Shown: piece after piece, positions 1 through 38,945 of the stretch | How the letters are laid out: every line of letters begins with the position of its first letter | How positions within the stretch are numbered: the first letter of the stretch is position 1 | Assembly: GCA_019894715.1 (NCBI GenBank) | Contig: JAGXOA010000035.1 | Coordinates: forward strand, 1 to 38,945 | Origin: Promethearchaeota archaeon | GTDB taxonomy: Archaea > Asgardarchaeota > Lokiarchaeia > Sigyniarchaeales > SOKP01 | Direction of reading: 5' to 3' | Length of the DNA stretch: 38,945 nt | Notes under the pieces: model-generated | The model's input: the letters and a program-made list of their open reading frames with translations, nothing else | Told to the model about the DNA's origin: nothing | The model's database searches: none | Translations under genes and position numbers: made by a program

Positions 1-105
1 TGTGAACGAGGAATCATTCCAAAAGCATTGGGATGGTTTTCTACGACATACAGACCAATCCGTACTAGAAGCGATTGTGCACTCGTAGGAAGCCACGGCC
101 TTTAG
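1..105 (+). CDS. C-terminal end of a TnpB-like (IS200/IS605 OrfB) protein, cut by the window edge
   Basis: An open frame enters from the left edge and stops at TAG 103-105. The readable tail of 34 residues starts CERGIIPKALG and ends VGSHGL. The stop lies inside a perfect stem-loop (94-111) followed by GTAGTTCAC, which is how many TnpB genes end: the last codons overlap the right-end hairpin and the 3' part of the guide (omega) RNA. The reaction would be RNA-guided DNA nicking or cleavage by a RuvC-like domain, but no catalytic residue is visible in this fragment. The family call rests on the tail plus the hairpin context and is inferred. Whether the full gene is intact cannot be judged from this window. 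Confidence 0.5.
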   Translation, partial: CERGIIPKALGWFSTTYRPIRTRSDCALVGSHGL

Positions 106-122
106 GCCGTGTGTAGTTCACT
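94..122 (+). mobile_element. Right-end hairpin of an IS200/IS605-type element
   Basis: CACGGCC (94-100) pairs perfectly with GGCCGTG (105-111) across the four-base loop TTTA, and is followed by TGTAGTTCAC. It is strikingly GC-rich for this window. The same layout, CCAC...CCTTTAGG...GTGG then TAGTTCA, recurs on the minus strand at 31981-32006, so the two look like ends of related elements. The transposon end probably lies near 121-122, after TTCA or TTCAC. Confidence 0.6.
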
Positions 123-261
123 CTTTATACACTATTAATTAAGATTTGGAATCTAAAATTAGATTTGAATTTTCAATACAAAAAAAAAAATTGATATTAA
201 TTAAAATATTTATGAAATATAGAATATAATAGATTTAAAATGAATTTGTTGGTATGATATA

Positions 262-1179
262 ATGGAATATTCAAAACAAAAAAGTACAAAAAAGATTTGC
301 TATTTTTTAGATACTGATGAAAATGCATCTCCTTTTGATATAAACATGGCTTATGATGCAGGATTTGACGTCGTAGTTCCTTATAATAATATGACTGCTG
401 ATAAAGTCCCTAAACTTGTACAAGATGCAATTTTTTCTAGAAAACCAAATGCTTCAACAGCTTTTTTTATTGGAGGGGAAGACACAAAAGAAGCAGATAA
501 AATAACAAAAAAAGTATTAGACTCATTTGTCTCTCCATTTGAATGTCCTGTTATAGTAGATCCAAGAGGTTCACACACTACAGCCTCAGCGATAATAGCT
601 AAAATCATAAAAACCGCTCAAGCGCATGATATAAATGATTTGTCTGGAAGGAAAATGGTAATTCTTGGAGCAACTGGTCCTGTTGGGGAGATTGGCGCAA
701 TTATTTCAGCAAGACTTAAGTGTAATACGATAATAACTTCTAGACGGAAACAATATATTAAAGATTTGGCAAGAGATCTCAATAAAAAAGCTGGTGATGA
801 CGCATCAGAAATAATAGGTGCTGTTGGAATTACGGATGATGATAAAATTCAACTTTTAAAAGATGCAGATATAATATGCTCCGTCGCAAAAGCAGGTATT
901 GAAATGATCTCAAAAGAGCTTTTAGAAAAATTACAATCCAAAAAAATTGTTGTTGATATAAATTTAGTACCTCCTTATGGTATTTATGGTCTAAAACCTA
1001 ATTATGATAATAAAGAAATTTATCCCGGTATATTTGGTATTGGAGCTTTAGCAATAGGGAATTTAAAATCTAAAATTGAAAAATCAATGTTAAAAGAAGC
1101 ATCAAATTCTAGAGGTAAAAAAATTTTTAATTATAAAAATGCTTTTGATATAGCAAAGAAATTGCTAAAGATCAATTAG
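262..1179 (+). CDS. NAD(P)-dependent methylene-tetrahydromethanopterin dehydrogenase (MtdA/MtdB family)
   Basis: Predicted to interconvert methylene- and methenyl-tetrahydromethanopterin with NAD(P), in the cytoplasm. The 305 residues fit the family length of about 290-300. The N-terminal domain carries the family-like stretch SPFDINMAYDAGFDVVVPY (residues 23-41) and DPRGSHTTASA (100-110). The C-terminal Rossmann domain has GATGPVGEIG at 136-145. In methylotrophic bacteria this family works with H4MPT; most methanogens use the unrelated F420- or H2-dependent enzymes. Its presence suggests a pyridine-nucleotide-linked H4MPT branch. It is monocistronic here, flanked by an IS end and an unknown gene, with no other Mtd/Mch/Ftr gene alongside. 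MtdA versus MtdB, and the preferred cofactor, cannot be told by eye. The family call is firm. Confidence 0.87.
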   Translation: MEYSKQKSTKKICYFLDTDENASPFDINMAYDAGFDVVVPYNNMTADKVPKLVQDAIFSRKPNASTAFFIGGEDTKEADKITKKVLDSFVSPFECPVIVDPRGSHTTASAIIAKIIKTAQAHDINDLSGRKMVILGATGPVGEIGAIISARLKCNTIITSRRKQYIKDLARDLNKKAGDDASEIIGAVGITDDDKIQLLKDADIICSVAKAGIEMISKELLEKLQSKKIVVDINLVPPYGIYGLKPNYDNKEIYPGIFGIGALAIGNLKSKIEKSMLKEASNSRGKKIFNYKNAFDIAKKLLKIN

Positions 1180-1194
1180 TTTATTTTTTTTATA
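1180..1194 (+). terminator. Possible T-run terminator after the H4MPT dehydrogenase gene
   Basis: Immediately after the stop codon there is a run of T (about 1184-1191) without an obvious stem-loop. Archaeal RNA polymerase terminates at such U-tracts, so this is a plausible terminator. T-runs are frequent by chance in DNA this A+T-rich. Confidence 0.25.
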
Positions 1195-1314
1195 AAAAAT
1201 TATGACATCATTCAATACTCTCTTAAAAAGAATTTATGTTATCAAAATTTTTATCATTTGAATAGTTATAAACAATATATAGATTTTAGTTTTATCGAAA
1301 AGGAAGTAATTTGA

Positions 1315-1971
1315 ATGGGAACATCATTATATCGTGTTAAAATAAATAAAATAGAAAGAGATACAGCTTCTTGTAGAATTTATATCATAAATCCTGATGC
1401 AGGGGATATACATATTACTAAAACTTTTGCTTTATCTCTTATCATAGAATGTTGGGATAAATTATTGAATGGATATTTTTTCCCAGGAGAAAGTATCTTA
1501 CCTATTTCAGAAGAAGAAGCTAAAAATCTAGCCACTAATACACCTATATTTCAAATTTTTAAAGAATTAAGAAAATCTGCATATGGTTACGAAAAAGAAA
1601 TTACAAAAGAGGAATATGATGAATCTCTGGCTAATCATGAATATGGACGACCTTATAAATATAAGGGAATAAGTGTTGTCGGTTTTGATACAAAGATGGA
1701 TGGTGAAATCGAAAGATATTATGCTCTGATGCTTGAGGATGATGGAAAGCATAAAATAGAAGCAGAAAGATATATAGAGTATGTAAAATTGGAAAATAAA
1801 GAAAATTATGAATGGCTAATAACAAATTATAATGAATCTGAAGAAAAAATAAAACATTATGAATCATTAGATACCACACCACAAGGAGATTTAGTATTTA
1901 AGGTAACCAATCTTGAATTATTATCTATTTTAGTTCCAAATGCTGAATGGGAAACTTATAATTATTGGTAA
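1315..1971 (+). CDS. Hypothetical protein, 218 aa, no family recognised
   Basis: I do not recognise this protein. It looks real: 218 codons with no stop, balanced codon use, and a Shine-Dalgarno-like AAGGAAG (about 1300-1306) placed correctly before the ATG. It is soluble, rich in Glu, Lys and Tyr, with no signal peptide, membrane segment or cysteine cluster. Several short beta-like stretches (for example YKYKGISVVGFDTK, and the final DLVFKVTNLELLSILVP) suggest a compact alpha/beta fold. The neighbours, a one-carbon enzyme upstream and a broken oxidoreductase gene downstream, do not indicate a role. Confidence 0.6.
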   Translation: MGTSLYRVKINKIERDTASCRIYIINPDAGDIHITKTFALSLIIECWDKLLNGYFFPGESILPISEEEAKNLATNTPIFQIFKELRKSAYGYEKEITKEEYDESLANHEYGRPYKYKGISVVGFDTKMDGEIERYYALMLEDDGKHKIEAERYIEYVKLENKENYEWLITNYNESEEKIKHYESLDTTPQGDLVFKVTNLELLSILVPNAEWETYNYW

Positions 1972-2425
1972 TTTTTTATCCTCATTTTTATCATTTAATT
2001 TATCATTCTATTGTCTTATTGATATCATTATTTTTCTTCAATGAAAATGGATTCTTAATAACTTACCTAAGCAAAAATTAAAGTATATAAAAAATGTTTA
2101 ATCTCCAACTCTTATTGCAAATACATTGAATATAAGTCCCTTAGTTATATTTTGGCTTGCTGAAAGTAAATATAAAATTAAAATAAGATCTGTAGGAAAC
2201 TATATAAGTGTAAGAAAAAATATTCATATAAATGGCAAATTATCCCAATATTTTCCAGATTTCCAATATTGGTTACAATATTTAGCAAAATTAGACTATC
2301 TGAAGAATTAACAATTTAACCTCCTCATTGAAGATTTTTGAAAATAGTCAATATAATTTGTTAGTGATAAAATTAATTTTTAATTATTAACTATTCTAAT
2401 AAAAAATTATTTTAGATTGGAATGA
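1972..2425. other. Gene-poor spacer upstream of the broken IorB-like gene
   Basis: About 450 bases with no gene I can support. A 61-codon TTG-started frame at 2126-2311 has no recognisable family and no start context. The TATA-like AGTATATAAAAAATG around 2081-2096 leads only into an 11-codon frame. The stretch may hold the promoter of the former downstream gene or eroded coding sequence. Confidence 0.4.
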
Positions 2426-3121
2426 ATTGGTGATGTATTTATTTATAAAGAGACTGATATAATTAATATATTAATCGCGGGAGCCTCTGGTCAGGGTGTT
2501 ATTACATTAAAACGCTTAATTGAATTTGCAGCTCAAAAAGCTGGCATAGAGCGAATCCTTGGAAGTGAAATTTTTATTTAATTCAAATAAAAACAATTAA
2601 TGCATGGACTCGCTCAACGAGAAGGTGCTATAACAAGCCATACTAGATATCAAAAGAAAACTTTTGATGATCCTCGTAAAGATTTACAATCTTCACTGAT
2701 TTGTTATGGAGGTGCTGATCTTTATATTTGTCTTGAACCAGTCGAAGCATTAAGAAGAGGGATATTCGCGTCAGAAAAGACAACTTTTGTTATAAATTTA
2801 AGAACTATCCCTGGAGTCATGATTACAGCTGACTTAGAAGAATATCCTTCAATTGATAAGATTAAAGAAATTTTAAATGGTAATGGAAAGGATGTCTATT
2901 TTATGAACGCAACAAAAATCTCTCTAGACAATTTTAATCAAAACCAGCAAGTAAACTTAATAATGCTAGGTTTTGCAATAGCAACAAATAAGCTCCCTTT
3001 TATAGAAATAAGACATTATGAAGAAGTAATTAGAGAGTGGTTAAGAGATCCTAATATGAATATTAAAGCATTACATTTAGGAATAGAGAGGGGTAAAGAA
3101 ATTGTTAATAATACAATATAG
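2426..3121 (+). pseudogene. Broken indolepyruvate:ferredoxin oxidoreductase beta subunit-like gene (IorB / 2-oxoacid oxidoreductase gamma family)
   Basis: Two halves of one protein lie in the same frame. The first (about 2426-2578) has the family's nucleotide-binding start INILIAGASGQGVITLKR and ends LGSEI. The second (from ATG 2600 to 3121) starts HGLAQREGAITSHTRY and continues to a normal family C-terminus. Intact relatives run SE-(M/V/I)-HGLAQR without a break. Here 30 extra bases (2572-2601) sit at that junction and add two in-frame TAA stops (2579-2581 and 2591-2593). The first half also has no ATG, GTG or TTG in frame after the upstream stop TGA 2423-2425. The intact enzyme would transfer electrons from aryl-pyruvate oxidation to ferredoxin together with IorA, which is absent here. 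The second half might still be translated from ATG 2600 but would lack the first glycine-rich loop. Confidence 0.75.
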
Positions 3122-3213
3122 GTTAACTTTATCTTAGTATGAACCTACAGGTTATCAAATTTATTAAAAAGTGTGAATATTATTTAACATTTTAAATAAA
3201 TATGATAACCTAG

Positions 3214-4149
3214 TTAACTAATACTTACTATAATTGTACCTGCAATTACTATAATAATTCCAAGAATTTGATATTTATTGAGGTTTTCTTTAAGAATAAT
3301 AATCCCAAATATCACAGTAATTAATGGATTAATGGAGGCGATTGGACTTGCACGAGAAATACCGATTATACGAATTGCTTCAAAATAAGCGACACTCCCT
3401 ATACCCCATGCCATAATACCTGCACATACTAAAAAAATAAAATTCCGCGCGGATATTGATTTTCTTTCTTGCTGTTTATTATCTTTTTTAAAATTTCCAA
3501 TTGATATAATTAACCATAACATCGTGGTAAATATAGTAGATATAAGAAATCGTAATGCTGTCAAAGAATATGTATTGATATCAGGAAATTCGAGGGTGTA
3601 TCTTAGTATTACCAAGGAAATTCCCCATAAAAAAGCGCCAGAAACAGATAAAAAAATACTTATATAATATACTTTTAAGTCAATTTCCTCATTATTATTA
3701 TTGTTATTTTTTGCATTATTTTGGGATACAAATCCAACTCCAATGACGGTTATTATTGTACCTATTATTGTAATAATCGATATAATCTCAATACCACCAA
3801 TAAGCAAAATGGATGCTATAAATATTGGTGTAATTGAAGAAGCAACTTGAACAATCGAAGCTTTCCCAATTTTAATAGCTTTAAAATATACAATTTCCCC
3901 AAGTGAATTTAGAATTCCTCCAATTATTATTAAAAGAAATATATCAGTTTGAAATAGAACTCCAAAAGAATCCATCTGGCCCGAAAAGAAAATGATCATT
4001 AGAATAAAAGCAACTGCAGAAAAACCACGAATTATTATTGAGCCCAAAGGAGATTGCTCTCTTAGAACAACTTTTACAATTATAACTGTCGATCCCCAAC
4101 AAAATGCTGCCAATATTGAAAAAATTATACCTAATATCAATGAATCCAA
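3214..4149 (-). CDS. EamA-type drug/metabolite transporter
   Basis: A 311-residue integral membrane protein made almost entirely of hydrophobic helices, consistent with the ten-helix DMT fold. Two EamA repeats are visible: residues about 5-140, beginning with a helix that contains AAFCWGSTVIIVK, and about 165-310, with the matching GAFLWGISLVILRY. A polar Asn-rich linker (NAKNNNNNNEEID, about 147-159) joins them. The second repeat ends in the typical PLITVIFGIIILKE helix pair. Substrate cannot be inferred; family members export amino acids, nucleotide precursors or other small metabolites. The gene stands alone, convergent with the broken IorB-like gene. Confidence 0.88.
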   Translation of the reverse strand: MDSLILGIIFSILAAFCWGSTVIIVKVVLREQSPLGSIIIRGFSAVAFILMIIFFSGQMDSFGVLFQTDIFLLIIIGGILNSLGEIVYFKAIKIGKASIVQVASSITPIFIASILLIGGIEIISIITIIGTIITVIGVGFVSQNNAKNNNNNNEEIDLKVYYISIFLSVSGAFLWGISLVILRYTLEFPDINTYSLTALRFLISTIFTTMLWLIISIGNFKKDNKQQERKSISARNFIFLVCAGIMAWGIGSVAYFEAIRIIGISRASPIASINPLITVIFGIIILKENLNKYQILGIIIVIAGTIIVSIS

Positions 4150-4511
4150 ATCAATTCCTTCTTTTTTTTATTTATTTATAACATTATCTTATTCTTTATT
4201 ATCTACTCATATATTAGGAAATCTATGAGAATGAACTAAAAATAAGTAAGCAATTATCTTAGTTTTAAAGCCAATAAAGGAGGTTATAATTTTATTTTTG
4301 CTAAACCCTGTTATTATTTCTTACATTGATCTTTAAAATTATAAGAAAAATAATTCTAAAAAATATTTAAAGTTTTTGTTATTCTAATGGGAAATAATTC
4401 CCGTATGATATTTTGGGAGAATATATAAGAGATATTTGTTGAATAGTTTATAAATCAATAGAAGAAAAACCTTACACTTATTTTTATTTAATATTTATCA
4501 AATAAATAATT
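4150..4511. other. Spacer between two minus-strand genes
   Basis: About 360 bases without a gene. It must contain the promoter of the transporter at its left end. A short hairpin, GGGAA/TTCCC with loop ATAA, lies at 4389-4402; it is too short to interpret. No RNA gene is visible. Confidence 0.4.
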
Positions 4512-5531
4512 TTATTCATTAGTAGTATATGTGAAATTTCTTTCTCCAAGAATCTCATCGATTTTTTTCATCTGATCATTATTTAAAGAACCAAATTCTA
4601 ATGTTTTAACATTTTCCTCTACTTGTGTTTTTGTTTTAAATCCTGGGATCGGAATTGTCTTATCACTACGTGCTAAAATCCATGATAGTGCTCCTTGTAC
4701 CATTGAGCGACCATCACTCATAAGTATATCTTTTATTGAATCCAATTTTCCCAACCATTCTGGATCAGGTTTACCTTTTTTAAAATATTTTAACCATTCA
4801 GGAGCGTTTTTTCCTCGAACATCATTATCAGGAAGAATCGAATTTAATGAGTATTTTCCCGTTAGTAATCCCATTGCAAGTACGGTTCTATTTATACTTG
4901 CCAAATTATTTGTTTCACATAAATCAATAATTTCTTTCATATCATGTAAAACATTAAGTTCATGTTGAATAGAAACACAATTTGAATTCTCTACAAAATA
5001 TTTACTCAAATCAGATAAATCAGTACTCCAACCATAAGCTTTAATTTGTCCATTCTCTTGTAAATCATCTAAAGTTTCTATAATAGGAATTAATTCTTCT
5101 TTTGGAACATGCCATATGTGTAATTGATATAGATCTATGAAATCTGTACCTAAACGGTTTAATGATGCCTCACACGCCATTTTAATATATTTAGGCGTAA
5201 TGTTTGTACCAATTTTTCTTTTATTCTCACTATCAAATGTATTACCAAATTTAGTAGCAATTACGATATCATCCCTATAGCCTTGAATTGCTTTTCCCAG
5301 AATTTCTTCGCTATGACCTGCACCATACATATCTGCCGTATCAAAGAAATTTATTCCTAAATCAATAGCACATTGAATTGCTTTAATTGATTCCTTATCA
5401 TCTATAATACCATAACCAGTTGGTTTACCTTCTTGATCAATTATTGTTCCTCCAATTGCCCAACAACCCATCCCTAAGGGGCTAACTCTTATATTTGATT
5501 TACCTAATATTCTTTCTTTTATTTTAACCAC
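4512..5531 (-). CDS. Aldo/keto reductase
   Basis: Cytosolic NADPH-dependent oxidoreductase of the AKR (beta/alpha)8 barrel family. The 339 residues have the catalytic tetrad in order: Asp64 and Tyr69 in NFFDTADMYG, Lys94 in IATKFG, His138 in LYQLHIW. The cofactor end is seen in IPIPGFKTKTQVEENV near the C-terminus. The sequence resembles the YghZ/voltage-channel-beta-like branch with the motif FFDTADMYGAGHSEEILGKA. Substrate is unknown. The gene is monocistronic, on the same strand as the transporter 360 bases downstream. Confidence 0.92.
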   Translation of the reverse strand: MVKIKERILGKSNIRVSPLGMGCWAIGGTIIDQEGKPTGYGIIDDKESIKAIQCAIDLGINFFDTADMYGAGHSEEILGKAIQGYRDDIVIATKFGNTFDSENKRKIGTNITPKYIKMACEASLNRLGTDFIDLYQLHIWHVPKEELIPIIETLDDLQENGQIKAYGWSTDLSDLSKYFVENSNCVSIQHELNVLHDMKEIIDLCETNNLASINRTVLAMGLLTGKYSLNSILPDNDVRGKNAPEWLKYFKKGKPDPEWLGKLDSIKDILMSDGRSMVQGALSWILARSDKTIPIPGFKTKTQVEENVKTLEFGSLNNDQMKKIDEILGERNFTYTTNE

Positions 5532-5726
5532 TTTATTTCACATCTACAATAATTTTTTATTATTAAAGTCAATTTAGAAAAAAGATATCCTTTTTTTAAT
5601 ATCTCTCTATTATAAAATAAATATAACTATATTTTATGCTTTAATTTAAAAATATTGAATAGAATCAAAAATGATTCTACAGTATCAATTAAATAAATCA
5701 AGTAAAAATAAAAATGAGAGTTTTGA

Positions 5727-6251
5727 TTATGTTCTTTTAATTATTTTTATTAATCCTTTCTTTCGAAGTTTTTCCATTATTATTTCAGTGTTTTCTACAG
5801 AATTACTTGCAATTTGAGCAACTTTTTCTATTGTATTCATGCCATCGCAAATTTTCATTATTTTGTATTCTTCTGCAGTAACCATCCCAAGATCAACACT
5901 CATTTTTGGTACGTCTTTAACAATAATTGGAATACGAACATCCCCACTTTCTATCCCTTCCCTTAATTCAGGCAGACTTGGACTCGCACCAAAAAATGAT
6001 TTTACTTCAGTAATATTGTATTGATCATTGATATAAGCATAAATTGTATGTTCATTTATGGATGAATCATCAAGATCATTAGGATCAGGACTTGGATTGG
6101 TATGTTTATATTCTTTTGTATAGATGCCCATTGATATACCTTTAGCAATTTCATCCTTGTCTACTTTAAGATCAATCATTTCTTTGCATATATCACACCA
6201 AGCCCAAATTTCGATGAAAGTAAAATATTTTTTAACCTTATTCTGAGTCAT
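5727..6251 (-). CDS. Hypothetical protein with N-terminal CxxC and C-terminal winged-helix-like domain
   Basis: I do not recognise a named family. The 174 residues show an N-terminal CDIC (Cys19, Cys22) in an aromatic-rich stretch, then a middle alpha/beta part (NEHTIYAYINDQYNITEVKSFFG). The C-terminus, about residues 125-174 (TAEEYKIMKICDGMNTIEKVAQ, later EKLRKKGLIKII), reads like a winged helix-turn-helix of the PqqD/MarR-like kind. Only one CxxC pair is present, so metal binding would need a second protein or a dimer. A regulatory or scaffolding role is possible but not shown. It is transcribed divergently from the Zn-ribbon/aEF1B pair. Confidence 0.6.
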   Translation of the reverse strand: MTQNKVKKYFTFIEIWAWCDICKEMIDLKVDKDEIAKGISMGIYTKEYKHTNPSPDPNDLDDSSINEHTIYAYINDQYNITEVKSFFGASPSLPELREGIESGDVRIPIIVKDVPKMSVDLGMVTAEEYKIMKICDGMNTIEKVAQIASNSVENTEIIMEKLRKKGLIKIIKRT

Positions 6252-6447
6252 TATTCTTCACAATTATAATTTGTTTATGTCTTATAGTAATATGACTTAG
6301 AATAAATAAAAGAATTTAACTTTAAATATATATAGATCTAAAAAAAAAAGTCTCATTTTTCACAAAGATAAATTAAAAAATAAAAAAAAATTAAAGTTAT
6401 CTTTAATTTTCATTCCTAAGACTAACTATAAATAAAAATTAGAAACT

Positions 6448-6621
6448 ATGTCTATAAAACGTAATATATGTTCTTGTTGTGGTCGTCCTATTACCCCTTA
6501 TGAACCTGCAATCCATTTTCCATGTCCAAATTGTGGGGATGTTACTATTTGGAGATGCGAAGCATGTCGTGAGAGAGGAAAATCATATCGATGCTTGAAA
6601 TGTGAGTTTGTAGGACCATAA
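6448..6621 (+). CDS. Archaeal Zn-ribbon RNA-binding protein (COG2888, HVO_2753-like)
   Basis: A 57-residue protein made of paired zinc-finger knuckles: CSCCG (8-12), CPNCG (26-30), CEAC (37-40) and CLKC (49-52), enough for two zinc ions, ending CEFVGP. This matches the short archaeal zinc-finger family proposed to act in translation. In many archaea it sits directly before the aEF1B gene, exactly as here with 78 bases between them. The ATG at 6448 is the only sensible start, because the first knuckle follows within eight residues. The molecular function is not settled. Confidence 0.88.
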   Translation: MSIKRNICSCCGRPITPYEPAIHFPCPNCGDVTIWRCEACRERGKSYRCLKCEFVGP

Positions 6622-6699
6622 TTATTGCAAACTAATTAGGATAAAATTATAAAAAACGACTTATTAATTAGAATATTTAAAATAATGAGTGATTAAAAA

Positions 6700-6966
6700 A
6701 TGGGAGAATTTGTTGCTTTAATAGATATTATACCAGAAGATACAAATACTGATTTTGATGAACTAATAAAAAAATTAGGTGGTGCCCTTCCTGAAACTTG
6801 CACAATAGAACATCATGATATTATGCCAGTTGCATTTGGATTAAAGAAAGCAAGATTAAGAGTTAGATATCCAGAGGAATGGGGGGGTACTGATAAACTT
6901 GAAGGATTATTTGGAAAAATAAATGGTGTTCAAGGAGTTGAAGGAATCGCATTTTCTAAAGCCTAA
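6700..6966 (+). CDS. ef1b: Elongation factor 1-beta (aEF1B, nucleotide exchange factor for aEF1A)
   Basis: Recycles aEF1A-GDP to aEF1A-GTP during translation elongation. The 88 residues match the length of archaeal aEF1B, which corresponds to the C-terminal exchange domain of eukaryotic eEF1B-alpha. Typical features are the ferredoxin-like alternation, the central MPVAFGLKKARLRVRY (44-59) and the end VQGVEGIAFSKA. It follows the Zn-ribbon gene and is convergent with mutL. Confidence 0.93.
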   Translation: MGEFVALIDIIPEDTNTDFDELIKKLGGALPETCTIEHHDIMPVAFGLKKARLRVRYPEEWGGTDKLEGLFGKINGVQGVEGIAFSKA

Positions 6967-7080
6967 TCTCTTATTAATAAATTTTTTAAGTTCTATTGTT
7001 TTCTATTATTTTCTTATTTTATTATAGGAATTGAGTAATTTCAAAACTTTTTTTTTAATTTAATATATTCGATTAATTTA

Positions 7081-9024
7081 TCACGTTCTTCTAAAGAATT
7101 TATCCATTTCTCTGAAAGATATAAATTTGAGAGTAGGGCGTCCATGAGCACAATGAAAAGGATTTTCACAATTAGCTAAATCTATTACTATTTTTCTTAT
7201 TTCTTTTAAGGATAAATCTTCACCACCACGAATACTTCGATGACATGATAAATAATTTATAATCTCCTCTTTAACATCTAAAAAACTTCTATCTTTTCCT
7301 ATTTCAGCAATATCTGAAATAATATCTTTTATTAACTCTTTATTTATTGTTTTATAGAATATTGTTGGAATTTCACGTAAAAGATAAGTATTCCCACCGA
7401 AATGTTCAAATTTAAATCCTAATCTTTCTATTTTTTTTAGATTTTCTTCTAAAAATGCTTTTTCCATTGGAGATATATCAATTTTTAATGGTGATATAAG
7501 TTTTTGAATCATCTTCTTTGAATTATCATAAAGATTATAATAGAATTCTTTTTTAATTCTCTCAGATGCTGCATGTTGATCTAAAATAAATAGTCCTTCT
7601 TCATTATCTTTATTTTTACCCTCTAAGACAATGTAAATTTTATTATTTAATTGACCTGTATAAGGTATTAAATGTATTTTAGGAAAATTTTTTTTAATTA
7701 TATATTTATTCCTTATAAATGAATCTGATAATTGAGGTTTTTCCTTATTTATCGTTTGTTCATTTAAATCTAATTGAACTGCTTTTAAATCAAGTGAATT
7801 ATCAATTTCTAAAAGGGCTTTCTTATTTTCTTTATTTGAAGACTGTTTGATTGGTCTTAATTCTTTAGAATCTATTATGACCGGTTGTTCTTCAATTAGA
7901 TCCGTATCAAATCCTGTAATCATATCAATCTTCTCCTTTTCTTTCTTATTATTTTGAAATTTCGATTTAATACCTTTTTCTGTATATATATTTAGATCTA
8001 TGGAAAGATACTCTGCTTCTGCTTTAAGGAAAAGAGTTTTTATAAATCCTCTTAATACATTATAAACTTTATTATAGATGAATGTATCATCTTCAAATCT
8101 TATTAGCAATTTTTTAGGATGTATATTAAAATCGATAATAGAAGGATCTACATCTAAATTTAGAATAAAAAAAGGATGTTTTTTTACCATTAATGTGCCT
8201 TCATATGCTTCTTTAACTGCTCTACTTACTAAATCACTTTTTACGTATCTGTGATTAATAAAAAGACTGGAAGAATCTCGACTTTTCCTTGCAATTCGAG
8301 GATGACCTATTAGACCATGAATATTAAATAAATAACCTTTTTCTTGATAATCTATTTTTTTCATTAGGGTTGCTGTATTCTTTCCATAAATACGAAAAAC
8401 CGTAGTTTTTAGATCATTTTGGGATGGACAATTTAGTATTGGTAATTCATTATGAGTATAGATAAAATGTATATTTGGATAAGCCAGAGAATATCGTTGA
8501 ATAATATTTGTTATGTGCCCTAGTTCAGTTGAATCTGATTTAAGGAATTTTTGACGAGCAGGTATATTGTAAAAGAGATCTTTAACTTGAATATTAATTC
8601 CAATTGGGGAAGAAATCTTATTTTTTTTTATAATTTTTCCTCCCTCAACTATAATATGAGTTCCATTTTTTTCTTCTGAAGTCTTAGAAATAATCTCTAC
8701 TTTACTTACAGTCACAATACTTGCTAAAGCTTCACCCCGAAAACCAAGAGTAGAAAGTTTTTGCAGATCTTTTATACTTCTTATCTTGCTACTTGTGTAT
8801 CGTCGTAAAGCAATTTCTAATTCTTCTGAAGGAATACCTATTCCATTGTCAATTACTTGAACTACTCTCTTACCTGCTTTCCGAATATTAATTTTAATTT
8901 CGGTTGAACCTGCATCAATACTATTTTCAATTAGTTCCTTTATAATATTAGCTGGTCTTTCTACAACCTCTCCTGCAGCAATTTGCTCAGCATTTAGAAT
9001 TTCTTGTATTTTATTTCTACTCAT
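7081..9024 (-). CDS. mutL: DNA mismatch repair protein MutL with endonuclease motif
   Basis: Acts after MutS recognises a mismatch. The N-terminal GHKL ATPase shows AAGEVVERP (16-24), the Glu33/Asn34 stretch ELIENSIDAG, DNGIGI (59-64) and GFRGEALAS (94-102). A low-complexity Lys/Glu/Asn linker (about 340-440) follows. The C-terminal dimerisation domain has DQHA at 482-485 within DQHA-x2-E-x4-E, SCHR at 593-596 and CAHGRP at 625-630. These are the motifs of MutL proteins that nick DNA themselves, so a methyl-directed MutH-type system is not expected. The 647 residues are a usual length. It lies 41 bases behind mutS on the same strand and is probably cotranscribed. MutS/MutL pairs are patchy in archaea and generally attributed to transfer from bacteria. 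Confidence 0.95.
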   Translation of the reverse strand: MSRNKIQEILNAEQIAAGEVVERPANIIKELIENSIDAGSTEIKINIRKAGKRVVQVIDNGIGIPSEELEIALRRYTSSKIRSIKDLQKLSTLGFRGEALASIVTVSKVEIISKTSEEKNGTHIIVEGGKIIKKNKISSPIGINIQVKDLFYNIPARQKFLKSDSTELGHITNIIQRYSLAYPNIHFIYTHNELPILNCPSQNDLKTTVFRIYGKNTATLMKKIDYQEKGYLFNIHGLIGHPRIARKSRDSSSLFINHRYVKSDLVSRAVKEAYEGTLMVKKHPFFILNLDVDPSIIDFNIHPKKLLIRFEDDTFIYNKVYNVLRGFIKTLFLKAEAEYLSIDLNIYTEKGIKSKFQNNKKEKEKIDMITGFDTDLIEEQPVIIDSKELRPIKQSSNKENKKALLEIDNSLDLKAVQLDLNEQTINKEKPQLSDSFIRNKYIIKKNFPKIHLIPYTGQLNNKIYIVLEGKNKDNEEGLFILDQHAASERIKKEFYYNLYDNSKKMIQKLISPLKIDISPMEKAFLEENLKKIERLGFKFEHFGGNTYLLREIPTIFYKTINKELIKDIISDIAEIGKDRSFLDVKEEIINYLSCHRSIRGGEDLSLKEIRKIVIDLANCENPFHCAHGRPTLKFISFREMDKFFRRT

Positions 9025-9065
9025 AAAGCTTGATTCTATACTATTATTCTCTATATATTTTTTTT

Positions 9066-12000
9066 TTACTCTATTTTTTCTTTTAATTCAATAAGCTTTT
9101 TCATAGCATCAACAGGAGTTAATTCATCAATATCAAGACTATTAATTATTTTTAAAACGTTATTGAGATTTTTATTGTCAATAAGATCTGTTTTAACAAT
9201 TGGTTTAAAAAATGATGTTTGAACTGTTTGCTTTTTCTTTGATTGAAGCGTAGTTTTAACATCAACCTTATTTTTTATAATATTCTTTTTTACTTTTGAA
9301 TTCATTTCTTCTAATTTTACATTTAAATTTTGAAGTTCTTTTCTTTTAGTTTCTATTTCATTATTTAAATTTTCAAGTTGTTTATTTTTATTATCAATCA
9401 ACTTATTATGATATTTCTCTATTCCATTTTGTTTAGGATTATTTGTTTGAATTTTTGATCCTAATGGATCTTCATTTTCAATTTGTTCTAATATTTTAAA
9501 TGCTTCTATGATAACATCTTCAGGTATTCCTGCTAATTTTGCTATATGAATTCCATAAGATTTATCCGTACTTCCCTCTTTGAGTTTCCGAATGAAATTA
9601 ATTGACCCATCTTCATTTTCTATGATATCAAGATGATAATTTCTTACTCTTGGTAAATTTATTTCAGTTAATTGATGATAATGAGTACTAAATAAAGTCT
9701 TAATACCCATATCATGTAATTTTTCTAAAGTAGCAATTGCTATACTTTGTCCATCGCTTGTACTTGTTCCTCTGCCAAGCTCATCTATTATAACTAAACT
9801 ATTTTCAGTAGCATAATTTAAAATTTTAGCAGTTTCAGTCATTTCAATCATGAAAGTAGATAATTTTCTTGCTAAATCATCTGAAGCACCAATTCTAGTA
9901 AAAATTTGATCAATAATTCCTATTTTTGCTAAACTAGCTGGAACAAAACATCCCATTTGAGCAATCAAACAAATTAATGCAACTTGTCGTAAAAAAGTTG
10001 AATTGTGATTAATAATACCATTACCTATAAAGGCATGACCTTCTGGAACTGTAAAATCATAGACAATTGAGTTTGATTTCTCAATAATTTCTATTTTATC
10101 ATAAAAATAATTTTTATTTAATATCATCTCTAATTTTGAACAGTCAATTTTGCATTTATGACAATAATCAATTAATTCTTCAAATTTGAAAAATGATATA
10201 TTTCTTCCTTGTCTTATGTAACTATCAAATATTCCACTTATTTTTTTATTATATTTTAATTTATCTTCTCTTGGTATCAAATGACTCCTTTCTAGATATT
10301 TTTTCTTTATTTCATCTAAATTAGTAGATAGGTAGGGAATAATATCAATATCAGTCATTCTTAAATCTAATACTATTTTTTTCCTATTTTTTTTTCTTGG
10401 TAGTCTAAATCCTATATCTTTATGGAATTTTATAGAATCAAATCCTGTAATTCTAATCTCATAACAAGGTCTTTTTTTAGTCTTTTTTATTTTTAAAGAA
10501 CTGACAATTCCAAAGTTTAAAAGAATAATATGTACTTGTCTTGCCAATTTTATAGAAGATGTTGAATAGGTAGCATTTCCATATCTCTTTCCTGCTGTTC
10601 CATTTGTGTCAAATAATCCTTGAAGAAAACCTATAATAATTCGTTTTGGAGCTTTTAAAATACATATTGGAACCTCTTTTTCATGAGCCTGTTTATATTC
10701 TAATCCTAAAAATTTTAGAAAATTACGTAAATACTTACTTGTAATGAATATATCTTTATTCTTACTTTTTATATCTAGATCGTAATTAAAAAGTTCCTTA
10801 TTAATCCGTATGAATTCATCACGTATAAATTCATCATAATTAGATAATATATATGAATTTTCATATATTACTATTCCATCTCCAACAAGTAGACCAAGTA
10901 AATAAGCTAAATCCTCTGTTATCTTCTCTGGTATTGAATTTTTTTTTATTTTTTTTGAAGGTAGAGGATTTTTATAGTTTATTTCAACTTCAGATCCCCA
11001 GAGATCATTTTTTCTATTAATAACAATATAATCTTCTAAATTAATTTCTTTTAGAGTTTTAAATTTTTCTTTACCATGTTTATCTCTGACTAATATTGGA
11101 TGATTTTTTGTGCCTTCTATAGTATATCCTCTTTTAGTTTTTACCCTAATTGTTGGTTTTATACCATCAGAATAAAAATGAGATGTATACGCAGGACTAT
11201 TTAATCCTATGATTTTTATCTTTTTTTCTTTAAATGAACCTTCTATTATTTTTTCTGGTTTAAACGTTTTTATTGGTAATATACCTTCTCCAGAAAAGAT
11301 AAGTGTTTCAGGTGTTACACATTTTCCTGCCATATTTGGACCTGTTATAATAAGTATCTGTTCACTATTAGTGTCAATATAACAATCATTAGAAATAAAA
11401 CTTTCATTAACATTCATTTGCTCTATCACTGGATGTCTTCCATCTTTTATTTCTATTTTTTTATTATTTGTTAAAATTGGTCTACAATAATTATATTTCT
11501 CAGATATTTCCGCAAAGCTTGAAAAGACATCAATATATGCAATATTACTAGCAGTTTCTATTATATTTAATGTTTCTTCGACCACTTTATCTCTAATCGT
11601 ACAGAATATCTTATATTCCAAATCGTTTATTTTCTCTTGAGCTGATATTATTTTTTCTTCAAGCATTTTAAGTTCTTGAGTAGTATATCTCTTGGCATTC
11701 TTAAGGGTTTGACGTTCTATGTAATTCTCTGGAATATTCTTAATTAATTCTAAAGTCCTTTTAGTTATTTGCACATAATATCCTAGAATATTATTATAAC
11801 CAACTTTGAATCCGGAATTCAGATTCAAATTCTTTTTTTCTCTTTCTTCATAGTTAAGAAGATATTTTTTTCCATTATTAAGTAAATCTCTAAGATCATC
11901 AATTTTAGAATTATAGCCTTGTTTTATGATATTTCCTTCTTTGATTGTTACTGGAGGATCATCTTTAATTGTTTTTCCAATTAATTCCTGAATATTCTTA

Positions 12001-13259
12001 AATTCATTTATTTTATCCAAATATTCTGAGATCTCTTGTATTTTAGATTTTTCTAACAGATTTTTTATTTTTGGTATTTTTTCCAAAGAATTCTTAATAT
12101 TAATTAAATCTCTGGCATTTGTTCGATTTATATATGTAAGACGATTAATATATCTCTCCAAATCACCTAATACACTTAATCGTTCCCTAAGATCTGTTCT
12201 TAAGAAAATATCATCTTTAAAACTCTCGACAATATTAAGTCTATGATTTATTTCATTTAGATCGGTTAAAGGTTGCAATATTACCTTTTTTATTAGTCTT
12301 GCACCCATTGGTGTAAGTGTTCTGTCAAAAATAGAAATTAATGAAGTTTCTTTTCCTTTTTCCCATAAAGAATCTATTAATTCTAAATTTCTTTGAGTTG
12401 TATAATCTAAGTGTAATATTCCTTTTTCTTTGAGTAAATTTATTTTAAATATATTAGGAATTAAATCACGTTGAGTCTCTTTTAGAAACGCTAAAAGCCC
12501 TCCTGCTGCTTCAGTTGACATAGATAAATCTTCAAGACCAAATACCTTTAGATTAGAGATCTTAAAATGCTGTTTAATGAGATTATATGCTTCATTATAT
12601 TCAAAGTAATAATCATCATATGTTCTTACAATAGCTTCAGTTATGTCTGTTAGGAAGATAAATAAGTTTTCATCTTTCTTGAGTTCAGATGGAATAATTA
12701 ATTCTGCAGGGCTAAATCGAGCAAATATACTAAGTAATCTTTCAAATGGATCTTTCTTTTTTATAGAGTATTCAGCAACGACAAACTCCCCTGTAGAGAT
12801 ATCTGCAAAAGCACATCCATACCCTTTCTTATGTTTTACTAAAGATGCGATATAGTTGTTTTCATTTGATTTTAGCATGTATTCTTCTGTTATAGTACCC
12901 GGAGATAGAATTCTTGTAACTCCTCTTTTCACAATCCTTCCTTTTACAGTTGTAGGATCTTCTAATTGTTCAACAATAATGACTGTCTCTTTTTTCTTAA
13001 TTAGATTAGTAAAATAGTTTTTACAAGCATGATGGGGTATTCCTGCTAAAGGATATTTATCATTTCCAATTTTACGGTTTGTTAGGGTGATTCCTAATAA
13101 TTTTGAGACTCTAACTGCATCATCATAAAAAAACTCATAAAAATCTCCCATTCTATAAGCTATAAGATGCTCTGTGTATTTCTTTTTTATTGAAAACCAA
13201 TGACGCATCATAGGTGTTAAATTTCTTTCATTTATTTGTCCTATAGACATTGTAGACAC
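9066..13259 (-). CDS. mutS: DNA mismatch repair protein MutS, interrupted by an intein
   Basis: Mismatch recognition ATPase. The precursor has 1397 residues; removing the 440-residue intein (647-1086) leaves 957. Domain I contains the mismatch-binding Phe-x-Glu motif F40-Y41-E42 in MRMGDF-type context. Connector, lever and clamp domains follow to about 600. The ATPase has Walker A GPNMAGK (640-646), cut by the intein after Lys646 and resuming at Ser1087 (STFLRQVA). Walker B IIDE is at 1157-1160, followed by LGRGTSTSDG. After the ATPase a Lys/Glu-rich coiled coil and a short C-terminal helix domain (LDIDELTPVDAMKKLIEL) resemble the MutS tetramerisation tail. ATP binding requires splicing, because Ser1087 completes the P-loop GKST. 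It is the first gene of a mutS-mutL unit. Confidence 0.96.
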   Translation of the reverse strand: MSTMSIGQINERNLTPMMRHWFSIKKKYTEHLIAYRMGDFYEFFYDDAVRVSKLLGITLTNRKIGNDKYPLAGIPHHACKNYFTNLIKKKETVIIVEQLEDPTTVKGRIVKRGVTRILSPGTITEEYMLKSNENNYIASLVKHKKGYGCAFADISTGEFVVAEYSIKKKDPFERLLSIFARFSPAELIIPSELKKDENLFIFLTDITEAIVRTYDDYYFEYNEAYNLIKQHFKISNLKVFGLEDLSMSTEAAGGLLAFLKETQRDLIPNIFKINLLKEKGILHLDYTTQRNLELIDSLWEKGKETSLISIFDRTLTPMGARLIKKVILQPLTDLNEINHRLNIVESFKDDIFLRTDLRERLSVLGDLERYINRLTYINRTNARDLINIKNSLEKIPKIKNLLEKSKIQEISEYLDKINEFKNIQELIGKTIKDDPPVTIKEGNIIKQGYNSKIDDLRDLLNNGKKYLLNYEEREKKNLNLNSGFKVGYNNILGYYVQITKRTLELIKNIPENYIERQTLKNAKRYTTQELKMLEEKIISAQEKINDLEYKIFCTIRDKVVEETLNIIETASNIAYIDVFSSFAEISEKYNYCRPILTNNKKIEIKDGRHPVIEQMNVNESFISNDCYIDTNSEQILIITGPNMAGKCVTPETLIFSGEGILPIKTFKPEKIIEGSFKEKKIKIIGLNSPAYTSHFYSDGIKPTIRVKTKRGYTIEGTKNHPILVRDKHGKEKFKTLKEINLEDYIVINRKNDLWGSEVEINYKNPLPSKKIKKNSIPEKITEDLAYLLGLLVGDGIVIYENSYILSNYDEFIRDEFIRINKELFNYDLDIKSKNKDIFITSKYLRNFLKFLGLEYKQAHEKEVPICILKAPKRIIIGFLQGLFDTNGTAGKRYGNATYSTSSIKLARQVHIILLNFGIVSSLKIKKTKKRPCYEIRITGFDSIKFHKDIGFRLPRKKNRKKIVLDLRMTDIDIIPYLSTNLDEIKKKYLERSHLIPREDKLKYNKKISGIFDSYIRQGRNISFFKFEELIDYCHKCKIDCSKLEMILNKNYFYDKIEIIEKSNSIVYDFTVPEGHAFIGNGIINHNSTFLRQVALICLIAQMGCFVPASLAKIGIIDQIFTRIGASDDLARKLSTFMIEMTETAKILNYATENSLVIIDELGRGTSTSDGQSIAIATLEKLHDMGIKTLFSTHYHQLTEINLPRVRNYHLDIIENEDGSINFIRKLKEGSTDKSYGIHIAKLAGIPEDVIIEAFKILEQIENEDPLGSKIQTNNPKQNGIEKYHNKLIDNKNKQLENLNNEIETKRKELQNLNVKLEEMNSKVKKNIIKNKVDVKTTLQSKKKQTVQTSFFKPIVKTDLIDNKNLNNVLKIINSLDIDELTPVDAMKKLIELKEKIE
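10002..11321 (-). mobile_element. Intein with LAGLIDADG homing endonuclease inside MutS (Walker A insertion)
   Basis: A 440-residue in-frame insertion. The splicing domain is complete: Cys1 (precursor 647) in CVTPETLIFSGEG, the block B TxxH as TKNH (intein 71-74), the block F region IVYDFTVPEGHAF, and the end GIINHN with the penultimate His and terminal Asn, followed by Ser+1. Both dodecapeptides of a DOD homing endonuclease are present: LAYLLGLLVGDG (intein 138-149) and IGFLQGLFDTNG (230-241), with an acidic residue near each end. The endonuclease may therefore still cut intein-less mutS alleles. Insertion is exactly between Lys and Ser of GPNMAGKST. Base composition matches the host gene. 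Confidence 0.95.
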
Positions 13260-13447
13260 AATTTTTCTGTATTATTTATTAATTTACTTTAAGAATGACT
13301 CTAATACTAGTTCTTGATTTAAATTAATTCTAATTATTGAGTTTTTAATAAATATAAAAAATTTTCATTATTATGAAATATTGTGGTGTTATTAAAAAGA
13401 ATAGAGAGTGTATTGAATCATTAAGAAAATAAATTCAAGAAAAGATT

Positions 13448-14275
13448 TTATAGATGTTTTCCAATCCAAACAAACATGTCTCTATATACTTCAGCTCTTC
13501 TTTTTTCATGCCATAGTTCATGAACAAATCCATTATATTCTTTATATGTCTTATCACTACTTCTGATATTTTTAAAGAATTTCTTAGTTTTATCAATGTC
13601 AGAAAATTTATCTTCGGAACCTTGATTAATAAGTACAGGACAAATCAATCTGGCAGCATTTTTTAAAGCTAGTTTCATAGCATCTTCAATTTCAGAATAA
13701 GACTTTATAGTGATTTGCGTTAATCTATTCTTATCTGCAATGTGTTTTCTAAGTATTTTTACATCACTTGTCATTTTATTTTGCTCAATTTCAAGTTCAA
13801 TCGTTTTCATTTGTCCCGATATAATTTTATCTATTTTTTTAGCACTAGAGATATTCATTTTTATTCCTAATAATGGGGAAGATGCTATAACACCAGCTAT
13901 CGCTGGATGATCAATTGCATAGATCAAAGCTATTAAACCACCAAGAGATTGACCTATCGTAAATACTTTTTTATCTTTATTCTTCTTCTTTATCATATCC
14001 ATGAATAAGAAAATGTCTTTCTGAATATCTTCCATTGAATCTATATGTCCTGGTATATCTATAATATTTCTCCAATGCCCTCTAAGATCAAAAGCATAAA
14101 TCCCATATCCTTTTTCAGCAAAGTATTCTGCTGGAAGTTTTAATCTATCTGAATGTGTTCCCAATCCATGAAAAGCGATAATTATTGCTTTAATTTTATC
14201 TGAATCTGGACCCCAATATTGATAAAAAAGCTTTTGAGTACCTCTTCCTTCAAAATAGTCAGTTAAATTTTGCAT
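13448..14275 (-). CDS. Alpha/beta hydrolase (monoacylglycerol lipase-like, Hydrolase_4)
   Basis: A 275-residue soluble serine hydrolase. Visible elements are the oxyanion HG in IAFHGLGTHSDR (33-44), AFDLRGHW (61-68), the nucleophile Ser110 in IGQSLGGL, an Asp in NQGSEDKFSD, and a His in NGFVHELWHEKR. The order and spacing match lysophospholipase/monoglyceride lipase enzymes that release fatty acids from glycerol esters. In an archaeon the substrate may be a different ester, so only the family is claimed. It lies 188 bases upstream of mutS on the same strand and diverges from the RIO2 gene. Confidence 0.87.
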   Translation of the reverse strand: MQNLTDYFEGRGTQKLFYQYWGPDSDKIKAIIIAFHGLGTHSDRLKLPAEYFAEKGYGIYAFDLRGHWRNIIDIPGHIDSMEDIQKDIFLFMDMIKKKNKDKKVFTIGQSLGGLIALIYAIDHPAIAGVIASSPLLGIKMNISSAKKIDKIISGQMKTIELEIEQNKMTSDVKILRKHIADKNRLTQITIKSYSEIEDAMKLALKNAARLICPVLINQGSEDKFSDIDKTKKFFKNIRSSDKTYKEYNGFVHELWHEKRRAEVYRDMFVWIGKHL

Positions 14276-14469
14276 TATATAATCACTTGATTAAGTTATG
14301 AATAATTAAATAAAAAGATGAAATAATAAATAATCTCTTCTATTTCCTGAAAAATTCTATTTTCTTGAATATTTTAAAAACTTTCATTATCCTATCTTGA
14401 GAGATAGATCTAATATTTGCTATGATTAAACAAAATATTATAGTCTGATGGAAAATTATTAAAAATAAA

Positions 14470-15354
14470 ATGAGTCAAGCTGGTAACCTTCTAAGAACTC
14501 TTGAAAAAGAAGATCTAAGAATTTTAATGGGAATTGAACTTGGAATGAAAAAATCTGAATATGTAACGATTAGAGATATTAGATTTTATTCAAGATATCC
14601 TTTAAATGAGACACTATACAGATTAAAAAAAGTTCATAAATTCGGATTAATAATTAGGAATTCTGCTGAGCTTGAAGTTGGTTATCAAATTAATTCTATA
14701 GGATATGATGTTCTGGCTCTTCATACTCTTGTTGAAAGAAATGTAATTGGTCAGCTTGGCCCCATAATTGGAAAAGGAAAAGAATCAGATGTCTACAGTT
14801 GTATGGATGATGATGAAAATATATATGCACTTAAAATATATCGGATGGGACGTAGAAGTTTTAAACATGTAAAGAAATTAAGAAATATTATTGGAAAAAG
14901 ATCTCATTTATCTTGGCTTTATGTTAATAGACTTGCTGCTAAAAAGGAATATGAAGCATTAAAGGAAATTTACAAATTAGGATTAAAAACACCAAAACCT
15001 ATTGGATATAATAGACATATAATCGTGATGGAATATCTAAGAGGAAAAGAGTTAGTATATTATAAAGATATAGAAAATCCAGTATATTTATTTAATGAAA
15101 TAATTTTTCAAATAAGGGAGATATATAAAAAAGCTAATTTAATACATGGAGACCTAGGTGAATTTAATATCGTATCAGATGAAGAGGGAAATATATTAAT
15201 TATTGATTGGTTACAATCAATCCCGAATGACCATCCTAATGCTTTAAAAATATTGACTAGGGATATACAAAATGTTTGCAACTATTTTGGTAATAAATAT
15301 AGAGTAGATTGTGATACTCAAGAAATATTACAATCTTTCTTGGATAAAGAATAA
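14470..15354 (+). CDS. rio2: RIO2-type serine/threonine kinase (ribosome biogenesis)
   Basis: RIO2 acts as an ATPase/kinase in late maturation of the small ribosomal subunit. The 294 residues contain the RIO2-specific N-terminal winged helix (about 1-90), then the kinase domain: flexible P-loop GKGKESDVYS (101-110), ATP lysine Lys122 in ALKIY, hinge VMEYLRG (186-192), catalytic HGDLGEFN (226-233, Asp228) and the metal-binding IIDWLQ (244-249, Asp246). The last motif is usually DFPQ; here the Phe is Trp and the Pro is Leu, with the essential Asp kept. The gene stops eight bases before the 3' end of the convergent methyltransferase gene. Confidence 0.93.
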   Translation: MSQAGNLLRTLEKEDLRILMGIELGMKKSEYVTIRDIRFYSRYPLNETLYRLKKVHKFGLIIRNSAELEVGYQINSIGYDVLALHTLVERNVIGQLGPIIGKGKESDVYSCMDDDENIYALKIYRMGRRSFKHVKKLRNIIGKRSHLSWLYVNRLAAKKEYEALKEIYKLGLKTPKPIGYNRHIIVMEYLRGKELVYYKDIENPVYLFNEIIFQIREIYKKANLIHGDLGEFNIVSDEEGNILIIDWLQSIPNDHPNALKILTRDIQNVCNYFGNKYRVDCDTQEILQSFLDKE

Positions 15355-15361
15355 TATGTAT

Positions 15362-15982
15362 TTATTTTCGAATTGTTCCAAAAAAAATAACATCTTCAAC
15401 AGAATCATCAGAAATAATTTCTAAATCATCAATATAATTCTTCATAAAAGATTCAATTTCTTCTATCCTTATTTTCTTTTTTAGGATGGAAATTCTAAGT
15501 TTTGCATCGTTTTCTAACGTTCTTATTGATTCATTAATTCCATCTTTTATATTTAGGAGATTCTGATAAGAAGTTAGGGAAAATAAAGTATTAAATGTAT
15601 TATTTCTAAATGGTAGGAATTCTAGATCTGCTAGAATTAAACCAATTCTTTTCTTATAATTCATATGATTTTTGTTAATTTTCGTTTGGAATTTATATAG
15701 CATTTCAATAGATATATCAACCCCCACATAATAAAAAGTACCAGGATCTGATCTTTTTTCCTTAAAATTTTCAATTATAAATGAAAAGAAAAGTCCCGTT
15801 CCACATCCAGCATCTAAAATAGTCTTATTTGATGGATAAAAAAGGTTTGAAATATAGATATATTTCATTTTTTGTATATTTCTATATCTTTCATCATAAA
15901 AATGAGATGTTGAGTTATATTTATCAATAATTTTCTTTTTTTTAGAATAACCTAAACTTCTATTTTCCAAACATATGACCAA
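15362..15982 (-). CDS. Class I SAM-dependent methyltransferase
   Basis: A 206-residue Rossmann methyltransferase. Motif I is ILDAGCGTG (55-63), a following acidic position is VGVDIS, and LILADLEFLPFRNNTFNTLFSL provides the late-strand motifs. An N-terminal helix HFYDERYRNIQKMK resembles the cap of UbiE/COQ5-like and related small-molecule methyltransferases. The substrate is unknown; the neighbouring RIO2 and LSm genes are only suggestive of an RNA or protein target. It is convergent with RIO2 and divergent from LSm. Confidence 0.85.
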   Translation of the reverse strand: MVICLENRSLGYSKKKKIIDKYNSTSHFYDERYRNIQKMKYIYISNLFYPSNKTILDAGCGTGLFFSFIIENFKEKRSDPGTFYYVGVDISIEMLYKFQTKINKNHMNYKKRIGLILADLEFLPFRNNTFNTLFSLTSYQNLLNIKDGINESIRTLENDAKLRISILKKKIRIEEIESFMKNYIDDLEIISDDSVEDVIFFGTIRK

Positions 15983-16094
15983 TAAGTTTTAATTTTATCA
16001 AATTTTAACTATGAATAAATTAAAATTACTCTTTAAATTATCTTATCTATATTTATTTTAAAAATTAATTTATTTTGTCGAAGGTAAAAATACA

Positions 16095-16349
16095 ATGTCA
16101 AATGATCAAAGAAAATTAAAAAATCCTTTACATATACTACAAGAAGCTCAGGAATCTGAGATATTACTAAGATTAAAAGATGGTACCGAATATAAGGGAA
16201 CCTTAAAAGAAATTGATGCATATATGAATATGATCCTATCAGATTGTACAGAGATCCTAGATGGGAGTCCTGTAGCGAAATATAGCGAAATTTTTATTAG
16301 AGGAAATAACCTTCTATTCATAAAACCAGATGCTTCAGAATTACTCTAA
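16095..16349 (+). CDS. LSm (Sm-like) RNA-binding protein
   Basis: Archaeal Sm-like proteins form ring-shaped oligomers that bind U-rich RNA. The 84 residues show an N-terminal helix (NPLHILQEAQ), Sm1 from ILLRLKDGTEYKGTLKEIDAYMN with the conserved Asp/Asn pair, and Sm2 SEIFIRGNNLLFIKP. The length is typical. It is followed after 73 bases by the GGCT-like gene on the same strand. Confidence 0.93.
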   Translation: MSNDQRKLKNPLHILQEAQESEILLRLKDGTEYKGTLKEIDAYMNMILSDCTEILDGSPVAKYSEIFIRGNNLLFIKPDASELL

Positions 16350-16422
16350 ATAAAAATCTTTATTATTCTATTCTGATATTTTAATGTATTGAACATATAG
16401 TTATTTTTATAGAGTAGATTCT

Positions 16423-16848
16423 ATGAGAAAGAAATATTCAATCATAGGATATGGGACTTTTATCACTGAAGGATATTGGAAAAATAAAGAAAATTTAGAG
16501 ATATGTAAAGTTACTGGTTTTAGAAGAATTTTACCTGAAGGTAATTGGTTTCCTTACATTCTTATTGATAAAGAATCCTCTTTTTGGGCATTAAAGTTTG
16601 ATATTTCTGAAGTAGAATTATATAAACTAGATTATTATGAAGGTACTTCTATAGGGCTTTATAGGAGAATTCAAATTGAGGTTGAAATAAAGAATAATGT
16701 TTTAAAAAAAGCATTTATATATATTCCAACAGAAGAAACAATTCAGAAAGAGAGATTATCCCTTGAAACTGACAGAAAGGATAAATGGAAGAATGAAATA
16801 AAAAAAATTATAGAAATCACTGAAAAATTCCCAGAATTAATCTATTAA
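16423..16848 (+). CDS. Gamma-glutamylcyclotransferase-like (AIG2/GGCT fold) protein
   Basis: A 141-residue protein of the GGCT-like fold. It begins with the substrate-loop motif YGTFITEGYW (10-19) and has the later LDYYEG in which the Glu is the usual general acid/base, followed by YRRIQIEV and AFIYIP. GGCT enzymes cyclise gamma-glutamyl residues to 5-oxoproline; AIG2-like members may act on other gamma-glutamyl amines. The standard P-loop of the family, YGSL, is replaced by YGTF, which occurs in this branch. The substrate is not predictable. Confidence 0.8.
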   Translation: MRKKYSIIGYGTFITEGYWKNKENLEICKVTGFRRILPEGNWFPYILIDKESSFWALKFDISEVELYKLDYYEGTSIGLYRRIQIEVEIKNNVLKKAFIYIPTEETIQKERLSLETDRKDKWKNEIKKIIEITEKFPELIY

Positions 16849-16860
16849 GACCAAATTATC

Positions 16861-17760
16861 TTATTTTAATATTTTTGCATGAATTTTCTTATTTCTTATA
16901 ATTGCATATGAAGCTGGATTTGAAAATTTCTTCCCCCTATAATTTGCTGAAGAAAAAATAGATAATAATTGATCATCAAAAAAAAATTTATAACCTTCTT
17001 GAAAAACTTCATGAGATCTTATGAGGTAATCCAAGTTATTTTTATTCATAAATTCATCAAAAACATCCTTACCAAAGAATTTTGAACCCGGACCTCGAAT
17101 ACTATCTTTAAAACCTTTTATAGATTTTTTTGGATCATTCCACATCATCTGAAATACATTCATCAATATTTTCATTAGCTTTTCTTTTGAAATCTTTTTT
17201 TTTTTTAGATTCCTAATTTCATTTAAAATATCTAAATTTTCTGGAATTCCCCCATGAACACATAATATTTTCTCATCAACAATAACACAAATTGGAATAG
17301 AATGGTATAATTCTCCTATTTCTGTAAATTTATCATAATTACAAAATTTTGTTATAAATTCTTGATAAAATCCATAACTTTTGTTCATATCAATAGATTC
17401 ATGATTCCCACGCAATAAATAAAATCTATTTGGATTATTTATTTTCAAAGCCAATATTATTACCAAACATTCTGATTGTTTTGGTCCTCTATCAACAATA
17501 TCTCCCAAAAAAATAATATATTTTGGTTTGTTTTGTTTGACTAAGTCAAGTAATCTTAATAGTGAATCTAAATTCCCATGTATATCTCCAAATACATAAA
17601 TCTCATCTTTATTCCCTTCGGTTTGTAATTCTATTAACATATCTTCTTGTCTAAACTTAATTAACGCTTGGTTTATTATCTCAGAAATCACTGATGTATC
17701 AAGTTTTGAGATTTCTTTTGGATTTTTAATTAAATTCTCTATATAATCATTATCAAACAT
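16861..17760 (-). CDS. PPP-family serine/threonine protein phosphatase (PP1/PP2A-like)
   Basis: Metal-dependent phosphoprotein phosphatase. All signature motifs are in order over 299 residues: GDIHG (58-62), GDIVDRG (86-92), RGNHE (117-121), CVHGGI (167-172), MWNDPK, RGPGSKFFG, RSHE and FSSANYRG. This is the layout of the eukaryotic-type PP1/PP2A/PP2B catalytic core, not of short bacterial ApaH-like enzymes. The usual C-terminal SAPNYC is altered to SSANYRG, so the toxin-reactive Cys is absent. The N-terminal 50 residues are helical and may be regulatory. It is convergent with the GGCT-like gene, 12 bases apart. Confidence 0.92.
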   Translation of the reverse strand: MFDNDYIENLIKNPKEISKLDTSVISEIINQALIKFRQEDMLIELQTEGNKDEIYVFGDIHGNLDSLLRLLDLVKQNKPKYIIFLGDIVDRGPKQSECLVIILALKINNPNRFYLLRGNHESIDMNKSYGFYQEFITKFCNYDKFTEIGELYHSIPICVIVDEKILCVHGGIPENLDILNEIRNLKKKKISKEKLMKILMNVFQMMWNDPKKSIKGFKDSIRGPGSKFFGKDVFDEFMNKNNLDYLIRSHEVFQEGYKFFFDDQLLSIFSSANYRGKKFSNPASYAIIRNKKIHAKILK

Positions 17761-17880
17761 AAAATTTTATCCCTAACTTTAAATTTATTTTTTATACTAT
17801 TTATGTCTTTATTCTCGAAATTTACTTTAAAACCACATTTTTATTAACAAGAAAAGAATATTTAAGATCAATAATTCTAT

Positions 17881-18050
17881 ATGAAAAATCTTAAAAAGGG
17901 ATTAATATTAGGCTTGAAAATAATCAAAATAGACAATTATTAGAAATCTTAGAATATCACATTAAAAAATTTGAATATAATAAAAATAAAAATCCCATTG
18001 AAAGTCAAAAGAATGGTGTTGCATATACTCCTTTTAAAATTATAAAAATA
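17881..18050 (+). other. Coding-like N-terminal segment of the DNA methylase, out of frame with its ATG
   Basis: The frame of the downstream methylase stays open back to 17895 and reads ENNQNRQLLEILEYHIKKF, then later NGVAYTPFKIIK, the block that normally opens Eco57I-type methylases. It has no ATG, GTG or TTG upstream of 18051. An ATG at 17881 with a good start (MKNLKK) lies in another frame. One extra A in the A5 run at 17893-17897 would join the two and give a protein of about 706 residues. This may be a sequence error in a homopolymer, a real frameshift, or use of a rare start codon. Confidence 0.6.
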
Positions 18051-20000
18051 ATGATAAAAGAATCTTTAGAAATATATATTCGAGATTTTTTTAAATCAAA
18101 AATTAATATCTCAAAAAATTTTACATTTGACAAGCTTGATGAATTATTTGTAAAAATTCCACGTTTCAAATCTATTATTATAGAAAAATTGAATAATTTG
18201 AAAATATTAGATCCTGCTTGTGGTTCTGGTCGATTTCTATTAGGATTAGTCGAGTTATTATTCAATCTTTATCGTTTAGTAGATTCTTCTTCTGATAATT
18301 TTACTTTAAAAAAGAAGATAATTAAAAATAACATATATGGAATCGATTCTGATGAGGAAGCATGCTTTATTTCAAAATTAAGATTGTTTAGATGGCTATA
18401 TTCCGAATCTGAGGCTTCTGAATGGGATAATAATAATCTTTTTATATTAGAGAAGAAAAATGACCTAAAAAATCTTAGAAAGTTATTTAATTCTATTAAT
18501 TTCAGATTTAACATTAAAAATCAAGACTTTTTATTGGATAACCAACCACCAGGTAAATATGATATTATAATAGGTAATCCTCCTTATATTGAAAATAAAA
18601 AGATAATAAATCTAGAGTATAAAAAAAAATTATACGCAAACTTTCAATCTGCATATAAATTATTTGATCTTTCTATCTTATTTATTGAAAGATCACTGAA
18701 TATTCTAAAAAATTCAGGATTTATATCATTTTTGATTACAAATAAATTCTTATCCTCTGATTATGGAATTAAATTAAGAAAATTACTAATAGTCCAATCA
18801 AAAATTAAATTAATTATCAACATATCTTCACTACCTATTTTTTTAAGAAAATCAATATATCCAATAATAATTTTTATTCAAAATAAAATTCCAAAAGAAA
18901 AACATATGATCAAAATCAAAAATATAGAGAATTTAGAGAATTTAGAAAATTATACAGAATTTAAGATGTTTCTCCAAAGGAAATTTTTAGAATTTCCTGG
19001 AAAAGTTATACCTTTAAAAGGAGATATAGAGTTTATCCATAAAATTTATCTAACATATAAATCAATGGATGAAAAATTTAATAATCTCAAAATCGTCTAC
19101 CGACCATATGGTTTTACTGACTATACAAAATATTTTAATTATATTAATAAAATTAAACAAACTGAGTATGATTTAATTTTGATTGGAACTGGAAACGTTG
19201 GAAAATATCATATTAAATTCAATAAAAAGATTAAAATTGCCAAAGGGAACTATAGTGTTTCTTATATTAATCCCGAAAATAAAAATCAGAATATTTGGTC
19301 CAAGATTTGTACAAACAAAATCATATTTAGAGAAATTGCTAAAGAATTAACATGTGTTTATGATCCAGGAGTATTTACTAATATTACTGGTTTATATTTT
19401 ATTGAAATACCTAATCTTGAAGTAGATAGTCTATTTGCACTTCTATGTATCCTCAATTCTAAATTTATAGATGATATATTTAAAACATTATTTGGTACTT
19501 TACATATGGCTGGAGGTTACTTGAGATTTAATGGGAGCTTTATTAAAAAATTGCCTATGCCTCACTGTTTTCCATTAATTTTGGCTAGATTAGGAAAATT
19601 AACACAATTTCTTCAACAATTAAATTATGATTATTTCAATCATGAAAATTATTTTAATTTTTTCAGTCAGAGTAAAATAAAATTATTACTAGATTTTCTT
19701 AATCCTCTTTCTGAGGCATTAATAAGAGTATTATACATATCTGGTATGGTGGGAAACTCTAATAATCTCTTTCAGGAGTTGAATATTTTACTAAATCTAA
19801 AAAATACCTTTTTTGATATAGAATTGAAATTTTCTTATCCATATTTTAATTTGGACTTATATAATACAACATCTAACCAAGAACAAGAAATTATAATTTT
19901 AAAAATAGAGAAGATCATTTGTAATCTCAAGAAAAACAAAGAATTATTAGAAGAAATTAAAAAAATAAATAATCAAATAAATTTTATTTTTAAAAATTAA
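18051..20000 (+). CDS. Eco57I/TaqI-like type II DNA N6-adenine methyltransferase
   Basis: Predicted to methylate adenine in a specific DNA sequence. The first ATG-started 649 residues show motif I DPACGSGRFLLGL, motif II YGIDSDEEA, and motif IV DIIIGNPPYIE, whose NPPY marks N6-adenine or N4-cytosine enzymes. The C-terminal half, with TGLYFIEIPN and YLRFNGSFIKKLPMP, resembles the TaqI-type target-recognition region. No nuclease domain (PD-(D/E)xK) is visible and no restriction gene is adjacent, so it looks like an orphan methylase or a damaged type IIG system. The start at 18051 removes the YTP block found in frame upstream, so the true protein is probably longer. Confidence 0.83.
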   Translation: MIKESLEIYIRDFFKSKINISKNFTFDKLDELFVKIPRFKSIIIEKLNNLKILDPACGSGRFLLGLVELLFNLYRLVDSSSDNFTLKKKIIKNNIYGIDSDEEACFISKLRLFRWLYSESEASEWDNNNLFILEKKNDLKNLRKLFNSINFRFNIKNQDFLLDNQPPGKYDIIIGNPPYIENKKIINLEYKKKLYANFQSAYKLFDLSILFIERSLNILKNSGFISFLITNKFLSSDYGIKLRKLLIVQSKIKLIINISSLPIFLRKSIYPIIIFIQNKIPKEKHMIKIKNIENLENLENYTEFKMFLQRKFLEFPGKVIPLKGDIEFIHKIYLTYKSMDEKFNNLKIVYRPYGFTDYTKYFNYINKIKQTEYDLILIGTGNVGKYHIKFNKKIKIAKGNYSVSYINPENKNQNIWSKICTNKIIFREIAKELTCVYDPGVFTNITGLYFIEIPNLEVDSLFALLCILNSKFIDDIFKTLFGTLHMAGGYLRFNGSFIKKLPMPHCFPLILARLGKLTQFLQQLNYDYFNHENYFNFFSQSKIKLLLDFLNPLSEALIRVLYISGMVGNSNNLFQELNILLNLKNTFFDIELKFSYPYFNLDLYNTTSNQEQEIIILKIEKIICNLKKNKELLEEIKKINNQINFIFKN

Positions 20001-20049
20001 AAAAAAATTAAATAGTTTAATATAATTTTTTTGGATTATATTAATCGTA

Positions 20050-20102
20050 AAAATTATAACTATAATTACTATTTATATATAATATAACCCAATTATAATT
20101 TT
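20050..20102. promoter_or_regulatory. Spaced 10-base inverted repeat flanking a TATA-like element before the AbrB-PhoU gene
   Basis: AAAATTATAA (20050-20059) is matched exactly by its inverse TTATAATTTT (20093-20102). Between them lies TTTATATATAATATA (about 20072-20086), a good archaeal TATA candidate. The gene that starts at 20120 encodes an AbrB-domain DNA-binding protein, so autoregulation is a reasonable guess. Background A+T content is very high, so chance remains possible. Confidence 0.3.
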
Positions 20103-20119
20103 GGACAGAATAAAAAATT

Positions 20120-21082
20120 ATGAAAGAAATGAAAAGTAAATATAAACGCAGCATTATTAAATTAGGTAACTCAAAAGCAATAACATTTCCTCAAGAATGG
20201 ACAGAAATTGCTAAATTGAAAGAAAAGTCCGAAATTACACTTTATCCAATCGATAGTAAAACATTAATAATCCATGCTCAAGAAGATAAAGATCAAAAGA
20301 AAGTATATAGACTAGATAGTACAACTATACCAATTAAATTAGTGCGGCAAGCAATCTTATCCGCATTTAAATTAAATATAGATGAAATTTATCTTAAATA
20401 TAACTCGGAAATTCAAGAAAATTTATATAAACTACTAATTGAATTAAGAAGAGAAATTATAGGCTTTGATTTTAAAAATCTACCAGAATCAAATGAATTT
20501 TTTGTAAATTTTCTTCTCGATACATCAAAAACCACTTTTTTTGATGTTTTAGAGGATTTAGTAAAAGTATTTAATACAATAATAAAAAATATTGTAGAAG
20601 GAGAAGCAAGTAAAATTAGCGATCTATTATTAGATGAAATTGATAGAAAATATTCATTGGGGACAAGAATATTAATAACAGGGTTATCTGAATATCCTAT
20701 TTCTAGAACTCAAATACCAATAATTAGATTCCTAGGAAATAGAGTTATTCTCTTATATATTAGAGATTTTATAAATGAAGCATTAATGAACTTACAGCAT
20801 GTTCCTTCTGATATAATAAGCAAATATAAAACTTTATTGTTGAAAATTCCAGAATTATTGAGCGATATTTTAAAGAATTATAATAACATTAATTCAGAAA
20901 CCATATCTATTTTTCAGAATTCCTTAATAGAACTTCAAAAAAAAATTGATAATACAACTTTCGATTCTGACCAAGCAAAATGCCATATAAAGAATTCAAT
21001 TAAATATTATTTAAATAGTTTTAAAAATTTTCTTGATATAGGAATAAGCAGAATGATACAAGATGAGATAGGTCTTTCTTAA
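20120..21082 (+). CDS. AbrB-domain PhoU-like regulator
   Basis: A 320-residue archaeal fusion of an N-terminal AbrB/SpoVT-type swapped-hairpin DNA-binding domain and a long helical PhoU-like domain. The first part, SIIKLGNSKAITFPQEWTE (12-30), is the classic AbrB start. The rest is predicted all-helical with heptad-like leucines, including RDFINEALMNL and IKNIVEGEA, as in proteins annotated as phosphate-uptake regulators. No Pst phosphate transporter is nearby, so a link to phosphate is family knowledge only. The ATG follows a possible operator. Confidence 0.82.
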   Translation: MKEMKSKYKRSIIKLGNSKAITFPQEWTEIAKLKEKSEITLYPIDSKTLIIHAQEDKDQKKVYRLDSTTIPIKLVRQAILSAFKLNIDEIYLKYNSEIQENLYKLLIELRREIIGFDFKNLPESNEFFVNFLLDTSKTTFFDVLEDLVKVFNTIIKNIVEGEASKISDLLLDEIDRKYSLGTRILITGLSEYPISRTQIPIIRFLGNRVILLYIRDFINEALMNLQHVPSDIISKYKTLLLKIPELLSDILKNYNNINSETISIFQNSLIELQKKIDNTTFDSDQAKCHIKNSIKYYLNSFKNFLDIGISRMIQDEIGLS

Positions 21083-21199
21083 AGTTCTATTTCTAATTTT
21101 ATTTTTCTGAAAAATTCGAAATATCTAAATTAAAAAATTCATTTTTCTAGCAAAAATATGTACAGTTTAAAATTTAATAAAATATAGGGAGAACTAATA

Positions 21200-21520
21200 A
21201 TGGCAAAGAAAAAAATAGTTATTAAAGAAGAAGATATTGAAGATATTCCAAAAGGAAATGTTGATGAGGATGGAGATGAACTTATTGATCTTTTTAATGA
21301 AGAAGATGACTTAGAAAATGACTATGAGGAGGATTTATCCCAAATAAGTGATGATATGCTTTATGACGAGGAAGAAGATGAAGAATCAGGTCCAGAAGTA
21401 GATGATGTGGAAAAGATGCTCAGAAATATGAAATGCACTCCTTGTCCAGGAAGTTCAAGCAAAATAGATTGCCAAGTAAGAAAAGATTTTGGATGTCCTC
21501 CAGATAAGGCAAAAAAATAA
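21200..21520 (+). CDS. Small highly acidic protein with a C-terminal four-cysteine motif
   Basis: Not a family I recognise. The 106 residues split in two. Residues 10-72 are dominated by Asp and Glu with runs such as DEEEDEESGPEVDD. The C-terminal tail, from about 73, is basic and has CTPCPG, then a third Cys in KIDCQVRKDFG and a fourth in CPPDKAKK. Four cysteines could bind one zinc or iron ion. Acidic tail plus metal knuckle suggests a small adaptor for a basic partner, such as a nucleic-acid-binding or ribosomal protein; this is inference. A purine-rich GGGAGAA precedes the ATG at a sensible distance. Confidence 0.7.
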   Translation: MAKKKIVIKEEDIEDIPKGNVDEDGDELIDLFNEEDDLENDYEEDLSQISDDMLYDEEEDEESGPEVDDVEKMLRNMKCTPCPGSSSKIDCQVRKDFGCPPDKAKK

Positions 21521-21697
21521 TTTAGTTGTCAATAAATTCTATCTTAAAACAAACTTAAAGTCTTCTTTTTCTTTTTTAATAATTATAAATTTAATATATT
21601 AGACTTTTGAATGATCTATTCTTTTATCGAATTGAAATTATTCATAGATATTGATCAATTAACTCATTTTAGATCTGGGAGGGAAAATAATAATATA

Positions 21698-23224
21698 TTA
21701 AGAATTTAAGATTAAATCTTTTAATTCCGTCATTTCCTTAAGAGTTGCATATTTTATTTGATGTCGGGTTTTTCCAAGAGATCTTAGATTATAATGAACA
21801 ATGTTTCTCCATTTTATATATGTTTTTGCGGTAGCAAACCATCTTACTGGATGAAATGTATATTTAAATCCTCTTGATTTTAATCCTTTGTGAAGTAATC
21901 TTACCTTATTCCACCAACCTCCTCCATAATAATTGATATAAAAAAACCCTAAAAATAATAATATTCTAAGGGCCCCAGGAGTTAAATTTGGAGTTTTAAT
22001 AACAGAATTCAACCAATTATATTTAGAATAATCTTCTGTTAATAAAAGTCCTTTTTGCTTCATTTCATTGTAATATTCTGTTCCGGGAAAGGGAGTTAAT
22101 AAGGTAAAACTTGGCATGTCTAAATCGAGTTCTCGAGTTTTCTTAATCGTAATAAGAATATCCTCTATGGTATCTTCCAAATTTGCTCCAATAATGACAT
22201 TACCCATTATAAAGATTCCACATTCATGTAAAACTTGTATACCTTTTTTCATATTATCCAATTTACAACCTTTCCTTATTTTTCTTAAGGTTCTATCTTC
22301 TGTTGCCTCAACACCCACCAACACAAGCCAAAATCCTGATCTTCTCATTAATTTTATAATTTCAGGATATCTTGCCATTGCATCTAATCTTCCTTGAAAG
22401 AAGAATTTTAAATTCTTCTTTATTCTTTTTTCTTTTTTTGCTTTTAAAATCTCAATACAGAGTTTCTCAATTCTTTTCATATCAACAAGAAAATTATCAT
22501 CGACAAAAAAAACATCAGTTACTTTTTTGTTTTGTGATATTACCTCTAATTCCTGAATGATATTTTCTACAGATCTAGGTCTCCAACTTCTTTTATAGAC
22601 TACGTGAGTACTGCAGAATTTACAGCCTTGAGGACAACCCCTTGATGTCTCTATAGCATCGCAATTCATATTAAATATTTTATATCTATAATGTTGTACT
22701 AAATGTCTAGACGGAAGTTTTAGCTCATCTATATTATTAAGAAATATTCTATCTGGATTATGAATAATTTTTCCATCAACTTTATATGACAATCCATCAA
22801 TTTCTTTTGGAGAACCTTTTTCTATTAATTCTCGGAAAGTGAATTCTCCTTCACCTCTAACAAGTATATCTATCCAAGGAGAAGATAATGTTTGCTCCAC
22901 TGCTAATGTAGGATGCCAACCTCCAATGACTGTTGTGCATCCTAATTCTTTTGCTAATTTTGCATATCTTAATACATTTTTAATTGCACTTGATACAGGA
23001 ACAGTTAGTCCAACTAAATCGGGGCTAAATTCTTCAATCTCTTTTTTTACTTGAGTTAGATTTAAATTTCCTGCTTTTGAATCTAAGATGATTACATTGG
23101 CAAGATCCTCAACGTAAGCTGCAATATATTCAAGAGCTAAAGGAGGAAAGGCCGAATCATAAAAATCATAACCAGTAGTTTTATAATTTGCCACTAATAA
23201 TAAAATTTTTTTCCATTTCATCAA
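21698..23224 (-). CDS. B12-binding-type radical SAM protein
   Basis: A 508-residue class B radical SAM enzyme. Residues about 5-135 form the cobalamin-binding Rossmann-like domain (FPPLALEYIAAYVED, LVGLTVPVSSA, IGGWHPTLAVEQTL, LVRGEGEFTFREL). The 4Fe-4S site is Cys197, Cys201, Cys204 in RGCPQGCKFC. The barrel continues with DVFFVDDNF, VGVEATEDRTLRKIRKG and LTPFPGTEYY. The C-terminal ~100 residues are aromatic and basic and would suit a membrane surface. Relatives include BchE, HpnJ-like enzymes and the archaeal lipid-ring synthases GrsA/GrsB. A role in lipid tailoring is possible, but by eye I can only support the superfamily. Confidence 0.88.
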   Translation of the reverse strand: MMKWKKILLLVANYKTTGYDFYDSAFPPLALEYIAAYVEDLANVIILDSKAGNLNLTQVKKEIEEFSPDLVGLTVPVSSAIKNVLRYAKLAKELGCTTVIGGWHPTLAVEQTLSSPWIDILVRGEGEFTFRELIEKGSPKEIDGLSYKVDGKIIHNPDRIFLNNIDELKLPSRHLVQHYRYKIFNMNCDAIETSRGCPQGCKFCSTHVVYKRSWRPRSVENIIQELEVISQNKKVTDVFFVDDNFLVDMKRIEKLCIEILKAKKEKRIKKNLKFFFQGRLDAMARYPEIIKLMRRSGFWLVLVGVEATEDRTLRKIRKGCKLDNMKKGIQVLHECGIFIMGNVIIGANLEDTIEDILITIKKTRELDLDMPSFTLLTPFPGTEYYNEMKQKGLLLTEDYSKYNWLNSVIKTPNLTPGALRILLFLGFFYINYYGGGWWNKVRLLHKGLKSRGFKYTFHPVRWFATAKTYIKWRNIVHYNLRSLGKTRHQIKYATLKEMTELKDLILNS

Positions 23225-23446
23225 AAAATATCCAATTTTCAGTTAAAATTATAGAATTAAAAAATTAATAAAATTTGTACCATATTTTCATTAGAATAAA
23301 ATAAATATTGAATTATTTATTTTTTTAACTAAAGATTAATTTTTTCTAAAATATATATTGTGTGATGATATATTCTACTTAATAAAAATGAGAAACGTCT
23401 TATTGTAATAATTATAGCTTTTTTAGTTAGTTGGTCTATTTGGGAA

Positions 23447-24373
23447 TTGAATGCTTCAATGGGGGTAAGGAATTTAGATATTTTGATTATCTGTTCTGTC
23501 CTTGTATTTATTACTGTATTTGCACCCTTTGAAATTTTTTTTACCTTTAGAGATATATGGTATGATCGATGGAGAAAAATAAATACTTCAGAACTTGATA
23601 CCACTAAAGTTAAAATTCCTATAAATAATAAAAAAAAACATAATTGCATAGTGGCAAATGTTATTGCTTCAAAAGATCCCTATAAAATAGAATCAAAAAA
23701 AGTTGTGATTATAGTTAGTCACGGTCTGGGTGATAAAAAAGAAACTCTTCAATATATGTATCTTCCTTTAGCAGTTCAAGGATATGTGATTGTTTCTTAT
23801 GATGCAAGAGGTCATGGTGAATCAAAAAGAGTCGGTAAGCGAAGTCACTTCCTTAAAAGAATTGATGATTATAGAGAAATCGTTGATTGGATTAATAAAC
23901 AAGATAAATTTAAAGATATGAAAATATATTCTATTGGATTTAGCATTGGAGGATTGGTTGTATTATCTGGAAGTTTTAAAGAAGAAAAAATAGAAAAAAT
24001 CATAGCAATGTCTGCTATTTCTGATTATAAAAGGACAGTAAGAAGACTAAATCCAATAGTTTTATTGAGCTTTCTATTTAAAGGGATTAAAATCTTTCCA
24101 AAGGAAGAAGAAGTAAATAAATTATCACCTGGAAGAATATTTAATAATTCAAAAAAAGAACTAACAGAAGAGCAATGGAATAATCTTTCTAAGAGAGTAT
24201 ATCTTATACACAGTAAAAACGATCAAGTGATAAAATTTCATAATTTTAGAGAAAATGTATCCATATTAAATCTCCCAAAGCAAAATCAGTTAATCTTTCG
24301 GAAAGGTGGCCATACAAGTAAAAAAAATGAAGTTGCTCTTACAAGTGCAATCTTAAATTTTTTGAAGAATTAA
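23447..24373 (+). CDS. Membrane-anchored alpha/beta hydrolase
   Basis: An N-terminal hydrophobic helix (LDILIICSVLVFITVFAPF, about residues 10-28) is followed by a serine-hydrolase domain: VSHGLGDKKE (90-99), YDARGHGES (118-126), nucleophile Ser166 in IGFSIGGL, an Asp in IHSKNDQV, and His in KGGHTSKK near the end. This is the family of YfhR/Bem46-like hydrolases. The start is uncertain: TTG 23447 or ATG 23459 are the only standard starts, yet the same frame is open and strongly hydrophobic back to about 23393 (RLIVIIIAFLVSWSIW), as if a first helix has lost its ATG. An ATG at 23388 is one base out of frame. The 3' end overlaps the convergent M14-like gene by four bases. Confidence 0.85.
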   Translation: MNASMGVRNLDILIICSVLVFITVFAPFEIFFTFRDIWYDRWRKINTSELDTTKVKIPINNKKKHNCIVANVIASKDPYKIESKKVVIIVSHGLGDKKETLQYMYLPLAVQGYVIVSYDARGHGESKRVGKRSHFLKRIDDYREIVDWINKQDKFKDMKIYSIGFSIGGLVVLSGSFKEEKIEKIIAMSAISDYKRTVRRLNPIVLLSFLFKGIKIFPKEEEVNKLSPGRIFNNSKKELTEEQWNNLSKRVYLIHSKNDQVIKFHNFRENVSILNLPKQNQLIFRKGGHTSKKNEVALTSAILNFLKN

Positions 24374-25548
24374 AATAAAGCAATCATTTCCTTTATAGAT
24401 TCATAAGCTAATTTTATACTTTGGTTTATACTAAAGATTTTTTTATCGAAATATTTTGGATCTGATTTAGATTTTTGGTACTCATTAAAAATATTGAAGA
24501 AATGTTTTTTAGATTCAACTTCGATTGTATATATATTTTTACGTGAAGTCGCATCACTCATTTTAACAAAACATCCATGATCATGAAATTCATGGTTAAA
24601 AGAAGGAAAATAAGTTTCCCAAAGTATGTCTTTTAGATTTTTATAAACTACACTAGATAATCTCTGACAAAAATCCTTACTTTTATTACTATAACAAAAA
24701 TAAAAAGGTAATTTCCCTGAATTAAGAGAGATATACTTTTCAAGTTTTTCATAAACCAATTCTAGTTGTTTATTCGTTAGATTAATATGTGTGTGGTCAA
24801 TTGATTGAATACATTTTGTAAATAATGGTTTTCTATAATAAGGAATTTTATATAATTTCATGACGTTTAGTATGATTCCTTCTTTCAACCAATGGTCAAA
24901 CTTATAAGATATTGATTCTTGAGAGAGATTTTCCAATAGATGATTTGGAAATTTCTCCAGTAATGATGATTCATGAAAATCTAAAATTGATATTGTAATT
25001 TTATCTCTATTCCAATATTTTTGAAGAATTTTCTTTACATATTTAGAATGTTCAGGAAGAGGATATTCTACATTGTCATTTTTACTTAAATGATGTTCAG
25101 GAGCAAATGTCCTTCGCCAAAATCTATTAAGATTGGTTTTATTTTTTAAAAAATAACCGGACTTATTATTTTGTCTTGGATTTAGAAATCCATATGGATT
25201 CATTATTGGAAAGAAGAAAATATCTTGATTTTTATTGATAATACTATCTAAATTAATTTTATCATCAGCAATATGTTTTAAGAAATTTATAATTCCATAT
25301 AATCCACTATACTCATTATGTTGAGCAGAAATAAACACTTTAACGAATTTAATATCCTTAAAATCACAATTACTTTTTATATAGATACAAGGTATTACCC
25401 CTTCTAAAGTTTCATATTGAAAATATGAGATGTTATCAACTTGAGTAAGATTCTTAAAAAGAAGCAATAAATCTTTGTAATATACCCCTCGAACCTTTGG
25501 ATCTAATAATGATTTTAATGTATTTATTTTCATTTTAGTCAGAACCAA
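24370..25548 (-). CDS. M14-like zinc carboxypeptidase/amidohydrolase with an altered metal site
   Basis: A 392-residue protein with the M14/AstE-AspA outline. SAQHNEYSGLYG (74-85) corresponds to the first metal motif HxxE, MNPYGF (116-121) and TNLNRFW (138-144) to the substrate-binding NP and LNR, DFHES (190-194, His192) to the third ligand, and TIEVES (341-346, Glu343) possibly to the catalytic Glu. In the first motif the normal HxxE reads Gln76-x-x-Glu79, with a His shifted by one to 77, so the metal site is unusual or the enzyme impaired. Its start overlaps the end of the ATP-grasp gene by 14 bases, so the two are translationally coupled. It would hydrolyse an amide or peptide bond, perhaps the one the neighbour makes. 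Confidence 0.75.
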   Translation of the reverse strand: MVLTKMKINTLKSLLDPKVRGVYYKDLLLLFKNLTQVDNISYFQYETLEGVIPCIYIKSNCDFKDIKFVKVFISAQHNEYSGLYGIINFLKHIADDKINLDSIINKNQDIFFFPIMNPYGFLNPRQNNKSGYFLKNKTNLNRFWRRTFAPEHHLSKNDNVEYPLPEHSKYVKKILQKYWNRDKITISILDFHESSLLEKFPNHLLENLSQESISYKFDHWLKEGIILNVMKLYKIPYYRKPLFTKCIQSIDHTHINLTNKQLELVYEKLEKYISLNSGKLPFYFCYSNKSKDFCQRLSSVVYKNLKDILWETYFPSFNHEFHDHGCFVKMSDATSRKNIYTIEVESKKHFFNIFNEYQKSKSDPKYFDKKIFSINQSIKLAYESIKEMIALF

Positions 25549-26992
25549 TGATTTTATCCCAATTTGAGAATTCCATTAACTTTTTATAATTATCTACAAT
25601 ACCCTTAAAAATAATACATGAACTGCAAAAGATATCTATAAAATGATCTATTTCTAATCCAAGAAGTTTTAATATTTTTTTAGATAATCCAATTCCCCTA
25701 TCAACCTCAATTCTTCCATCAAATCCAGATAGATTAACAACAAATTCCTCTTTCTTTAATCCATTGATATAATGATCTCTAGCTATTCGAATTAATCCTC
25801 CAATTGGAACTATTTTTCCCCTTATTTGAGATAAATAAATTCTTATATCAAAAGTATGTTTTGCTTTTCTCCAGTCTATTAATGAAAAATTAGCCATCTC
25901 CTGTATAGTATATGGAAATGGATTTCTATTATTCATGAATTTCTTAAAAAACTCTTCTTTACTACTATTAATGATTTCTTTAATCCTTGAGGGATTTTTC
26001 ATGATTTCATCTGGAAAAATAGACATTACTCCTGCTCCACCAGACCCCCCATATGGTTTTATTATAAATGGTATTTTATATCCATTTACTGCTCTTTTTA
26101 TTTTTTCAACAAGTTCATCCTCATCATAAGCTTTGGAAAATAGAAAATTTGTTGTATTATATTGTTCTAATTTCTTCCTTTTATAATAATGAGCTAAATA
26201 TGTCAAAGATTTATCATCAGTAACAATATAGATTGGATTTATAATAATTGTTTTAATTGAATAAAGATTATTTTTTATTAAATTCTCAAAAATTGGATCA
26301 TGTATACGTCTAGCAATTCCGTCTCCGATTAGTATATGAATTTTTATATCGTTTAATTGAACCCAATTATCTCTAAATTTTAAATTTGGTATTAGTTGCT
26401 TATAATCGGCAATTAAAAAGGCAATATTGTACTTAAAATCTTTATCAAAATTAGTTAAATTAAAAATACCAACCGTTAAACCTTTATTAACTATTTTATT
26501 TCTAAAATATTCAATCATGATTACTTTTTCATGTATTAAACCATCATCGATAGGTACTCCAACAACAATTATAATTTTCTTATCCTTTTGGTTAGTATTA
26601 TTTATACATTTTTCAATAGCTTCAAAATATCCCCTATACATAATTTTTTGTTGCTTTTTAGATAAAATTGAAAGACCTCTATTACTTGCTCCATTTGTTT
26701 CTAATAAGAAATTTTTTTTTCCACTACCTTGATCTTTACATACCATAAAGTCTATACTTCCAGCATAAAAAAGATTAGAATTTTCCAAAATATTGTCATT
26801 ATTCCGTTCTAATTTGGTTATTGCTTTTTCTCTAATAATATCTGTAAATTCATCTTCTTGTGATTCTCTTAATTTTGCAAATGATACCAGATCTAATCCT
26901 AAAGAATTTCCAAGATTTATTAAATCTAAATCTGAATCAGATACAGAATTATTCATCAATTTAACAAATTTTGAAAGTTTTTCATCTCTCAT
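25535..26992 (-). CDS. Circularly permuted ATP-grasp ligase
   Basis: A 485-residue ATP-grasp protein whose parts are in an unusual order. The metal-binding strand normally at the C-terminus (vlExN) appears near the N-terminus as FLLETNGASNRG (95-106, Glu98 and Asn100), preceded by GSIDFM (78-83). The ATP-binding glycine loop IIKPYGGSGGAGVMS follows later (310-324, Lys312), then TFDIRIYLSQIRGK and GGLIRIARD (398-406). Such a layout defines the circularly permuted ATP-grasp families, which are thought to join a carboxylate to an amine in peptide-like products. A central domain (about 135-260) is the pre-ATP-grasp part. It is cotranscribed with the M14-like gene. The substrate is unknown. Confidence 0.78.
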   Translation of the reverse strand: MRDEKLSKFVKLMNNSVSDSDLDLINLGNSLGLDLVSFAKLRESQEDEFTDIIREKAITKLERNNDNILENSNLFYAGSIDFMVCKDQGSGKKNFLLETNGASNRGLSILSKKQQKIMYRGYFEAIEKCINNTNQKDKKIIIVVGVPIDDGLIHEKVIMIEYFRNKIVNKGLTVGIFNLTNFDKDFKYNIAFLIADYKQLIPNLKFRDNWVQLNDIKIHILIGDGIARRIHDPIFENLIKNNLYSIKTIIINPIYIVTDDKSLTYLAHYYKRKKLEQYNTTNFLFSKAYDEDELVEKIKRAVNGYKIPFIIKPYGGSGGAGVMSIFPDEIMKNPSRIKEIINSSKEEFFKKFMNNRNPFPYTIQEMANFSLIDWRKAKHTFDIRIYLSQIRGKIVPIGGLIRIARDHYINGLKKEEFVVNLSGFDGRIEVDRGIGLSKKILKLLGLEIDHFIDIFCSSCIIFKGIVDNYKKLMEFSNWDKIIGSD

Positions 26993-27098
26993 TATTTAAT
27001 AATTTATATTATTCTTATGAATATAAATAAATTTTATAAAAATTAGAATGGTAAAAAAGAAATAAAAATAAAATATAATACTTTTTTCTTGAAGGTCT

Positions 27099-28301
27099 CT
27101 ATAGATAAAGATAACCTTGATGATTTCCCTTTGTACTTAATCTAAGACTTCCAATTAATATCTTCTTTATCTTGATCTGTTCTTTATAACTTAAGTCTGA
27201 GAATAATAGAATATATTCCTTCTCCAGATTAATTGAGAAAAGTAATCCTATTTTTATTAGTTTAGAACGTGCTGTAAGAAGAGCAATAATTACATAATGA
27301 TAAGGCAATTTCACCAATTCTTCAGGATTAATTTCTGTTTCAGATATTTTATCTTCTTCCTCATCATAGTCATGTTTTACAAATTTAATATCATTCAGAG
27401 GAATTGTCATTTTTCGATATTCTCCTAATATTTTAGAAAATTGACTTTGCCTTAAAAATCTTCTTTCTTCTTTACTTCTTTCATAGAAAAATTCATTAGA
27501 TTCTTTAATTGTAAGTATTTTTCTACTCTTTTTTGATTTTGCCTTTTTCTCAATTTCTTTTAATTCTTCAACCTCCTCATCTTGAAATAGAATGATAAAA
27601 TCAGGATTAATAGCATTTATAAAGAAGTTTTTATAAATAATTCCTGCTTCAGTTTTAATCCAACCATCACTATCAATTAGAATAAAATCTGAGTCTTTAT
27701 GTTTTTTTATGTAGCTATCAATTAGATCTTTACAAAAATGAGATACAATAAACTTAAGATTTCCTTTTGGAAAAGTAGCTCCGATAAATTTAGTATATTC
27801 TGGTTTTATATCTTCTCCTGAAAAGATTGAACCTTTAATTTCACCTATATTAATTGTTGTAGGCAAAAACATCATTTGTTGTCCAAGATCTGAATCTAAA
27901 TAACCCCCTTTTAATCCATTTTTTAAAAGATTATTAGCAAGATATTTTATTATTGCTGTTTTCCCACTACTAATCCCTAAAGTCATAATTCTAACTGGAG
28001 CATCATCGTTTTTATTACTAATATAATCTAAAATTTCATCTTTAATTTCTTCCCATTCTTTTGAAATTGAATTATTTTTTAATTGTTCTAGATTTTCTTC
28101 TGGTTTATTTGCTATAATTTCTAATTTTGAATCATTAATAGCATATAGTGGATATCTTGCAGCACTAGGAATAACAAGATTATTATCTTTTTTGTCATTG
28201 GTTATTTCCTTTCCAAAAATCTCAATAATTCCTTCTAATATTTCAATTCTGGTGGGACCTTTTATTAAAAGAGTATGTCCTTTTTTCAATTCTTTTATCA
28301 T
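27099..28301 (-). CDS. Clp1/Grc3-like polynucleotide 5'-hydroxyl kinase
   Basis: Predicted to phosphorylate 5'-OH ends of RNA or DNA. The 400 residues show an N-terminal beta-rich domain (KKGHTLLIKGPTRIEILEG), then the P-loop GISSGKTA (109-116), the Clp1 signature LDSDLGQQ (135-142) and a catalytic strand FILIDSDGWIKTEAG (186-200), with a charged lid around RSKEERRFLRQSQF. A C-terminal beta domain follows, as in Clp1 and Grc3/NOL9. Archaeal homologues act on RNA and DNA ends. It stands on the minus strand, 74 bases downstream of the GNAT gene. Confidence 0.88.
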   Translation of the reverse strand: MIKELKKGHTLLIKGPTRIEILEGIIEIFGKEITNDKKDNNLVIPSAARYPLYAINDSKLEIIANKPEENLEQLKNNSISKEWEEIKDEILDYISNKNDDAPVRIMTLGISSGKTAIIKYLANNLLKNGLKGGYLDSDLGQQMMFLPTTINIGEIKGSIFSGEDIKPEYTKFIGATFPKGNLKFIVSHFCKDLIDSYIKKHKDSDFILIDSDGWIKTEAGIIYKNFFINAINPDFIILFQDEEVEELKEIEKKAKSKKSRKILTIKESNEFFYERSKEERRFLRQSQFSKILGEYRKMTIPLNDIKFVKHDYDEEEDKISETEINPEELVKLPYHYVIIALLTARSKLIKIGLLFSINLEKEYILLFSDLSYKEQIKIKKILIGSLRLSTKGNHQGYLYL

Positions 28302-28375
28302 AAATTATCCTCTTAATTTAGAAATGTAAATAATTGTTTAAAATAGTTAGCACAATTCTCATTTTATCAATATAT

Positions 28376-28819
28376 TCAAATTTTTAATTCGTAAATACGG
28401 TAAATTTCTTCAAATCCAATTTTTGTAAATAATCCTTTTGCTGGTTTGTTTATCAATGGTTTTGAAGAAATTCTTATAGATTGAATATGGTTTTTTTTTA
28501 AATAATCTATAATAGAATGAATAATTTTTTCACCTATACCAGCTCTCCTTCTATCTTCTCGGACTATTAAGTTTGAGATATAACCAAATCGAATACCATT
28601 ATCTGAAACTTTAACGGCGCAAAGAGCCATTCCGAGAATATGATTAGTTTCAATCTCGAATGCAACCATAACTTGACTATTATTGTCTTGTTTCATCTGT
28701 TTTTCAATACTTTTTCTCCATCTTTCCTCATTGAAATCTTGTCCTTTAATTGCACATAAGATTTTCATTAATTCTGTGATTTCATCAATATCCTGCTCAG
28801 AAAATTCCCGTATAATCAT
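28376..28819 (-). CDS. GNAT-family N-acetyltransferase
   Basis: A 147-residue single-domain acetyltransferase. Motif A is seen in ISNLIVREDRRRAGIGEKII, where RRAGIG is the pyrophosphate-binding loop for acetyl-CoA, preceded by the strand MALCAVKV. The first residues REFSEQDIDEITELMK are the normal helix alpha-1 opening. The substrate is unknown. It lies upstream of the Clp1-like gene and could share its transcript. Confidence 0.86.
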   Translation of the reverse strand: MIIREFSEQDIDEITELMKILCAIKGQDFNEERWRKSIEKQMKQDNNSQVMVAFEIETNHILGMALCAVKVSDNGIRFGYISNLIVREDRRRAGIGEKIIHSIIDYLKKNHIQSIRISSKPLINKPAKGLFTKIGFEEIYRIYELKI

Positions 28820-29013
28820 ATGAAGTTATATTTGTATTAAAAGCTTTTAAAACAATATTTAAACTAATTAAAGAATTAATAAATATTTATTTGTATTTGA
28901 AAATATCAAAAATTTTTTTGATCTATTTTTTTTTATATAAGAAATATTAATTTTTATAGATTCAATTTCATATTTTGCATATTACAATATCTAATTAGGT
29001 GCAATTATCCAAC

Positions 29014-29553
29014 TTATTTGTTTTCTTTTAATAATTCCTGATGACATGGAATGCATAGATTTTTATCTTTATATTTTTTAATACGAGTACTCATGGTTGG
29101 ATCTTGACATTTTTCACAAGTAATTCTATCAAAGATTTGAGCTTTATTGGGAGGATTAAAGTCTATCTCTTTAATTCTAAAAATATCTTTTGGATCTGAG
29201 TTTATTAGATATTCTATTCTTTCTTTTCTTGATAAGATATCTTGTTGATTATTACTCCTTTTTAGTCTTATATTTACTGCTTTTTTTGATTCTCTATTAT
29301 AAATTGTATAATTATTTTTACCATAATCTAAATGAATCAAATTACCCTTTCCAAATGTTGTTCCTAATAATGCTTGAATTGCATCTACTCCACAAGAATT
29401 CGTTTCAACAATTGTAACCAATTCCTCATCAATAGAAAAATCATTTCCTTGCTCCAAAATATATTTTGAAACTAATACACCTATTGCTAAACCAGAACAC
29501 CTATGACCGTGAAATGCAATTGCTTTTTGCATTAATATTTCTGTATTTATCAT
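29014..29553 (-). CDS. FmdE/FwdE-type protein (formylmethanofuran dehydrogenase subunit E family)
   Basis: A 179-residue member of the FmdE family. FHGHRCSGLAIGV (14-26) and ETNSCGVDAIQALLG (50-64) supply His and Cys residues (Cys19, Cys54) of the metal site, followed by TTFGKGNLIHLDYGK. The C-terminus has a zinc knuckle CEKC (146-149) and CIPC (167-170). In methanogens this protein is linked to CO2 reduction to formylmethanofuran, but many archaea and bacteria carry stand-alone copies that may act in molybdenum/tungsten or other redox chemistry. No other Fmd/Fwd gene is close. Together with the H4MPT dehydrogenase at 262-1179 it fits a methanofuran/H4MPT lifestyle. Confidence 0.85.
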   Translation of the reverse strand: MINTEILMQKAIAFHGHRCSGLAIGVLVSKYILEQGNDFSIDEELVTIVETNSCGVDAIQALLGTTFGKGNLIHLDYGKNNYTIYNRESKKAVNIRLKRSNNQQDILSRKERIEYLINSDPKDIFRIKEIDFNPPNKAQIFDRITCEKCQDPTMSTRIKKYKDKNLCIPCHQELLKENK

Positions 29554-29652
29554 TATAAGAACTTTTTTTATTTGATTTTATTTATTATTTTCTCTCATAA
29601 TTTATAGAATTTAAATAATGAAATATCTTAATAATTAGTAATATAGTAAATA

Positions 29653-30147
29653 GTGGTGATTTTTTTTAAATTTTTGATAGATGCAATGTTGGGAAGACTT
29701 GCTAGATTTTTGAGAATATTTGGTTATGATACAGTTTATGCAAATGATTTAGAGAAAGAATTAAATATAGATTCAATTCCTGATGATAATCTGATAGAAT
29801 ATGCTAAAGAAACAAACAGAATACTAATTACAAAAGACTTACTCCTATATAAAAGATTTAAAGATCAATGTTTTTTTTTGGAAGGTGAAGATGTTTATGG
29901 ATATCTAAGTCAACTAAGAGCTAAATTAGATCTAATCTTTAAAATTAATATTGGAAAAGCACACTGTTCAATATGTAATTCTAAACTTGAAGAGATAAAA
30001 AACAAAAATCTCATCAAAGATAAATTAGAAAATGATACATTCAAATACTATAATGAATTTTATCAATGTTTAAATTCTAATTGCAAGAAAATCTTTTGGA
30101 ATGGTTCTCATATAAAAGACATTGAAAAAAAGTTAGAAAATATTTAA
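29653..30147 (+). CDS. Mut7-C RNase-domain protein (PIN-like with zinc ribbon)
   Basis: A 164-residue protein of the Mut7-C/DUF82 family. The N-terminal PIN-like half has FLIDAMLGRLARFLRIFGYDT with Asp10, then DDNLIEYA and ILITKDLLL, giving the acidic residues expected of a metal-dependent RNase. The C-terminal half is a zinc ribbon with CSICNSKL and CLNSNCKKIFWNGSHI. This matches archaeal stand-alone members completely. GTG 29653 is used as start, since the conserved FLIDAMLG must be inside; no ATG precedes it. Confidence 0.86.
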   Translation: MVIFFKFLIDAMLGRLARFLRIFGYDTVYANDLEKELNIDSIPDDNLIEYAKETNRILITKDLLLYKRFKDQCFFLEGEDVYGYLSQLRAKLDLIFKINIGKAHCSICNSKLEEIKNKNLIKDKLENDTFKYYNEFYQCLNSNCKKIFWNGSHIKDIEKKLENI

Positions 30148-30256
30148 ATAATAATTAGATAGTTTTATATTTCATCTGCTATAAGGAAATTATTATTTTG
30201 CTTTGATTAGATTATTTTACTTTTAAATTAGAATATTCAGTAAATTTTGTTATATT

Positions 30257-30487
30257 TTAGCGTAAACTACTCTTTTTAAAGTGTGTCTGTTTTATATCTT
30301 CAAATTTCTTTTTTGTTTTTTCTATATCTTCACTACAATTTCCTTTCTTATACATTGTGTATGCTTGATTAAGCAATTCAAGACATTTTCTGTATTCTCT
30401 GTTCTTGAAATGATTTTCAGATAATTCTACTAAATAATCTCCTTTCTTCTTATAAAACTCGTTCCATTGTCCAGAAGTATCAACCAT
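30257..30487 (-). CDS. Small helical protein, possibly a single TPR- or MIT-like hairpin
   Basis: A 76-residue, highly charged and fully helical protein. Residues about 15-48 (YLVELSENHFKNREYRKCL, then ELLNQAYTMYKKG) read like one tetratricopeptide hairpin with a capping helix; a MIT-type three-helix bundle is an alternative. No close family is recognised. It has its own ATG and sits alone between the Mut7-C gene and aroC. It may be a small adaptor. Confidence 0.5.
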   Translation of the reverse strand: MVDTSGQWNEFYKKKGDYLVELSENHFKNREYRKCLELLNQAYTMYKKGNCSEDIEKTKKKFEDIKQTHFKKSSLR

Positions 30488-30600
30488 AAGATTCCAACAA
30501 AATATTAGGTATTATTTTATATAATATAACAAAAAGATAACCATATAAACATTTTTACTGTCAAAAGATTAATTAATATCGTCAATAAGGAAACGTTTTC

Positions 30601-31716
30601 TTAATCCTCAGATTCAATAACTAGAGGAATTTTACCTTCATACATAAGTTGATCTAACAAGACAATTGCAGTCATAGCCTCAATAACAATTACTGCTCTT
30701 GGCACTATACAAGGATCATGTCTTCCTGTTAGATTTAATTTTATGTTCTCCATCTTATTTATATCAACAGTCTTTTGCTCCTGACTTATAGAAGCAGTTG
30801 GTTTTATAGCAATTTGAAATTCAATTGGCATTCCTATGGAAATACCTCCTATAATTCCTCCTGCATCATTTTTTATAGTTTTAATCACTTTATTCTCTAT
30901 TATCCATGGATCATTATGTTGGGAACCCTTCATTTCAGCAGATCTAAAACCTGCTCCAAATTCAATTCCTTTGATTGAGGGTATTGAAAAAATAGCTCTG
31001 CTTATATTCGACTCCAATCCTTCAAAAATTGGGCTTCCTACTCCCGATGGAAAATTATATACAATACATTTGATAGTGCCACCAATAGAATCATTATCGT
31101 TCTTGACATTTTCAATTAATTCTATCATTTCTTTAGATTTTTTAGAATCAAGGCTTCTTACAATTGATGATTCTCTAGTTTTTACTAATCCATCCAAGTC
31201 TTCAAGAATATAATCTTGTTTATCATCTATCTTACCAATACTTTTTGTATAGGCAAAAATATATATATTATATTTTTCTAGAACTTGTTTAGCTATTGCA
31301 CCAGCCATTACGACACCTGCTGTAGACCTTCCAGAAAATCTCCCAGAACCTCTATAATCTGCGTTTCCCCCATATCTTTTCAAAGCAGAATAATCAATAT
31401 GTGAGGGTCTTAATACATTCTTATATTTTTCATATTTAGAAGAGTCTGTATCTTTATTCTCAATAATTAAACAAATTGGTGCACCTGTTGTTTTTTTTTT
31501 AAAGACACCAGATAGAATCTTCATTTTATCGGGTTCATTTCTTGAAGTTGAAACTTTAGATTGACCTGGTTTTCTTTTATTAAGTTCACTTTGAATAGAT
31601 TCTAAATTAATATTTACTCCAGATGGAGCCCCATCGATAATAATACCAATTACATTTCCATGGCTCTCTCCAAAAGAAGTTATTTTAAATATTTTCCCGA
31701 ATATATTTCCTCCCAT
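30601..31716 (-). CDS. aroC: Chorismate synthase
   Basis: Converts 5-enolpyruvylshikimate-3-phosphate to chorismate with reduced FMN, the last common step to aromatic amino acids. The 371 residues are normal. Signatures are SFGESHG (14-20), RKPGQSKVSTSRNEPDK, then DYRGSGRFSGRSTAGVVMAG, and GRHDPCIVPRAV near the end. It diverges from aroA, which makes its substrate; about 690 bases with IS relics separate them. Confidence 0.97.
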   Translation of the reverse strand: MGGNIFGKIFKITSFGESHGNVIGIIIDGAPSGVNINLESIQSELNKRKPGQSKVSTSRNEPDKMKILSGVFKKKTTGAPICLIIENKDTDSSKYEKYKNVLRPSHIDYSALKRYGGNADYRGSGRFSGRSTAGVVMAGAIAKQVLEKYNIYIFAYTKSIGKIDDKQDYILEDLDGLVKTRESSIVRSLDSKKSKEMIELIENVKNDNDSIGGTIKCIVYNFPSGVGSPIFEGLESNISRAIFSIPSIKGIEFGAGFRSAEMKGSQHNDPWIIENKVIKTIKNDAGGIIGGISIGMPIEFQIAIKPTASISQEQKTVDINKMENIKLNLTGRHDPCIVPRAVIVIEAMTAIVLLDQLMYEGKIPLVIESED

Positions 31717-31974
31717 TTTTCATAAAACACTCATAAGTTATTGTTAATAATTCTTTAATTATATTCACGTAATATTATAGACTTTGCTTTTAAGTAAAGC
31801 TTATTAAAATTTAAATTTCTTTCTCTAATAAACCTTTTTTCTTATAATTATTCTAAATTTGATTATTTACAAATTTAATAACTATTTAAATCTAAATAGA
31901 AACGAATTAAAATCACAAAAGAGAAAAAGATTAAAATCATCAGAATAATAAATTTCTATTAGGATTTACTTCAT

Positions 31975-32090
31975 TTTTTTGAACTACCACTACCTAAAGG
32001 AAGTGGATTCGTAATCCCTAAACCTCAATGAGGATCTTAGACACTACAGGATAGTTCTCTACCCTTATATTATTAATATTTTGCTCTATT
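31975..32090 (-). pseudogene. Decayed C-terminal end of a TnpB-like gene
   Basis: Read on the minus strand, one frame gives KGRELSCSV, a stop, DPH, another stop, then GLGITNPLPLGSGSSKK. The last part closely resembles the usual TnpB tail (EAG.x.PLPLGxGSSK). The stops, and the absence of any upstream TnpB sequence before aroA, mark it as a relic. Its end coincides with the hairpin at 31987-32006 and TAGTTCA (31981-31985 side), as in intact elements. Confidence 0.5.
31981..32006 (-). mobile_element. IS200/IS605-type right-end hairpin, minus strand
   Basis: CCACT (31987-31991) pairs with AGTGG (32002-32006), and CCT (31993-31995) with AGG (31998-32000), around a two-base loop with one A/A mismatch. 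On the minus strand it reads CCACTTCCTTTAGGTAGTGG followed by TAGTTCA. The element at 94-122 has the same design, CCAC..CCTTTAGG..GTG then TAGTTCA, so they are related ends. Confidence 0.55.
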
Positions 32091-32149
32091 TAAGAATAGG
32101 GTGTGATCTTGATTAGTGATTTTTGGAATTTTTTTATTACAAATCTCAT

Positions 32150-32169
32150 CCCATCCCTAAAGGAATGGG
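32150..32169 (-). mobile_element. Second IS605-like end hairpin
   Basis: CCCAT (32150-32154) pairs with ATGGG (32165-32169) with inner CC/GG pairs around CTAAA. On the minus strand it reads CCCATTCCTTTAGGGATGGG then ATGAGA, the CCTTTAGG core again. It is not followed by TAGTTCA, so it could be the end of a different element, or another part of the same relic. Confidence 0.4.
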
Positions 32170-32441
32170 CTTTCTTTTGTTTTTATGGTAAATATTTTTT
32201 TCTATTGAGAATATTTTATCGTAAAATCCTATCATTTTAGAAATAGGTGTTCTCCATAAGAGAGAACATAATCAGGAACGATTTATCATCTAACCTAATA
32301 AAGGATATAGGTCTTATACTTAATGAATAAGTAGCTTGGATGCAAACTATCATGTAAACAATATTTAATATGAATAAAAACTATTAATTATCATAACCAA
32401 TAAAATTGATAACCTATCTGTATAAAACTCTTTACAGCACA

Positions 32442-33770
32442 ATGAATCTTAAAATTAAAACACCACTAAATTTCCTGAATGGAACCATAATTCCCCCTGG
32501 TTCTAAAAGTTATTCTCATCGTGCATTAATTTTAGCAGGATTTACTGAAGGAGCTTCAATAATTAAAAATCCTCTAATTTCAGGAGATGTAAGAGTTACA
32601 ATAGATATATTAAGAATGTTGGGCATAAAAATCTCTAAAATTAAGCAAGATTCTTATGTAGTATGTGGGAAAAGGAATTTTTCTCATGAGAGTACAAATA
32701 TTATTGATTGTAAAAATTCTGGAACTACTTTAAGAATATTAACTGCTTTAAGTTTGTTAATTAAAGGAGGACTAAGCTTTAAGGGATTATTTTTAAAGAG
32801 AAAAAGACCTATTTTACCATTATTGAATGCTTTAACAAAATTAGGTGCTGAATATAATTTAGTTGAGAATAAACTCTCAATTAAAAGAAAAAAAGGAATA
32901 TGTGGCTCTATTAATATAAAAGGAGATATCAGCTCTCAATTTATTACTGCTTTATTGATCATATGTGCTTTAATCAAATGTAAGGATACTAACATTATAA
33001 AACTAAATATAACAACTCCTTTAGTATCCCATCCTTATGTAAAAATCACTTTAAATCTTTTAAAAACGTTTGGTATTAATATTATTGAAAAAAGAGATGA
33101 TAAAAATCTCTTCAGTTATATTATTGAAACAGGACAAATATTGAGGACACAGATATATGAAATTCCTTCTGATTTTTCATCTGCTGCATTCATAATTGCT
33201 GCTGCAGTTCTTTCTCCTGAAGATTCAAATGTAATTCTTAAAAATTTAGATTTTCAAGATCCTCAAGGAGATAAGAGATTTATTACAATTCTAAAAGATA
33301 TGGGTGCTAAAATAGATATTTTCAAAGATGAAAAAAAAATAATCGTTTATGGAAATATTAAAAAAAATCCTTTAAAAGGATTAAATATTGATCTGAATGA
33401 TATTCCAGATCTCTTTCCAATTTTATCTGTAGTTGGAGCATATGCTCAAGGAAAGACCATATTATCTAATGCTCATAATTTAAGATTTAAAGAATGTGAT
33501 AGAATTTCAATCATGGCAAGAGAATTGAAGAAGAAAGGAGTAGAAGTTATTGAAAAGGATGATGGAATGACAATTCATCATTGCAATAATATAGTTGGTT
33601 CAGAAATTGATCACGAAAAAGATCATAGAATAGCAATGGCTAATATTATAGCTAGTTTATATGCAAATACAGAATCAGTAATAAATAATATAGAAATAAT
33701 AAAAGATTCTTATCTAAATTTTATAGACGATTTAAAAAAATTAGGAGCAAATATCCAAAAGATATTCTGA
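32442..33770 (+). CDS. aroA: 3-phosphoshikimate 1-carboxyvinyltransferase (EPSP synthase)
   Basis: Joins phosphoenolpyruvate and shikimate-3-phosphate. With ATG 32442 as start (442 aa) the protein begins MNLKIKTPLNF; the frame is open to TTG 32406 but those 12 extra residues are not family-like. Motifs: GSKSYSHRA (20-28, Lys22), CKNSGTTLRIL, KRKRPILPL, GDISSQFITALL, RFKECDRI and DHRIAMA. It is a complete two-domain enzyme. It is convergent with the ribosomal-protein cluster (stop 11 bases from uS9). Confidence 0.95.
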   Translation: MNLKIKTPLNFLNGTIIPPGSKSYSHRALILAGFTEGASIIKNPLISGDVRVTIDILRMLGIKISKIKQDSYVVCGKRNFSHESTNIIDCKNSGTTLRILTALSLLIKGGLSFKGLFLKRKRPILPLLNALTKLGAEYNLVENKLSIKRKKGICGSINIKGDISSQFITALLIICALIKCKDTNIIKLNITTPLVSHPYVKITLNLLKTFGINIIEKRDDKNLFSYIIETGQILRTQIYEIPSDFSSAAFIIAAAVLSPEDSNVILKNLDFQDPQGDKRFITILKDMGAKIDIFKDEKKIIVYGNIKKNPLKGLNIDLNDIPDLFPILSVVGAYAQGKTILSNAHNLRFKECDRISIMARELKKKGVEVIEKDDGMTIHHCNNIVGSEIDHEKDHRIAMANIIASLYANTESVINNIEIIKDSYLNFIDDLKKLGANIQKIF

Positions 33771-33781
33771 AAAAATAAGGA

Positions 33782-34192
33782 TTAACGGAAAGATTTTTGT
33801 CTTCTTTTTCTTGCTTTTCTTCCGCCAAATTTTTTTGGTTCAATTCTTCGAGAGTCGCCACTTAATAGTGCATCATCATATTCTCTTAAAGTGCGTTCTA
33901 TTTTTTTTGTACCAATGTATTTATTAAGTGCACGAGCGATTGCAATTCTTGCCGCATCTGTTTGACCACTTATTCCTCCACCTTTAACGTTAACTTCAAT
34001 ATCACATTTCTGAATTTTTGGATTATTAATAACCTCTAAAACTTCTTGTATTCTTAATTTTGCAATCCTTGGTTCATAAATTTCTAAAGGTACATTATTA
34101 ATTTTAATTTGGCCTTTTGCTGGGTGTTTTAAAATTGCTCTAGCAATAGCTGATTTTCTTTTTCCTGAAGATTGTATTAATTTTATTGACAT
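33782..34192 (-). CDS. rps9: Small ribosomal subunit protein uS9
   Basis: A 136-residue uS9. It begins with the conserved GKRKSAIARA (10-19), has VNVKGGGISGQTDAARIAIARAL in the middle (cited as two blocks: VNVKGGGISGQTDAAR and IAIARAL), and ends in the basic tail KKFGGRKARKRRQKSFR that reaches the P-site tRNA. It follows uL13 by five bases and is the last gene of the cluster; the rpoN and rpoK genes that often come next in archaea are missing. Confidence 0.96.
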   Translation of the reverse strand: MSIKLIQSSGKRKSAIARAILKHPAKGQIKINNVPLEIYEPRIAKLRIQEVLEVINNPKIQKCDIEVNVKGGGISGQTDAARIAIARALNKYIGTKKIERTLREYDDALLSGDSRRIEPKKFGGRKARKRRQKSFR

Positions 34193-34197
34193 CTTTA

Positions 34198-34671
34198 CTA
34201 AACCTCAGCCTCTTTTTTTTCCCATCCACCAATTCTATTGCATAAATTCCCTAATGTTATGAATTTATTGTAATAGAAAAGACGTGTTTTATCACAATTA
34301 GGGACTTTTTGTGGAATTAATTTTTGATATCTCTTCTTAAATCTCTCTGGAATATCTCCCATATAAACATGAACTTTTTTTATTGCGTCTTTACCTCTAA
34401 TTTTCTTTCTTGGAAGCATTTGTTTTATCACTCTTCTCATAAAGGTATCTGGTCTGCGTTCATGGAAAGGACCTTTTGTAGGGTTAGTAGCAGTACTTAT
34501 ATTTAATCGGGCTAAATATTTTTCATGAATATTACTTTTATTTCCACTGATAATTGCATCTTTTGCATTTATAATAACGATATTATAACCTAATAATGCT
34601 TTTTTTGCTACTTGGCTTGCAAATCTTCCTAAGATTTTATCTTTAGCATCTAATAATTGATATTCTTGCAT
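34198..34671 (-). CDS. rpl13: Large ribosomal subunit protein uL13
   Basis: A 157-residue archaeal uL13, beginning YQLLDAKDKILGRFASQVAK and including the conserved KGPFHERRPD and MLPRKKIRGKDA. The C-terminus has the archaeal/eukaryal extension ending RIGGWEKKEAEV. It lies 22 bases behind eL18 and 5 bases before uS9, consistent with one transcript. Confidence 0.95.
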   Translation of the reverse strand: MQEYQLLDAKDKILGRFASQVAKKALLGYNIVIINAKDAIISGNKSNIHEKYLARLNISTATNPTKGPFHERRPDTFMRRVIKQMLPRKKIRGKDAIKKVHVYMGDIPERFKKRYQKLIPQKVPNCDKTRLFYYNKFITLGNLCNRIGGWEKKEAEV

Positions 34672-34693
34672 TTTAATTACACTATCCTTTTAT

Positions 34694-35059
34694 TTAATAA
34701 AAAACCTTTACTTTTTTTCCTTCGGGATTCTGCTCTAGTAATTCTTCAATTGAAATAAGCTTACTTCCTGAAGCGATAATTTTTTCTTTTGCTGATTTTG
34801 AAGAATTTAAACAAGCAATAGTAAGTTTATGATTTAAATCGCCAATACCTAATACTTTTCCAGGGATAACAATTACATCATTTTGCTTAGTTTTTTTATT
34901 TATACGAGTTAAATTAGCTTCAACTTTATTCCTTCTTGGAGAGCTTAATTTCTTAGAGATCTTTCTCCAAATTCTTCTTTGTGTTTTCCATAAATCCCTG
35001 ACTAATTTCCGGTTATAGTAATTTATTGGTCCCGTAACTTTATGACTCAATACTGACAC
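34694..35059 (-). CDS. rpl18e: Large ribosomal subunit protein eL18
   Basis: A 121-residue eL18, a protein of archaeal and eukaryotic ribosomes only. Visible family parts are LVRDLWKTQRRIWRKISKKL (19-38), NKVEANLTRINKKTK, VIVIPGKVLGIGDLNHKL and ASGSKLISIEEL. It lies between rpoD (63 bases upstream) and uL13. Confidence 0.94.
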   Translation of the reverse strand: MSVLSHKVTGPINYYNRKLVRDLWKTQRRIWRKISKKLSSPRRNKVEANLTRINKKTKQNDVIVIPGKVLGIGDLNHKLTIACLNSSKSAKEKIIASGSKLISIEELLEQNPEGKKVKVFY

Positions 35060-35122
35060 TTCTTTTTGTTCTTAAAATGTATATATATAAAAATTTAATA
35101 ATTTAATAAATTTTTGATTGAA

Positions 35123-35956
35123 TTATTCTTTTACTTCAACTTGTTCCAATTTCTCTATAAATTCATCAATTATAGCATAAAATATTTCAAATGCTTTTTT
35201 CAATATTGTATTGAAGGGTAATACTCCATCACTTTCAATAAAGAAAAGATAATTATCATTTTCCCCTTCAACCTTTATAGCTTTTTCTGGACAATTTTTT
35301 TCACAAGCATTACATAATGTACAGGATTTCCAATAGTCTTTTTGTAATATAGGGATTTTTTCATCTGAAAAATCATAGAGTTTTTCTGGACACATTCTTG
35401 AGACAATACATTTATCTGGACAGTTATTACACTTTTCACTTTCAAATGTAATATTTGGTAAATATCTAAAAAATATGTTTGAAACAGGTTGCCATTTAAT
35501 ATGTGTTCTAGATCTTCCTAATGTAGCATATGCTTCAAATATAAGACTTGAACCACTCCCAATTTTAACAATAGGTATGTTTGGATTTACTGGAACAATA
35601 TTTGGATCATTGGTTTTTAAGTCTCCTGAGTATATTATTAAATTATTTTTAGAATCATTAACAACTTCACATGTTAAAGAAACTTGACAAGAAGGACAAC
35701 CAAATCCACCACATTCACAATCAGCTGGTAATCTATATGTTTCTAAATCTGTTTTTAAAGGAATTAGTCCAATTCTATGGGCTAATATTTCATCATACAA
35801 TGGAGAATCATTTTTAAGTATAATTACTTCATCAATCGCCATTGCAGGTACCCATGAAAGGATTATTCTTCTTATAGCATTGATCATTTCAAGGGAAATT
35901 CCCCTAATGATGAGATTTAAGTTATATTTATCCTTTTCAATAACTTCAAGTTCCAT
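35123..35956 (-). CDS. rpoD: Archaeal RNA polymerase subunit D (Rpo3) with ferredoxin-like domain
   Basis: Platform subunit of RNA polymerase, equivalent to eukaryotic Rpb3 and bacterial alpha; not the bacterial sigma factor of the same name. The 277 residues start with the dimerisation domain (NLIIRGISLEMINAIRRIIL). A middle cysteine set C80, C82, C87, C90 may bind zinc. The inserted ferredoxin-like domain carries Cys176, 179, 183, 189 and Cys202, 205, 208, 212, enough for two 4Fe-4S clusters; many archaea keep one or none. The C-terminal helix completes the dimerisation fold. It heads eL18-uL13-uS9. The usual upstream uS13-uS4-uS11 genes are replaced by glyA. Confidence 0.94.
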   Translation of the reverse strand: MELEVIEKDKYNLNLIIRGISLEMINAIRRIILSWVPAMAIDEVIILKNDSPLYDEILAHRIGLIPLKTDLETYRLPADCECGGFGCPSCQVSLTCEVVNDSKNNLIIYSGDLKTNDPNIVPVNPNIPIVKIGSGSSLIFEAYATLGRSRTHIKWQPVSNIFFRYLPNITFESEKCNNCPDKCIVSRMCPEKLYDFSDEKIPILQKDYWKSCTLCNACEKNCPEKAIKVEGENDNYLFFIESDGVLPFNTILKKAFEIFYAIIDEFIEKLEQVEVKE

Positions 35957-36049
35957 AATATTTGAATTTTGAGTAATTTAAAATAAAATAATTATTATGC
36001 AAAAAGAAAGATATAAGATAAATTTTTTCATAAAAAAAAGATAATAATC

Positions 36050-37384
36050 CTAATAGAACTTTAGATACTCATATGCTTTATTTGGAGATTGAAAACAATA
36101 TTTAATAGATTGATATTCTTTTCTAAAATCTGAAACTTCTTGCTTAATTTTCTTAGGATCCTTTTTATTAACTATTAATTTTTCAAATAATTCTGCTATC
36201 TGAATCATTTCACTTTTACCCATACCAAGTCTAGTAATTTCAGAAGTACCTAATCTTAATCCTCCAGGATTCATATAATGTCTACCTTTTCTTATATCTT
36301 GAGGTAAAAGATTTCGATTTACAATGATGTTTGCTTCTTCAAGGATTTTTTCAATATCTCCACCAAGTCCAATTGACTTTTCAAAATTAGAGATATCAAT
36401 TACTAATTGATGAGATTTTGTAAATCCTAAGTGTTCGCATAATACATTAAAACCTCTTTCATTTAAGGCTTGACTTAGGACTTGTGCATTTTCAATTACT
36501 TTTTTATGATATTCTTTTCCAAATTCAAGCATTTCTACTAGAGCCACAGTAAGACCAGCAACATTATGTAAGTGATGATTTGAAAACAATGCTGGAAATG
36601 CTGATACTTTTAAAATATCTATAAGGTCTTCTCTATTTGATATTACCGCTCCATGTTGTGGGCCTGGAAGGGTTTTATGGGTACTAAAAGCGACAGCATC
36701 TGCCCCTTCCCTAAGAGGATCTTGAAAATATCCAGATCCGATTAATCCCGAAACATGTGCTGCATCATATCCCACATATGCCCCTACTTCTTTTGCAACA
36801 TCACTTAATTCTTTAACTGGATGTGGAAAAAGAAATACAGATGCCCCAAATAAGATCATCTCTGGTCTAAATTCTCTGATAATCTTAGCTGATTTATCAG
36901 GATCAATATTCATATTTTCCTCATCAAATGCTAAGTATTTTATTTTAAGCCCACGAACCGTACCAGCAGTCCCATAAATAGGTTTTCCAGAGCTAGTTTG
37001 TTTTGGAGCATGAGAAATATGCCCTCCTTTTGGAATAGGCATAGCACACATTTTTCCATTATTTTCTGATGTAAAAGCATTATATAGAACTAAATTTGCC
37101 ATTACTCCTGAGATAGGTCTTACATCCGCATGTATGCAATTAAAATATTCTTTTGTGAGATCCATACACATTTGTTCTATTTGATCTATATATTTACAGC
37201 CAGCATATACTCTCTGTCCAACCCAACCTTCTGCATATCGATGACTAAAATCTGAAGCACATGCTTCAGCAACAGCTGGGCTAGTAATGTTTTCAGAAGC
37301 TATAAGAGGTATAGCACTCTTAAACATATTTGTATGTTCTTGTAAGATAGAACGAATTTCTGCTATTTTATTGCTCAAAATCAA
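36050..37384 (-). CDS. glyA: Serine hydroxymethyltransferase
   Basis: PLP enzyme that interconverts serine and glycine, passing a one-carbon unit to a pterin (H4MPT or folate). The 444 residues show the start of the active site LIASENITSPAV (27-38), YDAAHVSGLI (206-215, Asp207 for the pyridine N) and the PLP lysine Lys237 in STHKTLPGPQHG. The C-terminal part has LGTSEITRLGM. The sequence THKTLPGPQ differs from bacterial TTHKTLRGPR, as in some archaeal enzymes. It lies 93 bases upstream of rpoD on the same strand. Confidence 0.95.
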   Translation of the reverse strand: MILSNKIAEIRSILQEHTNMFKSAIPLIASENITSPAVAEACASDFSHRYAEGWVGQRVYAGCKYIDQIEQMCMDLTKEYFNCIHADVRPISGVMANLVLYNAFTSENNGKMCAMPIPKGGHISHAPKQTSSGKPIYGTAGTVRGLKIKYLAFDEENMNIDPDKSAKIIREFRPEMILFGASVFLFPHPVKELSDVAKEVGAYVGYDAAHVSGLIGSGYFQDPLREGADAVAFSTHKTLPGPQHGAVISNREDLIDILKVSAFPALFSNHHLHNVAGLTVALVEMLEFGKEYHKKVIENAQVLSQALNERGFNVLCEHLGFTKSHQLVIDISNFEKSIGLGGDIEKILEEANIIVNRNLLPQDIRKGRHYMNPGGLRLGTSEITRLGMGKSEMIQIAELFEKLIVNKKDPKKIKQEVSDFRKEYQSIKYCFQSPNKAYEYLKFY

Positions 37385-37536
37385 TCAATATTTATTTTAT
37401 TGAGAAAATTGAATTAGAAAATATATCTTTTAATTAAAATTTTTTCACTATTGAATATCCAGAATGATATTTATAAAAAAAATACAAAAAAATACAAAAA
37501 AATAATTATATTATAATAATAAGGTTCAGTATTTTA

Positions 37537-38457
37537 TTACAGGTCCTTACTTCTTTCAATTATTAGTCTTGCTTCGTAAATATTTAACTTCTTTCCAGCC
37601 TTTTGTTTTTCTAAAGCTGTTGCAAGTTTTTCTTCTTTGATTTTCTCTAATTTCTTATTATTAAAATGATTGAAACCTTTCCGAACTTTAGACTTTGGTC
37701 TTTTAGGACGATAATTCTTACTACGGGGTAATTTCTTTCCTTCTTTTACTAATTCCAAATACTTTTCGTGGTATTTATCTGCCTGTTTTTTATTTTCTAT
37801 TAGTTCTTCTTCTATTTTTTTCTTTTTATCTTTATTTTCTTTTACTTCATCATATACTTCGATCATTTTATTATGAAAATCTTGGGATTGATTGGACCAT
37901 TTATCAAGTTGCTCATAAATTTTATTCAGATTAATTTTAATGATTTTAATCTTTTTCTCCTTTTTAATGTATTCATCGTTGTTTTCTTCTCCCAAAAATT
38001 CTTGCTTTTTATGCATTAAATCTGTTATTTGGTCAATAATAGAATTTTCTTCAGACATATCGAGATTCTCTGTCTCGATCATTCTTTCTAAATTATCTAT
38101 TTTCTTATTAATATTTTTTATGGAAGTAAAAGATCCTCTGCTTTTCTTACGGTCATTTTGTAATTCTCTTTTCTCAGTAACAATTTGTTTAAGCATTTCC
38201 TTATATTCGATCTTTTTTTCTTTTAATTCAGCTACTTTTTTATTCCAGTAGTCTCTTTTTTTTCTATATCCTTCCTTAGTATTATTTATAAGATCGTTTA
38301 TTACAGATTCAATTTCTTGAAGAGAACTAATGTAAGCCTTAGTTTTTTGATTAAGTTCATCTCTTTTTTTTCTTGCTTCATTTAGTTGTGATTGAAGATC
38401 TTGAAAAGAAGTTGTTGATTTACTTTCTATTTTATCATTGCTCATAAAAAAGTTCAT
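37537..38457 (-). CDS. Archaeal coiled-coil protein (COG1340-like)
   Basis: A 306-residue protein that is nearly all heptad-rich helix from about 15 to 245 (for example QSQLNEARKKRDELNQKTKA, KKVAELKEKKIEYKEML). A short, basic segment (KNYRPKRPKSKVRKG) follows, and a conserved C-terminal helix KKLNIYEARLIIERS. The layout and length match the COG1340 family of archaeal coiled-coil proteins, which have no established function. Start could be Met1 or Met5. It is monocistronic, 152 bases before glyA on the same strand. Confidence 0.82.
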   Translation of the reverse strand: MNFFMSNDKIESKSTTSFQDLQSQLNEARKKRDELNQKTKAYISSLQEIESVINDLINNTKEGYRKKRDYWNKKVAELKEKKIEYKEMLKQIVTEKRELQNDRKKSRGSFTSIKNINKKIDNLERMIETENLDMSEENSIIDQITDLMHKKQEFLGEENNDEYIKKEKKIKIIKINLNKIYEQLDKWSNQSQDFHNKMIEVYDEVKENKDKKKKIEEELIENKKQADKYHEKYLELVKEGKKLPRSKNYRPKRPKSKVRKGFNHFNNKKLEKIKEEKLATALEKQKAGKKLNIYEARLIIERSKDL

Positions 38458-38945
38458 TAAAGAGTTTTGTAAATAGGATATTTTCTATTTGAGTATAAGA
38501 AAGTTTTATTATTTTTATTTTTTATCCTTAGTTTTAATTTTTTAAATAAAAATATGATAAAAAAAATTTAGATAAATCAATTTTTAGGAATACTCCAGAA
38601 TTTCAATTTTGCTAAAAATGTTAAGAAATATTAATATATTTTAAGAAAAATTGTTCATGGGAAGTTTGGAAGAGATCCTTTATTTACATACAGGTGGAAA
38701 TCAGCAAACTCTATCGAATAGATTTTCAATGAAATCATCTCCGACGACTTTAACTTTCATGAGGATTGATCATAGCTTACAAAAATCTTGACAAATCTGG
38801 ACATTTTTTAAACTATTATTAGATTAAAAGGATTTTTTATAATTTTATATATAGAAAAAAATCTATACTCATTTTATATATAAAATTAAGAAAATCAAGC
38901 TCGACTTTTTCTTTATATATGAATAGTATATTATGAAGATAGCAA
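38458..38945. other. Right-edge region without a supported gene
   Basis: About 490 bases, very A+T-rich except 38655-38800, which is less A+T-rich and holds a 44-codon frame (38657-38791, beginning MGSLEEILYLHTGGN). I recognise no family in it; it may be a fragment of an inserted element or the edge of an eroded gene. A perfect A+T palindrome lies at 38871-38886. The promoter of the coiled-coil gene must be at the left end. Confidence 0.4.

Follow-up and report, generated by a model that had tools for sequence, protein, structure and literature searches.

The window analysed here is a 38,945-nucleotide stretch of contig JAGXOA010000035.1 from an Asgard archaeon of the Lokiarchaeia, and its reverse strand holds a single unbroken frame of 1397 codons without a stop between positions 9066 and 13259, which opens with GTG and encodes a MutS precursor. 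MutS domains I, II, III, IV and V were all recovered from this frame (Pfam MutS_I to V; NCBIfam PRK05399 MutS, E=2.2e-272), identifying the host as MutS1. The mutL gene follows 41 bp downstream on the same strand (7081-9024; TIGR00585, E=3.9e-145), and the two genes are likely co-transcribed; mutL also lies near mutS in relatives, both in those bearing the intein described below and in those free of it. Searching the whole genome (an assembly of 3.36 Mb in 288 contigs, 98% complete) for MutS domain V returned one match, with no second recognisable MutS and no empty allele. The nearest relatives of this MutS, 62-81% identical, all come from Lokiarchaeota/Lokiarchaeia assemblies. Elsewhere in the window, an Eco57I-type N6-adenine methylase of 649 aa (18051-20000, forward strand) adjoins a 320-aa ORF without Pfam match (20120-21082, forward strand), possibly forming a restriction-modification pair.

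The MutS frame is interrupted by an intein of 440 aa (10002-11321, reverse strand, as are all features of mutS given here), which runs from Cys1 to Asn440 and occupies MutS residues 647-1086. Its N-extein (11322-13259) comprises MutS residues 1-646 and ends in GPNMAGK, and its C-extein (9066-10001) begins with Ser1087-Thr and carries MutS domain V with the signature GRGTST. The intein thus splits the Walker A motif of MutS as GPNMAGK/ST: the flanks read ...IITGPNMAGK and STFLRQVAL..., and once joined they give GPNMAGKST, as found in relatives with an empty site. The original prediction had placed a 440-residue insertion at 10002-11321, exactly between Lys646 and Ser1087, and we reproduced both these coordinates and the split of the P-loop. 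Within the MutS frame, Pfam reports Intein_splicing (E=7.6e-15) and LAGLIDADG_3 (E=1.8e-14), and NCBIfam reports intein_Nterm (1.9e-6) and intein_Cterm (2.8e-7), each above cut-off.

All splice residues that had been claimed for the insertion are present. The N-terminal part of the HINT domain covers intein residues 1-118 (10968-11321; boundary approximate, from intein_Nterm and the structural model) and includes the nucleophile Cys1 of block A (codon TGT, 11319-11321), invariant in 34/34 aligned inteins, as well as block B with TKNH at intein residues 71-74 (T71-K-N-H74, 11100-11111), which fits the TxxH pattern. Blocks F and G, YDFTVPEGHAFIGNGIINHN (10002-10061, intein_Cterm), contain D422 and H429 in block F and close with the penultimate His439 and terminal Asn440, a His-Asn end shared by all 35 inteins (35/35), followed by Ser1087 as Ser+1. 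The insert is in frame and its removal restores a conserved host protein; we class it as a full-length LAGLIDADG-type class 1 intein at the P-loop K/S junction of MutS1.

The AlphaFold model of the intein, built on 35 inteins, reached a mean pLDDT of 90.6 and a pTM of 0.92 (an earlier model from 4 sequences was poor, with a pLDDT of 55.8, and was set aside). Its best match in the PDB is the TliVMA intein (E=8.2e-29, TM 0.73), with PhoVMA, PI-PfuI and further structures, PI-SceI among them, ranking next, and the HINT fold is matched by TliVMA, PI-PfuI and the Mxe GyrA intein. The predicted architecture, in which a HINT fold carries an endonuclease domain together with accessory helices, is therefore well supported. 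The two-motif LAGLIDADG endonuclease domain would extend over intein residues 135-300 (10422-10919), as defined by Pfam LAGLIDADG_3 and fold matches to TliVMA, PI-PfuI and I-DmoI, and a helical accessory region over residues 301-404 (10110-10421) would connect it to the C-terminal part of HINT, as indicated by the secondary structure of the model and by analogy with VMA inteins (PMC8966425); the boundaries of both are approximate.

The original prediction described two visible dodecapeptides and an intact LAGLIDADG endonuclease, and the first of these statements stands whereas the second does not. Block C, LLGLLVGDG (intein residues 141-149, 10875-10901), and block E, LQGLFDTNG (residues 233-241, 10599-10625), are both readily seen and coincide with helices 136-148 and 226-240 of the model. 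Block C keeps its acidic D148 (GAT, 10878-10880), but the catalytic position of block E is N240 (AAT, 10602-10604), so that only one of the two motifs retains its acid; the second motif reads DTNG in the window and DTDG in all three related MutS inteins, making the window copy the sole one among four with Asn at this position. About 8 residues that precede block C in the relatives are also missing from the window intein. Both aspartates are named as catalytic residues in VMA inteins, and an archaeal VMA intein without them is described as inactive but cut again once its active sites had been engineered back (PMC8966425). Because the catalytic Asp of block E is replaced by Asn240, the window endonuclease is probably no longer catalytically intact, and most likely it was disabled recently.

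That the enzyme is still active and homing, with Asn240 tolerated or present as a minor variant, seems rather unlikely to us, although several observations speak for it. The domain is full-length, dS exceeds dN in every comparison, the Asp of block C and the Lys of block D are kept, and one Asgard GyrA intein (L100) likewise has Asn at the block E position. Against this, the block E column of 35 aligned inteins holds 28 D, 3 E, 2 N, 1 T and 1 K, i.e., Asp or Glu in 31/35, and the three MutS relatives as well as the VMA work cited above point the same way. Asn and Asp at position 240 are one base apart, so the difference could be a single-base polymorphism or an error in a metagenome-assembled genome, and a single Asn-for-Asp change may leave nicking or residual activity. 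Faster evolution of the window intein following endonuclease decay was also considered and is not supported, since the relatives do not exceed it in identity to GyrA outgroups.

Homologous inteins occupy the same K/S site of MutS in three other Lokiarchaeia species, with an identity of about 55%: L049 (genome G119, JAHPYZ010000040.1), L047 (G136, JAEOTP010000008.1) and L086 (G098), the last of them cut by a contig end. A DNA pattern joining the P-loop to the intein Cys matched the window, G119 and G136 only among 228 genomes of the phylum. MutS domain V was recovered from 61 of the 65 genomes in the family, and the site is occupied in 4/61 of these alleles and uninterrupted at the P-loop motif in 57; in the remaining four (G109, G111, G138 and G150) domain V was not found, though G111 is 97% and G138 92% complete. 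The occupied alleles are spread over four genera, each of which also includes genomes with an empty site, and the closest sampled relative, L050, has an empty site in a MutS 82% identical to that of the window. Same-site homologues together with empty alleles among relatives are what marks a mobile intein allele family, and a chance origin of the insertion is excluded because homologous inserts interrupt MutS at this very residue in three further species. Searches with the exact pattern, which Ser-starting inteins or variant P-loops would escape, found the intein in 0/394 and 0/399 genomes from the phyla of Methanothrix and Clostridia genomes, respectively.

Comparing the phylogenies of intein and host, as the original prediction had proposed, shows monophyletic inteins in scattered hosts. 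The four MutS inteins form one clade (support 100/100, or 100/99 with viral inteins added), and in a 51-sequence MutS tree the three occupied genes recovered in full stand in three places, each amid empty ones; parsimony on this tree needs at least three changes, which are forced by the starred branches. L047 and L049 belong to different genera, and their inteins are as similar as their host proteins (71.2% and 70.9% identity), with the endonuclease among the best conserved parts (77% identity, dN 0.15). For this one pair, on which our test of horizontal transfer rests, dS is 1.01 in the intein versus 1.86 in the extein, values near saturation, and four-fold sites give 41/90 versus 115/188 (Fisher p=0.02), with p=0.006 for third positions. 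Because the intein is less diverged than MutS at silent sites, the comparison favours horizontal homing between the L047 and L049 lineages, or from a shared source. For the window, silent sites have reached saturation and this comparison gives no significant difference, so its copy may be either an older resident lost in relatives or an arrival from an unsampled lineage.

The nearest other inteins, about 30% identical, are found in Asgard GyrA genes and on viral contigs. A derivation from GyrA inteins is not stably supported, as the sister relation (80/79 without viral inteins) is lost once these are added and the ribonucleotide reductase intein of a viral contig takes that place (91/87). Scanning 2.9 million viral contigs with the P-loop-Cys DNA pattern revealed no viral carrier of the MutS intein; when viral contigs were searched with a profile, the inteins returned were mostly 24-34% identical, several in GK/T P-loops of other viral ATPases and none in MutS, and the best match in phage records, at 30%, lies in a terminase. 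Separately, the viral-contig inteins L126, L127, L129, L130, L135, L146, L152 and L155, which resemble the window intein, sit at GK/T of apparent P-loops in several unrelated ATPases.

Taken together, we are confident that the locus holds a P-loop class 1 intein which is predicted to home sporadically and whose endonuclease is probably in decay in the window copy. After translation, Cys1 would initiate an N-S acyl shift with transfer of the chain to Ser1087, and Asn440 together with His439 would free the intein, leaving a MutS of 957 residues with its Walker A motif restored; before splicing the ATPase, and with it mismatch repair, would be off. At the DNA level, the intein would home from time to time from one mutS allele to another within Lokiarchaeia, where endonucleases of related species with both aspartates are predicted to cut empty GPNMAGK/ST alleles. 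The window endonuclease, with block E Asp changed to Asn, would probably be decaying, and its intein is likely inherited passively, with splicing presumably retained through selection on MutS.

MutS limits mutation and also recombination between diverged DNA. The idea that slow or condition-dependent splicing serves as a switch tuning mismatch repair and the mutation rate appears improbable to us. The insertion does separate the invariant Lys from the Mg-coordinating Ser, the precursor has no continuous Walker A motif and the genome no second recognisable MutS, so slow splicing would have a real consequence; decay of the endonuclease without loss of the intein would also fit retention for function. 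The P-loop intein of RadA blocks ATPase function until spliced and that of DnaB is assumed to act alike; reports describe responses of these inteins to temperature, ssDNA or oxidants, and both have been proposed as sensors (PMC5790916, PMC6195587). However, 57 relatives manage without the intein and there is no sign of selection for keeping it, an intein that has lost its endonuclease is expected to persist in any case, exact intein loss being rare, no condition-sensing feature was identified in it, and the sequence gives no indication of slow or conditional splicing. An extension of the idea, in which slow or stress-dependent splicing sets the level of working MutS, raises the mutation supply and eases the intein's own homing between divergent species, since MutS restrains recombination of diverged DNA, is more doubtful still. 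Should splicing prove conditional, the sole recognisable MutS of this genome would be under post-translational control.

Hardly credible is a failure to splice that has inactivated mutS and produced a natural mutator lineage: mature MutS depends on a splicing step which is here predicted, yet every catalytic splice residue is kept, both exteins form a full, conserved MutS with all domains, and between the window and L050 MutS shows a dN of 0.11 against a dS of 0.97. Chimeric assembly or contamination, a danger which the original prediction had itself pointed to, has practically no chance of having made the insertion even in a genome fragmented into 288 contigs, given in-frame homologous inserts at the same residue in three independent genomes and a G+C of 24% in the insert versus 25-28% in the exteins. 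The insertion is a genuine mobile intein and not an assembly artefact.

Further inteins were met in the same genome and in other Asgard archaea. In the window genome they comprise at least two in a 1785-aa ORF (G000:C213:19392-22712; L157, L159-L161), probably two in a 1666-aa ribonucleotide reductase ORF (G000:C238:9477-10373; L162) and one in a 1697-aa ORF (G000:C256:6553-6954; L156). Another Asgard archaeon, G030, has an intein in S-adenosylmethionine synthetase, an unusual host gene, just before SGKDPSKVDRSA (L088:1501-2844, reverse strand). GyrA inteins at the catalytic Tyr/Thr site (L087, L089-L091, L095-L098, L100, L107) recur across Asgard families; their block C acid is mostly Glu and the block E Asp is missing in L100 (Asn) and L107 (Thr), so endonuclease decay appears to be a repeated event among them.

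Among known inteins, those of Thermococcus litoralis VMA-b (TliVMA, PDB 7qss) and Pyrococcus horikoshii VMA-b (PhoVMA, 7qst) resemble the window intein in having HINT split by a two-motif LAGLIDADG domain plus accessory helices, the endonuclease being active in the former and decayed in the latter (PMC8966425), but they differ in host gene and site and are about 20% identical to it. The closest cellular inteins, those of Asgard GyrA (L087, L091, L095 and others; 26-34% identity), share Cys1 and the HN end but have another host and site, Thr at +1 and mostly Glu as the block C acid. ATP-binding proteins host about 70% of the inteins of bacteria and archaea, and the junction between the invariant Lys and nucleophilic Thr of the P-loop is a classic intein position (PMC5050341). 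The K/S or K/T inteins of RadA, DnaB (site b), MCM and TerL1-a occupy the same Walker A position with the P-loop Ser or Thr as +1 (PMC5050341, PMC6195587, PMC5790916), but their host ATPases are unrelated and several are mini-inteins without an endonuclease; an MCM P-loop intein was also met in our analysis, and MCM inteins are not close to the MutS inteins in the tree. The original prediction held that MutS is rarely listed as a host, in line with the survey of Green et al. 2018 (PMC5784728), which gives two MutS-like inteins, both in Mimiviridae, where the host is likewise a MutS homologue but viral. These Mimiviridae cases are cited in a 2024 study of MutS genes in plants, which is aware of no eukaryotic example (PMC12292046), and we found no description of an archaeal MutS intein in the open-access papers searched. 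A single family in which four alleles are occupied and 57 are empty offers enough material for studying how Asgard inteins home, lose their endonuclease and disappear. An archaeal mismatch-repair gene thus joins the intein hosts: P-loop insertion and MutS-like inteins were already known, and what is new is the host gene and its allele family.

Follow-up and report, generated by a model that had tools for sequence, protein, structure and literature searches.

In GspSA, a ligase and a hydrolase that act on the same amide are joined, and on proteins an amino acid is added by the tubulin ligases (TTL/TTLL) and removed by the cytosolic carboxypeptidases. The Asgard locus described here places a predicted ligase (LIG) next to a predicted hydrolase (HYD) as separate genes. 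For LIG, the closest known proteins are the eukaryotic glutathione synthetases (GSS), a putative gamma-glutamylcysteine synthetase of Methylobacillus (PDB 3k1t), GspSA and YgiC/YjfC; for HYD, they are the M14 metallocarboxypeptidases (carboxypeptidase A, REP34 and 3l2n). The two genes lie on contig JAGXOA010000035.1 of a Promethearchaeota archaeon, a Lokiarchaeon, in a stretch of 38,945 nucleotides that was analysed as a whole (the window). No description of this locus, or of the second cassette treated below, was found in the open-licence papers searched. The features of the pair are as follows.

25535-26992, minus strand: LIG, predicted permuted ATP-grasp amide ligase of the glutathione-synthetase fold type, 485 aa (reading frame, homologue alignment, predicted model, structure matches)
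26693-26701, minus strand: LIG metal strand E98-T99-N100 (ExN), read from the sequence; E98 and N100 invariant in 28 homologues
26030-26053, minus strand: LIG glycine-rich ATP loop YGGSGGAG, residues 314-321, read from the sequence; G316, S317, G318, G319 and G321 invariant in the 28 homologues
24370-25533, minus strand: HYD, predicted M14-fold hydrolase, 387 aa from its ATG, or 392 aa from an upstream TTG at 25548 (reading frame, homologue alignment, predicted model, structure matches)
25312-25323, minus strand: HYD first metal motif QHNE, residues 71-74, replacing HxxE (sequence, homologue alignment)
25123-25134, minus strand: HYD NLNR, residues 134-137, putative counterpart of the carboxylate-binding Asn-Arg of M14 enzymes (alignments)
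24970-24981, minus strand: HYD DFHE, residues 185-188, putative counterpart of the third zinc ligand (alignments)
24514-24522, minus strand: HYD E338-x-E340, putative counterpart of the M14 catalytic Glu (alignments)

LIG resembles the eukaryotic GSS structures (2hgs, 8fbz and 1m0w) in its whole-length match to a permuted ATP-grasp fold, in an ExN strand that comes before the glycine loop and in its similar length, and differs from them in sequence, with about 10-14% identity in the Foldseek list. The GSS Pfam family is not among the first 25 families listed as matches of the 28 LIG members; with PF03917 (eukaryotic glutathione synthetase), no Asgard genome scores over the cut-off and the window's own genome gives no match at E<=0.01. 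The best structural Z, 14.9, is obtained with 3k1t, at 13% identity and with no Pfam link among the matches listed. GspSA and YgiC/YjfC share the permuted ATP-grasp with LIG. However, GspSA is one fused protein whose amidase is not of the M14 type, and PF03738 (GspS-type synthetase) was found in 0 of 119 Asgard genomes, the window's own included. HYD is like the M14 metallocarboxypeptidases in its predicted fold and in the Asn-Arg, third His and Glu positions, and unlike them in carrying QHNE for HxxE, in lacking a clear Arg127 and in that the window protein has no Pfam match.

A predicted permuted ATP-grasp ligase

By prediction, LIG forms a new branch within the fold of the glutathione-making enzymes. 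Its AlphaFold model (pLDDT 86.9, pTM 0.89) retrieves eukaryotic glutathione synthetases first in Foldseek (human GSS, E 5.8e-13, 12% identity), and the PDB structures that it matches best are those of eukaryotic glutathione synthetases, a GshA, YjfC and GspSA. The structural aligner VIA matched 333 residues with 3k1t (rmsd 4.6) and 329 residues with human GSS 2hgs (Z 13.5, rmsd 5.0), and gave Z 14.4 for Escherichia coli YjfC and about 12.5 for glutathionylspermidine synthetase/amidase. Alignments to permuted ATP-grasps span the whole length of LIG, whereas most ATP-grasps of ordinary order (ArgX, LysX, Ddl and TTL) align from about residue 138 on and leave out the segment with E98 and N100. 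Because the ExN strand precedes the glycine loop, and because permuted structures match the whole length and most ordinary-order ones only the part from about residue 138, the predicted model supports the assignment of LIG to the circularly permuted ATP-grasps of glutathione-synthetase type. The earlier note on this DNA had read Glu98 and Asn100 as an ExN strand ahead of the glycine loop and hence LIG as permuted; this holds for the residues, which are invariant, and for the predicted structure, in which the permuted and not the ordinary ATP-grasp order is seen.

Apart from E98, N100 and the five glycine-loop residues, K312, E365, D382, R384 and N420 are invariant across the 28 homologues. The window protein does not reach the cut-off of any curated family. 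The commonest weak family matches across the homologues are to the ATP-binding parts of ATP-grasp families, and CP_ATPgrasp_2 (PF14403) is weakly matched by 2 of the 28 (best 1.5e-4). Profiles of LIG and of HYD found no credible relative among PDB sequences. In-frame TAG codons in the ligases of some relatives were considered as recoding and are best explained by alignments that run past the natural stop.

A predicted M14-fold hydrolase with an altered metal motif

The likeness of HYD to M14/AspA hydrolases, also proposed in the earlier note, is borne out by its AlphaFold model (pLDDT 88.1, pTM 0.90), which has the M14 carboxypeptidase fold, with Z up to 20.9 against M14 structures (256 residues at 3.3 A). 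At the level of sequence, the M14 profile is matched by 5 of 21 homologues and AstE_AspA_cat (PF24827) weakly by 7 of the 21 (best 9e-4). The stretches NPxGF, NLNRxW, DxHE and ExE align with M14 proteins; within them, H187, N136-R137 and E338/E340 are aligned with the third zinc His, the Asn-Arg and the catalytic Glu of M14 enzymes, and all are invariant.

The HxxE zinc motif is absent, its place being taken by QHNE in all 21 homologues and in the HYD of genome G072 from another family. Loop lengths and alignments, on which the assignment of the zinc site rests, disagree about the zinc-His position: sequence alignment to the HxxE of Asgard M14 proteins deletes one residue to give HxE, with His72 as the candidate ligand, whereas counting from strand end to helix start in the model, by comparison with the residue numbering of carboxypeptidase A, suggests Gln71 for that place. 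No clear counterpart of the M14 residues Arg127 or Tyr248 is seen in the sequence alignments. Since HxxE is missing and an Arg127 counterpart is not identifiable, catalysis by HYD is not assured, and the protein may be atypical in its metal site or in what it does.

Linkage, selection and loss

Among 227 Asgard genomes there are 31 intact HYD genes, all of which lie directly behind LIG when contig-end breaks are allowed for, and HYD without LIG was not found. Within the window's family, LIG was found in almost every genome with good coverage, in some as fragments, and outside this family in G072 (another family of the same order) and in G078 (related at class level, a Helarchaeote). A genome-wide species scan based on two short peptide patterns found relatives in Lokiarchaeota and one Helarchaeota only, and the viral contigs searched held none of either protein. 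Although no curated family covers them, the two window proteins are conserved throughout one family of Lokiarchaea.

Adjacency within the window's family is weak evidence alone, because the surrounding gene order is broadly conserved there and many flanking genes are kept. The linkage is carried by the LIG-HYD junction, which is unbroken in the loci compared while other neighbours separate in some, and by G072, in which a split HYD lies closely behind LIG at a contig edge, among flanks unlike those of the window's family; this arrangement is split over two contigs, which we infer to be joined. The two-gene order for which the earlier note had proposed a search is found in Asgard relatives, including G072 outside the window's family.

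The same note had HYD starting 14 bases inside LIG. This overlap depends on the TTG start at 25548, whereas an ATG lies 1 base past the LIG stop both in the window and in its nearest relative. As candidate HYD starts in relatives usually fall between -14 and +16 bases relative to the LIG end, tight coupling of the two genes is conserved and stands; the overlap itself is probably wrong. Both genes are under purifying selection, with NG86 dN/dS of 0.12-0.31 across the two. Where HYD is present its own values are 0.15-0.31, and those of LIG in pairs without HYD span the same range (0.15-0.31), which indicates that the ligase still matters in lineages that have no HYD.

Such lineages are common. 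Of 57 loci and the window, 23 have LIG without an intact HYD despite at least 1.3 kb of downstream sequence, and a short decayed stump of HYD is left in 3 of these 23. On the LIG tree, HYD is present in deep lineages, and its label requires 8 changes and the label for its absence 7, all forced by well-supported branches. HYD is ancestral and has been lost repeatedly, in about seven changes. LIG is thus maintained by purifying selection where no intact HYD accompanies it, at 23 loci or more. This makes HYD an accessory that the ligase can do without, and since LIG works without it in many genomes it cannot be essential to LIG's role. A mandatory make-and-break couple is not supported. The suggestion that the ligase is coupled, reversibly, to a peptidase of its own survives in part: HYD is never found without LIG, but LIG is retained in many lineages without HYD. 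The repeated losses amount to natural experiments on what HYD does.

A second cassette in other Asgard families

Starting from a distant match in G178, a cassette of three genes was identified in six genomes, which belong to three other Asgard families (L177:1566-5204 and L241-L245). It consists of a permuted ATP-grasp, a protein resembling N-formylglutamate amidohydrolase (FGase-like, PF05013) and a GCS2 ligase, which are adjacent in 6/6 genomes. Homology between the cassette ligase and LIG takes in the permuted part (hhalign 95.7%, E 8.9e-9), and the two share the motifs DxxxRR and NPxxxxIT..K..TY. In both loci the homologous ligase is accompanied by a hydrolase gene, in the cassette in all six genomes. 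However, the cassette hydrolase is of another family, HYD showing no detectable sequence homology to the FGase-like protein, and the GCS2 ligase is missing from the LIG-HYD locus. GCS2 enzymes produce gamma-glutamyl amides. The company of a GCS2 ligase and an FGase-like protein around LIG's relative favours small-peptide metabolism over the tagging of proteins.

Proposed function and alternatives

LIG most likely acts as an ATP-dependent carboxylate-amine ligase, which would convert a carboxylate to an acyl phosphate and join it to an amine, with a small peptide or amide as the most likely product. HYD, which probably shares a two-gene transcript with LIG, would be an M14-fold amidohydrolase and would most likely cleave this product or a relative of it, freeing a residue with a free carboxylate. 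Its role would be turnover or trimming, and several lineages have dropped it and kept LIG. We give an even chance to this reading as a whole, in which LIG makes an amide and HYD is an optional hydrolase of that amide or a relative of it. A bolder extension, which we hold tentatively and think more likely wrong than right, is that Lokiarchaea have their own small peptide, produced by glutathione-like chemistry. Its synthesis would fall to a new family of permuted ATP-grasps and its turnover to an M14-fold enzyme with a zinc site remodelled from HxxE to QHNE. The presence in Asgard archaea of a ligase folded like eukaryotic GSS gives a concrete starting point for finding out which small peptides are made in these relatives of eukaryotes.

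Reversible tagging of a protein, in which LIG would attach an amino acid to a carboxylate of a protein and HYD would take it off again, is unlikely. The tubulin system likewise combines an ATP-grasp ligase with an M14-fold hydrolase, and LIG has TTL and TTLL6 among its structural matches (Z about 11). However, proteins of glutathione-synthetase type match LIG better and over its whole length, permuted part included, whereas TTL-type proteins match only from residue 137; HYD is dispensable, and no gene for a target protein adjoins the pair.

Alternatively, the two enzymes may catalyse sequential steps, with HYD deacylating a precursor in the style of aspartoacylase or succinylglutamate desuccinylase and LIG then using the freed amine or acid. 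The weak AstE_AspA_cat matches, which outnumber those to M14 by seven homologues to five, are in keeping with this, and the conserved Asn-Arg would fit a leaving group that bears a carboxylate; the persistence of LIG without HYD means that the ligase would have to obtain its substrate from elsewhere as well, and we consider this order of events quite improbable. We judge it just as improbable that HYD, as an M14 relative devoid of catalysis or of metal, serves to regulate LIG or as its scaffold. The replacement of HxxE by an invariant QHNE and the failure to find a counterpart of Arg127 speak for such a role, but the DxH, Asn-Arg and Glu positions are strictly conserved, which is unusual for a dead enzyme, and QHNE does not vary either, as though the site had been remodelled. 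That LIG and HYD work separately and are mere neighbours through inherited gene order, as the many flanking genes kept in the window's family and the free loss of HYD might suggest, is very unlikely given that HYD is never found without LIG, that HYD begins close to the end of LIG (mostly -14 to +16 bases) and that the pair recurs in G072 among other flanks.

Other genes at the locus

The upstream neighbour of LIG in most loci is a gene for a CLP1/NOL9-like polynucleotide kinase (window 27099-28301). Further off, an Eco57I-type DNA methylase frame (18051-20000) keeps its synteny in 33 of the 41 loci compared, and for this reason could be an orphan methylase resident at the locus, not a mobile restriction gene. 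A 320-aa protein with a weakly MazE/AbrB-like N-terminus (20120-21082) occurs in some of the compared loci and is missing from others. A protein of about 404 aa (L246:1541-2755 and L068:10098-11306), with no Pfam or NCBIfam match, is a neighbour of LIG in G078 and is found close to HYD in G072; an HD-domain gene is nearby. It was considered as a partner of LIG on account of its position in G078 and rejected, being widespread in Asgard genomes (96 of 217) and occupying other positions in the window's family. The assembly to which the window belongs also has a short contig (G000:C37:1-3055, L090) with a fragment of a second ligase, which is nearest to that of another genus and is likely to be bin contamination.
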